Origin: Chryseobacterium sp. KLBC 52
GTDB lineage: Bacteria > Bacteroidota > Bacteroidia > Flavobacteriales > Weeksellaceae
Length of the DNA: 64,000 bases
Direction of reading: 5' to 3'
NCBI RefSeq assembly: GCF_003347605.1
Contig: NZ_QDFZ01000007.1
Coordinates: 1 to 64,000, forward strand
This document shows positions 1 through 64,000 of the stretch, piece after piece; the stretch's first letter is position 1; every line of letters starts with the position of its first letter. Below the pieces are notes generated by a model that saw only the letters and a list, made by a program, of their open reading frames with translations, made no database searches and was not told the DNA's origin. Made by a program: the position numbers and the translations under genes.

Positions 1-914
1 ATCAGAGTAGGAATTTTCCTATTCTGATTTTGTTTTTTGTATGTTTTTAATTTCACGTTATTTTTCATATGCACTTGGCTAGGGATGTTATAATTTAGGG
101 AAAAATGAGGTCTTAAATTATTATAATAATAAATTGATTGATCAAGCTGCTGTGAGAGATTCTTAAAGTTTTCAAAAGTATCAATCAATCCAAACTCATA
201 TTTCAGAATGCCGTTTACCCTCTCTGCTACAGCATTCTCATAAGGATCCGAGTTCTCGGTCATACTGATAAGAATATCACTTTTCCTTAACGTTTCAGTA
301 TATTCTTTACTACAATACTGCAATCCTCTGTCTGAATGATGAATTAAAGAATGTTTATACACCCTGTTCTTTATGGCTTGTTTTAATGCTTTCAATGTGG
401 AGGCAGTCTGTAAATTATCACTTAGTTCATATCCTACAATTTTCTTTGAATAGGCATCGGTAATCAAATGAAGATAATAATTTTTCTCTTTAGTCTTCAG
501 ATAGGTAATATCTGCAACCCAAACTTTTTCTGAACATTTCAACTCCTTTTCTTTAATAATATTCGGGTATTTCTTCATCCAATGTCTGGAATTGGTTGTT
601 TTAAAATAACTGTGTCTTCTGGGAATTAAAAGATAATTCGATCTTAAAAGTTGAAATAGCCGATCTCTTCCTATACGAAGATCCTCTTTTGAAAAATCAT
701 TTTTAAGTAATACATAAAGTTTTCGAGTCCCTATTTTAGGCATCTTCTTACGAATTGATAATACCAGTTCTATAATCCTTTTTTGATTATTGATAGAATC
801 AGGCTGTTTCTTCCTTTTATAATAAGCTTGTTTACTGTATCCAAACAATCGGCAGATATCTTCCAGTGAAAGATTTGTATACGGCCTTATTTCCTGGATT
901 GATTGGAACCAGAC
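1..914 (-). CDS. IS3-family transposase OrfB (DDE integrase), C-terminus cut off by window
   Basis: Reading the minus strand from the slippery site gives VWFQSIQEIRPYTNLSLED, then an HTH-like region and an rve integrase core. The catalytic triad can be seen: first Asp in WVADITYL, second Asp in HHSDRGLQY, and the Glu in ENAVAERVNGILK. There is no good independent start codon; it is most likely made only as an OrfAB fusion by -1 frameshifting at 914-920. The frame is open to base 1, so the last residues are missing. No internal stop was seen, so the copy may be active. It catalyses strand transfer of the element. Confidence 0.85.
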
Positions 915-1249
915 TTTTTTACAATTTCAATCTTCAACTCACGCTCTGCGATTTCTATAAATCTCTTAAACACTTTGAGCTCTTCTTCCTTTTTGGATAA
1001 AGCAGCTTCAAGCTCTTTAATCTTTTGTTTCTGTGGATCTTTCATAGGTCTGCCTTTACTTAATTGTTTTTCATAAGTAAAGTTACCATATTTTATTAAC
1101 CAACTTGAAATGCATGAATTACCCCGAATATTGTATCGAGTTTGCAATTGGGATTTTGTATATAATCCCCGTTCATATTCAGAGACAACTTGTCGTTTGA
1201 ATGCCTCACTGTATTCTTGGACAGGGGACGATGTTTTTTTTAGATTCAT
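887..1249 (-). CDS. IS3-family transposase OrfA (HTH protein)
   Basis: The protein has 120 residues. Its N-terminal half is a helix-turn-helix of the IS3 OrfA type (EAFKRQVVSEYERG, then YTKSQLQTRYNI), which binds the element's inverted repeats. The C-terminal half (about 70-110) is a heptad-like coiled coil rich in Glu, Lys and Leu, as used for OrfA dimerisation. Its 3' end overlaps the orfB frame. The last codons contain the A-AAA-AAG heptamer, where ribosomes can slip back one base to make the OrfAB transposase; without slippage translation stops 27 bases on. Confidence 0.88.
   Translation of the reverse strand: MNLKKTSSPVQEYSEAFKRQVVSEYERGLYTKSQLQTRYNIRGNSCISSWLIKYGNFTYEKQLSKGRPMKDPQKQKIKELEAALSKKEEELKVFKRFIEIAERELKIEIVKKSGSNQSRK
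914..920 (-). promoter_or_regulatory. Programmed -1 ribosomal frameshift site (A AAA AAG)
   Basis: On the minus strand orfA reads GTA AAA AAG with the heptamer A-AAA-AAG in the zero frame. The orfB frame is exactly one base back and is open from this point. A_AAA_AAG is the classic IS3/IS150/IS911 slippery sequence. No stimulatory pseudoknot was modelled. Confidence 0.75.
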
Positions 1250-1308
1250 AAGGGTGACTAATTTTATGGTTTTTTAGTCAACCTTTTTCAGGACGAGACA
1301 AATAAACA

Positions 1309-1338
1309 AAAAACCTCACAAGTTGTGAGGTTTTTTTA
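1309..1338. terminator. Bidirectional rho-independent terminator
   Basis: The stem AAACCTCACA / TGTGAGGTTT (1311-1320 and 1324-1333) has a 3-base loop, is followed by a T run on the plus strand and preceded by an A run, so it can work both ways. It sits just outside the inferred IS end and may have ended a gene whose body lies beyond the insertion. Confidence 0.7.
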
Positions 1339-1567
1339 TTTATAGCCTTCTGTTTTCAAATGGAAAACAAAGCGAAAGAGACATCCAGGTTTCAAAAAGA
1401 CATATATTATCCAATTGTTAAAATTAAACACCCGTTCAACAACTGTTCTTAAACATTATCATCATCTATTGAAAACTGAATATTAATTAACAAATTATAT
1501 TGACTCAAATGCAATGATAATCAGAAAATTATTAGTAACTTTAATGGGAACTTAAAACCAATTAACT

Positions 1568-1933
1568 ATGTCACATATATTAGCTGGAGTATTTGGTCAT
1601 CACAGCGACTACAAAAAACTGGAAAGTGATCTGGAAAATTCAGGATTTGAAAACTCAGATTACATTGTATACCTTACTGATGGTTCCGGTAATTCTCAAT
1701 ATTTGGCAAGTGTTACCGTTAATGATCTTAATCAGATTGACCTTGCACGGAATGCATTTGTTCAGAATGCAGCATTGAAATCCTATTTATTTGAAAATAT
1801 GAAGATCAATGAAACCAATTACGATACCATCAAAAGGTATATTGATGCAAGAAACAGAGCTGAAATCCACAGCAGCCCTGATATTAAAATCAAAACGTCA
1901 AGTGACGGTATGAATTCTGAAGTAAAATTCTAA
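1568..1933 (+). CDS. Small general-stress-type protein of unknown function
   Basis: This is a 121-residue soluble protein without signal peptide or membrane segment. Its N-terminus (AGVFGHHSDYKKLESDLENSGF) recalls the YflT-type 'heat induced stress protein' fold, where a GxF start and a short alpha/beta repeat recur, but the match is loose. The C-terminus is polar and probably disordered. It stands alone: an IS lies upstream and a terminator follows at 1958-1985. The ATG follows an A-rich leader. Function is not established; a role in stress response is only suggested by the fold resemblance. Confidence 0.7.
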   Translation: MSHILAGVFGHHSDYKKLESDLENSGFENSDYIVYLTDGSGNSQYLASVTVNDLNQIDLARNAFVQNAALKSYLFENMKINETNYDTIKRYIDARNRAEIHSSPDIKIKTSSDGMNSEVKF

Positions 1934-1957
1934 TCGATATAAAATCTAATAGCCGAA

Positions 1958-1985
1958 GATCCGTAGTGTATACTGCGGATCTTTT
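1958..1985 (+). terminator. Rho-independent terminator
   Basis: A 10-bp stem (GATCCGTAGT / ACTGCGGATC, one G-T pair) with a 4-base loop is followed by TTTTA. It separates the small stress-type gene from the (p)ppGpp gene. Confidence 0.7.
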
Positions 1986-1988
1986 ATG

Positions 1989-2019
1989 TTTGAAAAAACT
2001 AAAAAATTTCGTATTTTCG
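1989..2019 (+). promoter_or_regulatory. Bacteroidetes-type promoter for the (p)ppGpp synthetase/hydrolase gene
   Basis: TTTG at 1989-1992, a 19-base spacer, then TATTTTCG at 2012-2019 match the Bacteroidetes sigma-A consensus TTTG-N19-TAnnTTTG in 11 of 12 positions. The start site would fall near 2026, giving a leader of about 17 bases before the ATG. Confidence 0.6.
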
Positions 2020-2042
2020 TCTAATTATAGGCATGTGCACAA

Positions 2043-4253
2043 ATGAGCTACGATTTAGAACAAGAGAATAAAGAGATCCTTGCCAGATACAAGGACCTGA
2101 TTTCTAACACATACAGAACATTGGATGAGGAAAACAACAAACTCATCCGAAAGGCATTCGATATTGCGCTGGATGCCCACAAGGATCAAAGGAGAAAATC
2201 CGGAGAACCTTACATCTACCACCCTATTGCTGTTGCTAAGATTGTAGCAACAGAGATTGGTCTGGGTGCTACTTCTATTGCCTGTGCGCTTTTGCATGAT
2301 GTGATTGAAGATTCCGATTATACCTACGAAGATCTGAAGAAAATCTTTGGTGAGAAGATTGCCAATATCGTGAATGGATTGACCAAAATTTCCATCATGA
2401 ACCATCAGAATATCTCGGTACAGTCTGAAAACTACAGAAAACTGTTATTGACATTATCCGAGGATTTCAGGGTTATTCTGATCAAAATTGCTGACCGTCT
2501 CCATAATATGAGGACTCTGGAAAGCATGGCTCCGGACAAGCAGAAAAAAATTGCTTCCGAAACGGTTTATATCTACGCTCCAATGGCTCACCGTCTTGGA
2601 TTGTATAATATTAAATCCGAACTTGAAGATCTTTCCTTAAAATACAATAGTCCTGAAGTCTATAACGAGATTACGGAGAAGTTGGAATTGGCCAAAGAAA
2701 GCCGTGAAAGGTATATCGAAGAGTTTAAAAAAGAAGTATCTGAAAGACTTCACGAAGAAGGCTTAAACTTTAAGATCAAAGGCCGTGCAAAAGCGATCTC
2801 TTCCATTTACAGAAAGATGCTGAAGCAGGGAGTTTCCTTTGAAGAAGTTTTTGATAATTACGCCATCAGAATTATTTATAAATCAGATGCGAAAAATGAA
2901 AAATTTCTGGCGTGGAAGATCTACTCTATCGTTACGGACGTATACCACAGTAATCCTTCGAGAATGCGTGACTGGATTACACAGCCCCGTTCTACAGGAT
3001 ATGAAAGTTTGCATTTAACCGTTTTAGGGCCGGACAGAAAATGGATTGAAGTACAGATCCGTTCGGAAAGAATGGATGAAATTGCAGAAAAAGGAGTTGC
3101 TGCTCACTATAAATACAAAGAAGGGTACAAACAGAGTTCTGATGACAGAAACTTTGAAAAATGGGTAACTGAAATCCGTGAAGTACTGGAACAGCAGCAG
3201 AACCTTTCTACTTCGGAACTTTTGGATAATATTAAACTTAATTTATATTCCAAAGAAGTATTTGTCTTTACTCCAAAAGGAGAAATTAAAATCCTTCCAA
3301 CAAATGCTACTGCACTTGATTTTGCCTTCTCTGTACACTCCGATCTGGGAATGAAATGTTTAGGTGCCAAAATCAACGGAAAACTGGTTCCTATTTCCTA
3401 TATACTTCAAAACGGAGATCAGGTAGACATTCTTTCGTCACAGAATCAGAAGCCAAAATCTGACTGGCTGGAATTTGTAGTAACTTCGAAAGCCAAATCC
3501 AAGATTAAAAGTTATCTGAACTCTCAGAAAAACCAATTGGTAGAAGAAGGAAAAGAAATTCTGCAGAGAAAACTTCGTCATGCGAAAATCAATTTTAATG
3601 ATGAAGAAATCAATAAGCTTCAGAAGTTCTTTAATTTAAAATCATCTCAGGAGCTCTTCCTTAAATTCCAAAGTAACGAACTGGATGTAAGCAGCCTTAG
3701 AAAATATATAGAAAGTAAAAATGTATTCAATAACTTACTTTCAAGATTCAGAAAATCACCCAATAAAAGCCAGCATTTCGAGGATCCGAAAGAGGAAAAC
3801 CTTGACATGATTGTCTTTGGGAAGGACGAAGAGAAGCTTAATTACACGTATGCAAAATGCTGTACCGTGATTCCGGGAGACAAAATTTTCGGATTCATCA
3901 CCATTTCAGACGGAATCAAGGTGCATAGTGACAACTGCCCGAATGCCATCAATCTGAGAGCTCAGTATGATTACCGTGTTATTCCGGCCAAGTGGGTAAA
4001 TGCGGAAAGCTTCAAAAACAGAGTAAAAATTGAAATTGAAGGACTAGACAGAATGGGGATGATTAATGATATCACCACTGTCATCAGTGGCAGTATGGGA
4101 ATGGATATGAAAAGTATGTCTATTGAATCCAACAATGGTGTTTTCACAGGAAATATCAACCTCGAAGTCAAAAATAAAGGTCAGTTGGAAGAGACCTTTA
4201 AAAAACTTAAAAATATTAATGGTGTTTCCAGAGTGAGACGGGTACAATCGTAA
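2043..4253 (+). CDS. Bifunctional (p)ppGpp synthetase/hydrolase (RelA/SpoT, Rsh)
   Basis: This 736-residue enzyme makes and degrades the stringent-response alarmone. The hydrolase HD domain (about 35-190) has the HDxxED metal motif intact (H85-D86, E89-D90). The synthetase domain (about 240-350) carries RAKAISSIYRK and the STGYESLH signature. A TGS domain spans about 404-465, a Cys-Cys conserved region surrounds C606-C607, and an ACT domain ends the protein (about 663-736). Both catalytic halves look functional, so it is probably the main Rsh enzyme of this Bacteroidete. It has its own promoter and is followed 2 bases later by nhaA, so the two are likely cotranscribed. Confidence 0.95.
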   Translation: MSYDLEQENKEILARYKDLISNTYRTLDEENNKLIRKAFDIALDAHKDQRRKSGEPYIYHPIAVAKIVATEIGLGATSIACALLHDVIEDSDYTYEDLKKIFGEKIANIVNGLTKISIMNHQNISVQSENYRKLLLTLSEDFRVILIKIADRLHNMRTLESMAPDKQKKIASETVYIYAPMAHRLGLYNIKSELEDLSLKYNSPEVYNEITEKLELAKESRERYIEEFKKEVSERLHEEGLNFKIKGRAKAISSIYRKMLKQGVSFEEVFDNYAIRIIYKSDAKNEKFLAWKIYSIVTDVYHSNPSRMRDWITQPRSTGYESLHLTVLGPDRKWIEVQIRSERMDEIAEKGVAAHYKYKEGYKQSSDDRNFEKWVTEIREVLEQQQNLSTSELLDNIKLNLYSKEVFVFTPKGEIKILPTNATALDFAFSVHSDLGMKCLGAKINGKLVPISYILQNGDQVDILSSQNQKPKSDWLEFVVTSKAKSKIKSYLNSQKNQLVEEGKEILQRKLRHAKINFNDEEINKLQKFFNLKSSQELFLKFQSNELDVSSLRKYIESKNVFNNLLSRFRKSPNKSQHFEDPKEENLDMIVFGKDEEKLNYTYAKCCTVIPGDKIFGFITISDGIKVHSDNCPNAINLRAQYDYRVIPAKWVNAESFKNRVKIEIEGLDRMGMINDITTVISGSMGMDMKSMSIESNNGVFTGNINLEVKNKGQLEETFKKLKNINGVSRVRRVQS

Positions 4254-4255
4254 AC

Positions 4256-5434
4256 ATGAATTTATCTCTTTATTTTAAAAAATTTTTCAACAACAGTCAG
4301 TCCTCAGGAATTATTCTTATTTTCTGTGTGCTTATTTCATTGCTAATTGCCAATTCGTCTGCTGCAGAGAATTTTCAGCATTTTTTAGACAAAGAGGTGG
4401 GAACGCATCTTTTTGGTTTGGAATATCCTGTCAGCATCTGGATCAATGATGGATTAATGGCGGTTTTCTTCCTTCTGGTAGGTCTTGAAATAAAACGTGA
4501 ACTTGTAGAAGGTGAGCTTTCATCCTTTAAAAATGCCTCCCTTCCTATTTTTGCTGCGGTAGGCGGAATGCTTGTCCCAGCTGTAATCTACAGCATTTTC
4601 AATACAGGAACGGAATACAGCAATGGCTGGGGAATTCCGATGGCAACTGATATTGCATTTTCCCTGGCAATCATTTCGATGTTAGGTAAAAAGATTCCTA
4701 ATTCCATTAAGATATTTTTAGCGGCATTAGCCATTGTAGATGACCTGGGAGCGATCCTCGTGATTGCGATTTTCTATACAGAGCAAATTCACTGGAGCTA
4801 TCTGCTCTTATCTTTTGGGGTAACAGCTTTACTTTTTATTTTAAACTTTTTAAAAGTAACCAAAACAATATTTTATATCATTCCGGGACTGTTTTTATGG
4901 TATTTCCTTCATCATTCCGGAATTCATGCGACGATAGCAGGTGTTTTACTGGCATTTTCCATTCCTACCAATGCTTCGAATGTAGAAATTTCACCCCTGG
5001 AAAAACTGGAGCATCAGCTTCATATTCCGGTAAGTTTTCTGATCATGCCAATATTTGCTTTAACGAATACCAATATTACGTTTTCCAGTGAAATGGTTGC
5101 CGGAGTAACTAGTACATTAGGATTGGGAATTATCTGTGGATTGGTATTGGGTAAGCTGATCGGGATCAATTTATTCTCGTTGATTGCCATTAAATTAAAA
5201 CTGAGTTCCCTTCCTCAAAACAGCAACTGGCTACAGATGATTGGTGTAGGATTGTTAGCCGGAATCGGGTTTACCATGTCCATTTTTATTGCATTGCTTT
5301 CCTTTAAAGGAGAAATTCCGATTCAGGATGAAGCGAAGTTTGCCATCCTGATTGCGTCGTTTATCGCTGCTATTGCCGGATTTACCATATTGAGCATAAG
5401 TTCAAAAGAAAACCCTGAACTGGAAGAAAATTAG
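4256..5434 (+). CDS. nhaA: Na+/H+ antiporter NhaA
   Basis: This 392-residue polytopic inner-membrane protein exports Na+ in exchange for H+. The NhaA family signature is complete: PMATDIAFSLA with the conserved Asp at 132, and the paired transport aspartates D162-D163 in AIVDDLGAILVIA. About 11-12 hydrophobic segments are visible. It starts 2 bases after the stop of the (p)ppGpp gene, and its TAG stop overlaps the stop codon of the convergent YihY gene by 4 bases. Length is normal for the family. Confidence 0.95.
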   Translation: MNLSLYFKKFFNNSQSSGIILIFCVLISLLIANSSAAENFQHFLDKEVGTHLFGLEYPVSIWINDGLMAVFFLLVGLEIKRELVEGELSSFKNASLPIFAAVGGMLVPAVIYSIFNTGTEYSNGWGIPMATDIAFSLAIISMLGKKIPNSIKIFLAALAIVDDLGAILVIAIFYTEQIHWSYLLLSFGVTALLFILNFLKVTKTIFYIIPGLFLWYFLHHSGIHATIAGVLLAFSIPTNASNVEISPLEKLEHQLHIPVSFLIMPIFALTNTNITFSSEMVAGVTSTLGLGIICGLVLGKLIGINLFSLIAIKLKLSSLPQNSNWLQMIGVGLLAGIGFTMSIFIALLSFKGEIPIQDEAKFAILIASFIAAIAGFTILSISSKENPELEEN

Positions 5435-6444
5435 TCTTTCTTCCCGTTCTCCAATTTTCTCTTGTGTTCCTCATCATTATCAAAGTCCGGTTCAGTAATC
5501 TGGGCATGATATTCTAACGCTTCTTTCTGGATCTCATCAGACAGCAGCTTTTCAATTCTGAGTTTTCTGATCGCCATATTCAGCTCATTTCCAAATAAAA
5601 GAAGATATACATTGACATTCACCCAAACCATCAGTAGAATCATACTTCCAATAGAGCCGTACAGAACATTATATCGGGCGATATCCTTTACATAGATGGC
5701 AAAGATATACGTTGTCACCACAAACAGTACCGTGGTAAGAATAGCTCCCGGAACCGCTTGCCTGAATCTTGTGATTTTTACAGTTCCCAACCAGTAAAAT
5801 AAGGTAAGAAGGATAAAATAGAAAAGCGGGAAAGAAACAAACCCGATAATTTTAGACAGGTTATCTACAAGCCACGTTACATCATAAGCAGGCGTAAAAA
5901 GCTTCATTACAACCTCGGCATAATACACTCCAAACAGTGTTAAAAAAACGATGGTAATAAAGCCTATCGTGATAAAAAATGAAAGAATAAACTCTTTGAC
6001 ATCACTTAATTTTTCATCTGTATTTTCGTTAAAACCGTTAATCAGGGAAAATGTACCATTGGTAGCAAAAATAAGAGCCAGAAGAATGGTCAGGTTACTG
6101 ATTCCTTTCATGTTCGGAATGATATTGCTTACGATGTATCCTTTCACATCTCCTTCCATGTTGGAAGGGAAAACATTATGCATCAGCACATCAAAAATAT
6201 AAAACTGAAGCTCATCATACAGCGGCATATGAGGCAGTACAGAAAGCAAAAACAGAATAAACGGAAAGAGGCTTATGGTAAAGCTCCAGGAAATTGCAGC
6301 CGCTTTTCTTCCAATTTTTCCTTTAAATATCCCGGAGATATAGATCTGAAACATCTGCCAAAGCGATATTCCCAAAACAGGAATATGAATGCTGTCAAAA
6401 AACTCTTGAATCTTTAAAATAAATTTAGGAAGCTTTACACTCAT
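5431..6444 (-). CDS. YihY/virulence factor BrkB family membrane protein
   Basis: The protein has 337 residues with about six membrane helices and the family hallmarks: KIGRKAAAISWSFTISLFPF near the first helix, a GVYYAEV loop and the late YGSIGSMILLMVWVNVNVYLLLFGNELN block. The C-terminal tail (about 300-337) is charged and cytoplasmic. The family was once thought to include RNase BN, which is now considered wrong; its real role is unclear. It faces nhaA tail to tail, with the two stop codons interlocked (TTAG), and no terminator hairpin was seen between them. Confidence 0.9.
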   Translation of the reverse strand: MSVKLPKFILKIQEFFDSIHIPVLGISLWQMFQIYISGIFKGKIGRKAAAISWSFTISLFPFILFLLSVLPHMPLYDELQFYIFDVLMHNVFPSNMEGDVKGYIVSNIIPNMKGISNLTILLALIFATNGTFSLINGFNENTDEKLSDVKEFILSFFITIGFITIVFLTLFGVYYAEVVMKLFTPAYDVTWLVDNLSKIIGFVSFPLFYFILLTLFYWLGTVKITRFRQAVPGAILTTVLFVVTTYIFAIYVKDIARYNVLYGSIGSMILLMVWVNVNVYLLLFGNELNMAIRKLRIEKLLSDEIQKEALEYHAQITEPDFDNDEEHKRKLENGKKD

Positions 6445-6500
6445 CGATCTGTTTATCTTTATACAAAGGTAGGGGAATTAAATTAAATGGGGAAAAGATA

Positions 6501-6680
6501 GGTGGCAGATGTTAGGTAGCAGGTGGCAGGTTTTAGGGATTAGTGGTTTGAGAGTTTGAGAGTGGGAAGGCTTTAGAGTTTAAGGTAACCCGCAACTGAT
6601 ATAACTTGCAACTCGAATCCCGGAGCCCGAAACAAATAACCTTGAATCCCGAAACTGCAACCAAAAACCAGCAACAAATT
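6501..6680. repeat. Bipartite G-rich/C-rich interspersed word repeat
   Basis: The left half (6501-6586) is G-rich with words such as GGTGGCAG, GTTTGAGAG and TTTAGAG; the right half (6587-6680) is C-rich with CCCGCAACT, CTCGAATCCCG and GCAACC. The composition switches strand at about 6587. The same design recurs at 9651-9945, 42345-42470 and 46150-46275. It fills the gap between the start of the YihY gene and rlmH. No ORF is convincing here. Confidence 0.55.
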
Positions 6681-6693
6681 AGCCGCGAAACCC

Positions 6694-6701
6694 TATCTTT
6701 G
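6694..6701 (+). promoter_or_regulatory. Putative -7 box for rlmH
   Basis: TATCTTTG matches TAnnTTTG fully and lies 20 bases before the rlmH ATG. No good TTTG box is seen 19-21 bases upstream. Confidence 0.4.
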
Positions 6702-6721
6702 CACTCTGAAACTACTTTACA

Positions 6722-7195
6722 ATGCGAATCAGTTTACTTTGTATCGGTAAAACAGATGATAAGGAAATTACCTCTTTAATCAATTATTATCTCAACCGTC
6801 TCCCCAAACACTGGAATTTTGAAATCACAGAAATTCCGGATGTAAAAAATGCCAGAAACCTATCCCCTGACCTTCTTAAAAAGGAAGAAGCCAGATTATT
6901 TTTAAACCATATTGATAAAAACGATCTGGTAGTGATTCTTGATGAAAAGGGAAAACAGTTTACCAGCCGTGAGTTTTCTCAGAAAATTGATACCTGGATG
7001 AATTCTTCCGTAAAGAAAGTACATATTCTGATTGGAGGCGCTTATGGCTTTTCTGAAGACATCTACAGCAGAGCCAATGAAAAAATGTCTTTATCCAAAA
7101 TGACTTTTACCCACCAGATGATCCGCCTGTTTATTGTGGAACAGCTCTACCGTGCTGACCAGATTCTGCAGGGAAAACCTTACCATAACGATTAA
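6722..7195 (+). CDS. rlmH: 23S rRNA (pseudouridine1915-N3)-methyltransferase RlmH
   Basis: The 157-residue length and whole pattern fit RlmH, a SPOUT-class methyltransferase that modifies pseudouridine 1915 in helix 69 of 23S rRNA using SAM. Family marks are LLCIGKTDDKEI at the start, LDEKGKQFTSREF in the middle, the SAM-knot glycine stretch FLIGGAYGF-like (residues about 101-108) and the C-terminal MTFTHQMIRLFIVEQLYRA...PYHND. It functions as a dimer in the cytoplasm. The gene stands alone between repeats, with a -7 box 20 bases upstream. Confidence 0.95.
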   Translation: MRISLLCIGKTDDKEITSLINYYLNRLPKHWNFEITEIPDVKNARNLSPDLLKKEEARLFLNHIDKNDLVVILDEKGKQFTSREFSQKIDTWMNSSVKKVHILIGGAYGFSEDIYSRANEKMSLSKMTFTHQMIRLFIVEQLYRADQILQGKPYHND

Positions 7196-7208
7196 AACAA
7201 AAGAGATG

Positions 7209-7321
7209 GTCTCAAAAGTCAAACAATTGGCTTTTGTCATTCTGAGGAAGGAAGAATCTCATGGATAACCAAAAGTATGAGATTCTTCATTACATTTCAT
7301 TCAGAATGACATTTTTGAGAC
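7209..7321. repeat. MITE/REP-like long palindrome between convergent genes
   Basis: Three nested perfect inverted blocks form one hairpin: 7209-7217 with 7313-7321 (GTCTCAAAA), 7235-7245 with 7301-7311 (TGTCATTCTGA), and 7251-7262 with 7277-7288 (GAAGAATCTCAT). The TCATTCTGA...GAAGAATCTCAT wording resembles a repeat commonly seen in Bacteroidetes intergenic DNA. It sits between the ends of rlmH and trmL and could serve as terminator for both. Confidence 0.75.
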
Positions 7322-7331
7322 AACCCCTTTC

Positions 7332-7784
7332 TTATTTCAAGCCTATCTGTCTCTTTGCCTCTCCTACCACAAAAGCAACGGAATTGGCAATATTAAAGCT
7401 TCTGATGAGTTTCGACATAGGAATGGTCAGATGATTTTCAAAACGGTCCAGAACCTCTTTACTCAGTCCCACACTCTCCTTTCCGAAAACCAGCCAGTCT
7501 CCATCCTGAAAGTCAGTTTCAAGATATGATTTTTCAGCATGTGAACTCATTAAAAAGACACGTGACACATCAGGAATTACTTTAATCCATTCTTCCACAT
7601 CTGCATATTCAGTAACATCGAGATGTACCCAATAATCCAATCCGGAGCGCTTCAGGTTTTTATCATTAATTACAAATCCAAACGGATGAATCAGGTGTAA
7701 TCTGCTTTCGGTTCCTACACACAATCTTCCGATATTTCCTGTATTATTGGGTATTTCGGGCTCTACAAGAACAATATTCAACAT
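7332..7784 (-). CDS. trmL: tRNA (cytidine/uridine-2'-O-)-methyltransferase TrmL
   Basis: The protein has 150 residues and the SPOUT fold typical of TrmL (YibK), which 2'-O-methylates the wobble base of tRNA-Leu isoacceptors. Visible marks are the N-terminal VLVEPEIPNNTGNIGR, the central LVFGKESVGL, and the SAM-binding trefoil-knot end SFNIANSVAFVVGEAKRQ. It is a single-domain enzyme of normal length. It converges on rlmH across the palindrome at 7209-7321. Confidence 0.93.
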   Translation of the reverse strand: MLNIVLVEPEIPNNTGNIGRLCVGTESRLHLIHPFGFVINDKNLKRSGLDYWVHLDVTEYADVEEWIKVIPDVSRVFLMSSHAEKSYLETDFQDGDWLVFGKESVGLSKEVLDRFENHLTIPMSKLIRSFNIANSVAFVVGEAKRQIGLK

Positions 7785-7852
7785 CTTTCTATCTCTTTAT
7801 TCTTTTTTGGTATGGATTTATTTAAATGATTTGGGGTAGAGTGTATTTTAAT

Positions 7853-8665
7853 TTATTTCTTTACACATTTAGCATAAGAATCAGTAAGGACTGCTTTTTC
7901 ATAGCCTAAAGCAACTGCTTTATCCAGATTTTCACAAGCTTCCTTAATTTTGGAAGTGTCCATCAGAATCATAGCTTTGCTCACATAAGACTGGGCAAAT
8001 TTCGGGTCTATGGAAATCGCTTTATTGGCATCTGTAAGAGCTTCTTTATATTTCTTCATTTTAAAATAGACGTCTGCTCTACCGTTATAGAGTAGTGATT
8101 CTGGTTTTTCGGCAATAAGTTTATTATAATCTTTTAAAGCTCCGTCCAGGTCACCATTATTTTTTTTCAGATTGGCCAATCCTGTCTTTGCAAAAATATT
8201 GTCAGGAGCAAAAGTCAGGATCTGATTGAGATCTTTGATGGCAAGATCCTTTTTTCCCTGACTGTCGTAAATTTTGGAACGGGTAAGATACAAATCAGCT
8301 GTTTCAGGATTTACTTTGAGTCCCTGATCTATATACTCCAATGCCTTCACTTTGTTTCCTTTCTGGCTGTAAAGCGATGAAAGATTTACGTACACAGAAA
8401 CCGACAAGGGATTTGCTTTCAAAGCAGAATCGTAGGATTTAAAAGCCTGAGTCGTTTTTCCAAGCCTTCTTTGGGCTGTCCCCAGATAATCGTAATATTC
8501 GGATTGAAATTTTTGAATCTGTTCTTTCTCTGCCAATTTTAAATACTGCTCTTCTGCACATTTATAATCAGCTTTCTGGAAGCATTCTTCAGCCAGTTTT
8601 TTATTCTGGGCATAGAAATGAAGGGCGAAAAAGAGGGAAATTACTGCTGGTAAAGTTTTTTTCAT
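7853..8665 (-). CDS. Exported TPR-repeat protein
   Basis: I choose the start at 8665, giving 270 residues with an N-terminal signal peptide (MKKTLPAVISLFFALHFYAQ). A longer reading frame to 8836 would run through the upstream gene and lacks sense. The mature part is an array of about six tetratricopeptide repeats (for example LGKTTQAFKSYDSALKANPL, then ALEYIDQGLKVNPET), which usually mediate protein contacts. The start ATG overlaps the TGA stop of the PAP2 gene (ATGA), a sign of translational coupling. It is probably periplasmic or envelope-associated; a partner is not known. Confidence 0.85.
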   Translation of the reverse strand: MKKTLPAVISLFFALHFYAQNKKLAEECFQKADYKCAEEQYLKLAEKEQIQKFQSEYYDYLGTAQRRLGKTTQAFKSYDSALKANPLSVSVYVNLSSLYSQKGNKVKALEYIDQGLKVNPETADLYLTRSKIYDSQGKKDLAIKDLNQILTFAPDNIFAKTGLANLKKNNGDLDGALKDYNKLIAEKPESLLYNGRADVYFKMKKYKEALTDANKAISIDPKFAQSYVSKAMILMDTSKIKEACENLDKAVALGYEKAVLTDSYAKCVKK

Positions 8666-9228
8666 GAATTTATAGTTTGTTTGTTGATCACTTTTTTGGC
8701 GAGTGCACCAAATATCACTCCCAATAAAGATCCAACAAACGCCCCCACCAAAATATCTATCGGGAAATGCACTCCTAAATATATACGGCTGTAGGAAACC
8801 ACTATAGCCCACACAAATATAGCATATGGAAACCATTTAAGCTTATTTTTTAATAAAATACTTAAAAAGGCAGCCAAAAAGAATGTATTGGAAGCATGAG
8901 CAGAATAAAACCCAAACTGTCCACCACATTTCACGATTCTCATGTGATGCTCCAGCGTAGGATCATGACAAGGTCTCAACCTTGCCACACCATATTTAAA
9001 GACACTGGCCAACTGATCAGAAACCGTTGCCCCAATAGCCAGAAATATAAGAATAAAAACTAATGATCTTAGTTGATAATTTTTGTATAAAAAATAAAGA
9101 AATATAATATAAAGAGGTACCCAGATCCAGGTACTGGAAATCAGCATCCAGAACTGGTCGAAAGATGAATCCCCCAAATTGTTAAGGTAAAGAAATACCT
9201 TCTTATCTTCCTGAATGATTTCCTCCAT
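8662..9228 (-). CDS. PAP2-family membrane phosphatase
   Basis: This 188-residue membrane protein has the three phosphatase motifs in order: KYGVARLRP (motif 1), YSAHASN (motif 2, with the general acid His), and SRIYLGVHFPID (motif 3, with the nucleophile His). Four or five hydrophobic helices surround them. Enzymes of this family dephosphorylate undecaprenyl pyrophosphate, phosphatidylglycerol phosphate or lipid A at the outer face of the inner membrane; which substrate applies cannot be told here. Motif 2 has YSAH where PSGH is usual, a tolerated variant in many homologues. It lies between tatA (2-base gap) and the TPR gene (4-base overlap). Confidence 0.9.
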   Translation of the reverse strand: MEEIIQEDKKVFLYLNNLGDSSFDQFWMLISSTWIWVPLYIIFLYFLYKNYQLRSLVFILIFLAIGATVSDQLASVFKYGVARLRPCHDPTLEHHMRIVKCGGQFGFYSAHASNTFFLAAFLSILLKNKLKWFPYAIFVWAIVVSYSRIYLGVHFPIDILVGAFVGSLLGVIFGALAKKVINKQTINS

Positions 9229-9230
9229 AC

Positions 9231-9572
9231 TTATCTGCTTACAGGTCCTTCGTAAGTCTCATCATCTGCCGGTTTCGGTTTTGGAGGCTCATTAGAGACC
9301 ACTGAAGAAGGTTCCGTCAGAATATCTTTTTGGATATCATTCATAGGGTTGAAATCCTTGGCAGCGTCTTTTACCTTCTCAATCTCACGTTTGATTTCAG
9401 AAACAGGATTATCCGTTTCCTTCATGATTTCAGTTTTGATATCTTCCACTGCTCCACGCATTTTTCTAACGCCTGCACCTAAGTCACGCGCAATCTGAGG
9501 CAGTTTATCCGGACCGAATAATACAACGATTGCAATGGCAATGAGTGCCATTTCTCCAATGCTTAATTCCAT
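9231..9572 (-). CDS. tatA: Sec-independent (Tat) translocase subunit TatA/E
   Basis: The 113-residue protein has the TatA plan: a short N-terminal membrane helix (residues about 4-20, IGEMALIAIAIVVLFGPDKLP), the FGPDKLP hinge, an amphipathic helix beginning IARDLGAGVRKMRG, and a polar, proline-rich tail. TatA oligomers form the pore that exports folded proteins. It is the first gene of a three-gene minus-strand operon with PAP2 phosphatase and TPR genes; no tatC is in the window. Confidence 0.92.
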   Translation of the reverse strand: MELSIGEMALIAIAIVVLFGPDKLPQIARDLGAGVRKMRGAVEDIKTEIMKETDNPVSEIKREIEKVKDAAKDFNPMNDIQKDILTEPSSVVSNEPPKPKPADDETYEGPVSR

Positions 9573-9650
9573 GGCGTAAAATTACGAAAGATTATTGCAT
9601 TTATAGACTGTAAACTAAAAATTTAAACAAATTTTAAGATTTTATAATGA

Positions 9651-9945
9651 AGTTCAGGATTCAAGGTTCAAGGTTCAAAGTTTAATGTTTAATGTTTTGT
9701 GGGCGGGTTGCGGGTTTCGAGATTATTTTGTTGCAGGTTGCTTGGTGAAGAGTTTTTGGCGTTGGTACAAGGGACGAGGTGCTGGTTCTTTTTATTCCTG
9801 TTTACCCACAAACTTTAAACCAAGAACCCTGAACCCTCAAACCCTCAAACTCTCAAACCCTCAAACTCTCAAACTCTCAAACTCTCAAACTCTCAAACTC
9901 TCCCACTCTCAAACTTAGCTACCTGACATCCGCAACCCGCAACCT
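9651..9945. repeat. Bipartite G-rich/C-rich word repeat with arms in inverted arrangement
   Basis: The left arm (about 9651-9790) has GGTTCAAGG, TTCAAAGTTTAA and GCGGGTTGCGGG; the right arm (9805-9945) has AAACTTTAAACC, AACCCTGAACCC and CCGCAACCCGCAACC, loosely the reverse complement. It fills most of the 466-base gap between tatA and the lipoprotein gene. A 77-codon ORF across it (9685-9918) is repeat-encoded and not believed. Confidence 0.6.
9834..9913 (+). repeat. Ten-copy octamer tandem repeat (C[C/T]CTCAAA)
   Basis: From 9834 ten consecutive 8-base units follow: CCCTCAAA or CTCTCAAA, with one degenerate copy (CTCTCCCA at 9898-9905). The array lies inside the C-rich arm of the larger repeat and about 125 bases before the ATG of the lipoprotein gene at 10039. 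Such an array could change length by slippage. Confidence 0.9.
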
Positions 9946-10038
9946 CGATTTATTAATTAACAAATATTTAATTCAAAACAAAGAGAATTACATAACAATT
10001 CTGTATATTTATAACACACAACCAAATAAATATTAATT

Positions 10039-10983
10039 ATGAAAAAACTAGTGACTACTTTTAAAGTTTTCGCCCTGTTATCGGTAATGGCACTTCACAG
10101 CTGCCAGAATGAAAACAATGAAATGAACCAACAGGAAGCGGTTCAGGCTAAGACAACCATCGATGAGCTGAAAAAAGAAATTACTCCTTCTTCTTCTCAG
10201 ATTGTTCCTGACGCGGTACAACTTCAACTGAATGAATCCACCAAAAATCTTGAAACCTATTTAAAAAATGATTTACAGATTGTTGGTGTAACTGTACTTG
10301 GGAAAATTTCAACCCAACAAGGGGTAGAACTTTCCAAAAAACTGATTACAGATAAAGATCAGTTCATTGCATCCGGAAATATTATGGATCCATCTTCTGT
10401 AAAAATCGGAAAAATTGGAGATTTGTATCATGGTGAGGATTTAACAATCGCCCGACAAGGATTAAATGAAGCCATCACTGAGCAAGTAAAACCCGGCACC
10501 CAGGTTATGGAAGTAACATGGAGCGGCAAAAACGGAAAATTTACCACCTTATGTTTTTATGGCGACTCAGGAATTATCTGGGATAATATCTTCGGAGGTC
10601 TTGTGATGATGGACACCCGTGGAAATTCAGAAGCATCTGACCAAGCTTCTAAAGTAGCATCCAAATGGTATAAACAGTGGTGGACAGCCAACTGGCTATG
10701 GGGATCTAAACGAGGTGAAGCAGGATATCAGATTACTATTTATTATTCAGGATCTACAGTTTCCAATGCGGATGTAAGCGATTGGGGATATATCAGTTTA
10801 GGAAAAGCAAAAAGCGAAAGTAAGATCACAAAAAGAACCGGAGCTTATGGGCAGTGCCGTTATGCACTGGGACTTTGTACCCCTACAGGTTCTTTAAGCT
10901 TTAACTCAACCAATTTCTCGGTATCATTCTCCGGATTGGGCAGTAATATTGTAAGTAACGGGACAAAATCCCTTTATCCATAG
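10039..10983 (+). CDS. Lipoprotein of unknown function, Trp-rich C-terminal half
   Basis: I do not recognise this 314-residue protein. It starts with a lipoprotein signal ending in LHSC (lipobox Cys near residue 22), followed by a charged, low-complexity linker, as in Bacteroidetes surface lipoproteins. The N-terminal half is polar and helical. The C-terminal half (about 205-314) is dense in aromatic residues (KWYKQWWTANWLWGSKRG, DWGYISLG) and has a CRYALGLC pair of cysteines that may form a disulfide, then a Ser/Thr/Phe/Asn-rich beta tail. A strong terminator follows at 11012-11043. Upstream is a tandem octamer array. No homologous neighbour hints at function. Confidence 0.75.
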   Translation: MKKLVTTFKVFALLSVMALHSCQNENNEMNQQEAVQAKTTIDELKKEITPSSSQIVPDAVQLQLNESTKNLETYLKNDLQIVGVTVLGKISTQQGVELSKKLITDKDQFIASGNIMDPSSVKIGKIGDLYHGEDLTIARQGLNEAITEQVKPGTQVMEVTWSGKNGKFTTLCFYGDSGIIWDNIFGGLVMMDTRGNSEASDQASKVASKWYKQWWTANWLWGSKRGEAGYQITIYYSGSTVSNADVSDWGYISLGKAKSESKITKRTGAYGQCRYALGLCTPTGSLSFNSTNFSVSFSGLGSNIVSNGTKSLYP

Positions 10984-11011
10984 TTATTTTCATAAAAATC
11001 AGATTTTAATC

Positions 11012-11043
11012 AAAACGGGAAGCTCAGTGAGCTTCCCGTTTAT
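11012..11043. terminator. Bidirectional rho-independent terminator
   Basis: A 14-bp perfect stem (AAACGGGAAGCTCA / TGAGCTTCCCGTTT) with a tiny loop, flanked by A and T runs, lies between the convergent lipoprotein and acetyltransferase genes. Confidence 0.85.
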
Positions 11044-11058
11044 TATATTTTATAAGTC

Positions 11059-11862
11059 TTACCAGATTCTGACTTTTGACTTCAACGCTTCTATTGCATT
11101 TTCTTTAAGCCCAAAGGTATTAATCAATATTTCATAGAGCTGTATATCATTTTCTATCGTTACAGATTCCTTTTCACCATCACCGGAACGTATATTCAGC
11201 ACATGATCTGTATACGTATAGCGGGCATTCTCATCTACTTTTGAAAGAATCAGTCTGTTCTTAAAATGAGAATCCGGATGAGTAGACAAATACCAGTTGG
11301 CAATATCAAGGTCAACAGGTTCTACATGTTCAGGAATAAACCGGTATACCGGAAGCCATTGCTCCTTCCACATCCAAAGTGTATAGGTTTCTTCTTTATG
11401 GGAAACTTTAAACATTCCGTTGGGTGTTTGCTGCTGCTCTTCTTCATTTAAAAGTACAGGTGCAGTGAGCGTGGCTGTTCCAAATCCACAATCTGCCACA
11501 TATTGATCTCCATCAAAATCGACAATAAGCAAAAGGTGAGTCTGTGCAGCAATACTATCCTCCTGCCTTCCCCACACTACCCTTCCAAGCTGGAGTTTGA
11601 TGTTGAAGCCTAAGGATTTTAAAACTTCACTTAAAAGCAGATTCTGTTCATAACAATATCCGCCTCTGGATTCAATAACCAACTTTCTGAAAATATCATC
11701 TACATTCAAAGAAGGAACAATACCTGTATAAGAATCAATATTCTCAAAGGGAATATATTTGGGATGGAGCTGATGTATTCTTTTCAATGTCTCCATACTC
11801 AATTCCGGAGTTCCGGAGAAATGAATCCGTTCAAAATACTTTTCCAGATCTGCTGTATTCAT
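11059..11862 (-). CDS. Arylamine N-acetyltransferase (NAT)
   Basis: The 267-residue cytoplasmic enzyme transfers acetyl from acetyl-CoA to arylamines or hydrazines by a ping-pong mechanism. The Cys-His-Asp triad is present: C70 in RGGYCYEQN, H109 in AQTHLLLIV and D124 in YVADCGFG. The N-terminal LEKYFERIHFSG also fits the family. Length is normal (NATs are about 250-290 residues). It is a single gene converging on the lipoprotein gene. The physiological substrate is unknown. Confidence 0.92.
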   Translation of the reverse strand: MNTADLEKYFERIHFSGTPELSMETLKRIHQLHPKYIPFENIDSYTGIVPSLNVDDIFRKLVIESRGGYCYEQNLLLSEVLKSLGFNIKLQLGRVVWGRQEDSIAAQTHLLLIVDFDGDQYVADCGFGTATLTAPVLLNEEEQQQTPNGMFKVSHKEETYTLWMWKEQWLPVYRFIPEHVEPVDLDIANWYLSTHPDSHFKNRLILSKVDENARYTYTDHVLNIRSGDGEKESVTIENDIQLYEILINTFGLKENAIEALKSKVRIW

Positions 11863-11970
11863 AATTTGGTTTTTCCTGTTTCAACAATGAGTAAAACTAT
11901 TTCACTCCTGTAAAATTATTCAAAGATATAACGCAAAATCATCTATATCTCATCAATAGAACAAATCTAT

Positions 11971-13224
11971 TTAATGAAAATCTTTTTTTGAAGTCACATC
12001 AACTAAATTTTTATTTTTCTTCTGAAAAGCAGAATAGGTAATTACCACACTGACCGCCATTAAAATAAAAGCTAAAAAGAAAGGTGCACCGGAAAATTTG
12101 AACGGCGCTTCATCATGCGTAAAATAGTAAAATAAATTGGTCATCATCGGAGGTCCGATAATGGATGTGGCACTCATTAAGCTCGTCAATGCTCCCTGAA
12201 GTTCACCCTGTTCATTAGAGGGAACACTTTTCGTGATGACAGACTGTAAAGCCGGTCCACAGATTCCTCCTAAACAGTAAGGTACCAGAAACACAAACAT
12301 CATCCAGCCTTCTGAAGCAAAAGCAAATAACAGCATTCCTACAGCGTAGAAAGCCAATCCGTAATAAATACTTTTCTGCTCTCCCAATCTTGGAGTCGTA
12401 TATCTGATAAGCCCGCCCTGTACAAGGCCAACCAACAAACCTACTACTCCTAATGAGATCCCCACCATTCTTTCTGTCCAGCTGAACTTATACATGGTAA
12501 AGAAACTCCAGTTACTCTGTACAGCATGACCTGCAATGTAGATTAAGATCAATGAAACAATCAAACCTGAAATTTCAGGATGTTTTCCTAAAAATTTAAA
12601 TGAACCAATAGGGTTGGCACGTTTCCAGTCGAATCCTCTTCTTTTATCTTTATCCAAACTTTCAGGAAGGATGAAGTATCCATACAGGAAATTAAGCAGA
12701 CACAAGCCCGCAGCAGCATAGAAAGGAACTCTGGCGCCATAATGTCCAAGAACTCCGCCCAGAACCGGTCCTATGATAAATCCGAGCCCAAAAGCAGCCC
12801 CTATCAGTCCGAAATTCTTAGCTCTGTCTTCATCTGTGGAAATATCTGCAATGTAAGCACTGGCCGTGGTGACACTCGCACCCGTAATCCCTGCGATAAT
12901 CCTTCCCAAAAACAACCACCAGATGGTGGGAGCCAGTGCAAGGAAAATATAATCTACTGCAAATCCGAAAAGAGAAATCAGAATGATGGGTCTTCGTCCG
13001 TATTTGTCACTAAGGTTTCCTACTAAAGGAGAGAAAATAAATTGGGTAAATGCATAGGCAAATCCCAGCCAGCCTCCATATTTTGCAGCCTCACTGATAT
13101 CTGCGTGAATAAGTTCCTCAATTAATTTGGGAACAACAGGAATGATAATCCCCCATCCCGTAATATCGATCAGTAAAGTAATAAATATGAAGCCTATAGC
13201 CGCTTTTTTCTTTGAATTTTCCAT
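11971..13224 (-). CDS. MFS transporter, TCR/Tet type
   Basis: This 417-residue protein has 12 hydrophobic segments and the motif A of the drug:H+ antiporter-1 family after helix 2 ([20 protein letters not shown]). Helices 4-5 carry [23 protein letters not shown] and [16 protein letters not shown] (motif C), as in Tet(A)-like exporters. Flavobacteria carry chromosomal members of this branch that are not acquired tetracycline genes, and nothing here (no mobile element, no TetR beside it) suggests a resistance cassette. Substrate is therefore left open; proton-driven drug or metabolite efflux is the inference. Confidence 0.85.
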
Positions 13225-13262
13225 GATGGTGCAAAATTAATCAAATCTGAAAAATAATGATT

Positions 13263-13322
13263 CTAAATTATGATATGAATAGTTAATATGATTATTAAAA
13301 AAAGTAAAGCCAACATGATCAT
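13263..13322 (-). CDS. Possible hydrophobic micropeptide (19 aa)
   Basis: Between secDF and the MFS gene the minus strand reads MIMLALLFLIIILTIHIII and stops; almost every residue is hydrophobic, so it would be one membrane segment. The frame is open upstream through a basic stretch (KSKSKNKGYLF) as far as an in-frame stop near the end of secDF, but without an ATG. It lies downstream of the secDF terminator. No family match is known to me; it may be chance in AT-rich DNA. Confidence 0.2.
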   Translation of the reverse strand: MIMLALLFLIIILTIHIII

Positions 13323-13359
13323 GAATAGGTAACCTTTGTTTTTTGACTTTGATTTAAGA

Positions 13360-13390
13360 AAAAGGCCGTCTCTTTCGAAACGGCCCTTAC
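13360..13390 (-). terminator. Rho-independent terminator of secDF
   Basis: On the minus strand GGGCCGTTTCGAAAGAGACGGCC folds into a stem (GGCCGTTTC / GAGACGGCC type) followed by TTTTTCTT, 20 bases after the secDF stop. Confidence 0.75.
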
Positions 13391-13409
13391 TAATTTATTG
13401 TAGTTTGTA

Positions 13410-16319
13410 TTACTTTGAAGCAAGCTCTTCTTTAGCAGAAGTGGATTTTCCATGTACCTCTTCTTCTTTTCCTGTTTTAAGGAAGTCGTAAGCAATTGCA
13501 GACGCAATAAAGATGGATGAGTAAGTACCGAATCCAATACCGATTAACATCGCAAACATGAATCCTCTTAAGTTATCACCACCGAAAATGAAGATCGCAA
13601 GGATCACCAGAATCGTAGTAAATGAAGTGTTGAATGTTCTACCCAATGTACTTGAAATAGAGTCATCAAACAGACCTGCTAATGTTAAAGATTTTTTCTC
13701 TCTCAGGTATTCTCTGATTCTGTCGAAGATAATTACCGTATCGTTGATTGAGTAACCTAATACAGTAAGAATCGCAGCGATGAAATCCTGGTTGATCTCC
13801 ATGTTGAACGGCATATATTTGTGAAGCAATGAATAGGCTCCTAAAATAATTACCGCATCGTGGAATAGAGCAGCAACTGCTCCAAGAGAGAACTGCCATT
13901 TTCTAAATCTTACAAGAATATAGATGAAGATCATTGCTAATGCCGCTAATACCGCATAGATACCGTGTGTCTGGATATCATCAGCAACAGAAGGTCCTAC
14001 TTTCTCGGAAGAAATGATTCCTGCGTGGTCTTTATCAGCAGATTTGAAATCTTTCAATGTAGTTCCTGCCGGTAAGTTTGATTTTAAACCTTCGAATAAT
14101 TTCTGTTCGATAATCTGGTCAGCTTTCAAAGATTCGTCTTCGATAAGGTAATCGGTAGAAATCTTTAATTGTTTGTTGTTTCCGAAAGTTTTAGCTTCTA
14201 CAGAAGAGTTCTTACCATCTTCCGTTTTGAATAATGCTACTAGTTTTTCTTCAACATCTTCAGCTTTTACATCTTTATCAAATCTTACCACATAGTTTCT
14301 ACCACCGGTAAAGTCGATACCGTATTTGAAACCGTGCGTTGCGATTGAAATCACACAAATAACGGTAAGAACAGCAGAAACGATGTAAGCATATTTTCTC
14401 TTTCCGATGAAATCGATCCAGGTATTTCTGAATAGGTTCTTCGTAGCCGGAGTCCAAACAGAAAGTCCTTTTCCTTTATTTAATCTTGAGAAGATCATTA
14501 CTCTTGAAAGCAATACAGACGTAAATAATGTCATTAAGATACCGATCATCAACGTCAATGCAAAACCTTTAATAGGTCCTGTTCCGAAGAAGAACAATAC
14601 AACTGCCGTTAAGAAAGTCGTTGTGTGACCATCGATAATCGCATTTAATGCATGTTTGAAACCATCTTTGTAAGCTTCAAGGATACTTTTCCCAGCGAAT
14701 AATTCTTCTTTAGTTCTTTCATAAATGATAACGTTTGTATCGACCGCTACTGCCATCGTCAAAACGATACCCGCGATACCTGGAAGCGTAAGGGTAAAGT
14801 CACCCGAATCCATAATACCGAAAATATAGAATAAGTTGATCACCATTGCAATTACCGCATATACACCAGCTCCACCATAGTAGAAAATGATATAAACAAT
14901 GATAATAGCGAATGCAATAATGAACGACATTAAACCAGAATCAATAGCCTCTTGTCCTAAAGACGGACCTACAACGGTAGCCTGAACTACTTTTGCACCT
15001 GCAGGCAATTTACCAGCACCTAACACGTCTACCAGTTCTTTAGCTTCTTCCTGAGAGAAGTTACCAGAGATCTGAGTTCTACCGTTAGGGATAGCATTTA
15101 CAACGTTAGGAGCTGTGTATACTCTGTTATCAAGAGTTACGGCAACCGGTTTTCCAACGTTTTTCTCAGTTAATGTTTTCCATTCTTTTGCTCCTTTAGA
15201 GTCCATCTGCATATCTACCACTACTCTGCTTAGTTCATCGTAGCTGATCGCAGCAGTTTCCACAGCACCGTCTACCGGAGCTTTCTGGTTGATGTTACCT
15301 CTGATCGCATACAATACCAAGCTTTCGCTATCTGTAGCTTCAGGTTTGTAACCCCACATGAACTGTGTATATTTAATGTTAGCCGGACGTAAAGACTGAC
15401 CTACTTTGCTGTTTAAGATTTTGTTTACAACTGCAGTATCAGATAATTTTACGTTAGCAACACCATTTGTTCTTAATTTGTCAAGCTGTAAAAGGCTCAT
15501 GAAGTTCACATTCTTTGCCACTCCCATAGAATCTCCTTTTGTAGCAACCATAGTTGTCAAAGTCTGGAAATAAGGTGCAATTTCAGGAACCTGCTGTACT
15601 TCCCAGAACTGAAGTTTTGCAGAAGTCTGAAGCATTTTCTTCACTTTATCGATGTCCTTCATACCAGGCATTTCCACAGAAATTCTCGCTGTACCAGGTA
15701 CTCTCTGAACGTTTGGCTGGATGGCTCCAAGCTTATCAATTCTCGTTCTGATTACCTCGAAAGCTGTTCCTACAGACGCATCGATTTTTCTTTTAACAAT
15801 GCTTTTCACCTGCTCATCAGGCGTGTTGTACTTCACCTCAGTAAGGGTTGTGTTTCCGAAAATTTCCGGATCTGCCAACTTCAGGTTGGTACCTTTAGCT
15901 TTGTTAATTACATCGAACTGCTCGAAGAAGTTGTCGATGTAAGGTTTAGTAGAATTCTTCTGTGCTTCATCAGTTTTGTTTAAAGCCTCAATAAGAACAG
16001 GATTGGTAGAATAATTGGTTAAATCATTCACAAGATCTCTCTGGTTGATTTCCAAAAGAACGTTGATCCCTCCTTTCAAGTCAAGACCAAGTTTCATTTC
16101 CTTGTCTTTGGCTTTAGTGTAATAAAGTTTTGTGAATCCTAAATTCAAAGTATCCTTAGAAAGTCTTGCGATTTCTTTCTGATACTTCTCCGGATTATCT
16201 CCTGCAATAGCAGTCGCCTGCTTTTCAATTTTGCTGGCGTACCATGTTGGTAATAGCTCGTTTAAGCAAATCAACCCTAGTACAATAGCGACAATTGTAA
16301 TAAGTCCTTTTCCTTGCAT
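13410..16319 (-). CDS. secDF: Protein translocase subunit SecDF (fused)
   Basis: At 969 residues this is a natural SecD-SecF fusion, the usual form in Bacteroidetes. It uses the proton motive force to help pull proteins across the inner membrane after SecYEG. SecD covers about 1-620, with the D1 motif LGLDLKGG at 77-84, a long periplasmic domain, the TARISVEMPG and GRTQISGNF blocks, and six helices including TMAVAVDTNVIIYER. SecF covers about 640-969, with YGIDFTGGRNYVVRF and YSINDTVIIFDRIRE. A terminator follows the gene. No other Sec gene lies nearby. Confidence 0.97.
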   Translation of the reverse strand: MQGKGLITIVAIVLGLICLNELLPTWYASKIEKQATAIAGDNPEKYQKEIARLSKDTLNLGFTKLYYTKAKDKEMKLGLDLKGGINVLLEINQRDLVNDLTNYSTNPVLIEALNKTDEAQKNSTKPYIDNFFEQFDVINKAKGTNLKLADPEIFGNTTLTEVKYNTPDEQVKSIVKRKIDASVGTAFEVIRTRIDKLGAIQPNVQRVPGTARISVEMPGMKDIDKVKKMLQTSAKLQFWEVQQVPEIAPYFQTLTTMVATKGDSMGVAKNVNFMSLLQLDKLRTNGVANVKLSDTAVVNKILNSKVGQSLRPANIKYTQFMWGYKPEATDSESLVLYAIRGNINQKAPVDGAVETAAISYDELSRVVVDMQMDSKGAKEWKTLTEKNVGKPVAVTLDNRVYTAPNVVNAIPNGRTQISGNFSQEEAKELVDVLGAGKLPAGAKVVQATVVGPSLGQEAIDSGLMSFIIAFAIIIVYIIFYYGGAGVYAVIAMVINLFYIFGIMDSGDFTLTLPGIAGIVLTMAVAVDTNVIIYERTKEELFAGKSILEAYKDGFKHALNAIIDGHTTTFLTAVVLFFFGTGPIKGFALTLMIGILMTLFTSVLLSRVMIFSRLNKGKGLSVWTPATKNLFRNTWIDFIGKRKYAYIVSAVLTVICVISIATHGFKYGIDFTGGRNYVVRFDKDVKAEDVEEKLVALFKTEDGKNSSVEAKTFGNNKQLKISTDYLIEDESLKADQIIEQKLFEGLKSNLPAGTTLKDFKSADKDHAGIISSEKVGPSVADDIQTHGIYAVLAALAMIFIYILVRFRKWQFSLGAVAALFHDAVIILGAYSLLHKYMPFNMEINQDFIAAILTVLGYSINDTVIIFDRIREYLREKKSLTLAGLFDDSISSTLGRTFNTSFTTILVILAIFIFGGDNLRGFMFAMLIGIGFGTYSSIFIASAIAYDFLKTGKEEEVHGKSTSAKEELASK

Positions 16320-16535
16320 TTTGTTATAACTACGTTAAATTAAGTCGGCAAATATAATGATTTTCTTGTATTTTATGAATTTTTAACAACAGAAATGGTT
16401 TATTTCCAGATATATTGGTATCGTGATTTCTATTTAAGATTTAACAATTTTTTCATACTATCATAATGAAGTCTTCAAAATCGATTGGTATAAAATTTTC
16501 ATTTACTTTTCCAACACACTAACTCTCAAAATATT

Positions 16536-17903
16536 ATGAAAAAATTACTTTTTAGTATCAGTATTTTTTCTTCCTTAATTGTTAATTCTCAAAGCATTAA
16601 TTTGGAAGAATTTGCTACAGGACTTACCAGCCCTGTAGAGATTACGAACGCCAATGACAGCCGGCTTTTTGTGGTTCAACAGGACGGCATCATTAAAATT
16701 ATTCAACCCAATGGGACAATTAACACAACCAACTTTCTGAATATCGGATCAAAAATTACTTTCGGAGGTGAAAGAGGCCTTCTCGGTCTTGCCTTTCATC
16801 CTCAATACTCTGCCAACGGGTATTTTTTTGTGTATTATAACAATCTTGCAGGCAATATTATTGTTGCCAGGTACAGTGTAAGTTCAACAGATCCAAACGC
16901 AGCAGATCCTGCCTCCGAAAAAATCCTGTTGAATATTCCCAAACCATTCGACAATCACAATGGTGGAAGTATCCATTTTGCCCCTGACGGAAAACTTTGG
17001 ATCATCACCGGAGATGGAGGAAGCGGCGGTGACCCGAATAATAATGCCCAAAATAAAAATGTGTTATTAGGTAAAATGTTGAGAATCGATGTAAATGCTA
17101 CCGGCCCTTACAATATTCCGCCAGACAATCCTTTTGCAGGAGCCGGAGTGGATGGTGCAGACGAGATATGGGCATACGGACTCAGAAATGCATGGAAGTT
17201 TTCTTTTGATCTGACAACCGGCAATGCCATGATTGCAGATGTTGGCCAGGGAGCCATAGAAGAAATCAACAAAATGCCCATTACTACAGCCGGATTAAAT
17301 TATGGCTGGCGATGTTATGAAGGGAATAATGCGTACAATACTGCAGGATGTGCCGGACAGTCTACCATGACCTTCCCTGTTGCCGTATATGACCATTCTG
17401 GCGGGAAATGTTCCATCACAGGCGGCTACGTCTACAGAGGAACCCAATACCCGTCCCTTCAGGGGAAATATTTCTTTGCAGACTATTGTTCTTCTCAGAT
17501 CGGAATGCTGGATACCAATAATGCCATTACGTGGACGACTCCTTATTCCGGAAATAACTTTTCTACATTCGGAGAAGATTATCAAAAAGGATTGTATGTA
17601 GCAGATTTAACCAATGGAAAAATTTTCAAAATATCTACAGGAACTTTAGGAACTAGTGAAAATACTTTAGGAACAGTAAAAGTTTATCCTAATCCTGCTT
17701 CCAAGGAAATTTTCATTGATGGGGTGAAAGATAAAAGAGCAAACCTGGAAATCATCAGTGCGGAGGGAAGAAAAGTGATGGAAACGGATCAGATTACTAA
17801 TGGCAAAGGAATTAATATTTCAGGGATTCCTGCCGGAGTGTATTATATTAATCTGAAATCCGGGGACCTGAAATCATATAGTCAGAAATTGATTATTAAA
17901 TAG
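16536..17903 (+). CDS. T9SS-exported PQQ-type glucose/sorbosone dehydrogenase
   Basis: The 455-residue protein has a signal peptide ending near VNSQS, a six-bladed beta-propeller of the glucose/sorbosone dehydrogenase family (about 25-370), and a C-terminal type IX secretion sorting domain (about 380-455, VYPNPASKEIFI ... GVYYINL ... YSQKLIIK). Family features include GERGLLGLAFHPQY, DNHNGGSIHFAPDGKLWI and GDGGSGGDP, which in homologues hold PQQ and Ca2+. It probably oxidises aldoses at the cell surface or outside the cell. It stands alone, with a repeat region after it. Confidence 0.9.
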   Translation: MKKLLFSISIFSSLIVNSQSINLEEFATGLTSPVEITNANDSRLFVVQQDGIIKIIQPNGTINTTNFLNIGSKITFGGERGLLGLAFHPQYSANGYFFVYYNNLAGNIIVARYSVSSTDPNAADPASEKILLNIPKPFDNHNGGSIHFAPDGKLWIITGDGGSGGDPNNNAQNKNVLLGKMLRIDVNATGPYNIPPDNPFAGAGVDGADEIWAYGLRNAWKFSFDLTTGNAMIADVGQGAIEEINKMPITTAGLNYGWRCYEGNNAYNTAGCAGQSTMTFPVAVYDHSGGKCSITGGYVYRGTQYPSLQGKYFFADYCSSQIGMLDTNNAITWTTPYSGNNFSTFGEDYQKGLYVADLTNGKIFKISTGTLGTSENTLGTVKVYPNPASKEIFIDGVKDKRANLEIISAEGRKVMETDQITNGKGINISGIPAGVYYINLKSGDLKSYSQKLIIK

Positions 17904-17984
17904 TAGTAGCTGGTCGTAAACGCAAACGAAACGTTAAGGCTTTTACATTCTATAAAAAAGGACCACAAAAGGGTTTCACTAAGC

Positions 17985-18130
17985 AAAAAACATTGGATAT
18001 TTCTTAAACCATTAAGAAGGATTTAATGAGTAAAGCATAGTTAAGTTAAGATAAATCATTCTGATCTTTAAGCTTAAAGCGAAGCTCATCTTAATACTCT
18101 AAACACCTTAATGCTATCCTAATGTTTCAA
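17985..18130. repeat. AT-rich palindromic interspersed repeat (AACCATTAAG type)
   Basis: AACCATTAAG at 18007-18016 and later CTTAAT...ACACCTTAATG frame an imperfect palindrome with many TTAAG/CTTAA words. A related element with clearer arms lies at 38987-39119. It occupies most of the 299-base gap between the sugar dehydrogenase gene and hemN. No ORF is seen in it. Confidence 0.5.
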
Positions 18131-18170
18131 AAAAGTTTAAACAAGTTCAAAATAAGCCCACGGGTCAATA

Positions 18171-18200
18171 AAAAAGCGGTTCAGAACTGAACCGCTTTTG
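18171..18200. terminator. Bidirectional rho-independent terminator
   Basis: The stem AAAGCGGTTCAG / CTGAACCGCTTT (18173-18199) has a short loop and A and T runs on either side. It lies directly after hemN and can also stop plus-strand transcription. Confidence 0.85.
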
Positions 18201-18202
18201 TT

Positions 18203-19561
18203 TTATATTGTCATTGAGAAAATCCTTGTTTCAGGTTTATTTCTCATCATTCTCAGGTCAAAAACCATGGCTACATTTCTTGTAAATGCTCTACCTGCTT
18301 CTGTGATTTTAACTTCAGTTCCGTTGATCTCAACCAAACCGTCATTTTCCATCTCTTTCAGCATTTCCAGTGCATTTTCAAGTTCAGGGAAAGAGTTGTT
18401 AACATCGAAAGTGGTTTCAAGCTGACACATCAGATTCAGAATATGCCTTCTTACCGTAAGATCCTCATCGCTCAGAACGTGTCCTTTTACAACAGGAATC
18501 TCACCCTCTTCAACCATTTTCTGATATTCTTCCACTGTTTTTACATTCTGGGCAAAAGCATACCATGAGTCTGAAATAGCAGACATCCCAAGTCCAACCA
18601 TCAGCTGGGTATTACTTGAAGTATAGCCCATGAAATTTCTGTGAAGTTTTTTATGAATCAAAGACTGATACAGATCATCGTGCTCAAGAGAGAAGTGATC
18701 CATCCCTACTTCAATATATCCTAAATCCTGAAGAAGCTTTTTACCATCTTCATACAAACGGCGTTTTTCTTCTCCACTTGGAAGATCATTTTCATCAAAT
18801 CCTCTTTGCCCAACACCTTTCACCCATGGAACGTGTGCGTAAGAATAAAATGCTAATCTATCCGGCTTCAGCTCCATTGTCTTTCTGATCGTATGTTCCA
18901 TGGCATCCCAATTCTGGTGTGGCAATCCAAAAACAAGGTCGTGGCTGATTCCTCTGTAACCAATTTCCTTAGCCCATTCTGTAACGTTTTTTACATTTTC
19001 AAAAGGCTGAATTCTGTTGATGGCTTTCTGAACTTTAGGATCGTAATCCTGAACCCCAAAACTCACTCTTCTGAAACCAAGATCATATAATGTCTGAAGA
19101 TGTTCCTTCGTGGTATTATTTGGGTGCCCTTCAAAAGAAAATTCCGGATGTTCTGCTATATCTACTGTTGAGAAAATTCCTTCCAACAATGTTCTCAAAT
19201 TCTCAGGAGAGAAAAACGTGGGTGTACCTCCTCCCAGATGTAATTCTTTCAGCTTTGGTTTTTCATTGAAAAGATCAAGATAGAGTTTCCATTCTTTTAA
19301 AACACTTTCCAGATAAGGTATTTCAACACTGTGCTGTTTGGTAATACGCTTATGACAAGCACAAAACGTACACAACGCCTCGCAGAAAGGCAAATGGATG
19401 TAAATAGAAATTCCCTCCTCTGCATTGCTTTCATGAAAAGACCTGATTACCGTTTCCTTCCATTGTTCCGGTGAGAACGTTGATTCATCCCAATATGGAA
19501 CGGTAGGATAAGAAGTGTAACGCGGTCCGGGAATATTATACTTATCTATTAAAGAGTTCAT
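18203..19561 (-). CDS. hemN: Oxygen-independent coproporphyrinogen III oxidase HemN
   Basis: The 452-residue radical-SAM enzyme decarboxylates coproporphyrinogen III to protoporphyrinogen IX in haem synthesis without oxygen. The HemN-specific cluster motif CxxxCxxCxC is complete (C60, C64, C67, C69, in HLPFCEALCTFCAC). The N-terminal PRYTSYPT is typical of true HemN rather than HemW-like homologues, as are the GGGTPTF SAM-binding stretch and the C-terminal HemN domain (about 360-450). Length fits HemN. No FNR-type box was recognised upstream. Confidence 0.95.
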   Translation of the reverse strand: MNSLIDKYNIPGPRYTSYPTVPYWDESTFSPEQWKETVIRSFHESNAEEGISIYIHLPFCEALCTFCACHKRITKQHSVEIPYLESVLKEWKLYLDLFNEKPKLKELHLGGGTPTFFSPENLRTLLEGIFSTVDIAEHPEFSFEGHPNNTTKEHLQTLYDLGFRRVSFGVQDYDPKVQKAINRIQPFENVKNVTEWAKEIGYRGISHDLVFGLPHQNWDAMEHTIRKTMELKPDRLAFYSYAHVPWVKGVGQRGFDENDLPSGEEKRRLYEDGKKLLQDLGYIEVGMDHFSLEHDDLYQSLIHKKLHRNFMGYTSSNTQLMVGLGMSAISDSWYAFAQNVKTVEEYQKMVEEGEIPVVKGHVLSDEDLTVRRHILNLMCQLETTFDVNNSFPELENALEMLKEMENDGLVEINGTEVKITEAGRAFTRNVAMVFDLRMMRNKPETRIFSMTI

Positions 19562-19739
19562 TTTGAAAATTAAAATTTTATAAGGACATGAAATTTAACA
19601 TCATTAAAATTTCATCTTACAAAATTAACCATTAGTTATGAATTTTAGCCTATGAATTATATTAGGTTCTATTTTATAATGAGTCTAAATACGTATGATC
19701 AGGCTTTTGGTAAATAGTGATAAATTCTATTCCTGATAT

Positions 19740-20753
19740 TTAAAATTTTAATTTCATCACCGCAATTTTGTTATTTCCGGCAAGAACCACTTTATTAGCA
19801 TCAATCCACTGGCAGACAAAGAATCCTTTTTCATCAGAAATTTTAGTCCATGTTTTTCCAAAATCTGAAGAATAGCTGATATGCTTGTCTCCTACTGCAA
19901 TAATTTCTTTTCCTTTTGATCCTGGCTTTATTTTTACACAGGTTGTATATCCCGCATTCTGTCCTGAAGCCTGAATCTGCCAGGTCTCGCCGGCATCAAT
20001 TGTGGTTGCGATGTTATTGATATTGGCATCCTGCTTAGTATAATCTCCTCCCGCTGCAATTCCAAAATTATTATCAAAAAAATCTACAGAATACATTCCC
20101 TGTGAAGATTCTCCCTGTACAAATGGTGTATTGAAAATTTCAAACTTTTCATCCTTCAGATTCATTCTTAAAATTCTTGAAGCTTTCCCTCCGGTTGCAA
20201 TCCATAAGTATTTTTTAGAGGAGGAAATATTGGTATTACTTGCAGCAAAAGCAGCTTCACCCTCATTTAATTTTACATTATTCTTAAACATGCTCCATTT
20301 CCCTTCTTTGTATGCAGCAAGTTTCAACATCTGATCTTTATCTGCATCACTAAAAGTATAGGCTAGCTTATCATTCACAAAATGCAAAGCATCATAAAAA
20401 GCTGTTTTCGCTGTATCTTTAAAAACAACTTGTGACTTCAGAGTTTTCTTATCGATAGCAAAGAAACGTCCGGGACTTTCAATATTGATCGCATAAAAAG
20501 ACGTTTTGTCCTGTGCTAAAGTTCTGAACTGAAGTTTTTCTTCAGAAAGTTTTATCTGTTTCTGAGTTTTATAATCTTTAAGATCTACATACCCGAATTT
20601 GGAATCTGTACCGCTGTACCAGACCTTGTTGTCATATAATTCGAGGGCTCTGATACTGATCTTATCATTAAGAATGGTTTCAAGGCTTTCCACCTGTTGG
20701 GAAAATGCGGTAAGACCTACGGATAGGAATAAAATGGACAAAATATTTTTCAT
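19740..20753 (-). CDS. Exported beta-propeller protein (BNR/Ycf48-like)
   Basis: This 337-residue protein has a signal peptide (MKNILSILFLSVGLTAFSQ). Repeated blade elements are visible: TTIDAGETWQI and SYSSDFGKTWTKI are Asp-box/BNR-like turns, as in sialidase-fold and Ycf48 propellers. Such proteins are often auto-annotated as 'oxidoreductase' in Flavobacteria, but no cofactor motif or catalytic residue is seen, so I make no enzymatic claim. It follows the amino-acid permease gene but is separated from it by a good terminator at 20771-20793. Confidence 0.75.
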   Translation of the reverse strand: MKNILSILFLSVGLTAFSQQVESLETILNDKISIRALELYDNKVWYSGTDSKFGYVDLKDYKTQKQIKLSEEKLQFRTLAQDKTSFYAINIESPGRFFAIDKKTLKSQVVFKDTAKTAFYDALHFVNDKLAYTFSDADKDQMLKLAAYKEGKWSMFKNNVKLNEGEAAFAASNTNISSSKKYLWIATGGKASRILRMNLKDEKFEIFNTPFVQGESSQGMYSVDFFDNNFGIAAGGDYTKQDANINNIATTIDAGETWQIQASGQNAGYTTCVKIKPGSKGKEIIAVGDKHISYSSDFGKTWTKISDEKGFFVCQWIDANKVVLAGNNKIAVMKLKF

Positions 20754-20770
20754 AGTAATAGTATTGTGAC

Positions 20771-20793
20771 AAAAAAAACCGCCGAAGCGGTTT
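20771..20793 (-). terminator. Rho-independent terminator with UUCG tetraloop
   Basis: On the minus strand AAACCGC-TTCG-GCGGTTT is followed by a T run: a textbook stem with the very stable UUCG loop, 11 bases after the permease stop. Confidence 0.9.
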
Positions 20794-20803
20794 AATATGA
20801 TGA

Positions 20804-22321
20804 TTAATCTTGATTCTGATATTTTTCAGGATTGTTAAGCTTACTGTTTGATTTTCCGTACAGGAAGTATACCAAACCTCCTAAGAACAACCATACCGCA
20901 GAAAGTTCCAATGCATGAGCACTTAAGTTAAAGATCAAATATAAGTTGATAATTACCCCTAATGCCACTACAATTTTATAAGCCGGAACTTTGAAAGGTC
21001 TGATCAGATTAGGTTCTTTCTTTCTCATTACCCAAACGGCAATACAAACCAATGTAAATGCGAACAGGGTTCCGAAACTTGTCATATCTGCCAATGTTGA
21101 AATTGGTGTAAATGCAGCGATTAAAGCCACTACAATTCCTAACAGAATAATTCCTTTGTAAGGTGTTTTTGTTTTTGGGTGGAGCTGTCCGAAGAATTTA
21201 GGAATCAAGCCGTCTTTTGCCATTCCGATGAAAATTCTTGACTGCCCCATCATCATTACCATTACTACAGAAATTAATCCTACAGTGGCAGCAATCGTTA
21301 CGATGTTACTAGCCCAGTGTTTCCCGGCAATTTCAAAAGCATAGGCTACAGGAGCTTTAATAGCATCCGGATATTTTCCTTCAGGATTAAAGTCTGTATA
21401 ATGCATCATTCCTGTTAATACAAGAGATACACAGATATATAAAGCTGTACAGATCAATAGTGAAGCAATGATAGCAAAAGGCACGTCTTTTTTAGGATTA
21501 ATAGCCTCTCCAGCCTGTGTAGAAACAGCATCGAAACCAATATAAGCAAAGAAAATAGCTGCTGCTCCGGAAATAATTCCTTTAATCCCGTAGGCAGAAA
21601 CCAGATCTCCTTCAGAGTTCTTGATCTTTATCGGATCAGGAATAAAAGGTTTCCAGTTTTTAACGCCGTCTACCGCGTTGTAAAGATCTGTATTGGAGAA
21701 AATGATATATACACCAGCGATAATTACAAAGATAACCGCTGAAGTTTTCATTAAAACAATCAGGTTATTCGCTCCCGCAGCTTCTTTAGTTCCCTTTACC
21801 AATAATGCAGTAATTAAAAGAACCAGAATAAACGCAGGCAGGTTCATGGAAAAACCATCTCCGGTATAACTTGCCGGATCTGATGTCAGATAGGCAGGTA
21901 AATGAATATTAAAAATCTTCAAAAATTTGTTAAAATATCCGGACCAGCTCACGGAAACCGCCATACTCGCCATGGCGTACTCGAGGATGAGACACCATCC
22001 CATGGCCCATGCAAAAATTTCTCCTACAGTTCCATAGGCATAAGCATAAGCTGAACCCTCTACAGGAATAATGGATGCAAACTCTGCATAACATAATGCA
22101 GCAAAAACGCAGGCGATCCCTGCGATGATAAAGGAAATTGCAAGTGCAGGCCCTGCATGATAATAGGCTCCTGTTCCGGTAAGAACAAAGATTCCACCAC
22201 CGATGATAGCACCCACTCCAATTGCTGTTAAACTCCATTTTCCAAGGACTTTTTTCAGCTCACTTTTCTTCATATCTGCCTCATAGGCACTTAGTGGCTT
22301 TTTAACCCAAATTTTCGACAT
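20804..22321 (-). CDS. Amino-acid permease, APC superfamily (cationic amino-acid transporter type)
   Basis: The 505-residue protein has 12-14 hydrophobic helices. The first carries the APC substrate-binding signature GVGAIIGGGIFVLTG, followed by the conserved CYAEFASIIPVEGSAYAYAYGTVGE. The central AAIFFAYIGFDAVSTQAGEAINPKKDVP block is typical of the CAT/YfnA branch, which moves basic or other amino acids across the inner membrane. A 437-base gap lies upstream; a UUCG terminator follows. Exact substrate cannot be assigned from sequence. Confidence 0.9.
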   Translation of the reverse strand: MSKIWVKKPLSAYEADMKKSELKKVLGKWSLTAIGVGAIIGGGIFVLTGTGAYYHAGPALAISFIIAGIACVFAALCYAEFASIIPVEGSAYAYAYGTVGEIFAWAMGWCLILEYAMASMAVSVSWSGYFNKFLKIFNIHLPAYLTSDPASYTGDGFSMNLPAFILVLLITALLVKGTKEAAGANNLIVLMKTSAVIFVIIAGVYIIFSNTDLYNAVDGVKNWKPFIPDPIKIKNSEGDLVSAYGIKGIISGAAAIFFAYIGFDAVSTQAGEAINPKKDVPFAIIASLLICTALYICVSLVLTGMMHYTDFNPEGKYPDAIKAPVAYAFEIAGKHWASNIVTIAATVGLISVVMVMMMGQSRIFIGMAKDGLIPKFFGQLHPKTKTPYKGIILLGIVVALIAAFTPISTLADMTSFGTLFAFTLVCIAVWVMRKKEPNLIRPFKVPAYKIVVALGVIINLYLIFNLSAHALELSAVWLFLGGLVYFLYGKSNSKLNNPEKYQNQD

Positions 22322-22759
22322 GTTTTTTTATTTATTAAGGATTTACGAAAATATAAAAAATTTAGAAACTCTCACGTTAATCGTTAAAATTTCATCATTT
22401 ATTTTACATTAAAGACTTTAAAAACCTGACCAACACCTTATTCATAGTATTTCTTCAGACATGAAGTTTTTGCGTTCTGATTTTGAACCGCAAAATCAGG
22501 AAGCCAGTTGTATTACAAATATGCCGTAATCCGTAGTTTTATAAAAAAAATGTTTGTAAGCATAAATAATAATGATTGTAGTTTAAAAACTACAACAATC
22601 TGATAATGGTCAGACAAATTCTTCAGAATAGAAATAAACGAAATTCCTAACAAGGCATTACTTTTCAAAAAACCGGAAAACCATACAGGAACATCACTAT
22701 TTTTGATAAACTACAAAGAACTTCTTCAAGAAAAGTAAGATTTCTCTATTTTTGATGCT
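22322..22759. other. Long intergenic region with hairpins and a remnant reading frame
   Basis: No complete gene is seen. Two hairpins are visible: CTGATTTTG/CAAAATCAG at 22477-22499 and a TTGTAGTTT/AACTACAA palindrome near 22576-22597. Neither has a T tract, so they may be regulatory RNA structures or protein sites. Between stops at 22604 and 22738 the plus strand is open for 43 codons without a start (KFFRIEINEIP, then ENHTGTSLFLINYKELL), which reads like the end of a lost gene. The divergent promoters for the permease and pnuC must also lie here. Confidence 0.4.
22747..22754 (+). promoter_or_regulatory. Putative -7 box for pnuC, very close to the ATG
   Basis: TATTTTTG matches TAnnTTTG fully but ends only 5 bases before the pnuC start codon. 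If used, the mRNA would be leaderless or nearly so. No clear TTTG box is found at the expected distance. Confidence 0.3.
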
Positions 22760-23422
22760 ATGAATTTATATGATCTTTTCATAAAGCCTTATGAAGGCTA
22801 TGATTCTTTACAGATTACATTGGAAGCATCAGGTGCAGTTTTCGGAATCCTGAGCGTATTTTTTTCCATTAAGAAAAATATATGGGTATATCCTACCGGC
22901 ATTATTTCAACCCTGATCTATGTATACCTTCTTTTCAATGCCGGTCTGTTGGGAGACTGTATGATCAATGTCTATTATTCTGCCATGAGTATTTATGGCT
23001 GGATTTTATGGGCCAAAAATTCCGAAGATCATGTTCACGTAGAAGTTACATGGGCTAGCCGAAAAGACTGGATATATGCAAGTATTCTTTTTGTGCTGAG
23101 TTTGGCATTTGTTACTTTTATTTATTACTGTAAACCTTATATTGATCATTTAGAAGGTAGTTATTTAGGATTATATCATCTTGATTGGGCCAATTGGATG
23201 GATATTTTTACCACTTCCATATTTTTAGTAGGAATGTGGCTGATGGCCAAACAGCGCATTGAGAGCTGGATTTTCTGGATTCTCGGAGATTTGATTTGCA
23301 TCCCTATGATGATTTTTAAGGGACTTGGAATCACTTCGGTTCAATATTTGGTATTTACTATAATGGCGGTCTCAGGATACGTCAATTGGAAAAAAAGTTT
23401 TAAAGAAAAAAAAGTACAATAA
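22760..23422 (+). CDS. pnuC: Nicotinamide riboside transporter PnuC
   Basis: This 220-residue inner-membrane protein has about seven helices of the SWEET-like PnuC fold, which takes up nicotinamide riboside or related vitamers by facilitated diffusion. Family marks are ASGAVFGILSVFFSIKKNIWVYPTGI at helices 1-2, YYSAMSIYGWILWA in the middle, and SWIFWILGDLICIPMMIFKGLGITSVQY near the end, including the conserved WxxxN/D-type positions. The next gene begins 4 bases after its stop. No adjacent thiamin or NAD kinase gene points to another vitamer. Confidence 0.9.
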   Translation: MNLYDLFIKPYEGYDSLQITLEASGAVFGILSVFFSIKKNIWVYPTGIISTLIYVYLLFNAGLLGDCMINVYYSAMSIYGWILWAKNSEDHVHVEVTWASRKDWIYASILFVLSLAFVTFIYYCKPYIDHLEGSYLGLYHLDWANWMDIFTTSIFLVGMWLMAKQRIESWIFWILGDLICIPMMIFKGLGITSVQYLVFTIMAVSGYVNWKKSFKEKKVQ

Positions 23423-23426
23423 AGTC

Positions 23427-24071
23427 ATGAAAAATTTATTTAAAATAGCATTCAGTATTTTTGCTATTACCAGTTTAACCTCTTGTTTAGCATATACCGA
23501 CGGATACGGAAGCAGCGGAAGCTATGGATATGGAGATCCGTATTATAACAACGGATATTATTATGCTCCGTCAGGATATTACGGAAATGGCGGATATTGG
23601 GGTAATGACGGCTACTATTATAGAAACAACATTAATTATTACTATGATAATGGTATTCCTTATTACTACGATAGCTACAATAACTCCAGAAGAAAAGTAT
23701 ACGTAGAAAGAAGATCTTCTTCATCTTCGAGACCTCAGAACGGATTCCAGAATACGCGTACAACGAACAGTAACGGTTCGTACAATAATAACGGAGGATT
23801 TAATAACAACAGAAACTCCAACAGCAACAGCGGATTCAGAAACCAGAATAATGGTAATCAAAACAATCAGGGCAACCAAAATAACAGTGGGTTCAGAAAC
23901 CAAAACAATGGTAATCACAACAGCCAGAGAAACCAGAATAACGGCGGGTTCAGAAATTCCAATGGTAACAGTGGCAGATCAGAATCTTCCGGCGGTGGAT
24001 TCAGAAATAGCTCAGGCAGCCAGAGCACCAGTTCAAGCAGACAGCAGAGCGGCGGAGGCGGCTTTAGATAA
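23427..24071 (+). CDS. Low-complexity Gly/Asn/Tyr-rich lipoprotein
   Basis: The 214-residue protein begins with a lipoprotein signal (lipobox LTSC, Cys near 20). Residues about 25-90 are a Tyr-Gly-rich tract (GYGSSG, YYNNGYYYAP, NGGYWGND). Residues about 95-214 consist of Asn/Gln/Ser/Gly repeats around the unit GFRNQNNGN, ending GGGGFR. This composition resembles prion-like or adhesive sequences. It starts 4 bases after pnuC, so it is probably cotranscribed, though no functional link is obvious. A terminator follows. Function unknown; a surface or matrix role is a guess. Confidence 0.8.
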   Translation: MKNLFKIAFSIFAITSLTSCLAYTDGYGSSGSYGYGDPYYNNGYYYAPSGYYGNGGYWGNDGYYYRNNINYYYDNGIPYYYDSYNNSRRKVYVERRSSSSSRPQNGFQNTRTTNSNGSYNNNGGFNNNRNSNSNSGFRNQNNGNQNNQGNQNNSGFRNQNNGNHNSQRNQNNGGFRNSNGNSGRSESSGGGFRNSSGSQSTSSSRQQSGGGGFR

Positions 24072-24088
24072 AACGATTATAAATAAGA

Positions 24089-24116
24089 AAACGAACAGCT
24101 AACACTGTTCGTTTTT
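24089..24116 (+). terminator. Rho-independent terminator
   Basis: The 10-bp stem AAACGAACAG / CTGTTCGTTT with a 6-base loop and a following T run ends the pnuC transcript. Confidence 0.85.
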
Positions 24117-24130
24117 CATTTTAAATATAG

Positions 24131-24138
24131 TAATTTTG
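24131..24138 (+). promoter_or_regulatory. Putative -7 box for dapF
   Basis: TAATTTTG fits TAnnTTTG and lies 22 bases before the dapF ATG. The upstream element is at best TTTC within the terminator tail. Confidence 0.4.
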
Positions 24139-24160
24139 CTTCTTCATTTAACAAAAAAAT

Positions 24161-24928
24161 ATGGAATTTTATAAATATCAGGGAACAGGAAATGATTTTG
24201 TAATGGTAGACAACCGTGATCTGCAATTTACCAAAGATAAAGACAGTATTGAAAAATTATGTGACAGACGTTTCGGAATAGGTGCTGACGGCCTTATTCT
24301 CCTGGAAAATGATCCAGACTATGATTTCAAGATGGTATATTATAATTCAGATGGCGGAGAAAGTACAATGTGCGGAAACGGAGGAAGATGTCTTGTTGCT
24401 TTTGCTTTTTTCCTGGACATTTTTGAAGACAAATGTAAATTCATTGCAACAGATGGTGAACATGAAGCTGAAATCCATAACGGAATCATTAAATTAAAAA
24501 TGATCAATGTGGATACTGTTTCCCATGACGGAAATGATTTTGTTCTGAACACCGGATCTCCCCACTATGTAAAATATGTAGACAACCTGAAAGACTTTCA
24601 CGTGTATAACGAAGGATATGGCATCCGAAATTCTGAAAAATATAAAGAAAAAGGAATCAATGTGAACTTTGTGGAAAAAATTTCTGATAATGAAATTTTT
24701 GTAAGAACCTATGAACGAGGCGTTGAGGACGAAACTTACAGTTGCGGAACAGGAGTTACAGCTTCTGCTTTAACTTTTCTTCAAAAACATAATCTAACCT
24801 CTGTAAAAGTTAAAACTTTAGGTGGAAACCTTAAAGTATATGCTGAAAAAAGCGGTGATGCATTCCAGAATATTTGGCTGGAGGGTCCTGCAAAGCAGGT
24901 TTTTAGAGGTAAGACAGATCTTCTTTAA
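24161..24928 (+). CDS. dapF: Diaminopimelate epimerase
   Basis: The 255-residue cytoplasmic enzyme converts LL- to meso-diaminopimelate for lysine and peptidoglycan synthesis, without a cofactor. Both catalytic cysteines are in their motifs: C71 in STMCGNGGRC and C195 in TYSCGTGV. The N-terminal YQGTGNDFVM and RFGIGADGL are also diagnostic. It is the first gene of a likely pair with mltG (33-base gap), linking precursor supply to peptidoglycan strand processing. Confidence 0.96.
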   Translation: MEFYKYQGTGNDFVMVDNRDLQFTKDKDSIEKLCDRRFGIGADGLILLENDPDYDFKMVYYNSDGGESTMCGNGGRCLVAFAFFLDIFEDKCKFIATDGEHEAEIHNGIIKLKMINVDTVSHDGNDFVLNTGSPHYVKYVDNLKDFHVYNEGYGIRNSEKYKEKGINVNFVEKISDNEIFVRTYERGVEDETYSCGTGVTASALTFLQKHNLTSVKVKTLGGNLKVYAEKSGDAFQNIWLEGPAKQVFRGKTDLL

Positions 24929-24961
24929 AAACAAAAAACTTTTAATCAACATTTATAAAGA

Positions 24962-25987
24962 ATGAAAAAAGCAATTCTCATTGTCATTCTGCTGGTTTTT
25001 GTAGTGGCAGGATTTTTTGGTTTGAGATTTTATAATAAATATTTAGGAAATAATGTAGAAAAGGATGGTTATGTTCTGATTCCTCATAGAGCAGGTTTTA
25101 AACAGATCCTCGATTCTATTGCTCCTTATATTAAAGACAGAGAATCTTTTGAAGCTGTGGCTAAGGAAAAAGGCCTTGACACAAATTTTAAACCAGGGCG
25201 ATATCATATTCAGAGCGGAACAGGCAACAAAAACCTTGTCAATATGATCAAAGCGGGTAACCAGACTGCAAATTCTTACAGAATCGGTGATTTTGGAGAT
25301 ATGTATCAGATGATTGGTAAGGTGACAAAAAAAACAGAAATTGATTCAATGCATTTTGTGAATGATCTGGATGCTGTTGCGCAGGAGAAAGGCTATAAAA
25401 ATGTTGAAGATTTAAAAAAATATTTTTTCATTGATACTTATAATTTTTTCTGGACGGTAAGTCCGAGAGAATTTTTTTCCAAGTTCGAAAATCAGTATAA
25501 CGATTTCTGGACCAGTGAAAGGAAAAATAAAGAACAGCAGTCCGGTCTTACAAGAGATCAGATTTATGCCCTGGCTTCTATTGTTTATAAAGAATCAGGA
25601 GGGAAAAAAGATGAAATGAAAACGATTGCAGGATTATATTTAAACCGATACAGAAAAGGAATGAAACTTCAGTCTGATCCTACGGTAATTTATGCAATTA
25701 ATAAGCAGACTAATTTTAAAGAACCTATAAAAAGGGTATTATATAAGCATTTGTCTACACCATCACCTTATAATACTTATGCCAATGCAGGTATTCCTCC
25801 GGGACCGATCTGTGTGGTGGATAAGAATTCAATAGATGCTGTTTTAAATGCTGAAAACAACAATTTTATATTTATGTGTGCTGATCCGGCAAGATTCGGG
25901 TACCATAAGTTTACTGCAAGTGCTGAAGAACATGCGGTGAATGCAAAGGCTTATCAGGACTGGCTCAATTCAAAAAATATAAAATAA
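24962..25987 (+). CDS. mltG: Endolytic murein transglycosylase MltG
   Basis: The 341-residue protein has one N-terminal membrane anchor (about 5-23) and a YceG-like domain. It cuts nascent glycan strands endolytically and so sets their length. The catalytic Glu is most likely E211 in LASIVYKESGG, equivalent to the conserved E of the family's ALASIIEKE. The C-terminal YNTYANAGIPPGPIC and ADPARFGYHKF blocks are strongly conserved in MltG. It follows dapF by 33 bases. No pabC-type fusion is present. Confidence 0.93.
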   Translation: MKKAILIVILLVFVVAGFFGLRFYNKYLGNNVEKDGYVLIPHRAGFKQILDSIAPYIKDRESFEAVAKEKGLDTNFKPGRYHIQSGTGNKNLVNMIKAGNQTANSYRIGDFGDMYQMIGKVTKKTEIDSMHFVNDLDAVAQEKGYKNVEDLKKYFFIDTYNFFWTVSPREFFSKFENQYNDFWTSERKNKEQQSGLTRDQIYALASIVYKESGGKKDEMKTIAGLYLNRYRKGMKLQSDPTVIYAINKQTNFKEPIKRVLYKHLSTPSPYNTYANAGIPPGPICVVDKNSIDAVLNAENNNFIFMCADPARFGYHKFTASAEEHAVNAKAYQDWLNSKNIK

Positions 25988-26118
25988 GCTTAGAAGCACC
26001 AGAAAATTTAAACAGTTAGAAAAAAATATACAACCATAATGTTTTGATGTTCAACTAGGTATGGATACTCAAAATATTAAGGGTTATTCTTTCACGATCT
26101 TATACAAAAAAATAACCT

Positions 26119-28704
26119 ATGAAGAATAAGACAGAAATTGTCACTATTTTCACCAGAAAAACTTTAGGACTTACATTAGTACTTTCGGCGGCAGCACTGG
26201 CTTTTGCACAAGAAAAGGCTGGAGTTTCAGGAATCATTGTCAACAAAAAAAATCAACCGGTTCCTTACGCTTCTGTAACTTTCAGCAATAAAGCCAACAA
26301 GACTTTAAGTGATGCTGTACTAACTGATGAAAAAGGGCAATATACCCTTCAGCTTATGCCAGGAGACTATGACATTACCGTAGAAGCGATTGATTATAAA
26401 AAAAGTGTAGTCAGCAAAAATATTGCAAAAGCAGGTAATATCGGTGCTCTGTCTATTGAAGCAGAGGCTACCTCTACTGTAGATGGCAAAACGAAAGAAA
26501 TACAGGGTGTTGTTATTACCGCATCAGCAGCCAAAGCATATAAAGTAGAGCTTGATAAGAAAACATATGATCCGTCACAGGATATTGTGAGCAAAGGAGG
26601 AAATCTTCAGGATGTTTTAACCAATGTTCCTTCGGTTTCCGTAGACACAGACGGAACAGTATCAATGAGAGGAAATTCAAATGTAAAATTTCTTATCAAC
26701 GGAAAGCCATCTTCTCTTCTTGGAATAGATGACGGAGCCAATGCTTTGCAGAGTATTCCGGCTGATCAGATTGAAAGAATAGAAGTAATTACCAACCCTT
26801 CTTCTAAATTTGAGGCAAGTGGAACTGCCGGTATTCTGAACATCATTCTTAAAAAGGATAAAAAGATGGGATTCAACGGTAGTGTAACCGGAACTTTAGG
26901 TTATCTTCCAAGAACCAATCTTAATGCAAATTTAAACTGGAGAAAAGGTAACTGGACCTGGTTCTTAAATGGCGGCGGCGGTTACCAGAAGAATGAAAGT
27001 ACCATGAAGAATACAACTACCAGAAAGGATGATATTGGCAGCTTAGCCTCAACAGCATTCCCTTTTACTCAGTATTCCCAACAAAATGGTAAGACAACCA
27101 GAGAAAGTGATACTTATAACGTGACGGCTGGTTTTACTCATGACTTCAGTGATAAGACTTCCATCAATTTCTCGGGAATGATCAGAAGTTTTGATACGGA
27201 TCAGACAGGTCTTAATTCTTATGATGAAAGGCAGTATACTACTCCTACTTCTGGTGTAAGCAATGTTTTAAGAGAAAGAAACAGCTTTGGAAATAATAAA
27301 AACCTGGCAACACAGTTTGATCTTGGGCTTGATCAGAAAATTGGAGATAATGGCCAGCTACTATCCGCATCCGCAAGTTACCAGACGAACAAAACAGACG
27401 GAACCAATAAGATTGAACAGAAAACATTTGTCAATAATCTTTTACAGCCTAATGGTAATGTTACTAATAATGTAATTACAGATTCTAAAACAGACACTTT
27501 CATTGGAAAAATCGATTATGAACTTCCAATAGGTGAAAAGTCTAAATTAGAAGCAGGAGCACGTTATGATTATAACAGGAACACGTATGATTATTTTGTA
27601 GACCAAAGTAATAACGGACAGCCTTCCTTTACAAGATTTGATTTTACAAGTAACACCGTATATTCTGAAAATATTCTTGGGGTGTATGCACAGTTTAAAA
27701 GTAAGATTGGAGAAAAATTTGCGTATCAGTTAGGATTAAGAAGTGAGACTTCAAAGATTGACGTTAATTTTCAAAATTATGATGTAAACGGAAACCCGGC
27801 AAATACTCCGGAGGTTAATAAAAACTATACTAAGTTCTTCCCTTCTGTATTTTTAAGCTATGATCTGGCCAAGAACAATCAGATCTTGTTAAACTATTCA
27901 AGAAGAATTAACCGTCCGAGAGCTTTTTCCCTGATTCCTTTTATGTCTTTTGATGATGACAGAAACTACTTCAAAGGAAACCCGAATCTTAATCCAACCT
28001 ATGAAAACTCTTTTGAAGTTGGATACAATCTTTCAAATAAAAAGATCACATTTAATCCAACTCTGTATTTTAAAAAGTCTGAAGATGAGCAAAACAGATA
28101 TCAATACATCGATGAGACCGGAGCTGTCAACACCATGCCTTTCAACGTGGGTACGGAGACCAACTATGGTTTGGATCTGAATGGAACTTACGATCCTTAC
28201 AGCTGGTGGAAAATAATGCTTTCTGCTGACCTTTACGGATATAAAAATACAGGAAGTTTTAACCTGTTCCCTGACAATCCACGAACTGTAAATGATTTCT
28301 CAGGTTCCGGATTTTCATACAGAATACGTTTTAACAATACATTTAAACCGACTAAAAACTTAAGCCTTCAAATCCAAAGTTTCTACAGAGCTGCTGAGAA
28401 AACAGCTATGAATGACAGAAAGGCAATGTATGGTATAGATTTAGGAGTAAGCCAGACCATCTGGAAAGGAAACGGAATTATAGGATTCAACATCAGAGAC
28501 ATCTTTAATACCCGAAAAATGAAAAACTTCTCTGATAATGCTCAGTTTACCCGAGAAATGGAAATGCAATGGCAGCCAAGACAATTTGCTCTATCCTTCA
28601 CTTATAAGTTCAAGCAAGGTGAGAAAATTGATGCCAAACCTAAAATTAAAAAAGATATTAATTCTAATACAAAAGGGGACGAAGAACAAGGCGGCCCAAT
28701 GTAA
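26119..28704 (+). CDS. TonB-dependent outer-membrane receptor family protein
   Basis: The 861-residue protein has a signal peptide, a carboxypeptidase-regulatory-like beta-sandwich (about 34-115, GVSGIIVNKKNQPVPYASV), a plug domain (about 145-240, with DVLTNVPSVSVDTDGTVSMRG and IERIEVITNPSSKFEASG), and an outer-membrane barrel ending in aromatic strands (LSFTYKFKQG). This layout is that of the 'outer membrane beta-barrel' group related to but distinct from SusC. Its ligand is unknown, and no SusD partner lies beside it. The tail after the last strand is an unusual charged extension of about 30 residues. A terminator follows. Confidence 0.9.
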   Translation: MKNKTEIVTIFTRKTLGLTLVLSAAALAFAQEKAGVSGIIVNKKNQPVPYASVTFSNKANKTLSDAVLTDEKGQYTLQLMPGDYDITVEAIDYKKSVVSKNIAKAGNIGALSIEAEATSTVDGKTKEIQGVVITASAAKAYKVELDKKTYDPSQDIVSKGGNLQDVLTNVPSVSVDTDGTVSMRGNSNVKFLINGKPSSLLGIDDGANALQSIPADQIERIEVITNPSSKFEASGTAGILNIILKKDKKMGFNGSVTGTLGYLPRTNLNANLNWRKGNWTWFLNGGGGYQKNESTMKNTTTRKDDIGSLASTAFPFTQYSQQNGKTTRESDTYNVTAGFTHDFSDKTSINFSGMIRSFDTDQTGLNSYDERQYTTPTSGVSNVLRERNSFGNNKNLATQFDLGLDQKIGDNGQLLSASASYQTNKTDGTNKIEQKTFVNNLLQPNGNVTNNVITDSKTDTFIGKIDYELPIGEKSKLEAGARYDYNRNTYDYFVDQSNNGQPSFTRFDFTSNTVYSENILGVYAQFKSKIGEKFAYQLGLRSETSKIDVNFQNYDVNGNPANTPEVNKNYTKFFPSVFLSYDLAKNNQILLNYSRRINRPRAFSLIPFMSFDDDRNYFKGNPNLNPTYENSFEVGYNLSNKKITFNPTLYFKKSEDEQNRYQYIDETGAVNTMPFNVGTETNYGLDLNGTYDPYSWWKIMLSADLYGYKNTGSFNLFPDNPRTVNDFSGSGFSYRIRFNNTFKPTKNLSLQIQSFYRAAEKTAMNDRKAMYGIDLGVSQTIWKGNGIIGFNIRDIFNTRKMKNFSDNAQFTREMEMQWQPRQFALSFTYKFKQGEKIDAKPKIKKDINSNTKGDEEQGGPM

Positions 28705-28710
28705 TACAGC

Positions 28711-28743
28711 AAAAATCCCGAAAGAAACTTTCGGGATTTTTTA
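28711..28743. terminator. Bidirectional rho-independent terminator
   Basis: The 14-bp stem AAAAATCCCGAAAG / CTTTCGGGATTTTT with a 3-base loop lies between the convergent receptor and nucleotidyltransferase genes. Confidence 0.9.
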
Positions 28744-28749
28744 TTTCTG

Positions 28750-29202
28750 TTATTTTACAGGTTCTGCTTTTGTGTATTTTTCTTTTTCAGCTTCATAAAT
28801 TCTCCTTCTCAGATCACTGGTGGAAAACCGATGGTCTCTTTTGTTGAAAAATAGCTCAATTCCTTTTTCCTCACAGTATTTTTTCCCTGTAAAGTCTCTG
28901 TCCATATAATCATCTCCAATGATTCTTACATCAATCACAAATGATTTAAGGATATCCAACAGGTCTTCTTCTGTGTAATAAGGAACAATCTCATCCACAG
29001 CATTCACTGCCTTTAGCTGAATATATCTTTCAACAATAGTCTGGCTTGGCTTATTTTTGTTTGGTCGATCGTGGGACGGATCAATTTGAAGTCCGACGAT
29101 TAAATAGTCACATACCGTTTTAGCTTCTTCAAGCATTTTGATGTGGCCCGCATGTAATAAGTCAAATGACGAAAATGTAATACCTATTCTCTGTGTCTTC
29201 AT
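28750..29202 (-). CDS. Cytidylyltransferase-like nucleotidyltransferase (TagD/RfaE-like)
   Basis: The 150-residue single-domain protein has the HxGH nucleotide-binding motif (SFDLLHAGHIKML) near its start and the second signature STSDLRRRI near its end, as in glycerol-3-phosphate cytidylyltransferases and related enzymes. It lacks an RfaE kinase part. It would join a CTP- or ATP-derived nucleotide to a phosphorylated small molecule. It lies next to galE and a sugar aminotransferase, which supports a role in surface polysaccharide or teichoic-like precursor synthesis, but the substrate is inference. Confidence 0.8.
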   Translation of the reverse strand: MKTQRIGITFSSFDLLHAGHIKMLEEAKTVCDYLIVGLQIDPSHDRPNKNKPSQTIVERYIQLKAVNAVDEIVPYYTEEDLLDILKSFVIDVRIIGDDYMDRDFTGKKYCEEKGIELFFNKRDHRFSTSDLRRRIYEAEKEKYTKAEPVK

Positions 29203-29338
29203 ACTAATTTTAAATTAAAGCTTCCGTAAATAAATGTTCTTAAAAGGTAAAACAATGAATATTCAGGAAGATGTTTTTGTAATTTGTTTTATGATCGTTT
29301 AAATTCTTCTTTCAATATAAGCATTTCTCAATGCTAAA

Positions 29339-30361
29339 TTACGAATTTCTGGTGTTCAGATATTTTTGCCATTCCCAAACTGTTCTTAAAGCCTCTTCAA
29401 GCGAGGTTTCAGACTTCCAGTGAAGTTCCTTGCCTGCTTTTTCAGGGTTGGCATAGGCAATCGTGATATCTCCTTCTCTTCTGTCGCAGATCTGATAAGG
29501 CACCTCTACACTATTGGCTTTTTCAAATGCTTTCACTACTTCCAGTACAGATGAGCCTTTTCCTGTTCCCAGGTTGTAGATGTCTATAACAGTATCCGAT
29601 GAAGAGTCGTCTATCAGTTTCTTTAATGCGGCAACGTGTGCTTTTGCCAGGTCAACAACATAGATATAATCACGAACGGCCGTTCCATCCTCAGTAGGAT
29701 AATCATCTCCCCAGATATTCAGTTTCTCACGTACTCCGGAAGCCGTCTGCATTACATAAGGTACTAAATTATTAGGAATCCCTATCGGCAATTCTCCCAG
29801 TTTTCCGGAAGGATGAGCTCCGATTGGATTAAAATACCTTAATAGTGATATTTTACTTTGATAGGCTTTTGCAAAATCAATCAGGATCTGTTCTCCCATT
29901 TGTTTTGTTTTCCCATAGACACTTTCAGGGGTTTTCAACGGGGTATTTTCATCTATCGGCATTACATCTGCCTGTCCGTATACCGTACATGATGAGCTGA
30001 AAATAAAGTTGGAGATCTTTCTTGTTTTAAATTCCTGAAGAATATTAATCAAAGAAAACAGATTATTCTCGTAATAATCTACAGGAATGATCTGACTCTC
30101 TCCTACCGCTTTAGACGCAGCAAAATTGATACAGCCATCAATCTGATGAGCATCAAACACCTGAGTAAGAAGTTCTTTTCTTCTTAAATCAAAAGGATAA
30201 AAAACAGGCTTCTTACCTGTAATTTCCTCTATATTTTTTAAAATAAACCTTTCCGTGTTGGATAAATCATCTACAATAACCACTTCAAAGCCGTTATTAA
30301 GAAGTTCTACAACAGTGTGAGAACCAATATATCCAAGTCCACCTGTAACAAGTATTGCCAT
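29339..30361 (-). CDS. galE: UDP-glucose 4-epimerase GalE
   Basis: The 340-residue short-chain dehydrogenase/reductase interconverts UDP-glucose and UDP-galactose with bound NAD+. The Rossmann motif TGGLGYIGSH is at 6-15, the catalytic pair Y149/K153 is in SVYGKTK with the Ser-Ser-Cys preceding it (FSSSCTVYG, 122-129), and the NPIGAHPSG and GTGKGSSVLEV blocks match GalE itself rather than WbpP or RmlB. It is the third gene of a minus-strand run after the DegT aminotransferase and a small membrane protein. Confidence 0.95.
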   Translation of the reverse strand: MAILVTGGLGYIGSHTVVELLNNGFEVVIVDDLSNTERFILKNIEEITGKKPVFYPFDLRRKELLTQVFDAHQIDGCINFAASKAVGESQIIPVDYYENNLFSLINILQEFKTRKISNFIFSSSCTVYGQADVMPIDENTPLKTPESVYGKTKQMGEQILIDFAKAYQSKISLLRYFNPIGAHPSGKLGELPIGIPNNLVPYVMQTASGVREKLNIWGDDYPTEDGTAVRDYIYVVDLAKAHVAALKKLIDDSSSDTVIDIYNLGTGKGSSVLEVVKAFEKANSVEVPYQICDRREGDITIAYANPEKAGKELHWKSETSLEEALRTVWEWQKYLNTRNS

Positions 30362-30382
30362 TTTTTTATCTTTTGTGCTTTC

Positions 30383-30793
30383 TTAGTCTTTGTGTTCTCC
30401 TATACTTTCAATTTCGTTAACTCCATTATAATTTTTCACTTTAAATACATTAACAATCAGTAAACTCAATATGAGGATAGTTAATAATTTAAAAGTAAAA
30501 TGTTCTAAAATATTATTTCCATTTAAAAATCCAAGTAGTAGAGGGTAACCTAAAACAAAGATGGATAAAAATAAACTAAGATTTAAAAACAAAATAGCTT
30601 TATCATATTTTTCTACAAGATTGACAAAAGCAGATGAGTTAATAACTAACGAAATAGTAATAAGTAATGTTTTAAAAAGATTAAAGTCATTAAATATTTC
30701 AAGAACTGAAAATGCTGATATTATAAAAAAAACTAAGCTGATTAAAACGGCTAAGTAGTATACCAGCTTATATTTAAATATCTTTCTTTTCAT
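30383..30793 (-). CDS. Small membrane protein of unknown function
   Basis: This 136-residue protein has four predicted membrane helices (about 10-32, 36-60, 66-88 and 95-117), a basic N-terminus (MKRKIFKYK) and an acidic tail. I do not recognise a family. It begins 3 bases after the aminotransferase stop and ends 21 bases before galE, so it is embedded in a sugar operon. Codon use is more AT-rich than in its neighbours, which may mean a young or poorly expressed gene. Confidence 0.65.
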   Translation of the reverse strand: MKRKIFKYKLVYYLAVLISLVFFIISAFSVLEIFNDFNLFKTLLITISLVINSSAFVNLVEKYDKAILFLNLSLFLSIFVLGYPLLLGFLNGNNILEHFTFKLLTILILSLLIVNVFKVKNYNGVNEIESIGEHKD

Positions 30794-30796
30794 TAA

Positions 30797-31921
30797 TTAT
30801 CCCATAAACTCAAGCACCGCATCCGTAATATACTTCAGCTGCTCTTCGTCCAATTCTGTATGCATTGGCAACGAAATTACCTGATCCAAAAGCTTATCAG
30901 TATTCACAAAGTCTGCAGCATTACTTTCCTGGAAGTAGGCTTTCTGCTTTCTTAATGCTACCGGATAATAGATCATTGCAGGAATTTCTTTTTCCGCTAA
31001 AAACTTCTGAAGCTCATTACGTTTTCCATTCAGTATTCTTAACGTATACTGGTGGAATACGTGAGTAGAGTTCTCCGCTCTTTTTGGAGTCAGGATATTT
31101 GGGTTTCCTCCAAATGCTTCATCATAAAAATCAGCTGCTTTTCTTCTAGCTTCGTTATAAGAATCCAGGTGAGGAAGTTTCTTTCTTAAAACCGCTGCCT
31201 GAATGCTGTCCAAACGTGAGTTTACTCCTACCTCATCATGGTAATATCTTTCGTACATTCCATGGTTTACAATTCCTCTTAAACGGTGGGCTAATTCATC
31301 ATTATTGGTAAAAATAGCACCTCCGTCTCCATAGCATCCCAGGTTTTTTGAAGGGAAGAAAGAAGTGGTACCCACAGTAGACATTGTTCCTGCCTGTTTT
31401 ACACTTCCGTCAGAGAATGTATATTCTGAACCAATTGCCTGAGCATTGTCTTCAATAACAAATAAATTGTGTTCTTCAGCAATTTTTAAAATTTCTTCCA
31501 TGTTGGCACACTGTCCGAAAATATGCACCGGAATAATCGCTTTTGTTTTGGGCGTAATTGCTTTTTTAATCTGTTCCGTAGAAATTGTGAATGTATCATA
31601 ATCTACATCTACCAGTACAGACTTTAATTTAAGCAAGTGAATAACTTCTACCGTAGCAGCAAAAGTAAAATCAGCTGTGATAATTTCATCTCCTTCTTTC
31701 AGATCCAAAGCCATCAGGGCGATCTGTAATGCATCTGTACCATTGGCACACGGAATCACATGTTTTACGTCTAAATAAGACTCCAATTCATTCTGGAAAG
31801 ACTTTACTTCAGGACCGTTAATAAATGCCGCAGAATCCATTACATTCAAAACTGCATTGTCTACATCATTCTTTATTTTGTAATACTGACTTTGCAAGTC
31901 AACCATCTGAATTTTTTTCAT
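30797..31921 (-). CDS. DegT/DnrJ/EryC1 family sugar aminotransferase
   Basis: The 374-residue PLP enzyme transfers an amino group to a keto sugar nucleotide. The PLP lysine is K192 in SFFPSKNLGCYGDGG, the exact family signature; CANGTDALQIAL (58-69) and VIEDNAQAIGS (155-164) bind the cofactor phosphate and ring. It opens a four-gene minus-strand group with a membrane protein, galE and a nucleotidyltransferase, so it probably makes an amino sugar for a surface polysaccharide. The exact sugar product is not determinable. Confidence 0.9.
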   Translation of the reverse strand: MKKIQMVDLQSQYYKIKNDVDNAVLNVMDSAAFINGPEVKSFQNELESYLDVKHVIPCANGTDALQIALMALDLKEGDEIITADFTFAATVEVIHLLKLKSVLVDVDYDTFTISTEQIKKAITPKTKAIIPVHIFGQCANMEEILKIAEEHNLFVIEDNAQAIGSEYTFSDGSVKQAGTMSTVGTTSFFPSKNLGCYGDGGAIFTNNDELAHRLRGIVNHGMYERYYHDEVGVNSRLDSIQAAVLRKKLPHLDSYNEARRKAADFYDEAFGGNPNILTPKRAENSTHVFHQYTLRILNGKRNELQKFLAEKEIPAMIYYPVALRKQKAYFQESNAADFVNTDKLLDQVISLPMHTELDEEQLKYITDAVLEFMG

Positions 31922-32009
31922 ATACTAAATATTTCTGTAAAAATAAGGAATTTAAAATCCTATCAAAAATTTTATTGATTTTGTTTTTATCTTTATACAA
32001 ATAAATTTT

Positions 32010-33611
32010 ATGAAAAAACTTTTACTCTTTTGTTTCCTAACTGGTTACCTTACTGTTTCCGCACAAACGGAGCTCGTTTTTGTTTACTTCACGGATAAGC
32101 CTAATAAAGCTGCTTTTTACGCCAATCCGCTGTCAGAACTCAGCCAGAAATCACTCAACAGGCGTACCGCGCTGGGAATTCCGCTCAATGATCAGGATGC
32201 TCCTATTGAGCAGTCTTACCTTCAGAATCTTCAAAATTTGGGATTTGTTGTTACGGATTATTCAAAATGGCTTAATGGTGCGGCAGTCAATGCCACTCCT
32301 GCACAAAAAACATTACTTCAGGCTCAAACTTATGTTTCATCTGTTGAAAGTTTTGCCAGAAACAGCTCTACTACTGTGAAAACAACACCAGGAAAATGGA
32401 AGGACGATGCCAGCATCAATAAAACACTTACCAATTTTAATTACGGTTCCGGAGCCGGACAAATAGACCAGGTGAATATCCGCCCGCTTCATCTGGCAGG
32501 CTATACAGGAACAGGAGTTTCCATAGCGGTGATTGATGCCGGATTCCCAACGGTGAATACAGGAACTGCCTTTTCAAGATTGTGGACCAATAATCATATC
32601 AAGGCCTCTTATGATTTTGTAACCAAAACCGGAGATATTTACAATGCAGCGCTCAGTACTCATGGTTCTGTTGTGTTAGGTGCTATCGGTGGATATCTGC
32701 AGGATGTTTTTGTAGGAGCAGCACCTGATGCTGATTTTTATCTTTACCGAAGTGAAAATGCTGCTGTAGAAATCCCCGAAGAAGAGCTATACTGGATTGA
32801 AGCAGCTGAGGAAGCAGATCGAAAAGGGGTTGATATTATCACCTCATCTCTGGGATACAATATTTTTGACGAAAGCCGTTACAATTACACCTATGCCAAT
32901 ATGGACGGGAATACTTCTTTTATTGCCCGTGGAGCAGGTATTGCCGCTGAAAAAGGAATTTTTGTTCTTGCCGCAGCAGGTAACTCCGGACAACAGCCCT
33001 GGCATTATCTTTTGACACCCTCTGATAATGCTAAAGTATTTTCTATCGGATCTGTAGATTCAGCCGGAAATGCCTCCGGATTTTCTTCTTTCGGGCCTAA
33101 TGCTCTCGGAGTGGTAAAACCAGATGGAAGTACCCAGGGAACTGGCACAACAACCGTGTATGATAGTGCGACCTTAATTGTAAACGGAACTTCTATTGCT
33201 ACTCCTATTGCTGCCGGAGGTGTTGCATGTCTTATTCAGGCATTTCCAACGATGAACAGAGAGCAGATGAGAACAAAGCTAAGACAAACCGCTTCACTTT
33301 ATCCTCTTCATTCAGATCAGACGGGATATGGAATTCTTAATTTCGGAAGTTTATATAATCTGGTTCTAAATACCTCTGACACTGTAAAAAAAGAAACGTT
33401 TTCTATCTTCCCGAATCCTGCAAAAAGCATTCTGAATATTGCATCAGAACAAGAAGTTCAGTCCCTTGAAATTTATGATAACCTGGGGAGACTCATCAGA
33501 AAAAGCAACCACCAGAAATCTATAAAAGTAGAGGATTTTCCAAAGGGAACCTATTATCTGAAAATTCAGACGAAGGATAAAGTTTTCTATGAAAAATTCT
33601 TAAAAGAGTAA
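32010..33611 (+). CDS. T9SS-exported subtilisin-like serine protease (S8)
   Basis: The 533-residue precursor has a signal peptide (to about SAQ at 19), an N-terminal propeptide-like region (about 20-145), an S8 catalytic domain and a type IX sorting domain (about 460-533, IFPNPAKSILNI ... GTYYLKI ... FYEKFLKE). The triad is present: D176 in AVIDAG, H218 in STHGS and S395 in NGTSIATP, with the oxyanion Asn in AAAGNSG near 325. It is presumably secreted through the outer membrane and cleaved or anchored. A repeat region follows the gene. Confidence 0.93.
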   Translation: MKKLLLFCFLTGYLTVSAQTELVFVYFTDKPNKAAFYANPLSELSQKSLNRRTALGIPLNDQDAPIEQSYLQNLQNLGFVVTDYSKWLNGAAVNATPAQKTLLQAQTYVSSVESFARNSSTTVKTTPGKWKDDASINKTLTNFNYGSGAGQIDQVNIRPLHLAGYTGTGVSIAVIDAGFPTVNTGTAFSRLWTNNHIKASYDFVTKTGDIYNAALSTHGSVVLGAIGGYLQDVFVGAAPDADFYLYRSENAAVEIPEEELYWIEAAEEADRKGVDIITSSLGYNIFDESRYNYTYANMDGNTSFIARGAGIAAEKGIFVLAAAGNSGQQPWHYLLTPSDNAKVFSIGSVDSAGNASGFSSFGPNALGVVKPDGSTQGTGTTTVYDSATLIVNGTSIATPIAAGGVACLIQAFPTMNREQMRTKLRQTASLYPLHSDQTGYGILNFGSLYNLVLNTSDTVKKETFSIFPNPAKSILNIASEQEVQSLEIYDNLGRLIRKSNHQKSIKVEDFPKGTYYLKIQTKDKVFYEKFLKE

Positions 33612-33621
33612 TCTTTTTGTT

Positions 33622-33790
33622 TCTCGCAGATTATTCAGATTGAGCAGATTTAGTACAACATAAATATCTGTGTGATCTGCATAATCTGCGGGAGATATTC
33701 TTGTAAAACTGGTTGCAACCTATTTTGGCTAAAGCCCAAGGATGGGGCAAAAAAAAAGAATGGGCTTTGGCCCATTCCTATTGATATACT
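33622..33790. repeat. Two-module interspersed repeat (ATCTGC module plus GGCTAAAGCC module)
   Basis: Module 1 (33665-33696) reads ATCTGTGTGATCTGC ATAATCTGCGGGA; module 2 (33723-33784) has TTTTGGCTAAAGCCC and GAATGGGCTTTGGCCCATTC with a palindromic GGGCTTTGGCCC core. Both modules recur in the same order at 60660-60806. The region fills the 212-base gap between the protease gene and the end of ppc. Confidence 0.65.
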
Positions 33791-33823
33791 ATTGTACGAC
33801 AGGTACAAAACTTTCGTAATAAT

Positions 33824-36358
33824 TTATGCAGAATTTCTACTCGCATTGATATTCCCGAATAAGGAACGGGTTACCAGCTTTTCATAAGCCTCTTTGTTTC
33901 CTTCTCCTTTCTGAATTTTCATCAACGCATACTGCTGGATACTTAGCAATGGAAGGACAATCTTCTCACGGATCTTCACAGATTTTCTGGATAACGGATC
34001 TTCTTCCTGAAGCATTTTAAATCCTGTCAGCTCCAGCATAATGTCTCTTGAAAGCTCATATTCATCGAAAAGAACATTCCAGAATGCACCGAACTTCGGA
34101 TTGTTTTTGATATAGTAGGTCAAAGGGAAATAAGACTTATTCATACTCATCATGGAGTTCAAAACTAAAGTTTTAAAGAAGTCAGAACCTTTATACAATT
34201 CTCTTACTTCTTCAAATCTACCCTGTTCTTTCATCTTTTGCATCGCATATCCAAAACCAAAGAATCCTGGGACATTCTGTTTTACCTGTGACCATGAACC
34301 TACAAATGGAATGGCTCTCAGATCTTCAAATTTCAGTTCACTTCCGCTTCCTCTTTTGGAAGGGCGGCTTCCGATATTGGTTTTCCCGTAGTATTCAAGT
34401 GTACTCATTTCCTGAAGGTAAGGAACAAACATTGGGTGCGCTTTCAGATCTGAATATTTTTGATAGCTGATATCCGCCAACTCAATAATCAAAGCTCTTT
34501 CCTTCTCAGTAAGTTCTTTTTTGGCATTTTTGAATACGTCATTTTCCACTCCGGCTGTCAGAAGCTGCTCAAAGTTGTATTTTGCCTGTTCTTTATTTCC
34601 AAAAATACTGGTAATCGTCTGTCCCTGAATTGTCAGTTCTATTTTATTATTCGCAATCGTTTTTCCTTGAGAAGCATAGAAATCGTGGGTCTTCCCTCCT
34701 CCTCTGGCTGGTGGTCCGCCTCTACCGTCAAAGAATACCACTTTAATATTATTCTGCTCAGAAAGTTTTGTCAAAACTTCTTTGGCTTTATAAATTTCCC
34801 AGTTGGCTTTTAAATATCCTCCGTCTTTGGTTCCATCAGAGAATCCGAGCATGATCGTCTGCTGGTTTCCTCTTTTCTCAAGATGCTTTTTGTAAACTGG
34901 ATTATGATACAGCTCATTCATTACATGCTCTGCATTGGCAAGCCCTTCCATTGTTTCAAAGAGTGGAACAATATCCATATTGATAGCTTCATCTTGATAA
35001 CCGCATATTTTAAAGAATGCATATACATTCATAACATCTTTTACGGCATCAGAATTGGAAATAATATAACGGTTCATTCCTCTCAGTCCATTCAGATTCT
35101 GGATTTCTGTAACCTGAGAAACCGTTAACAGAGTATCTTTTACAATATCTTCGAAATCATTTGCTTTGACAGTTTCTGAAATCTGAATCAGTTTATTGAA
35201 CTTCTGTTCGTCATCAGCCTCTTCATTTCCGTAAACTTTTGCATATACTTCATCAATCACTTTCTGATGAATTCTGCTGTCCTGACGGATATCCAATGTT
35301 GCAAAGTGAGTCCCGAAAATCATCACACGGTCTCTGAAATTGACCAAAAGATCTAAAAACAAAGCGTTATGCTCATTGATTAATATTTTTTCTGCTTCAT
35401 TGGCTTTCTTTAAAATATCTTCAGCTTTAATGCTTTTCCCGTCAAAAATTGCAGCATACAGTTCTTCACTTAATTGGGTCAGCACTTCGGAAACACCTCT
35501 GAAACTTAATCTTCTTCTGATAAATTTCAAATGGCTGTAATAAGACTTCAGAATGGCTGAACGGAGTTCTTCTGCTACTCTTTTCGTTACCTCTGCGGTT
35601 ACAAAAGGATTTCCGTCTCTGTCTCCTCCCGGCCAGAAACCAAGCTGGATAATATCTTCATGAAGGTGGAAATGACCGTTCCCGAAAGTCTTTTTGATCT
35701 TTGTAAACAGTTCACCAATGGTATCATAATACACATATCTCAGGTAAGAAATAATGCTCAGCGCTTCATCTATCGGAGTCGGTTTTTCTTTGTTGACAAA
35801 AGGAGTTTTCCCCAGCTGCTGCAGAAGCATATCGATCTGCGTCACCGAATCACTGGTGATGGCCCCTCTCAAATCCTGAATAATTCTTTGTACTGAACTC
35901 GGATAAAACTGAGTCGGGTGCGCAGTAAATACAACCTTAACACTGAAATCTTTTAATTTCTCACGTACCTTTTCAATTTTATGATCCTGAAAAGAACGTT
36001 CAAAAAGATTCGTTACCGTTCCGTTATCACTTTCTGAATGGAGATTAGGAAATGCAGCATCTTCAATACTATCAAACAAAACTACCTGTCTTTCTATATA
36101 CTGGATGATCTTGAAAAGCAGTTCCAGTTTCTGCTCTTCGTTCTGAAGATCGGTATGGTTTTTAAAGAATTCTTCGACGATATCTTCAGGGGTTTTCCCT
36201 GCTTCATAACCGGTTCTGCTTTCTTCATAGAGAAACGGAAGCAGCATTCCGATATTCGTCATTTTATCATAAGGCAGGCTCATAAATAATGAATTGTAGA
36301 TCTGGAACTTATTTTCCACAATCTGCCTGAATTTTTCTGCGCGTTGGTCATGTATCAT
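33824..36358 (-). CDS. ppc: Phosphoenolpyruvate carboxylase
   Basis: I choose the start at 36358 (MIHDQRAEKF), giving 844 residues; the frame is open 69 bases further but that extension is not family-like. The enzyme adds bicarbonate to PEP to make oxaloacetate. Catalytic motifs are intact: H147 in VFTAHPTQ, GFWPGGDRDGNP at 240-251, and the mobile loop DGRGGPPARGGGKTHDF. LGFSDGTKDGG also matches. It is shorter than the E. coli enzyme and ends in NINASRNSA rather than the usual RNTG, as expected of a divergent Bacteroidetes branch or a real C-terminal difference. Confidence 0.93.
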   Translation of the reverse strand: MIHDQRAEKFRQIVENKFQIYNSLFMSLPYDKMTNIGMLLPFLYEESRTGYEAGKTPEDIVEEFFKNHTDLQNEEQKLELLFKIIQYIERQVVLFDSIEDAAFPNLHSESDNGTVTNLFERSFQDHKIEKVREKLKDFSVKVVFTAHPTQFYPSSVQRIIQDLRGAITSDSVTQIDMLLQQLGKTPFVNKEKPTPIDEALSIISYLRYVYYDTIGELFTKIKKTFGNGHFHLHEDIIQLGFWPGGDRDGNPFVTAEVTKRVAEELRSAILKSYYSHLKFIRRRLSFRGVSEVLTQLSEELYAAIFDGKSIKAEDILKKANEAEKILINEHNALFLDLLVNFRDRVMIFGTHFATLDIRQDSRIHQKVIDEVYAKVYGNEEADDEQKFNKLIQISETVKANDFEDIVKDTLLTVSQVTEIQNLNGLRGMNRYIISNSDAVKDVMNVYAFFKICGYQDEAINMDIVPLFETMEGLANAEHVMNELYHNPVYKKHLEKRGNQQTIMLGFSDGTKDGGYLKANWEIYKAKEVLTKLSEQNNIKVVFFDGRGGPPARGGGKTHDFYASQGKTIANNKIELTIQGQTITSIFGNKEQAKYNFEQLLTAGVENDVFKNAKKELTEKERALIIELADISYQKYSDLKAHPMFVPYLQEMSTLEYYGKTNIGSRPSKRGSGSELKFEDLRAIPFVGSWSQVKQNVPGFFGFGYAMQKMKEQGRFEEVRELYKGSDFFKTLVLNSMMSMNKSYFPLTYYIKNNPKFGAFWNVLFDEYELSRDIMLELTGFKMLQEEDPLSRKSVKIREKIVLPLLSIQQYALMKIQKGEGNKEAYEKLVTRSLFGNINASRNSA

Positions 36359-36541
36359 AGTAACAAATGTAAGCGATTTTGAAATTAATTTAATTGACAA
36401 ATGACAAAAATTAAGGTCGAAATACAAAAAAATAATATTAATTTTTGTTTAAAATTTGATTTACTTTAATAATCAGGTGAATCCTATGATTGAAGTCAAT
36501 TTCAATAACAATATGGATGTTAAAGGTCACTCACTTACATC

Positions 36542-36570
36542 TTATCAGATTTCGTACCTTTATCTGATAA
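36542..36570 (+). promoter_or_regulatory. Inverted repeat operator in front of the Crp-type regulator
   Basis: TTATCAGAT (36542-36550) and ATCTGATAA (36562-36570) form a perfect 9-bp inverted repeat with an 11-base spacer. A near-consensus -7 box, TACCTTTA (36555-36562), sits inside it and the regulator's ATG is 10 bases downstream. This suggests autoregulation, which is inference. Confidence 0.5.
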
Positions 36571-36580
36571 ATTAAACCCT

Positions 36581-37147
36581 ATGGGCTACATCAGAGAATA
36601 TTACGAACAGATTGTCAAACTGCAGGAATCAGAATGGGCATTTATAGCGGGTCATTTTCACAGAAAGGTTTTTGCTAAAAATGACATCATTACCCAGCAA
36701 GGCGATACGGAGAATTACTTATCCTTTATAGAATCCGGACTGGTAAGATTTTATATTCCTGATGATGAATATGGCTATACTTTCAGCTTTAGTTTTGAAA
36801 AAGAATTCAGTTGTGCCTATGATTCTTTTCTTACCCAAACGCCTTCTGAATATGAGATGCAGGCCTTAACAGAAACTGTGGTATGGCAAATTTCCTATGA
36901 TGATCTGCAGAAAGTCTACAACCACACCCATGTTGGAAATCAACTGGGACGTTTCGCTTCTGAAAAACTATTTCTGGCAAAAAGCAAAAGGGAGCTTTCT
37001 CTACTAAAACTTACGGCGAAAGAACGTTATCTTAAATTATTTACAGAACAGCCGGAAATGATCAAGCGCGTTCCTCTAAAATACATTGCATCCTATATCG
37101 GAATTACACCACAGGCTTTAAGCAGAATCCGCAGACAGATTACTTAA
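36581..37147 (+). CDS. Crp/Fnr-family transcriptional regulator
   Basis: The 188-residue protein has a cyclic-nucleotide-binding-like beta barrel (about 20-115, with DIITQQGDTENYLSFIESGLVRFY) and a short C-terminal winged helix (about 150-188, PLKYIASYIGITPQALSRIRRQ). This is the small Crp-like form common in Bacteroidetes, whose effector is generally unknown. No Fnr-type cysteine cluster is present, so oxygen sensing by Fe-S is unlikely. It lies upstream of a deformylase gene, but a separate promoter is predicted between them. The palindrome at 36542-36570 may be its own operator. Confidence 0.9.
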   Translation: MGYIREYYEQIVKLQESEWAFIAGHFHRKVFAKNDIITQQGDTENYLSFIESGLVRFYIPDDEYGYTFSFSFEKEFSCAYDSFLTQTPSEYEMQALTETVVWQISYDDLQKVYNHTHVGNQLGRFASEKLFLAKSKRELSLLKLTAKERYLKLFTEQPEMIKRVPLKYIASYIGITPQALSRIRRQIT

Positions 37148-37157
37148 CATAGGTTCA

Positions 37158-37188
37158 TTGTATATCTGTTCTCTTCTCCTGAACTTTG
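37158..37188 (+). promoter_or_regulatory. Putative promoter for the deformylase gene
   Basis: TTG at 37158-37160, 20 bases, then GAACTTTG at 37181-37188 (7 of 8 against TAnnTTTG). The ATG follows 15 bases later. Confidence 0.45.
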
Positions 37189-37203
37189 TGGGAAAATACG
37201 ACA

Positions 37204-37785
37204 ATGAATTTATCTATTCTCGCTTACGGAAATCAGATTTTAAAGCAAAAATGCTCAGAAATCATAGAAAATACCTCTGAAATCCAGAAATTGGTAACAG
37301 ATATGTGGGAGACCATGGAAAATGCCAATGGATGCGGCCTTGCCTCTCCTCAGATCGGAAAATCTTTACAACTTTTCATTGTTGACAGTGAGATTGTTTA
37401 TAAAAATCTGGATATGGAAGATCAGATTCTATATTTCGGAAAGGATGATAAGGGGATTAAAGAAACCTTTATCAATGCAAAAATAGTCTATACTTCGGAA
37501 GAAACCTGGGAAGATCATGAAGGCTGCCTGAGCATTCCGGGACTTTCTCAAAAAGTAAAAAGGCCCTGGGAAATTACCATTGAATATCAGGATCGGGATT
37601 TCACAAAACATACGAAAATTTTCACTGGATTAACCGCCAGAATTATCCAGCATGAATATGATCATACGTTGGGAATTTTATATACCGATCACCTGAAACC
37701 TCTGACCAAAAAAATGATGGAATCTAAGCTAAAAAAAATCATCAATGGAAATGTTACCGTGGGATATCCGATGAAGTTTTTATAA
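37204..37785 (+). CDS. def: Peptide deformylase
   Basis: From the ATG at 37204 the protein has 193 residues; a TTG six codons upstream is possible but lies in the promoter box. It removes the formyl group from new polypeptides. All three motifs are present: GCGLASPQ (43-50), EGCLS with the metal ligand C108, and QHEYDH with H150, E151 and H154. A gap-rich middle (IVYKNLDMEDQILYFGKDDKG) is longer than in E. coli Def, as in some secondary Def paralogues. Whether it is the main or an accessory deformylase cannot be told here. Confidence 0.9.
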   Translation: MNLSILAYGNQILKQKCSEIIENTSEIQKLVTDMWETMENANGCGLASPQIGKSLQLFIVDSEIVYKNLDMEDQILYFGKDDKGIKETFINAKIVYTSEETWEDHEGCLSIPGLSQKVKRPWEITIEYQDRDFTKHTKIFTGLTARIIQHEYDHTLGILYTDHLKPLTKKMMESKLKKIINGNVTVGYPMKFL

Positions 37786-37839
37786 ATTTGATTATTAGAC
37801 ATTAATAATTAACTTTACTCTTCACACCATCCATCATCC

Positions 37840-38244
37840 ATGAAAAAAATATTTACTTTTTTACTCATAGCCCTTCTTTTCATCTCTTGTGAAAAAGATT
37901 GTTACAACCCACCTCTGCCGATCCTTTTTAAGTTTGTGGATTCTAATGATGAAAATCTTATTGCCAATGGAACATTGACCACTTATTCAGTTCAGGACGA
38001 AGATAACAATAGCATACAACTATCCAAAACATCTGACAATATGATTATTGTAGAAAACGTAGGTGCTTATAATGGAACAAAAAAGTATAAATTCTTTTCT
38101 AATATTAAAGACTTAGATTTTTCAATCCAATCCTCAGAATTTAATGGAGGTTGTGATGGCTATCAAATCAATAAAATAACGTTTACAGGTATAGATATTG
38201 ATGTAACTGCTGAAAAAGGATATTATAAAATTGTATTGGAATAA
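37840..38244 (+). CDS. Small lipoprotein of unknown function
   Basis: This 134-residue protein has a lipoprotein signal with LLFISC as lipobox (Cys about 17), then CEKDCYNPP. The mature part alternates short beta-type strands and polar turns and has a second cysteine pair region (FNGGCDGYQI). No family is recognised. It lies between the deformylase gene and another secreted unknown (38282), both small and both cysteine-containing. It may be an immunoglobulin-like beta-sandwich, which is inference. Confidence 0.65.
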   Translation: MKKIFTFLLIALLFISCEKDCYNPPLPILFKFVDSNDENLIANGTLTTYSVQDEDNNSIQLSKTSDNMIIVENVGAYNGTKKYKFFSNIKDLDFSIQSSEFNGGCDGYQINKITFTGIDIDVTAEKGYYKIVLE

Positions 38245-38262
38245 TTCTCTTTGTTAAATTTG
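38231..38262 (+). promoter_or_regulatory. Putative promoter for the 38282 gene
   Basis: TTG at 38231-38233, 21 bases, then a perfect TAAATTTG at 38255-38262, which is 20 bases before the ATG. The -33 part lies inside the end of the preceding gene. Confidence 0.5.
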
Positions 38263-38281
38263 CACCGGAAACACATTCTCT

Positions 38282-38887
38282 ATGAAAGTAATCATCGCAT
38301 TTTCCCTGATTCTCTCCAATCTGCTTTACAGCCAGATCAAGGTTCCTGATGATTATAAAAAAATTCCTGATATTCTTGATACGGTAGAATATCTCTATCC
38401 GTTCATTATTCCTGATAGAGACTATGCTTACTGGCGCGTTCTCAGTAATGATGTGGATTATGAAAAATCAGTACTTTATGAAAGCCAGGCTCCTGATTTT
38501 ATGACCATCAATGAACCAGTTCCTGAAAAAGGTTTTTTCCAGAAGTGCATTGGAAATAATTGCTTTTCATACATTTTGGCATGTAAAAATGAAAGATCTG
38601 TTTATTTTTCCAATGAGCAACAGTTGAGAGAGTTTATCGGAACGGTTGATAATCTTCCAGAGGCTATTTTACTGGCAAAAACGTATGGATATTCTGTGGA
38701 TACAAGTAAACGATTTACCGGAGCTTATAAAATTGAAGACCGCCATATTTCAATGTACCTTATGCAGTCAAAGGGTTGTCCGGCTGTGAAAGAATCTTTT
38801 TGGGTTAAAATCAATAGAAAAACAGGAAAGCTGGAAGCAAAAAGCAATGGAGTTTATACGAAGGATGAAAACTGTACTTCTTTGTAA
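38282..38887 (+). CDS. Exported protein of unknown function
   Basis: This 201-residue protein has a signal peptide (MKVIIAFSLILSNLLYSQ) and no further membrane helix. The mature sequence is aromatic and acidic early on (LYPFIIPDRDYAYW), then has cysteines at KCIGNNCFSYILAC and near the end (KGCPAVKE, ENCTSL), which could form disulfides in the periplasm. No family is recognised. It has its own predicted promoter; the repeat region downstream separates it from lpdA. Confidence 0.65.
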   Translation: MKVIIAFSLILSNLLYSQIKVPDDYKKIPDILDTVEYLYPFIIPDRDYAYWRVLSNDVDYEKSVLYESQAPDFMTINEPVPEKGFFQKCIGNNCFSYILACKNERSVYFSNEQQLREFIGTVDNLPEAILLAKTYGYSVDTSKRFTGAYKIEDRHISMYLMQSKGCPAVKESFWVKINRKTGKLEAKSNGVYTKDENCTSL

Positions 38888-38899
38888 CTGAATTTAAAA

Positions 38900-39120
38900 A
38901 AACGCCAAGGCGCAAATTAATTTATCAAGATACAGCTTTAAGGCGCGAGGATTTTATCTGCAATAAAATTTACAAACTGCTAATGTAAACCATTAAGATT
39001 TTTTAAGTTGATAAGGATAGTTAAGGGAATAGCTAAAGCTATTTTTCAGCGATCCGCTTTATCTTCCATCAAAGATGGATCTTAATTATTCTTATTGTCT
39101 TCATTAACCTTAATGGTTTA
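38900..39120. repeat. Interspersed palindromic repeat with AAACCATTAAG arms
   Basis: The perfect arms AAACCATTAAG (38987-38997) and CTTAATGGTTT (39109-39119) enclose about 110 bases rich in TTAAG/CTTAA words. Just before them, AGGCGCGAGGATTTTATCTGC (38941-38961) matches AGGACGCAAGGATTTTATCTGC at 60572. The element fills the gap between the ends of the 38282 gene and lpdA. Confidence 0.65.
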
Positions 39121-39125
39121 ATTTC

Positions 39126-40526
39126 TTATATATTAATAGCTCCCTGCCCAGATGCAATCAAGTAAGCTTCCTTCAACGTTTCGGAATAGGTAGGATGGGC
39201 ATAGGAAATACGAAACATATCTTCTGCAGTCACCTCATATTCCTGAGCGATAACACCCTGAGCAATCAAATCTGCTGCTCTGGCTCCAATGATGTGAACT
39301 CCCAGCACTTCTCCATATTTCGGATCTACCAAAACTTTGGCAAAACCTTCCGTATCCATAGATGCGCGGGCCCTTGCACTGGCAGAAAACGGGAATTTCC
39401 CTACATGATATGCGATGTTATTTTGTTTCAGATATTCTTCCGTATATCCTACTGAAGCTACTTCCGGCCATGTATACACCACGGAAGGAATACGGTTATA
39501 ATGAATATGACGTTTTTGTCCGTTAATGGTTTCCGCTACAAAAACACCTTCTTCTTCCGCTTTGTGAGCCAACATTGCTCCCCCGATAACATCTCCTATT
39601 GCATAGATAGCAGGCACTGAAGTCTGATTGTTTTCATTTACTTTAATAAAACCTCTCTCGTCCAACTGTACTTCTGTATTTTCCAGACCCAAACCTTTTA
39701 CATAAGGACTTCTTCCCACCGCTACCAATACATAATCTGCTTCCAGTTCACCTTCTGTTCCGGTTTTATCTTTAAAGAAAACTTTGCCCTTAGAGCCCGC
39801 ATTCTCAGTTTTATATAGCGCGTGATTAAGTCGGATATCAATTCCTTCTTTTTTAAGGATTTTCTGAAGGCTTTTCCCCAACTCATGGTCCATTGTGGCA
39901 ATCAGATGATCAGCATATTCCAGAATAGTCACTTTCGTTCCGATACGATTGAAAATAGAAGCCATTTCCACTCCTATCACTCCACCGCCGATGATTACCA
40001 TAGATTCCGTTTTTTCCTGTAAAGACAATGCTTCTGTGGAAGTAATAATCCTTTTTTTATCAATCTCGACTCCTGGAATACTTGATGGTTTTGAGCCCGT
40101 AGCAATAATATAATGTTGCGCAGTAATCTCTTTAATCTCAGATTCGCTGACAACTTCTATGGTAGAATTGTTGATGAAACTTGCTGTTCCATTTAATCTC
40201 GTAATTTTATTTTTGTTCATTAAAAAGTCCAGCCCTCCTGTATTTTTTGAAACTACGTCTGCTTTTCTTTTATACATTTGGGAAAAATCAAGTTCAATAG
40301 TATCCAGCTTAATCCCATGTTCCTTGAATTGATGCTGTGCTTCTACATAATGATGGGTGCTGTCCAATAATGCTTTAGTTGGAATACAACCTACATTGGT
40401 ACATGTTCCTCCCAATGTATCATATTTTTCTATAATCACTGTTTTATAACCCAGCTGAGCGCTTCTAATGGCAGCCACATATCCGCCGGGTCCTGAGCCA
40501 ATTACGGCAATGTCATAATGATCCAT
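39126..40526 (-). CDS. lpdA: Dihydrolipoyl dehydrogenase (E3)
   Basis: The 466-residue FAD enzyme reoxidises dihydrolipoamide of 2-oxo-acid dehydrogenase complexes and the glycine cleavage system. The FAD motif IGSGPGGYVAA is at 9-19, the redox disulfide is C42-C47 in GGTCTNVGCIPT, the NAD motif IGGGVIGVE is central, and the C-terminal dimer part has the His-Glu dyad (YAHPTYSETLKE). Length is normal. It is divergent from an HxlR regulator, with an inverted-repeat operator between them, so its expression may be under that regulator. No E1/E2 genes are adjacent. Confidence 0.94.
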   Translation of the reverse strand: MDHYDIAVIGSGPGGYVAAIRSAQLGYKTVIIEKYDTLGGTCTNVGCIPTKALLDSTHHYVEAQHQFKEHGIKLDTIELDFSQMYKRKADVVSKNTGGLDFLMNKNKITRLNGTASFINNSTIEVVSESEIKEITAQHYIIATGSKPSSIPGVEIDKKRIITSTEALSLQEKTESMVIIGGGVIGVEMASIFNRIGTKVTILEYADHLIATMDHELGKSLQKILKKEGIDIRLNHALYKTENAGSKGKVFFKDKTGTEGELEADYVLVAVGRSPYVKGLGLENTEVQLDERGFIKVNENNQTSVPAIYAIGDVIGGAMLAHKAEEEGVFVAETINGQKRHIHYNRIPSVVYTWPEVASVGYTEEYLKQNNIAYHVGKFPFSASARARASMDTEGFAKVLVDPKYGEVLGVHIIGARAADLIAQGVIAQEYEVTAEDMFRISYAHPTYSETLKEAYLIASGQGAINI

Positions 40527-40556
40527 TTGATTAATTAATTTTTTATGATTAAATTT

Positions 40557-40605
40557 ACTTGCAAAATAAAAGCAAAATTAAAACAAACGCTTTCATTTTG
40601 CAAGT
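40557..40605. promoter_or_regulatory. Inverted-repeat operator between lpdA and the HxlR gene
   Basis: ACTTGCAAAATAAAAGC (40557-40573) and GCTTTCATTTTGCAAGT (40589-40605) match as inverted arms in 16 of 17 positions, with a 15-base spacer. It lies 21-31 bases from both starts. HxlR-family dimers bind such inverted repeats and often regulate the divergent gene. Confidence 0.65.
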
Positions 40606-40625
40606 ATTATTTTAAAATTAACAGA

Positions 40626-41033
40626 ATGAGTAAAAAAAGATCCGACTGCCCGATCAGCTGTTCCCTGGAAATGTGGGGTGACAAATGGTCTCTGCTCATT
40701 ATAAGAGACCTCATGCTGAAAAAGGAATGTACTTATGGTGACTTCCTCAAAGCTGATGAAAAAATCGCCACCAATATTCTGGCGACAAGGCTTCAAAACC
40801 TTTTGGACCATGGAATCATTGACAAAAAAGACCATCCGGACAGCAAGCTGAAAATTCTTTATTTTCTGACTCAAAAAGGGATTGATCTTATTCCGGTGAT
40901 CGTTGAAATCAATCTTTGGGGTGATCAGTATCTTACCATTCCTGATGACCGGAAAAAACTATTGGAAGAGATCAAAAAAGATAAGGAAGCCTTTATAAAA
41001 AGGGCAAAAGCCTATCTTTCTCCTGAAGCATAG
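40626..41033 (+). CDS. HxlR-family transcriptional regulator
   Basis: I choose the ATG at 40626 (MSKKRSDCPI), giving 135 residues; the frame is open upstream to 40545 but would run through the operator. It has the HxlR winged helix: CPISCSLEMWGDKWSLLIIRDL, with the redox-type N-terminal cysteines C8 and C12, then the recognition helix region (KIATNILATRLQNLLDHGII) and LTQKGIDLIPV. Many relatives sense electrophiles or oxidants through the first cysteine. It stands divergent to lpdA. Confidence 0.92.
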   Translation: MSKKRSDCPISCSLEMWGDKWSLLIIRDLMLKKECTYGDFLKADEKIATNILATRLQNLLDHGIIDKKDHPDSKLKILYFLTQKGIDLIPVIVEINLWGDQYLTIPDDRKKLLEEIKKDKEAFIKRAKAYLSPEA

Positions 41034-41151
41034 TATTTACATTAGAAAGGAATAAAAACATTAATCAAAGAAGTTCAAAGCAATAGCTTTCATAAAAATG
41101 AATAATAGCAATTTTAAAATTTCATTAACTCAGTTTTCCTTTTTCATTCCG

Positions 41152-41159
41152 TAAATTTG
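41152..41159 (+). promoter_or_regulatory. Putative -7 box for the YqhD-type reductase gene
   Basis: TAAATTTG is a perfect TAnnTTTG match, 21 bases before the ATG at 41181. The upstream element is unclear. Confidence 0.45.
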
Positions 41160-41180
41160 ACTTAAAATAAATTTAGAACA

Positions 41181-42344
41181 ATGCTTAATTTCGAGTTTAA
41201 AAACCCAACAAAAATACTTTTCGGGAAAGGCGAAATCGCTAAAATTTCCAAAGAAATCCCTCAGGACGCAAGAATATTAATGATTTACGGTGGCGGAAGC
41301 ATCAAAAACAATGGTGTTTACGATCAGGTAAAAGAGGCTTTAAAAGATCATGAATTATATGAGTTTGGCGGAGTTCCTGCCAATCCTGAATATGAAGTCC
41401 TGATCAATGCTTTACACTTTATCAAAGAGAAAAATATTACTTACCTTCTTGCTGTAGGTGGCGGATCTGTGATTGACGGAACAAAATTCCTTTCTGCAGC
41501 AGCCCATTATGATGGTGAACCATGGGATATCCTGAGAAAATCAGTAAGAACATTTGAAGGAGAAGGGATGCCTTTTGGAAGTATTTTAACACTACCTGCA
41601 ACAGGTTCAGAAATGAATTCCGGTTATGTGATCTCAAGAAGGGAAACCCATGAAAAATTATCTTCAGGAGGACCTGGACTTTTCCCACAATTTTCTGTTC
41701 TGGATCCGGAAGTGATCAGAACTATTCCAAAAAATCAGATCGTGAACGGAATCACAGATGCCTACACTCACGTTTTGGAACAATATATGACAGTTCCTTC
41801 TTCTGCTGATCTTCAGGAAAGAATTGCAGAAAGTATTCTGATCAGCCTGCAGGAAACGGCTCCTAAAGTATTAGCTGATGATTTCAACTACGATGCTGCC
41901 GGAAACTTTATGTGGTGCTGTACAATGGCTCTGAACGGACTTATCCAGAAAGGAGTGATTACAGACTGGGCTGTACACGCTATGGGACATGAGCTAACGG
42001 CTTACTTCGGTATTGACCATGCAAGAACACTGGCAATTATTGCTCCATCCCATTACCGCTACAATTTCGAAGATAAAAAAGGGAAACTGGCTCAGTATGC
42101 TGAGAGAGTTTGGGGAATCAAAGACGGAAGCGTAGAGGAAAAAGCTGAACTGGGCATCAAAAAACTGGAGGAATTCTTCCATAGTCTTCACATCAAAACC
42201 AAACTTTCCGAGTATACAGAAGACTTTAAAGGAACTGCTGAAAAAGTTGAAAAAGCCTTTACAGACAGAAACTGGCTGGGTCTTGGAGAATATAAAAAAC
42301 TGACTCCACAGGATGCTTATAAGATTGTAGAGATGAGCTATTAA
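41181..42344 (+). CDS. YqhD-type iron/zinc-containing alcohol dehydrogenase (aldehyde reductase)
   Basis: The 387-residue enzyme fits the group III alcohol dehydrogenase family, branch of E. coli YqhD, which reduces short aldehydes and lipid-peroxidation products with NADPH. The metal ligands are all at the family positions: D193, H197, H266 and H280 (GITDAYTH, DWAVHAMGH, GIDHART). The cofactor motif is GGGSVIDGTKF at 93-103, where the G/S pattern at 37-40 (YGGGS) supports NADP use. It may serve in aldehyde detoxification; the HxlR gene just upstream is transcribed separately. Confidence 0.9.
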   Translation: MLNFEFKNPTKILFGKGEIAKISKEIPQDARILMIYGGGSIKNNGVYDQVKEALKDHELYEFGGVPANPEYEVLINALHFIKEKNITYLLAVGGGSVIDGTKFLSAAAHYDGEPWDILRKSVRTFEGEGMPFGSILTLPATGSEMNSGYVISRRETHEKLSSGGPGLFPQFSVLDPEVIRTIPKNQIVNGITDAYTHVLEQYMTVPSSADLQERIAESILISLQETAPKVLADDFNYDAAGNFMWCCTMALNGLIQKGVITDWAVHAMGHELTAYFGIDHARTLAIIAPSHYRYNFEDKKGKLAQYAERVWGIKDGSVEEKAELGIKKLEEFFHSLHIKTKLSEYTEDFKGTAEKVEKAFTDRNWLGLGEYKKLTPQDAYKIVEMSY

Positions 42345-42470
42345 GGGATTCGGGGTGCGGGTTCCGCGGTACGAGGTTTGAGCTACGCTATTTCGAGATT
42401 CGGGTGAATGGATTTATTAATTTTCAAGTTGAAAATATACAATCCAAAACTTGTATCTCGTATCGCAGCA
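42345..42470. repeat. Bipartite G-rich/C-rich word repeat
   Basis: G-rich words (ATTCGGGGTGCGGGTTC, CGAGGTTTGAG, TTCGAGATTCGGG) start right at the stop codon and are followed after an AT-rich centre by CCAAAACTTGTATCTCGTATCGCAGC. The layout matches the element at 6501-6680. Confidence 0.5.
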
Positions 42471-42561
42471 TTCATAAAATTATTTAATTTACAAACATTC
42501 GTTTAAAAAATCGTTATTTCATTACAGATATTTCAAATTTATTTATATTTTAGCATATTCT

Positions 42562-42569
42562 TAAATTTG
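42562..42569 (+). promoter_or_regulatory. Putative -7 box next to the lipoprotein start
   Basis: TAAATTTG is a perfect TAnnTTTG match with TTTA 20 bases before it (42538-42541). Only 5 bases separate it from the ATG at 42575, so the transcript would be leaderless. Confidence 0.35.
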
Positions 42570-42574
42570 TGAAA

Positions 42575-43036
42575 ATGAAAAAACAGCTACTTTTATTTGC
42601 CTTTTCTGCCCTGGCACTTACTTCTTGTAAAGATGACAATCTTGAAGCTTATGATATGGATATCATGAAAGGAGATTGGAAGGAAGTTAAAAGGGAAGTA
42701 ATTTCCGGAAAAGATAATAAAACAGTGCTTTATACTGAAACTTTAACAGGATGTGCAGCTAAAAATACTCTTTTCTTAAGAACGGATTATTATGTAAGCT
42801 ATACAGCGTATACGGGAGAGGGTGCCAACTGTACTCCATCTCCGAAAACCGAAGGAAGATACACCTACGATGCTGATTCAAAAGTGATTGGAATTAAACT
42901 TGGCGACGAAGGATCTGTAAATTACAGAATTGATATGTTAACGGCCAAAGATCTTAAACTTGCCCAGCAATCAGGGATCTTTGATATGGATGGAGATAAA
43001 ATTCCGGATATCCCTTACGTTACCTACAAAAGATAA
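42575..43036 (+). CDS. Lipocalin-like lipoprotein
   Basis: I choose the ATG at 42575 over a GTG two codons upstream; the protein has 153 residues. The signal ends with lipobox LTSC (Cys about 18). The mature part begins with GDWKEVKREV, the WxxxxxE-type first strand seen in Bacteroidetes 'lipocalin-like domain' lipoproteins, and continues with a strand-rich body (GRYTYDADSKVIGIKL). C51 (LTGCAAKN) and C83 may form a disulfide. Ligand unknown. A terminator follows at 43042-43067. Confidence 0.75.
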   Translation: MKKQLLLFAFSALALTSCKDDNLEAYDMDIMKGDWKEVKREVISGKDNKTVLYTETLTGCAAKNTLFLRTDYYVSYTAYTGEGANCTPSPKTEGRYTYDADSKVIGIKLGDEGSVNYRIDMLTAKDLKLAQQSGIFDMDGDKIPDIPYVTYKR

Positions 43037-43041
43037 ATCAT

Positions 43042-43067
43042 AAACTCCCGCTAATCGGGAGTTTTTT
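43042..43067 (+). terminator. Rho-independent terminator
   Basis: The 9-bp stem AAACTCCCG / CGGGAGTTT with a 5-base loop and a T run follows the lipoprotein stop by 6 bases. Confidence 0.85.
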
Positions 43068-43100
43068 ATTACTTTTATATCTAATTTAAAACTGAATATA

Positions 43101-43757
43101 ATGAAGAAGATTCTATCAGCATTTCTATTGCTGTACTTTGCTATTGCCTTTTCTCAGGAAAAAAAACCGATGTTCTGGCAGGACATCCAGGAGTTTAAAA
43201 AGCTGGATCAGCAAAATCCGCCTCAAAAGGACGCTATTTTATTTATCGGAAGTTCCTCATTCACCAAATGGACGGATGTAGCGGATTATTTTCCCGGCAA
43301 AACAATCATCAACAGAGGTTTCGGGGGATCAAGACTTACAGACCTTAATGATTTTGCAAATGATCTCTTAGCACCTTACCAACCCAAACAGATCATTATT
43401 TACTGTGGCGAAAATGATTTTGCAGATAATCATAAGCTAAAAGCAAAAGTAGTCGTTGACCGATTCAAAGCTTTCTACAAAAAAATACGTGAGCGATTCC
43501 CTGATATTGAGGTAGACTATATCTCCATCAAATATTCGCCGAGCAGAGAAGTGATCTGGCCACAGATGAAAATTGCCAATAAAAAGATTGCTGCTTTTAT
43601 GAAAAAAGAACCAAACGCAGAATTTATTGATGTTACCAAGGCAATGGAAGATGCTAATGGAAATGTAAGAAAAGATTTTTTTGTGGAAGATATGCTTCAT
43701 TTTAAACCGGAGGGATATAGAATCTGGACAAAGATTATCACTCCTTACCTGAAATAA
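43101..43757 (+). CDS. Exported SGNH/GDSL-type hydrolase
   Basis: The 218-residue protein has a signal peptide (to about AFSQ at 19) and an SGNH-hydrolase fold. The four blocks are visible: Ser in LFIGSSSFTKW (block I), Gly in RGFGGSRL (block II), Asn in YCGENDFAD (block III) and the Asp-His pair in FVEDMLHFKPEGY (block V). It is an acetylhydrolase or lipase-like esterase in the periplasm; relatives remove acetyl groups from glycans. It is followed 10 bases later by a TPR gene, so they may form an operon. Confidence 0.88.
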   Translation: MKKILSAFLLLYFAIAFSQEKKPMFWQDIQEFKKLDQQNPPQKDAILFIGSSSFTKWTDVADYFPGKTIINRGFGGSRLTDLNDFANDLLAPYQPKQIIIYCGENDFADNHKLKAKVVVDRFKAFYKKIRERFPDIEVDYISIKYSPSREVIWPQMKIANKKIAAFMKKEPNAEFIDVTKAMEDANGNVRKDFFVEDMLHFKPEGYRIWTKIITPYLK

Positions 43758-43767
43758 ACTACAACCC

Positions 43768-44733
43768 ATGATAAAAAAACCAATAACCATTTTATTCTTT
43801 GTTCTACTGTATTCTCTTTCATTTTCTCAGGAGAAGCCGAATGAAAAAACAATTCTACAGGAACTTTCAGAAAACGCCTGTAAATGCGCTGATTCTATTG
43901 CTTTAGGTAACAGAAAGAAGGAAGATATCATCAAAGATGTTCATGCATGCATTGATAAATACACAGGAGCACTTCAGATCTCAAATCTTTTGAAAGGAGC
44001 TGAAAAACAAACTGAAAATGCACCTAAAGTAAACGGAAAAAAACAGATTAACCTGACATTTGACACCAATAAAAATTCAAAACAGTATAAAGACAGCTAT
44101 AATGAACTTGAGCGCTACCTGATGCAAAACTGCGAAAGTGTAAAGAGAGCTACTACAACTATTGAAACAGATTATGACAAGTTCTCAAAAAATAATATAG
44201 CCATTGACTTTTATACAAAAGCCACTAAAGCAGGGAAACGAGAAGATTGGAAAGAAGCCATTCAGAATTACGAACAGGCTGTAAAGATTGATCCAAAATT
44301 TATTTATGCATGGGATAATCTGGGAATTACTTATAGAAGGATCGGAGAATATGATAAAGCTCTTTATGCCTACAAACAGTCATTAGCTGTTGATCCAAAG
44401 GGTAAAATGCCTTTACAGAATATAGCAATAGCTTATATTTATAAAAAAGAATATCAGAAAGCTATAGATGCCTATAATGATTTTGACAAAGTATATGCCA
44501 ATGATCCCGAGGTTTATTATGGGATAGGACAAATCTACTTCGCTCATTTAAAAAATAATGAAAAAGGACTTGATTATATCTGCAAAGCTTATAGAATTTA
44601 TACTCAGCAGAAATCCCCTTACCGTTCTGATGCAGAAGCTGTAATAGGGAGTATCTACAAGGGTATGAAAGAGGAAGGCAAAATGGATAAATTCAAGGAA
44701 ATTTTAAAGAACAATAACATTCAATTTGATTAA
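43768..44733 (+). CDS. Exported TPR-repeat protein
   Basis: The 321-residue protein has a signal peptide ending near SFSQ (residue 21), a helical N-terminal domain with a CKC motif (ENACKCADSI), and then at least four tetratricopeptide repeats (about 150-300, for example DWKEAIQNYEQAVKIDPKF and EYDKALYAYKQSLAVDPKG). It likely sits in the periplasm as a scaffold. It starts 10 bases after the SGNH hydrolase gene and ends at a terminator. Confidence 0.85.
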   Translation: MIKKPITILFFVLLYSLSFSQEKPNEKTILQELSENACKCADSIALGNRKKEDIIKDVHACIDKYTGALQISNLLKGAEKQTENAPKVNGKKQINLTFDTNKNSKQYKDSYNELERYLMQNCESVKRATTTIETDYDKFSKNNIAIDFYTKATKAGKREDWKEAIQNYEQAVKIDPKFIYAWDNLGITYRRIGEYDKALYAYKQSLAVDPKGKMPLQNIAIAYIYKKEYQKAIDAYNDFDKVYANDPEVYYGIGQIYFAHLKNNEKGLDYICKAYRIYTQQKSPYRSDAEAVIGSIYKGMKEEGKMDKFKEILKNNNIQFD

Positions 44734-44736
44734 AAA

Positions 44737-44771
44737 ATAAAAACGATTCCCATACCAGGAATCGTTTTTTT
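44737..44771. terminator. Bidirectional rho-independent terminator
   Basis: The 10-bp stem AAACGATTCC / GGAATCGTTT with a 7-base loop, with A and T runs, lies between the convergent TPR and helicase genes. Confidence 0.85.
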
Positions 44772-44774
44772 ATT

Positions 44775-46127
44775 TTATTTCTTTCTTTTCGACTTCGAAA
44801 TTGCTTTCTGCTGAGCTCTGTTGGCTCCAAACTTCTTAGGTGCTTTTCTTTTGGAAGGTCCACCCCAGTTTTCTTTGGTATTTTTAGCCTTTTTCTCATG
44901 GAATGCTCCACCTCCTTCATTCAGTTTTACCTGTACAGGATTTTTCATCACAACCTGATCTTCTTCGGCAGCGATTTTCTTAGGATTGATCTTAACGCCT
45001 TCAGGGAATTCATTAAATTTCAATTCTTTGTCCATCAACAGCTCGATATCAAGCAGCAAAGGTTCTTCTTTTTTCGTTACGAAAACCAAAGCTTTCCCTT
45101 CTTTATCTGCTCTACCCGTTCTACCGATTCTATGGATATACTGCTCAGGAATATCAGGGGTTTCAAAATTGATGACATGCGTAATGTTTGAAATATCAAG
45201 ACCTCTTGCCATTACGTCTGTCGTAATCAAACCTCTGATCTCTTCATTCTCAAACCTTTTCATCGCTTTTAGTCTGTAATTCTGCGATTTATTGGAGTGA
45301 ATCACATCAAACTGTTCAGGGAAAAGTTCATCGATTTTAGTAAAGAGCAGGTCGGCATGCCTTTTATTATTGTTAAAGATCAATACTTTGGACATATCAG
45401 CATCACTTTTCAGCAAATGTTCAAGTAAATTGATTTTAGTATTAAAGTTTTCGACCTTGTACCCAGTCTGTTCAATTTTTTCAAGCGGAGTTCCTGATTT
45501 TGCCAATGAAATTTCTACCGGACTTGCAAAATATTCATCCAGCATATCATCTACCGCTTCTGTCATCGTCGCTGAGAAAAGAATATTTTGTCTTTTCTCT
45601 TTCATCATTTCAAAAATATGAGTAAGCTGCGGTCTGAAACCAAGGTTAAGCATCTCATCAAACTCGTCAATGATCAGCTTCTGAACTTCCTTCAGAGAGA
45701 TTGCGTTGTCTATGGAAAGGTCCATCACTCTTCCCGGTGTTCCTACCAGAATATCACAACCATCATTGAACAATAGTTTTTGAGTATTGATATTTTTTCC
45801 ACCATAAATTCCGATTACTCTTGCGGTAATATTTTCCGTCAGTTTTTCAAGGATTTCAGTCACCTGTACCACCAATTCTCTTGTAGGAACAAGCACCAAA
45901 ACAGTTGGATTTCCTGTCTTGCTGTATTTCCATGTTTTCAGAACGGGTAAAAGATAAGCCAATGTTTTTCCGGTTCCGGTCTGTGCAATTCCCATTACAT
46001 CTCTTCCCGAAAGAATAGGTTTCAAGCTCTTCTCCTGAATAGGAGTAGGTTCAAATAATTCCAGATCCGCTAAAACATCAAGAATTTTAACCGGAAGGTC
46101 AAAATCCGCAAAAGTGAGTTTTTCCAT
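44775..46127 (-). CDS. DEAD-box-family RNA helicase with DEFD motif II
   Basis: The 450-residue protein has the full DEAD-box helicase order: Q motif (FEPTPIQ), Walker A AQTGTGKT (48-55), PTRELVVQ, GTPGR, motif II DEFD at 154-157 instead of DEAD, SAT, and in the second domain LIFNNNKRHAD, TTDVMARGLDI and HRIGRTGR. The C-terminal 60 residues are Lys-rich and probably bind RNA. The closest types are RhlE-like helicases of cold adaptation and ribosome assembly. The Ala-to-Phe change in motif II was checked in the DNA (GAC GAG TTT GAT). Confidence 0.92.
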   Translation of the reverse strand: MEKLTFADFDLPVKILDVLADLELFEPTPIQEKSLKPILSGRDVMGIAQTGTGKTLAYLLPVLKTWKYSKTGNPTVLVLVPTRELVVQVTEILEKLTENITARVIGIYGGKNINTQKLLFNDGCDILVGTPGRVMDLSIDNAISLKEVQKLIIDEFDEMLNLGFRPQLTHIFEMMKEKRQNILFSATMTEAVDDMLDEYFASPVEISLAKSGTPLEKIEQTGYKVENFNTKINLLEHLLKSDADMSKVLIFNNNKRHADLLFTKIDELFPEQFDVIHSNKSQNYRLKAMKRFENEEIRGLITTDVMARGLDISNITHVINFETPDIPEQYIHRIGRTGRADKEGKALVFVTKKEEPLLLDIELLMDKELKFNEFPEGVKINPKKIAAEEDQVVMKNPVQVKLNEGGGAFHEKKAKNTKENWGGPSKRKAPKKFGANRAQQKAISKSKRKK

Positions 46128-46149
46128 TTTGCAAAGATAGGTATTTAAT

Positions 46150-46275
46150 TACAAGTTGAAAATTTGAGGTGGCAGATATTAGGCTGCAGGTTGCAGAGAG
46201 TAGCTATCTGATTATAGGGAATCACTACCAAATACACTGATCTTTCTGGCAACAAAGAACAGCCAGCAACAAATT
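46150..46275. repeat. Bipartite G-rich/C-rich word repeat
   Basis: The left arm has GAGGTGGCAGATATTAGG and CTGCAGGTTGCAG; the right arm ends CTGGCAACAAAGAACAGCC and AGCAACAAATTAATC. The end AGCAACAAATTA matches the end of the 6501-6680 element. Confidence 0.5.
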
Positions 46276-46277
46276 AA

Positions 46278-46790
46278 TCACTCATTCATCTTTACACTAT
46301 TGACTTTGATTTTAATATCATCATCTTCCCATTTACTGGAGGTAACGATAACATATCCTTTCTTTTTAGGATCTTTTTTGATGGGGAACTGATCTTCTTC
46401 CCACTGATTACAATGGGTTGAAATAGAAGGCAATAATGGCTTCCAGCCCGTTTTACTTAAAGTATACACATAAAAAGGATGCCAGCAGCTGGTACACCAG
46501 TTGGGATAAAATCCGATCTCCTCTTTACCGTCATCATTAAGATCTCCCAAATTATACAAACTTCCCTGATTGGCAGGAGAAATTGTTATGGGTTTTATAT
46601 TTTTATCACTGAAATAAATGGTTGTTTCACACTTTCCTTCACATTCGTCACCACAGTCGCTGACTTTTGTATAGGCGTATTCTTTTGTTCCATTTCCGTC
46701 AAAATCTCCCTGAAGCTTCTCTTCGTTTGCTTGTTGAGCCATAGAATGTGAACTGAATAAGGTGATTGCGGTTATAATAAGTGTTTTCAT
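46278..46790 (-). CDS. Exported Ca-binding-type FG-GAP/VCBS-like protein
   Basis: The 170-residue protein has a signal peptide (to SMAQ at about 19). Two DxDxNG-type loops are seen, QGDFDGNGTKEYAY and LGDLNDDGKEEIGFY, as in FG-GAP/VCBS repeats and EF-hand-like Ca2+ loops. Several cysteines (CGDECEGKC, CTSCWH) suggest disulfides. It is too short for a whole beta-propeller. Function unknown. Repeats flank it on both sides. Confidence 0.7.
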   Translation of the reverse strand: MKTLIITAITLFSSHSMAQQANEEKLQGDFDGNGTKEYAYTKVSDCGDECEGKCETTIYFSDKNIKPITISPANQGSLYNLGDLNDDGKEEIGFYPNWCTSCWHPFYVYTLSKTGWKPLLPSISTHCNQWEEDQFPIKKDPKKKGYVIVTSSKWEDDDIKIKVNSVKMNE

Positions 46791-46796
46791 TGTTGG

Positions 46797-46898
46797 TTTG
46801 TGGTTATGAGTTGCGGATTCGGGGTACGAGTTACAGGGTACGAGTTTCGAGATGCGAGATGCGAAGTTTAGGGTTTCGAGTTTTTGAATTTTTCGGGT
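46797..46898. repeat. G-rich word repeat, single arm
   Basis: The words GAGTTGCGGATTCGGGG, TACGAGTT, TTTCGAGATGCGAGATG and AGGGTTTCGAG repeat here on the plus strand without a C-rich partner arm. It lies between the start of the 46278 gene and the end of the ABC1 kinase gene. Confidence 0.5.
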
Positions 46899-48545
46899 TT
46901 ATTTTCTGGTTACTCTTAGTAGGAGGATTATGACTAAAAGGATTGAAAAGATAAAGCCCAGAACTGCTACCAAAGATAGTTCTCCGATTCTTGGTCCGGA
47001 TTCGGAAGAAAAAACAATGGCTGTAGCAATGATATTTGCTCCTAAAACCATAGCCAGAATCAGATTGATGACACTGGATTTGATCAGTTGGTTGGTCTTA
47101 TCAATATTTTTGATTTCGCTGGAAACCGTAAATTTATTTTCATCCAGCTTTTGGAGAACGGAACGGAGTTCTTTCGGAATTTCATCGACATTATCCGTAA
47201 AGTTCATCATGCGGTCCATTCCTGTTTTTAAAAGATTTTTAGGACTGATTTTCTTGGTGAAAATCTTTTTGGTGTAAGGATGAAGACTTTTAACGATATC
47301 AAGATCAGGATTAATACTCCTTCCCACTCCTTCTATCAGGCTTATTCCTTTGAACAGAAGATAGAAATAATCCGGCATATAAAGCCTGTTGTCCTTCAAA
47401 ATATCTTTCATCTTATTGATAATCACCTGTACATTGATATCCTGTAATGATGAGCTGTGTACAAAGTTCAGGATTTCTTCCACATCATTTTCAAACCTTC
47501 TTTCATCCGGAATTTCATAGCTTATGGCCATTTTTTTAAGGGAACGGACTATTTTATGAGCATTTTTGGCGACAAAACTTACGATAAGATTTTCAAGAAT
47601 TTCTTTATCATTGGGCTGAATTTTACCTACTGCCCCAAAATCAATGAAAACAATTTTACCGTCTTTTCTCACTAAAATATTTCCGGCGTGAGGATCAGCA
47701 TGGAAAAATCCGTAGTCTAAAATCTGCGATACAAAAAGCCTCAATCCTGTTTCTGAAACTTTTACAGGATCAATATCATTGGCCAGCAGAACAGATTTGT
47801 CGGTTACTTTAATCCCATCGATAAATTCCATACAAAGAATATTGTTGTTGGAAAATTCTTCGTACACTTTAGGAACATAGGTTTCTTTATTGTTCTTAAA
47901 ATTCAGTCGGAACTGCTGGATATTATTTTTTTCATTGATCAGAGAAACTTCTTCAAGTAAAGATCTTTCAAAGGTAGAAATCGCCTGCTTCAGATTCAGT
48001 TTTTCTCCTATTTCCGAATAGGCAGATATGAGCTTTTCAATATCTTTGATCAACAGTAAATCATCTTCAATGACTGACTGTACATCGGGTTTTCTCAATT
48101 TTAAAATTACAGGACTGCCATCCAGCAGAACAGCTTTGTAAACCTGTGCAATAGAAGCTGTAGCCAAAGGCTTTTTCTCGATTTCACTGAAATAATCTTT
48201 GACGGAAATATTAAACTCAGTTTCCAGCGCTTCTTCTACATCCATATCTACTGTATCCACTTTGTCCTGAAGTTTTTGCAACTCCTGGATCAATTCCGGC
48301 GGCAATAAGTCTTCCCTGTTACTGAATGTCTGCCCCAGTTTTACAAACGTAGGTCCCAGCTCTTCGAGAGCGAGTCTTATTCTTTCGTAAACGGTTCCTT
48401 TTGAAATGATTTCATCTGAATGACCAGAAGTTTCTTCCTGTTTATTTCCATTCATTCTGGCCAGAAGATCTTTGAACCCATATTTACTTAGTACGGAAAT
48501 CAGTCTTGCGGATCTTTTCAGTTTTCTTTGAGGCTTATCAAACAT
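46899..48545 (-). CDS. ABC1/UbiB-family atypical kinase
   Basis: The 548-residue protein belongs to the AarF/UbiB/ADCK family of atypical protein-kinase-like ATPases. The family KxGQ motif is at 69-72 (FVKLGQTFSNR), the Ala-rich nucleotide loop at 128-134 (ATASIAQ), the ATP lysine near K149 (VILKLRKP), the catalytic HADPHAGN near 277 and the metal DFG near 297 (IDFGAVG). Two C-terminal membrane helices (about 485-545) anchor it. UbiB itself acts in quinone synthesis; Bacteroidetes use menaquinone, so the client here is unknown. Confidence 0.9.
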   Translation of the reverse strand: MFDKPQRKLKRSARLISVLSKYGFKDLLARMNGNKQEETSGHSDEIISKGTVYERIRLALEELGPTFVKLGQTFSNREDLLPPELIQELQKLQDKVDTVDMDVEEALETEFNISVKDYFSEIEKKPLATASIAQVYKAVLLDGSPVILKLRKPDVQSVIEDDLLLIKDIEKLISAYSEIGEKLNLKQAISTFERSLLEEVSLINEKNNIQQFRLNFKNNKETYVPKVYEEFSNNNILCMEFIDGIKVTDKSVLLANDIDPVKVSETGLRLFVSQILDYGFFHADPHAGNILVRKDGKIVFIDFGAVGKIQPNDKEILENLIVSFVAKNAHKIVRSLKKMAISYEIPDERRFENDVEEILNFVHSSSLQDINVQVIINKMKDILKDNRLYMPDYFYLLFKGISLIEGVGRSINPDLDIVKSLHPYTKKIFTKKISPKNLLKTGMDRMMNFTDNVDEIPKELRSVLQKLDENKFTVSSEIKNIDKTNQLIKSSVINLILAMVLGANIIATAIVFSSESGPRIGELSLVAVLGFIFSILLVIILLLRVTRK

Positions 48546-48757
48546 AGTGTATCAATAGTAGGTGCAATTTACTCCAAAAATTGTTCCTTTATGAAAACAA
48601 TTATGATAACAACGCTAACGAATAAAATTAAAAATAACAACACATAATCAGTATTTTAAAGAATAAAATACACCAATATCAATAAAAACGCATCATATAT
48701 TGTAAAAATTAATATATTTACAACGTACAAATTAAAACAAATCAAAAGTATTAGAAC

Positions 48758-48922
48758 ATGAAAAATTTACGCAACAACAAACTATCAAGAGAGCAATTAA
48801 AAGGAATTGCAGGAAGCGGAATCATTATCGGAAACTGCTCAAACCAATGCTGCCCTACAGACGGAAGACCAAAATGTCCTGGACTGATCTGTCCTGCTGT
48901 AGTATGCCCTCAGTATATGTAA
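48758..48922 (+). CDS. Cysteine-rich peptide with bacteriocin-like leader (candidate RiPP precursor)
   Basis: This 54-residue ORF was too short for routine calling. The N-terminus MKNLRNNKLSREQLKGIAG looks like the leader of the small 'bacteriocin-like' peptides known in Chryseobacterium (LSREELK-I-xGG type), with AGSG (18-21) where a double-glycine cleavage site is expected. The rest has six cysteines (C27, C31, C32, C40, C45, C50) and five prolines in a short hydrophobic core, CSNQCCP ... KCPGLICPAVVCP. The upstream region is very AT-rich; a strong terminator follows at 48950, so it is its own transcript. No modification or export enzyme lies nearby. A secreted disulfide-rich or modified peptide is inference. 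Confidence 0.75.
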   Translation: MKNLRNNKLSREQLKGIAGSGIIIGNCSNQCCPTDGRPKCPGLICPAVVCPQYM

Positions 48923-48949
48923 GATCAGATTTTATACAGAATTATACAG

Positions 48950-48983
48950 TACCCGAAGAAATATTCTTCGGGTATTTTTTTTG
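48950..48983 (+). terminator. Rho-independent terminator of the peptide gene
   Basis: The 11-bp perfect stem TACCCGAAGAA / TTCTTCGGGTA with a 3-base loop is followed by eight or more T, 28 bases after the peptide stop. Confidence 0.9.
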
Positions 48984-49072
48984 CCCTGAAAAATGCCTAC
49001 GTACCTCAATTTCCGGCACATTATTTCCATCTGGAAGAACAAAAAAATTTATAAATATTTAAATACAACACT

Positions 49073-49717
49073 ATGTTAAAAAAAATTATTTCAGCTGGTC
49101 TTATTGTATCAGCAGTTCTGTTTACAACACAAATAAAAGCGCAGGTAGCATCAGCTCATTCTATTGCCGAAGTAGCCACAAAAGAAATGAGTTATTTAGG
49201 ACTTACAGAATCACAGGTTAGTAAAGTGACAGAGATCAATAAAATGACTGCAGATGCGCTTATTGCTCTTGATAATAAAGCTGGTGATAATAGCAGTTCC
49301 CAGAACAACAAAGTAATTGCTGACGAATTTGTTAGCATCATCGCTCAGCGTCATAAGGCAATGGAACAAATCCTTACTCCGGAGCAAATGGCAATCGTAA
49401 AACAAGACCGGGCAGAAAAGATTGCGCTTTTCAGAACATTGATTATGGTTCCTATTCTGGATCTGACTGAAAGACAAGTTGAGCAGGTATACGAGATCAA
49501 CTTCAAAGGAGTACAGAAAGTTCAGAAAGATTTTGGAAAGCGTCTCAACAAGAAAAATGCGAGTCCTGAAGATGCTGACAGCAATAAGGCAAAAAAGGTT
49601 ATCATCAGTGATTTTAAAGTCCTTGATAAAGATTTTAAAAAGATACTGAGTCCTGAGCAATATGAGGTTTATAAAAACAATCAGGATTTAATCAGAGAAT
49701 CCGCTAAGAAAGAATAG
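49073..49717 (+). CDS. Exported helical protein with two LTxxQ-like repeats
   Basis: The 214-residue protein has a signal peptide (to KAQ at about 23). The mature part is all-helical and made of two similar halves: LGLTESQVSKVTEINKM ... ILTPEQMAIVKQ and LDLTERQVEQVYEINFKG ... ILSPEQYEVYKNN. Each half has an LT-x-x-Q and a later L[TS]PEQ, as in Spy/CpxP-type periplasmic chaperones (LTXXQ family). A role in envelope stress is plausible but not shown. It stands alone between two terminators. Confidence 0.75.
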   Translation: MLKKIISAGLIVSAVLFTTQIKAQVASAHSIAEVATKEMSYLGLTESQVSKVTEINKMTADALIALDNKAGDNSSSQNNKVIADEFVSIIAQRHKAMEQILTPEQMAIVKQDRAEKIALFRTLIMVPILDLTERQVEQVYEINFKGVQKVQKDFGKRLNKKNASPEDADSNKAKKVIISDFKVLDKDFKKILSPEQYEVYKNNQDLIRESAKKE

Positions 49718-49735
49718 TTCGGTCTGGTTGGAAAA

Positions 49736-49783
49736 AAAATATCAGCGGCAGCTCCAATGGAGCTGCCGCTGATATTTTTTATT
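49736..49783. terminator. Very long bidirectional terminator stem
   Basis: A perfect 21-bp stem (49736-49756 with 49758-49778; inner part GCGGCAGCTCCA / TGGAGCTGCCGC) with A and T runs separates two convergent genes. The T run contains the stop codon of the minus-strand gene. Confidence 0.9.
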
Positions 49784-51287
49784 TAAGGTACGTTTCGTAA
49801 AGGTCTTTTCTGCGGTCTTTCATGACCTGAACAGAACCGTTGTGATGGAGATCTTTCAAGAGGTTAAGATCGACATCTACAATCAGGGTCATTTCTGTAT
49901 TAGGAGTAGCCTCCCCTTTCACGGCATTAGATGGGAAAGCAAAATCGGAAGGAGTAAATACGGCAGCCTGTCCGAACTGAATATCCATATTGTTTACCTT
50001 CGGAAGGTTTCCTACACAACCGGCAATGGCCACATAACATTCATTTTCTATGGCTCTTGCAGCAGCACAGTGACGTACTCTCATATAGGCATTCTGAGTG
50101 TCTGTCAGATACGGTACAAACAGGATTTTCATTCCCTGATCAGCCAGAATTCTTGGGAGTTCCGGGAATTCTACGTCGTAGCAGATGACAAGTCCTATTT
50201 TCCCACAGTCGGTATCAAAGACTTTGATTTCATTTCCGCCTTTCATTCCGTAGTACCTTTTTTCGTTCGGAGTAATGTGAATTTTTCTGTATTCATCCAT
50301 ACGTCCGTCACGATGAAGAAGGTAACTTACATTGTACAAATCATTATTATCACTATCAAAAACAGGCATACTTCCGGAAATAATATTCACGTTGTAACTG
50401 ATCGCCAGTTCTGAGATTTTATTTTTGATCTGCTCGGTAAGCTTAGCCAGTTCTATCATACTGTCTCTTTCGGAAAGATTATTGAAAGGAGCCAGCAAAG
50501 GCGTGTTGAAGAGTTCCGGGAACAGGACAAAATCAGACTTATAATCTCCCATCACATTGACAAAGAATTCTACCTGCTCATAAAACGCCTCAATATCTTT
50601 AAAGGTTCTCATTTGCCATTGTACCAATCCAAGACGAATAATGCTGTCCTGCATCGTATTTGGTTTTCTGCTGTAGTAAATGTTATTCCACTGTAGAAGA
50701 ACTGCATTCTCTCTGGAAGCTTCATCCTCCGGAAGATATTTTTTCAGGATTCTTATCGGAAGAAAATTATTGGAAAGCTGGAAAGATAATACAGGATCAT
50801 AGATTTCCTTATCTCTTACTTTTCGGATATATTCTCTTGGAGAAAATTCATGGCTGTATTTGTGATAATTCGGGATTCTGCCACCCAGAACAATAGATTT
50901 CAGGTTTAATAATTCACAAAGCTCTTTTCGGGCATCATAAAGCCTTCTTCCCAAACGCAGTTCACGGAACTCCGGATCGACAAAAACTTCAATTCCGTAG
51001 AGAACATTCCCCGTTGAAGTGTGGGTATTGAATGTGTAATTTCCCGTAATATCGCTGTAGGTATGATCATCTCCAAATTCTTCGTAATTAACGATAATGG
51101 AAAGTGCTACAGCAGCCAGTTTTCCGTCAACGGTGATACAGATCTGTCCGTTCGGAAATATTTTTGTGAGTTTATCAATACTTTTTTTGGACCAGATAGA
51201 TTCCGACATCTGCGGGTAGGCCCTTTTCATCGTTTCCGCCAGCTCATTATAATCCTGAAGGGTCAGGTTTCTTGTTTCTATTTGCAT
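49779..51287 (-). CDS. GNAT N-acetyltransferase fused to a carbon-nitrogen hydrolase
   Basis: The 502-residue protein has a GNAT domain (about 1-200; acetyl-CoA loop FRELRLGRRLYDARKEL at 108-123) and a nitrilase-superfamily domain (about 215-490). The hydrolase triad is complete: E258 in LFPELFN, K335 in YRKIHITP and C369 in LVICYDVEFPE. Such fusions are known in Bacteroidetes and other phyla and are usually listed as bifunctional GNAT/carbon-nitrogen hydrolase proteins; their reaction is unknown. The stop lies inside the terminator T-tract. Confidence 0.9.
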   Translation of the reverse strand: MQIETRNLTLQDYNELAETMKRAYPQMSESIWSKKSIDKLTKIFPNGQICITVDGKLAAVALSIIVNYEEFGDDHTYSDITGNYTFNTHTSTGNVLYGIEVFVDPEFRELRLGRRLYDARKELCELLNLKSIVLGGRIPNYHKYSHEFSPREYIRKVRDKEIYDPVLSFQLSNNFLPIRILKKYLPEDEASRENAVLLQWNNIYYSRKPNTMQDSIIRLGLVQWQMRTFKDIEAFYEQVEFFVNVMGDYKSDFVLFPELFNTPLLAPFNNLSERDSMIELAKLTEQIKNKISELAISYNVNIISGSMPVFDSDNNDLYNVSYLLHRDGRMDEYRKIHITPNEKRYYGMKGGNEIKVFDTDCGKIGLVICYDVEFPELPRILADQGMKILFVPYLTDTQNAYMRVRHCAAARAIENECYVAIAGCVGNLPKVNNMDIQFGQAAVFTPSDFAFPSNAVKGEATPNTEMTLIVDVDLNLLKDLHHNGSVQVMKDRRKDLYETYLK

Positions 51288-51376
51288 TTGATGTAATTTT
51301 ACTTAAATTTAGTGAAAATATTTTACTTTAATCCTTATAGAAAAGTACTTCCCAACTATTTATACAAAATTTAACA

Positions 51377-51763
51377 GTGGATATCTCTGAGATTTTACAA
51401 GCAGCAGTTTACTCAAATAATTACTGGAAACATTCTGATTTTGGCTTTGTAATGGAAACCCTTAAACCCCATTATAATATTAGTATGGAAATGGATACAG
51501 AAAAAGTTGTTGTTCTGCTGTTGGGAGATAAAACCATCGGATATATCTGTTTGAATTATCCTCTGATTTTTATAGAAAGTCAATATGCGTTACAAATAAA
51601 AAATATTTTGCATGCATTTTATGATATAGAATACATTCTTGTCGATAAGCTATCTAATCCATACCTTTCTGTAGATCCTGATTTTTATAATGCTTATTTT
51701 GATTTTATGGAAAGCCTGAATGCTTTTTCTGCTGAAGATTTTTATTTTTACAATGTCAATTAA
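51377..51763 (+). CDS. Small soluble protein of unknown function
   Basis: The frame gives 128 residues from a GTG at 51377; the first ATG is 26 codons in, so the start is uncertain. The composition is acidic and aromatic (DFGFVMETLKPHYNI, FYDIEYILVDKL) with no signal peptide or membrane helix. It shows alternating strands and helices that could be a small alpha/beta fold. No family is recognised. The REP-like palindrome lies after it. Confidence 0.55.
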   Translation: MDISEILQAAVYSNNYWKHSDFGFVMETLKPHYNISMEMDTEKVVVLLLGDKTIGYICLNYPLIFIESQYALQIKNILHAFYDIEYILVDKLSNPYLSVDPDFYNAYFDFMESLNAFSAEDFYFYNVN

Positions 51764-51794
51764 AAATCATTCTTGTCCGATTACATTAAAGCGT

Positions 51795-51955
51795 AATTAA
51801 CAGGTCGCTCCTCCGGAGCTTTATTTTTATGGGAACTTCTTTTTTTCTATTAACAGCAGATCCCTACGGGATCAAATCAAGCTCCACTAGGAGCTAACTG
51901 TTAATAGAACATATTTGTTTTAAAATTATAGCTCCGGAGGAGCGACCTGTTAATT
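51795..51955. repeat. Nested palindromic REP-like element (four GCTCC-GGAGC-type hairpins)
   Basis: The outer arms are a perfect 26-bp inverted repeat (51795-51820 and 51930-51955; core CAGGTCGCTCCTCCGGAGCT). Inside is a second perfect 12-bp inverted repeat TTCTATTAACAG (51845-51856 and 51898-51909). Between these arms lie two small hairpins, GATCCC-TAC-GGGATC (51859-51873) and AGCTCC-ACTA-GGAGCT (51880-51895). Each end of the outer arms also has a GCTCCNNNGGAGC palindrome. The design resembles paired REP units (BIME-like). Confidence 0.85.
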
Positions 51956-52035
51956 CATGATGTAAAAATTGATATTTTCAATGTATTTATACTTTTTATC
52001 GGACAATAAGGATTAATTAAATTTTTTATTAGCTA

Positions 52036-52323
52036 ATGATAATGAAACCATACGCAGTAACTTTACTTATAAGCACCTTACTTATTTTGATTTTAAGAAT
52101 CTTTTATCCTTACTCAATCATTAATCTTTCACATAATTTCAACTTATTTTCGGCATCTGAACTCAATGCCGAGGAAGTGAAAACTTTTATTTATGTACAT
52201 GTAGCAGGATCAATATTTTTAAACTATCTTATTTTCCATAAGCATATACTCTTCAAACTGATATATTGCTTATTAATTGCTTTAAATATTTTATTGATCA
52301 TGTCTTCATTGAAACAGTTTTAA
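52036..52323 (+). CDS. Small membrane protein of unknown function
   Basis: The 95-residue protein has three hydrophobic helices (about 5-25, 47-64 and 71-90) and a polar segment with SASELNAEEVKTF between the first two. The sequence is AT-rich and no family is recognised. It lies in a lone position after the REP-like element and converges on guaA. The ATG at 52036 is followed by a second ATG two codons later; either could be used. Confidence 0.6.
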   Translation: MIMKPYAVTLLISTLLILILRIFYPYSIINLSHNFNLFSASELNAEEVKTFIYVHVAGSIFLNYLIFHKHILFKLIYCLLIALNILLIMSSLKQF

Positions 52324-52324
52324 C

Positions 52325-52356
52325 AAAAAAATCCCACCCAAAAACGGGCAGGATTT
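52325..52356 (-). terminator. Rho-independent terminator of guaA
   Basis: On the minus strand AAATCCTGCCC pairs with GGGTGGGATTT (11 bp, two G-T pairs) and is followed by a T run, about 24 bases after the guaA stop. Confidence 0.75.
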
Positions 52357-52379
52357 ATATTTTAAATTCAAGTCAAAAA

Positions 52380-53909
52380 TTATTCCCACTCAATGGTTGC
52401 AGGTGGTTTGCTTGAAATATCGTAAGCTACTCTGTTGATTCCTCTTACTTCGTTGATGATTCTGCTGGAAACGGTATCCAGGAACTCGTAAGGAAGTCTG
52501 CTCCATGTTGCTGTCATAAAGTCGATGGTGTTGGCAGAACGTACTACAGCAGTATATTCATAAGTTCTTTCATCACCCATTACTCCTACAGATTTTACAG
52601 GAAGAAGTACTACAAATGCCTGAGATACTTTTTCGTAAAGGTCATTTTTATATAATTCTTCGATGAAGATATCATCAGCTTCCTGAAGGATTCTTACTTT
52701 CTCAGCATCTACCGCTCCCAATACTCTGATTCCTAATCCAGGACCTGGGAAAGGGTGTCTGTATACCAGGTGATGAGGAATACCCAATTCTTCTCCTACT
52801 CTTCTTACTTCGTCTTTGAAAAGCTCTCTTAATGGCTCTAATAATTCGAATTCCATATCTTCAGGAAGCCCTCCAACATTGTGGTGAGACTTGATTACAG
52901 CAGATGGTCCGTTGACAGACTGGCTTTCGATAACGTCAGGATAAATGGTTCCCTGAGCTAAGAATTTAGCCCCTTCAATTTTGTGAGATTCTTCGTCAAA
53001 AACATGGATGAATTCGTTTCCAATGATTTTTCTCTTTGCTTCAGGATCGTCTACTCCCGCTAGTTTTGAAAGGAATCTTTCTTTAGCATCTACCATTTTA
53101 ATGTTCATATGGAAATGCTCTCCATACTGATCCATTACTTTTTTGCCTTCATCCTTTCTCAATAATCCCGTATCTACGAAGATACAAGTTAACTGATCAC
53201 CGATGGCTTTGTGGATCAAAACAGCGGCTACAGAAGAGTCTACACCTCCTGAAAGTCCAAGGATTACTTTGTTGTCTCCAACTTTCTCACGGATCTCCTC
53301 AACTGTTTTTTCGATATAGTTAGTCAGTTTCCAGTTTTTTTCTGAGTTACAGATGCTGAAAACGAAATTTTCAAGCATCTTCCCACCTTCTTCTGTATGA
53401 GAAACTTCCGGGTGGAACTGAACGCAGAAGATTTTTTTATCTTCATTAGCGATAGAAGCAATGACTCCTGATTTTGCATTTAATTCAAAACCTGCAGGCA
53501 ATTCTCCTACTTCGTCAAAGTGACTCATCCAAACCACAGAGTTCTGAGTCACTCCTTTTAATAAAGAACTTTCTTTAACGATCTCTAAGTTGGCTTTACC
53601 GTATTCTCCTTTTTCTCCTTTGTTTACTTTACCTCCTAAAAGGTGAGCAGTCATCTGCATTCCGTAGCAGATTCCCAATACAGGAACTCCTTGCTCGTAT
53701 AATTCTTTTTCAACCAGGTGAGCATTTTCTGCATTTACAGAACTTGGTCCACCGGAAAGGATGATTCCTTTTGGCTGCTTTGCTAAAATATCTTGTAATG
53801 GTGTATTGTAAGGCAAGATTTCAGAGTACACGCCCATCTCACGGATTCTTCTTCCGATAAGCTGGTTGTACTGGGATCCGAAATCTAAAATAATAATACC
53901 GTTGTTCAT
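52380..53909 (-). CDS. guaA: GMP synthase (glutamine-hydrolysing)
   Basis: The 509-residue enzyme aminates XMP to GMP. The N-terminal class I glutaminase domain (about 3-190) has the triad C81 (GICYGM), H166 and E168 (QFHPEVS). The ATP-pyrophosphatase domain (about 205-390) has the PP-loop [11 protein letters not shown] near 219-229, and the C-terminal dimer domain ends in PPATIEWE, the usual GuaA end. It is the last gene of the purine cluster in the window; repeats separate it from purD. Confidence 0.97.
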
Positions 53910-53914
53910 TTTTG

Positions 53915-54050
53915 ATAATTGATAAATGATGATTGATAAATGATAGAGCTAATGGCCACTGGCTAATGGCTTCTGGCTTGGAAATAATTTCCCAATTCCA
54001 TTTTCAGCAACTAATTTCTAACCTCTAGCGTCTAACTTCTAATTATTAAC
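53915..54050. repeat. Interspersed word repeat between purD and guaA
   Basis: It starts with TGATAAATGATGATTGATAAATGATA direct repeats, then GCTAATGGCCACTGGCTAATGGCTTCTGGC, and ends with CTAACCTCTAGCGTCTAACTTCT. The last part resembles CTAACCTCTAACTTCT at 60855-60870. Again the left side is G-rich and the right side C-rich. Confidence 0.5.
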
Positions 54051-54057
54051 TGTTTTA

Positions 54058-54090
54058 CAAAAAAAGACTTGGATTAGCTCCAAATCTTTT
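54058..54090 (-). terminator. Rho-independent terminator of purD
   Basis: On the minus strand AGATTTGGA / TCCAAGTCT (one G-T pair) with a 5-base loop is followed by TTTTTTT, shortly after the purD stop. Confidence 0.7.
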
Positions 54091-54103
54091 TTCGTGATTT
54101 TTA

Positions 54104-55342
54104 TTAAAACTTTCCGATGTCTTCTCTGTAGAAGCCGTAATCGAAATGTACGTGACCTGCGTCTTCGTAAACTTTTTTGCGGGCATCTTCGTAAGTAGCT
54201 CCTGTAGCCACAATGTTCAGTACTCTACCTCCATTGGAAACTACTTTATCTCCTTTGCTGATTGCTCCTGCGTATAACAATTTACTGTGTTTCAATTTCT
54301 CTTCTCCGGTAATTTCGAAACCTATTTCGATGTTTCTCGGATAACCTCCTGAACACATTACCAGACAAACTGCTTTTTCGTCTTTAAACTTAAGCTCAAT
54401 TTCTTTTCCTTCCATACAATCCTGAATCACATCCAGAAGATTGTTTTCCATCAATGCCATCAATACCTGAGTTTCAGGATCTCCGAATCTCATGTTGTAT
54501 TCCAGAAGGTAAGCTCCGTTTTTCGTTACCATCAATCCGAAGAAGATGATTCCTTTAAATCCGAAACCTTCAGCTTTAAGACCTTTAACAGTAGGTTCCA
54601 AGATATTTCTCTCAAAATCTGCGTAGTGCTCCTGAGTAAATTCCGGGCTTGGTGCTACTGAACCCATACCTCCTGTATTAGGTCCTGTATCTCCGTTTCC
54701 AGCTTTTTTATAATCTTTAGCTGCTACACATGGGAATAATTTTTCCCCGTTAGAGAAAGCAATAATAGAAGCTTCAAAACCTTGTAAATATTCTTCAATA
54801 ACTAAACGAATACCAGCATCACCATAGATTCTTCTGATCATGAAATCATGGATTGTAGCTTCAGCTTCTTCAAGGTTGTCACAGATAACAACACCTTTTC
54901 CGCCAGCTAAACCACTTGCCTTGATTACCAAAGGATACTGCTGTGTCTGCACATATTCTTTAGCTTCGTTATATGAATCAAATACTACAGCTTTAGCTGT
55001 TTTGATATCATAGGTCTGCATAAATTTCTTAGAGAAAGCTTTACTTCCTTCCAGGCTCGCTACTTTTTGAGTAGGCCCGAAAACCTTAAGATCATGCTTT
55101 TTAAATTCGTCCTTGATACCCGCTACAAGAGGAGCTTCAGGACCTACGATCGTAAGATCAATTTTTTCTTTAATAGCGAAATCTCTAAGTTCTTTGATTT
55201 CTGATAAATGAACATTTTTCCCTATTACATCGGTAGTAGCATTCCCGTTGGCAAAAAACATTTTAGAAATTCTTGAGTCATTCTGAAGCTTTGCCGCTAA
55301 AGCAGATTCTCTACCGCCTTCACCTATGATTAATATTCTCAT
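54104..55342 (-). CDS. purD: Phosphoribosylamine-glycine ligase
   Basis: The 412-residue ATP-grasp enzyme catalyses the second step of purine synthesis, joining glycine to phosphoribosylamine. It starts with RILIIGEGGRESALAAKL, the PurD N-terminal loop. The ATP-grasp part has VIKASGLAGGKGVVICD, followed by GPNTGGMGSVAPSPE and LLEYNMRFGDPETQ, which hold ATP and metal. Length fits. It lies between purH and guaA. Confidence 0.97.
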   Translation of the reverse strand: MRILIIGEGGRESALAAKLQNDSRISKMFFANGNATTDVIGKNVHLSEIKELRDFAIKEKIDLTIVGPEAPLVAGIKDEFKKHDLKVFGPTQKVASLEGSKAFSKKFMQTYDIKTAKAVVFDSYNEAKEYVQTQQYPLVIKASGLAGGKGVVICDNLEEAEATIHDFMIRRIYGDAGIRLVIEEYLQGFEASIIAFSNGEKLFPCVAAKDYKKAGNGDTGPNTGGMGSVAPSPEFTQEHYADFERNILEPTVKGLKAEGFGFKGIIFFGLMVTKNGAYLLEYNMRFGDPETQVLMALMENNLLDVIQDCMEGKEIELKFKDEKAVCLVMCSGGYPRNIEIGFEITGEEKLKHSKLLYAGAISKGDKVVSNGGRVLNIVATGATYEDARKKVYEDAGHVHFDYGFYREDIGKF

Positions 55343-55432
55343 ACTTTATATTATTATCTAGTCTTATTTTACAAATATATAATTTTGAATGCTAAAAATA
55401 CAATCCCTAATTATTTTTTAATTCTATTTTAA

Positions 55433-56950
55433 TTAGTGGAAAAAGTGTCTGACACCTGTAAACATCATTGGAATATTGTGCTCGTTGGCAGCCTCAATAC
55501 TATCCTGATCTTTTACACTTCCACCCGGCTGAATAATCGCCTTGATACCTTCCTGAGCGCAGAAATCTACCACATCACGGAAAGGGAAAAATGCATCTGA
55601 AGCCAGTACCAAATCTCCTGAGAATTTTTCTTTTGCCCTTTCGATAGCCTGCTGAGTTGCCCAGATTCTGTTTACCTGACCGCCTCCGATACCGAACGCC
55701 TGAATTCCGTTGGAAACTACGATGGCATTAGACTTCACATATTTTACGACTCTCTGAGAGAAAAGTAATGCTTTTTTCTGTTCTTCTGTAGGCTGTACTT
55801 CAGTTACCACTTTGATATCGTCTGAGAAGTGCAGGTCATTATCCTGAACAAGGATTCCTCCGTCTACTTTCACCCAGGTCTGTTTGTCTGAAACAGGGTT
55901 TACGATTTTGATGATTCTCAGGTTTTTCTTTTTTCTCAAAATTTCAAGGGCTTCTTCATCAAATTCAGGAGCCATTACAATTTCAAGGAAAGTTTTATTT
56001 AATTCTTCAGCTGTAGCTGCATCAATCTTATAGTTCATTGCAACAATTCCGCCAAAGATGGAAACCGGATCACATTCGAATGTTTTCTGGTATGTTTCCA
56101 ATGCTGAAGTTCCGATTGCAACACCACAAGGTGTAGAGTGTTTTACCGCACAACAAGCCATTTCTTCTTTGAACTCAGTGACAACTTTCCAGCAAAGGTC
56201 CATATCACGAAGATTGTTGAAAGAAAGTTCTTTCCCTCCAAGCTGCTCGAAGTCTTTCATCGCTCCGTTCTCGAAAGTAGAAACGTAGTAAGCTGCTGTC
56301 TGGTGAGGGTTTTCTCCGTATCTTAAGTCAGCCACTTTTTTATAAGAAGCATTCAGATAAGTAGGATATTCTTCATCTAAAAGCATTCTTGAAATTGCAG
56401 CATCATACGCAGAGGTAAGGTTGAATACTTTTCCTGCAAGCTTTTTACGGGTTTCGATATATGTATCACCGTTTTGCTCCATTTCAATTTTCACTGCTGC
56501 ATAATCTTCTACATCAGTGATTACCGTTACAGAATCAAAGTTTTTCGCTGCGGAACGAAGCATTGAAGGACCTCCGATATCGATAAACTCTACTTTTTCA
56601 TGTAAAGAAATGTCTTTGTTTACATTTTCAAAGAAAGGGTAAAGGTTTACGATCACCATGTCAATCAGACCAATTCCGTGTTCCTGAACGGTTTTCATGT
56701 GCTCTTCGTTGTTACGAACAGCCAACAATCCACCGTGAACTTTCGGGTGTAGAGTTTTCACTCTTCCATCCAACATTTCAGGGAAATTGGTTACCTCATC
56801 AATCTGAATAGGATTTAAACCAGCGTCTTTCAAATGTTTGAACGTTCCTCCTGTAGAGATCAACTCATAATTCTGAGCTTCCAAAAACTGCGCGAATTCA
56901 ATTAATCCACTTTTGTCAGAAACACTGATTAAAACTCTCTTTTTACTCAT
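55433..56950 (-). CDS. purH: Bifunctional AICAR formyltransferase / IMP cyclohydrolase
   Basis: The 505-residue enzyme performs the last two steps to IMP. The N-terminal cyclohydrolase domain (about 1-145) has [15 protein letters not shown], the STGGT loop and the [13 protein letters not shown] motif. The formyltransferase domain has [10 protein letters not shown] and the catalytic Lys-His of AVKHSTPCG, and the end reads [14 protein letters not shown] then GVRHFFH. Length is normal. The next gene upstream in transcription is purN, across a repeat. Confidence 0.97.
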
Positions 56951-57034
56951 TTTACTTTCAATTTTTTACTTTTTACAGCTATTTCAAACTGTGTCCGGGT
57001 CTTTCACCTCCGAACTTACTTTTATTTTACTTAG

Positions 57035-57122
57035 ATTATTTGCTAATGCAGCAATGTATCAGTCTAGCAATGTAACAATACCTTTAACATTGGTAAATTG
57101 GTACACTGGTACATTGGTTATA
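57035..57122. repeat. Interspersed repeat with TATCAGT-TAGCAATGTAACAATA core (copy 1)
   Basis: The 24-base block at 57057-57080 differs in one base from 58810-58833. After it comes TTGGTAAATTGGTACACTGG (57090 on), matched by ATTGGTAAACTGGTACATTAG (58856 on); the second half loosely inverts the first. It lies between purN and purH. Confidence 0.7.
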
Positions 57123-57126
57123 TTTA

Positions 57127-57690
57127 TTAATTTCCCAGGACCTTATTGATCGCTATCGGGAATATTTCATATTCAATCTGGTGAACTTTCTGAGCCAGCG
57201 TTTCAGGAGTATCCTCAGCGGTTACTTCGAAAGACTTCTGAAGAATAGCTTCTCCTTCATCAATCCCTGGTGTCACAAAATGTACAGTTGCCCCACTTTC
57301 TACTTCTTTGGCTTCAATAACTGCATTGTGAACGTTCATCCCCCACATTCCTTTTCCTCCGAATTTCGGAAGTAAAGCAGGATGAATATTGATTATTTTA
57401 CCATTCCAGCTCTCGCAGAATTCAGATTTTAAGATGGATAAAAATCCTGCCAATACGATTAAATCTGTATTTTCAGGGATTACTTTAGCCAATTCACTGC
57501 TGAAATTCTTTCCTCTCGGAATCAGTATGTTTTCTATATTGTGATTCTTTGCTCTTTCCAATCCGAAACATTCTCTGTCTGCCACAACTAAAGTTACTTT
57601 TGCATTCTGGATTTCTCCGGAATCAATAGTATCAATGATTCTCTGCAAATTGGTTCCTGAACCGGATACGAGTACAACGATGTTCTTCAT
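57127..57690 (-). CDS. purN: Phosphoribosylglycinamide formyltransferase (folate-dependent)
   Basis: I choose the ATG at 57690 (MKNIVVLVSGSGTN), giving 187 residues; ten codons more are open upstream but do not fit the family. It transfers formyl from 10-formyl-THF to GAR. The phosphate loop SGSGTNLQRII (9-19) and the catalytic block IINIHPALLPKFGGKGMWGMNVHNAV, with the Asn-His and the following GIDEGEAI, are diagnostic. It sits between purM and purH. Confidence 0.95.
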   Translation of the reverse strand: MKNIVVLVSGSGTNLQRIIDTIDSGEIQNAKVTLVVADRECFGLERAKNHNIENILIPRGKNFSSELAKVIPENTDLIVLAGFLSILKSEFCESWNGKIINIHPALLPKFGGKGMWGMNVHNAVIEAKEVESGATVHFVTPGIDEGEAILQKSFEVTAEDTPETLAQKVHQIEYEIFPIAINKVLGN

Positions 57691-57789
57691 ATTTCTAATT
57701 AGCCCCGATTGCAGCGGCATCCTTTTTTTGAAATGGCTTTGTAAAAAAGCACTGGCAAAAAAGATATAGCGGAAAGCGGGATTAAGCTT

Positions 57790-58782
57790 CTAAAACTTTA
57801 AATTAATTTTCTCTGCTCCTTCAGTGATTTCTCCGATTTCGTAAGCGTCATCTAAAAGGTGCAATACTTTTTCAGCATGTTCAGCATCTACAACGATTAC
57901 CATTCCTACCCCCATGTTGAATGTTCCGTGCATTTCTTCACGTTTTACTCCCCCCCTTTTTTCAAGCTCAAGCATCACACTAGGAATTCTGATTTTTGTC
58001 TCGTCAATAGAAGCACAAAGTCCTTCAGGAATAATTCTTGGAACGTTTTCGTAAAGACCACCTCCTGTGATGTGAGCAATTCCTTCTACTTTTACTTCTT
58101 CCAATACTTTGTGAATATCTTTGTAGTATAGTCTTGTAGGAACTAAAAGCGTCTCATATAATGGTTTTCCTTCAAACTCTTCTTCAAAGTTCGGGAATAC
58201 TTTTCTTACTAAAGAGAATCCGTTTGAGTGGAATCCAGAGCTTGGTAATGCAATAATTTTGTTCCCAGCTTTGATCTTAGAACCGTCAATGATCTGATCT
58301 TTTTCTACGATTCCTACACAGAATCCTGCAACATCATAATCTCCAGGCTGGTACATACCAGGCATTTCAGCAGTTTCACCACCAATCAGTGCACAGTTGT
58401 TATCCTTACAAGCAGCAACCATTCCTAAAACGATTTCTGCAGCGATTTCTGAATCAAGCTTTCCACAAGCCAGATAATCAAGAAAGAATAAAGGTTTTGC
58501 TCCGTGACAAAGAATATCGTTAGCACACATTGCGAAACAATCTACCCCAATAGAATCATATTTTTTAGTATCTAAAGCTACTTTCAGCTTTGTTCCTACT
58601 CCATCTGTTCCTGATACAAGAACCGGATTTTTGTATCCACCGATTTCATAGAAAGCACCAAAACTTCCCAAGTGGTTCAGTACATTGGAATTGTGGGTTT
58701 CTCCGACCGCTTTTTTGATCTTGTCAACCGTTTTGTATCCTTCTTCTTTGTCTACTCCTGCTGATTTGTAAGTGTTGCTCAT
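57790..58782 (-). CDS. purM: Phosphoribosylformylglycinamidine cyclo-ligase
   Basis: The 330-residue PurM closes the imidazole ring to AIR using ATP. Family blocks are VSGTDGVGTKLKVA, CANDILCHGAKPLFFLDYLACG, GGETAEMPGMY and IAHITGGGLYENVPRI. It is the first purine gene in transcription order here (purM, purN, purH, purD, guaA). The upstream gap contains a second copy of the repeat also found between purN and purH. Confidence 0.97.
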   Translation of the reverse strand: MSNTYKSAGVDKEEGYKTVDKIKKAVGETHNSNVLNHLGSFGAFYEIGGYKNPVLVSGTDGVGTKLKVALDTKKYDSIGVDCFAMCANDILCHGAKPLFFLDYLACGKLDSEIAAEIVLGMVAACKDNNCALIGGETAEMPGMYQPGDYDVAGFCVGIVEKDQIIDGSKIKAGNKIIALPSSGFHSNGFSLVRKVFPNFEEEFEGKPLYETLLVPTRLYYKDIHKVLEEVKVEGIAHITGGGLYENVPRIIPEGLCASIDETKIRIPSVMLELEKRGGVKREEMHGTFNMGVGMVIVVDAEHAEKVLHLLDDAYEIGEITEGAEKINLKF

Positions 58783-58789
58783 GTTTAAT

Positions 58790-58890
58790 AATTTAATAAT
58801 GTAACAATATATCAGTTTAGCAATGTAACAATAGCTTCACTTTGGAAACCGGAGAATTGGTAAACTGGTACATTAGTATATTGATACATT
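58790..58890. repeat. Interspersed repeat with TATCAGT-TAGCAATGTAACAATA core (copy 2)
   Basis: Copy 2 of the 57035-57122 repeat. The block 58810-58833 matches copy 1 in 23 of 24 bases, and the TGGTAAACTGGTACATTAG part follows at the same relative place. It lies just upstream of purM, in a 308-base gap that also holds the terminator at 58926-58961. Confidence 0.7.
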
Positions 58891-58925
58891 TTATTTTAAT
58901 AATTACTTTTATACTCGATTTTAGA

Positions 58926-58961
58926 AAACAAAAAAGCCGACAATCTTTTCAGATTATCGGC
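58926..58961 (-). terminator. Rho-independent terminator of the flavin reductase gene
   Basis: On the minus strand GCCGATAATC-TGAAAA-GATTGTCGGC (10 bp, one T-G pair) is followed by TTTTTTG. Confidence 0.8.
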
Positions 58962-59090
58962 CGTTATTTTATCTCAGAATTTCAGAGCCCACAACTTTCC
59001 CTTTATGAGAAAAACATTGATTATAGGAGGTCTGAATTTTCATCTCTTTTCTTTTTGCAAAAATAGTAATTTTAAATGAATATTCAAATT

Positions 59091-59642
59091 CTATTTTTCA
59101 AGGATTGTTTCAATGGCTGCAATCTTCTTAATTTTTTCTTTTAACTCGCTGTCTTTCTCTTCATTAGAAATTTTCTGAGCGGCTTTATCAAAGTTATCAT
59201 TAAAGAAAGGAAGTGAAAAAGTTTCCACCACATTTCCTCCGTGGAAAGGGAAACGCTTTGATGCTGCTTCCAAAACACCTGCTCCACCTCTACCGCCCGG
59301 AGATGTAGACATCAATAGCATAGGTACTTCGTTCCAAACGGTTCTGTCTTTGATTCTGGATACCCAGTCGAACACATTTTTAAATGCTGTAGAATAGGTT
59401 CCGTTGTGCTCTCCTAAAGAAACCAACAATAGGTTTGCACCATCAATTTTTGCTGCAAAATCATGAGCTTCCTGAGGAACACCGCCTGCTAATTCTCTTT
59501 CATGTTTATAGATGGGCATTTCGAAAGGATTCAAATCGATCACTTCTACGTCTGCATTTTCAAATAATGTTGATGCATACGCTACCAACTGTTTGTTCAT
59601 TGAAGCTTCTGAATTACTTCCTGCTATTGCTAAAATTTTCAT
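59091..59642 (-). CDS. NADPH-dependent FMN reductase-like flavoprotein
   Basis: The 183-residue flavodoxin-fold protein starts with the FMN phosphate loop IAGSNSEASMNKQL (6-19). The second loop GEHNGTYSTAFKNVFDWVSR and the SPGGRGGAGVLE block fit the FMN_red family (azoreductase and quinone reductase-like). It transfers electrons from NAD(P)H to flavin, quinones or similar acceptors; the true acceptor is unknown. It lies 37 bases downstream of the pirin gene in the same direction, so they may be cotranscribed. Confidence 0.88.
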   Translation of the reverse strand: MKILAIAGSNSEASMNKQLVAYASTLFENADVEVIDLNPFEMPIYKHERELAGGVPQEAHDFAAKIDGANLLLVSLGEHNGTYSTAFKNVFDWVSRIKDRTVWNEVPMLLMSTSPGGRGGAGVLEAASKRFPFHGGNVVETFSLPFFNDNFDKAAQKISNEEKDSELKEKIKKIAAIETILEK

Positions 59643-59679
59643 AGGTGAGGTTTATTTTTAAGATTACAAATTTAGTTTT

Positions 59680-60408
59680 TTATTTAAGATAAGAAGGCAG
59701 TTCCATTGGGACTTCCATTAATAATACTTCGGTGTCTTCTACGGCTTCAATATTAAAGCTCTGTGTATCCCAGATTCCTAATCCGTCTCTTTCATTCAGA
59801 ACACGGTCTCCGATTTTCGCACTTCCTTTTAACACAAATGCATACACTCCGTTTCCTTTTTTGTTAAGCATATAATTTTTGCCATTTCCTTTTTTAAAGT
59901 TCGCCAGATTGAACCATGCATCCTGATGAATCCAAACTCCGTCATCATTTTTATTGGGAGATAAGATCTGCTGGAATCCGTTGATCTTTTCTCCTTCTTT
60001 GATACTTTTCTGATCGTATCTCGGTTCAACATTCTGTTCTTTTGGGAACACCCAGATCTGAAGAAATTTCACTTCCTCATCTTTATTTTTATTGTATTCG
60101 CTGTGCATCACACCGGTTCCGGCACTCATCACCTGAATTTCTCCTTTTCTGATCACCGCAGTGGTTCCCATTGAATCTTTATGCTCCAAATCACCTTCCA
60201 AAGGAATGGATATAATTTCCATATCTCTGTGCGGGTGTGTTCCGAAGCCCATTCCCTGCGAAACGGTATCATCGTTCAATACTCTTAAAACGCCAAAGTT
60301 TGTTCTCTCTCTGTTTTGATAGTTGGCAAAACTGAATGTATGATATGAATTTAACCATCCGTGGTTGGCATGGCCTCTTGAATCTGCTTTATGATATACT
60401 GTTTTCAT
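59680..60408 (-). CDS. Pirin-family cupin protein
   Basis: The 242-residue bicupin matches the YhhW-like pirins. The metal site is visible in the N-terminal cupin: two His in GTHPHRDMEI, a third in LEHKDS and the Glu/His in AGTGVMHSEYN. The N-terminal KADSRGHANHGWLNSYHTFSFANY is typical. Some relatives oxidise quercetin; in bacteria the usual role is unclear. It is followed by the flavin reductase gene. Confidence 0.92.
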   Translation of the reverse strand: MKTVYHKADSRGHANHGWLNSYHTFSFANYQNRERTNFGVLRVLNDDTVSQGMGFGTHPHRDMEIISIPLEGDLEHKDSMGTTAVIRKGEIQVMSAGTGVMHSEYNKNKDEEVKFLQIWVFPKEQNVEPRYDQKSIKEGEKINGFQQILSPNKNDDGVWIHQDAWFNLANFKKGNGKNYMLNKKGNGVYAFVLKGSAKIGDRVLNERDGLGIWDTQSFNIEAVEDTEVLLMEVPMELPSYLK

Positions 60409-60540
60409 TTTCTGTGATTATTTATGGTACAAATGTACGGGATGTGAGCGTTTAAAAAGTTGATGTAGGTTAAGAAAGGAAATTGGTGAAGTAAAAAGGG
60501 TGAAAAAGTGAAAATATAGGCTAAGTTGGATTACGCAAAG

Positions 60541-60880
60541 ACGCGATTTTTTTTACATTTGATATGCTTTTAGGACGCAAGGATTTTATCTGCGATAAAA
60601 TTTTATACTGGATATTTTTTCTTCCAATGATTGAACTGATTATATAAATAAGTGCAAACATCAGCGTCATCTGTATAATCTGCGAGACATTATAATATTC
60701 TAATCATCAAAAAAGCACAAAAAAATGCATTTAGGTCTGAGTTTTGGCTAAAGCCAGATTGATGAATGTTTAAAGAGAAAACGGGCTAAAGCCCGTTTCT
60801 ATTGAATTTTGTTATGTTTTTTATATTTAAGTTAAAGTTTACGGCACAACTAACTTCTAACCTCTAACTTCTAGTTTCCA
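60541..60880. repeat. Cluster of three interspersed repeats in the pirin-MFS gap
   Basis: The 474-base gap is mostly repeats. 60572-60605 (AGGACGCAAGGATTTTATCTGC...) matches 38941-38974. 60660-60691 and 60741-60806 are the two modules of the 33622-33790 element in the same order, the second with a clean palindrome AACGGGCTAAAGCCCGTT. 60848-60880 (ACTAACTTCTAACCTCTAAC) matches the end of the 53915-54050 repeat. No gene is seen in the gap. Confidence 0.65.
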
Positions 60881-60882
60881 AT

Positions 60883-62301
60883 TTAAAAATGCACCTGCTT
60901 GATTTCCTCTTCAATTTCCTTTGGAGTCTCATCTTCAGATTTCACAAAAATCATGGTCACTACAGCCCCAATCAGCATGCAAACACCTCCTACAACCACA
61001 TAATCCATAGCCTGTTTTCCAAAAACACCACTTACGACAGGACCTCCGAATAAACCATTGATGATCTGAGGAATCACAATAAAGAAATTGAATATTCCCA
61101 TATAAACTCCCATTTTTCTTTGTGGAATCACCTCAATAAGCATTGCATAAGGCATTGCCAGAATACTTGCCCAGGCAAAACCTAATCCGATCATTGAGAT
61201 CCATAAATTGTTGACATCTTTAATGAAATACATGGAAACCAATCCCAAACCTCCACATAATAACGCTAAGGCATGAGTCTGTTTTTTACCAATCAGTTTA
61301 GCAATAGGTGTTAATAGAAATGCAAACGGAATTGCCCAGAGATTATACATTCCGAAAAGTTTTCCGGTAAGATCACCTGCATCATTAAATGCTTTGGAAT
61401 GGGTATCTTCCGGAGAAAGTCCGAAATGATGTGTCGCCAATGCACTGGTGGTAAATACCCACATGGTAAACAGTGCAAACCATGAGAAAAACTGAACAAT
61501 TCCCAGCTTTTTCATCTGCGCAGGAATCGCAGCAAAATCTTTGAAAATATCTGAAAACTTAGAATTATGTTGTTCTCCTTCTTTTCCATCTTCAAAATCA
61601 GCAAATTCCTGCGGGGAATATTCTCTGGTTGTCATGATGGTGTATAGAATTGATATGATAAGCAATCCTGCACCGATATAAAAAGAGTAAATAACATTAT
61701 CTGCTACAAACCCTGCTGGTGCTTCATTAGAAATGCCCATTTTTGTTAACCAATCCGGAAGATAAGAACCCAGTACTGCTCCGATTCCGATCAGAATTGT
61801 TTGCACAGAAAATCCTATCGTACCCTGATGTTTGGGAAGCATATCTCCTACCAAAGCTCTGAATGGCTCCATTGCAATATTCACTGAAGCATCCATCATG
61901 GCAAGGAATATTACCGCTAACAAAAGCGCATTGGCCGCAAACATCTGAGTAACGGAAGCAGCATTTGGAAGGAGAACCAATCCTATGGCACACAAAACAG
62001 CTCCAATCAGGAAATAAGGTTTTCTTCTTCCCAACGGACTCCAGGTATTGTCGCCCATGTGGCCGATAATAGGCTGAACAATCAGACCTGTAATGGGAGC
62101 TACCAGCCAGAACCATGATAATTCATGAACATCTGCTCCTAAATTCCCCAGAATACGGCTTGCATTTCCATTTTGTAACCCAAATGCCATCTGAATTCCC
62201 AGGAATCCCATGCTCATATTGATAATCTGGAGCATTGATAAGTCTGGCTTTTTTCTTTTCCCGACTGCCCCGGTATCATATTTCCCCATCATTATTGCCA
62301 T
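60883..62301 (-). CDS. MFS sugar transporter, SLC45-like (probable maltose/maltodextrin permease)
   Basis: The 472-residue protein has 12 hydrophobic helices and the SLC45/GPH-like pattern: QIINMSMGFLGIQMAFGLQNGNASRI at helix 1, PIIGHMGDNTWSPLGRRKPYFLIGA as motif A, and MDASVNIAMEPFRALVGDMLP. Bacteroidetes members of this branch often sit in maltose or starch loci. Here an alpha-amylase-family gene is two genes upstream in the same operon; its start overlaps the stop of the NTF2-like gene (TAATG). Substrate is inference from that context. Confidence 0.85.
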   Translation of the reverse strand: MAIMMGKYDTGAVGKRKKPDLSMLQIINMSMGFLGIQMAFGLQNGNASRILGNLGADVHELSWFWLVAPITGLIVQPIIGHMGDNTWSPLGRRKPYFLIGAVLCAIGLVLLPNAASVTQMFAANALLLAVIFLAMMDASVNIAMEPFRALVGDMLPKHQGTIGFSVQTILIGIGAVLGSYLPDWLTKMGISNEAPAGFVADNVIYSFYIGAGLLIISILYTIMTTREYSPQEFADFEDGKEGEQHNSKFSDIFKDFAAIPAQMKKLGIVQFFSWFALFTMWVFTTSALATHHFGLSPEDTHSKAFNDAGDLTGKLFGMYNLWAIPFAFLLTPIAKLIGKKQTHALALLCGGLGLVSMYFIKDVNNLWISMIGLGFAWASILAMPYAMLIEVIPQRKMGVYMGIFNFFIVIPQIINGLFGGPVVSGVFGKQAMDYVVVGGVCMLIGAVVTMIFVKSEDETPKEIEEEIKQVHF

Positions 62302-62819
62302 TATGACTTCAGTTTTTGAATTAATGCATCTTCGATAGGTGCTTTTTCTGTAACTACTTTATCTACCACCTCATTAGGCACTGTCACAGAAAGAACATAT
62401 TGCTTAACCTTCCAGCTTCCATTGATTTTTTCTACAACACCGGAACCTCTGCAGATCTTCATCTGGGTATCCAGTAATTCATCAAACCATGCCAGTTTTC
62501 CGTCTTTACTGAAGTAAATATTTCTTTTAAGGGCTTTAAAATTCCAGGTTTTCTTTTTGTCAAAATAAGGTTTTGCCCATGCCATAAATGCTTTTTTATC
62601 CCAGATTTCGGTAGCGTCTGTTCCGATGAAGGTAGATTCATCTGCAAAGAGATTGAAATAGGCATTGTAATCTGCTTTTGCCGCCGTTGCATTGAAAGTA
62701 TCAAGCATCGCACTGATTTCCGATTTTTCTTTCTCAAAAGTATTTTTTGACTGTGCAGTAAATAAAGAGAATCCCATTAAAAAAAGGAGTAAGGTATAAG
62801 CAGTCGTTAGTTTTTTCAT
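62301..62819 (-). CDS. Exported NTF2/SnoaL-like protein
   Basis: The 172-residue protein has a signal peptide (to FTAQ at about 22) and one NTF2-like cone fold (about 30-150, with EKSEISAMLDTFNATAAKADYNAYFNLFADESTFIGTDATEIW and AWFDELLDTQM). Catalytic SnoaL residues cannot be assigned; many such domains bind small hydrophobic ligands. It sits between the amylase-family gene (9-base gap) and the MFS gene (1-base overlap), so it is part of this sugar operon and may be made with them for reasons not yet known. Confidence 0.8.
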   Translation of the reverse strand: MKKLTTAYTLLLFLMGFSLFTAQSKNTFEKEKSEISAMLDTFNATAAKADYNAYFNLFADESTFIGTDATEIWDKKAFMAWAKPYFDKKKTWNFKALKRNIYFSKDGKLAWFDELLDTQMKICRGSGVVEKINGSWKVKQYVLSVTVPNEVVDKVVTEKAPIEDALIQKLKS

Positions 62820-62828
62820 AGGTAATTA

Positions 62829-64000
62829 TTATTTTTCTAGTTCAATGATCAATGGAGTTTTTGCAGGAATATTTATACTGTTTTGTAATGAAATTTCTTT
62901 GCCTGAAATAATTTCTTTGCCTTTTGTATATCCATTCAGTGATTCTGCAAATCGTTTCAAGTTTAACGGCTGATCTTTTTCATTATTGTTGATCACTACC
63001 ATTACGCTTTCTTTTTCATTATACCGGAAATACACAAACACACCGTCCTGAGGAACGAAATTTTTAGTTTTCCCATGATGAATCACGTCTTTGCCTTTTC
63101 TCCAGTTCAACAGTTTTTGGGTAAACTGAAAAAATTCTTTCTGCTCCGGAGTCTGAGTAGATGGATTGAAAGCGTTTTGTTGATCAGCTTTCCATCCTCC
63201 AGGAAAATCTCTGCGGATATCGGCATCACCTCCTGCTTTTTTATCGCCTCTCATTCCTATTTCAGATCCGTAATAAATCTGCGGAATTCCTCTTACTGTG
63301 GAGATCAGAGTAAGCACCATTTTATAGGCATCAGGATTTGCATTAAAGATTTCGTTCCATCTTTCGGTATCATGATTTTCAAAGAAAACAAGGGTATTAT
63401 TGATATCCGGATAAAGGAAATCGCTGGTAAAAGAATCGTAAATACGGATCATTCCTTTATCCCAGCTTTCTTTTTCTTTAAGGGCTTTAGGCATATTTTC
63501 AAACAGCATAAAATCCATTACAGAAGGTAAATTTGAGTTGTATCCTTCTATTTCTCCTATTTTCGAATTTTTCTGCCATGCTGCAATTTGTGCTGCTGTA
63601 TAAAGCCAGGTTTCTCCTACAATATTGAATTTCGGATATTCATCGGTAATCGCTTTGGCCCACTTTGCCATGGCGTCTTTATCATTGTAAGGATAGGTAT
63701 CTACACGAAATCCTCCCAGTTCTGCATATTCTATCCACCAGATGGCATTTTGTATGAGATATTTCAGAACCAATGGATTTTTTTGGTTGATATCAGGCAT
63801 TGTAGTATCAAACCATCCATCCAGGGCATATTTTTTATCAATATCGGAAGCATTGGTATCAAACTGCGTTGTCGTTTTATAGTTGGAACGTTTAAATCCT
63901 TTCTCTCCTTCATCAAACCAATGGATCCAGTCTTTGGAAGGAAGGTCTTTAATCATCCAGTGTGATCCGCCCCAGTGGTTGGTTACATAATCCATCACGA
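62829..64000 (-). CDS. Glycoside hydrolase family 13 enzyme (neopullulanase-like), N-terminus beyond window
   Basis: The 3' part of 390 residues is present; the frame runs off the right edge, so the true start is outside. The GH13 motifs are in order: nucleophile Asp in GGFRVDTYPY, acid/base Glu in IVGETWLY, and the third Asp in FFENHDTERW. The IWWIEYAELGGFRVD and YYGSEIGMRGDKKAGGDADIRRDFPGG blocks match cyclomaltodextrinases and neopullulanases of the SusA type. The C-terminal beta-domain ends in IIELEK. It hydrolyses alpha-glucans to maltose or glucose, and the operon continues with NTF2-like and MFS genes. Confidence 0.92.
   Translation of the reverse strand, partial: VMDYVTNHWGGSHWMIKDLPSKDWIHWFDEGEKGFKRSNYKTTTQFDTNASDIDKKYALDGWFDTTMPDINQKNPLVLKYLIQNAIWWIEYAELGGFRVDTYPYNDKDAMAKWAKAITDEYPKFNIVGETWLYTAAQIAAWQKNSKIGEIEGYNSNLPSVMDFMLFENMPKALKEKESWDKGMIRIYDSFTSDFLYPDINNTLVFFENHDTERWNEIFNANPDAYKMVLTLISTVRGIPQIYYGSEIGMRGDKKAGGDADIRRDFPGGWKADQQNAFNPSTQTPEQKEFFQFTQKLLNWRKGKDVIHHGKTKNFVPQDGVFVYFRYNEKESVMVVINNNEKDQPLNLKRFAESLNGYTKGKEIISGKEISLQNSINIPAKTPLIIELEK

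Follow-up and report, generated by a model that had tools for sequence, protein, structure and literature searches.

How could a small cysteine-rich peptide be matured and exported when its gene stands alone, and what would such a peptide do outside the cell? The question is raised by an open reading frame of 54 codons in the window, i.e., the whole stretch of 64,000 nucleotides analysed here. The original prediction of a six-cysteine peptide was confirmed at the level of the reading frame, because the translation of 48758-48922 is MKNLRNNKLSREQLKGIAGSGIIIGNCSNQCCPTDGRPKCPGLICPAVVCPQYM, 54 residues in length, with cysteines at positions 27, 31, 32, 40, 45 and 50 as claimed. The reading frame is genuine, its conservation being far above chance. 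The organization of the locus is as follows.

46899..48545, minus strand: ubiB/ABC1-kinase gene (PF03109, 8.5e-68), the divergent upstream flank, outside the system.
48713..48720, plus strand: TATATTTA, a probable promoter element (-7 box) for the peptide gene itself (aligned TAnnTTTA).
48758..48922, plus strand: complete precursor open reading frame with stop codon, 54 codons, from the translation.
48758..48817, plus strand: leader, residues 1-20 (MKNLRNNKLSREQLKGIAGS), matched by NF047798 at residues 1-19, with predicted cleavage after Ser20.
48818..48919, plus strand: core, residues 21-54, the predicted mature peptide of 34 residues with six cysteines in the pattern kept among orthologues.
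48948..48976, plus strand: intrinsic-terminator-like hairpin of 13 pairs followed by a T run.
49073..49717, plus strand: next downstream gene, starting past the terminator, with a sub-threshold match to DUF4890 (26.5 against 29.7).
49779..51287, minus strand: GNAT/carbon-nitrogen hydrolase gene (PF00795), a flank outside the system.

The hairpin and its T's agree with the claim that the gene has its own terminator, and hairpins of differing sequence were also seen by eye downstream of the stop codon in several relatives. Since ubiB is divergent and the plus-strand gene at 49073-49717 begins past the terminator, a transcript of the gene would have no coding neighbour, again as claimed. The latter gene could be recognised at 9 of the 80 named loci and is thus a less constant neighbour. 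A TAnnTTTA box about 40 nucleotides upstream of the ATG occupies the same aligned place in 16 of 18 loci; its sequence in the window, TATATTTA, resembles TAnnTTTG, which we take to be the Bacteroidetes -7 consensus. A sigma-70 scan of 48400-49900 gave no site on the plus strand.

The absence of processing genes within 10 kb holds for recognisable families. The Pfam scan of 16 open reading frames between 39.1 and 58.8 kb, together with the downstream one, gave no match to a peptidase, an exporter of the ABC type or an enzyme that modifies peptides; three of the 16 are without any Pfam match, and the gene at 52380-53909, which lay outside the scan, was assigned by eye as guaA. The ATP-grasp matches near the peptide gene belong to purD. 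All C39 domains of this genome lie on other contigs.

The spread of the peptide was then estimated by genome searches. With the peptide as query (E<=0.001), 140 of the 173 genomes of the genus gave matches, including at least one at the level of a paralogue (G099, 1.2e-5). With the alignment as query (E<=1e-4), 153 of 320 genomes of the family matched, including six that belong to other genera; the cysteine pattern is shared by four of the latter, all from one genus, and the matches in the other two extend over the leader and only the beginning of the core. When 395 genomes were sampled from the order, 36 matches were obtained, 35 within the genus and one, weak, outside the family. The named loci (best 80 of 85) carry the title Chryseobacterium in 79 cases and Weeksellaceae in one, and the peptide of C. 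aquifrigidense is identical to that of the window. In these 80 loci, the gene is located between ubiB and the carbon-nitrogen hydrolase gene in 69, beside one of the two in three, beside a VKOR gene in seven and elsewhere in one, so that the same chromosomal site is occupied in 72; ubiB was found within 4 kb in 71 and the hydrolase gene in 70. Tandem duplicates of the peptide gene are present in several genomes. Two additional family copies with an in-frame stop (G170:C1:1732560-1732730 and G079:C1:366168-366338) are probably decaying duplicates.

An orthologue set was prepared from open reading frames starting with ATG in the collected loci that match the family HMM at E<=1e-6 (n=214). The 197 frames above 50 bits represent 124 distinct sequences; nine more distinct matches below 50 bits were left aside. 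The exact pattern C-x3-CC-x7-C-x4-C-x4-C, with no further cysteine, is carried by 115 of the 124; in the remaining nine, which represent a sister peptide of the CSQACCPPPGIKRCPN type, the last gap is x3. The cysteine spacing of the core, which had been considered particular, is instead the signature of a genus-wide family and is not specific to this strain. Homologues lacking the frame or the cysteines had been named as evidence against the original prediction; all six cysteines are kept in 115 of 115 orthologues with a dN/dS of 0.13, and the prediction stands on this point. Based on 1559 of 2291 pairs (amino-acid identity above 75%, synonymous difference 0.05-0.6), the pooled dN/dS was 0.127, with 0.095 for the core and 0.244 for the leader, two values that are not fully comparable because synonymous sites differ less in the leader than in the core (0.289 versus 0.567). 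The precursor is under strong purifying selection. The synonymous difference of the leader codons (48758-48817), about half that of the core, perhaps reflects a constraint at the start of the mRNA. Of the two alignments used, A1 contains 28 rows, three of them without the first Met, and A2 contains 43 rows, one without it.

The claim that the leader is of a type known from Chryseobacterium bacteriocin-like peptides was supported by the NCBIfam model NF047798 (leader_Chryseo), the best match of the window protein at 21.6 bits, below the cut-off of 23.5. The orthologue L081, with the same core and without a short leader insertion, reached 39.6 bits; L049, which has the insertion and was scanned without its first Met, gave 16.9, and L072 gave no match. 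Arg11 and Gly19 are invariant in all 115 orthologues, and position 20 is Ser in 59, Asn in 21 and Ala in 19. In C39-exported double-glycine peptides, a short helical leader with Gly-Gly, Gly-Ala or Gly-Ser at its end is expected. The leader of the window peptide ends with GS, not GG; cleavage after Ser20 is predicted from paralogues that carry GG at this place. The leader class is already known to NCBI, and the core family passes no NCBIfam or Pfam model.

At E<=10, the same leader model matched 46 sites of this genome, of which 27 scored above the cut-off. Two of the 46 are spurious, one lying in a frame of 438 residues and one reading as only 16 residues. The other 44 are scattered small open reading frames with 2, 4, 5, 6 or 8 cysteines, the number being even in 43. 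Within the genus, leader_Chryseo matches were found in 160 of 173 genomes. Two adjoining leader peptides (CRGGQLCL...GGGNQP and CSEACCPPPGIKRCPW) are encoded at 2656-2972 of L114 (G000, contig C6); their counterparts sit between the VKOR gene and the six-cysteine peptide gene in six of ten mapped relatives, in which the three genes are grouped, and in this genome the three are dispersed.

A distant exporter with a double-glycine peptidase had been proposed, and such a C39 exporter is indeed present elsewhere in the genome, singled out from others by the gene order of relatives. Three C39 domains are encoded in this genome. On contig C10, genes for a VKOR-thioredoxin protein of 504 residues, a C39-ABC exporter and an HlyD adaptor stand side by side in that order; the other two C39 domains are on C36, near a radical SAM/SPASM gene, and on C12, near HlyD and a GRASP_w_spasm ATP-grasp maturase. 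In 14 relatives examined (G014, G047, G142, G112, G031, G133, G143, G042, G010, G130, G162, G020, G118 and G038), VKOR and the six-cysteine peptide gene share a strand, with the peptide gene on the 3' side. No other leader gene separates the two in G014, G047, G162 and G020; in the other ten, sister leader peptides intervene, together with an open reading frame of 164 residues in G118. The genes for C39-ABC and HlyD then follow on the same strand in eight of ten maps of 19.5 kb, and the maps L214 and L216 contain no C39 within the mapped stretch. The order is VKOR, peptide, C39-ABC and HlyD in G014 and G047, and an extra leader peptide precedes HlyD in G162 and G020. Since G014 and G047 each gave a single peptide match, the gene occupies a different site there and is not a second copy.

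The operon genes of the relatives are 88-91% (C39-ABC), 79-83% (HlyD) and 58-62% (VKOR) identical to those on contig C10, as measured over the aligned parts, some of the C39 frames being read from an inner ATG. C39 motifs appear intact by eye. The VKOR protein of C10 contains exactly six cysteines, at 175 and 189, in CRVC (256-259) and in CGFC (368-371) of the thioredoxin domain, and the same set is found in three operon relatives. Such a set is expected of a disulfide oxidase in the membrane that has a thioredoxin partner of its own. A search of the VKOR protein against solved structures gave no match at E<=0.01. Among the matches listed, at least 11 genomes that bear the peptide and one C39 match each (G001, G014, G038, G043, G047, G056, G130, G141, G143, G155 and G165) have this C39 gene 1-13 kb from VKOR, in the same orientation; G088 has the two on separate contigs. 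The exporter of the window peptide is identified, with fair confidence, as the C39-ABC of contig C10. In another genus of the family (L265, 1-3075), two leader peptides were seen by eye between C39-ABC-like and HlyD-like open reading frames, an arrangement with the same linkage.

Taken together, the gene order of relatives and the presence of the machine genes on C10 lead us to propose, with a probability of about 0.7, that the window encodes a secreted peptide with three disulfides, which is cut, exported and oxidised in trans by a VKOR-C39-HlyD machine. The precursor would be transcribed alone, and its leader of 20 residues, of the double-glycine type, would direct it to the C39-peptidase ABC exporter of the C10 unit. 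The C39 domain would cleave after Gly19-Ser20, the core of 34 residues would cross the envelope with the HlyD adaptor, and the relay of VKOR and thioredoxin would oxidise the six cysteines, giving three disulfides. The set of about 44 scattered peptides that have such a leader is probably served by this machine too. Once secreted, the window peptide would most likely act on other bacteria or on kin. Weighing against this proposal are the location of peptide and machine on different contigs in this genome, the GS end of a leader that misses the NF047798 cut-off, the two other C39 exporters that could carry the peptide, and, in the operon maps, the lack of C39 in two of ten and the presence of a PA0069-family radical SAM gene beside VKOR in eight.

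The distribution of VKOR among genomes is consistent with the proposed linkage, although it is confounded by descent. VKOR is missing from 12 of the 173 genus genomes, and none of the 12 has the peptide (peptide query, E<=0.001); one of them, G107, gave a weak match to the peptide alignment (1.1e-5). No leader_Chryseo match was obtained in 10 of these 12, versus 3 of the 161 VKOR-bearing genomes (Fisher p 3.6e-12). The exceptions without VKOR are G069, with four leader matches and no C39 at all, and G107, with one. C39 is present in eight of the 12 VKOR-less genomes, seven of which are without a leader match, indicating that C39 alone is no predictor of the leader family. For 30 chosen genomes, a guaA tree required about four changes of VKOR and contained 3-4 independent pairs (sign test, median p 0.5). 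Because of this clustering by descent, the co-occurrence is weak as independent evidence. G086 carries VKOR within a mostly VKOR-less clade and has leader peptides within 6 kb of it, which fits the pattern that joint transfer would give.

Modification of another kind has to be considered, namely that a RiPP enzyme, either a radical SAM or an ATP-grasp maturase, cross-links the core or modifies it in some other way, and that the peptide is perhaps exported by one of the two other C39 exporters. The maturase genes near the exporters on C36 and C12, the radical SAM gene next to VKOR, and ATP-grasp relatives in two maps (L216 and L218) speak for it. The gene next to VKOR is on the same strand and belongs to the PA0069 family (NF033668; 459 and 463 bits for the two copies scanned, cut-off 360), a model which states no function and which NCBI does not label a peptide maturase; one copy lies at 12457-13500 of L210. 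No copy was detected in the maps L217 and L218 or in the stretch of 19.9 kb that surrounds the C10 exporter, and the gene is therefore taken as a neighbour rather than a part of the machine. With only two Ser/Thr in the core, and with the even cysteine numbers and the VKOR linkage pointing to disulfides, modification by such an enzyme is considered unlikely. Still less probable is binding of heme or a metal through the four Cys-Pro pairs. Pro follows Cys32 and Cys50 in 115 of 115 orthologues, Cys40 in 112 and Cys45 in 111, and some heme-regulatory motifs are marked by Cys-Pro. Against this, the thiols would be oxidised by the linked VKOR machine, and the rule of even cysteine numbers again favours disulfides. 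The C36 exporter, its maturase (closest to TIGR04463, below the cut-off) and an unmatched protein of 305 residues form a probable separate RiPP locus (L110, 7850-12329), and the C12 exporter with HlyD and the GRASP_w_spasm enzyme (308 bits, above the cut-off) a probable graspetide locus (L111, 6956-16304).

For the proposed secreted disulfide peptide, two roles were compared. Bacteriocin-like antagonism is slightly favoured, with roughly even odds, over the less probable idea that the product of the same maturation is a kin signal or another conserved extracellular factor and not a killing agent. The latter idea gains from the genus-wide occurrence at one site, from the strong purifying selection on the core, and from the fact that no immunity gene was recognised near the window gene, though such genes are hard to recognise. 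It is weakened since no receptor or regulator is linked to the peptide gene, since the tandem duplicates and the set of about 44 members would equally suit an antagonistic arsenal, and since killing bacteroidetocins are likewise described, in the accessible part of PMC6671954, as lacking an obvious immunity gene. A toxin that diversifies rapidly would not be expected to keep one site across the genus and a strongly constrained core; with the core tighter than the leader, the data suit a conserved secreted peptide no less than a toxin of an arms race. In a bolder and less probable reading, one VKOR-C39-HlyD line would secrete dozens of scattered disulfide-rich peptides, among which the window peptide would belong to the genus core with a conserved extracellular role, as kin signal or niche factor, rather than being a strain-variable toxin. 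Proposed export in trans would give a coherent reading for many orphan 'bacteriocin-like' genes, in this genome and in the other genomes with leader matches; candidate genes for export and disulfide formation are named, and one well-conserved peptide is singled out. If this peptide proves not to kill, such leader peptides would serve more than warfare.

Structure prediction by AlphaFold2 with 43 orthologues gave a mean pLDDT of 59.6 and a pTM of 0.28, with only a leader helix (residues 11-19) at low confidence. The search of the peptide against solved structures yielded only a chance match (E 0.87), PADLOC detected no system, and PLSDB plasmids gave no match at E<=0.01. Among the matches listed from the open PMC literature, to which the search was confined with subscription papers outside its scope, nothing was found on this peptide family or on a VKOR-C39 exporter in Chryseobacterium.

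Several known classes were compared and rejected. A lanthipeptide is disfavoured by two Ser/Thr against six core cysteines, with no Lan synthetase recognised nearby, and the Pfam family Bacteroid_pep scored 12 bits against a cut-off of 25. The YGNGVxC motif, given for class IIa bacteriocins in the accessible part of PMC6671954, is absent from the peptide on inspection. The chryseoviridin-type graspetides, as far as described in the accessible part of PMC8939145, are likewise Chryseobacterium precursors with multi-copy loci, but are cross-linked by co-encoded ATP-grasp ligases; no cross-linking ATP-grasp enzyme is present at the window locus, and a graspetide was rejected.

Bacteroidetocins, proposed as class IIf bacteriocins, were also compared. 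By the accessible part of PMC6671954, they share with the system proposed here a short leader of the double-glycine type, paired cysteines, a C39-ABC exporter and a thiol oxidoreductase, and deletion of the thiol oxidoreductase weakened the toxin activity of the C39-exported peptide, which makes a precedent for the pairing of an oxidase with such a peptide. Compared by description, they have four cysteines in 42 residues and an adjacent exporter, whereas here six cysteines occur in 34 residues with no local exporter; the oxidase in the relatives of the window peptide is, unlike theirs, a VKOR-thioredoxin fusion. Their four-gene region, described there as including a TM protein, a thiol oxidoreductase and C39-ABC, is absent around the window gene.

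Two NCBIfam families are also close. The 'bacteriocin-like protein' of NF047798 has in common with the window peptide the leader region, small size, cysteine-rich core and scattered genes in Chryseobacterium; it differs in that the window copy falls below the cut-off and in that the model covers 18 leader positions and is silent on core and exporter. The CCPGW family putative bacteriocin (NF047792) has a similar leader and a cysteine-rich core containing CCP, but its cysteine spacing is different and the window protein scored 15.1 bits against a cut-off of 80. A CCPGW peptide, recognised by its motif, is also encoded in this genome, at C12:352982.
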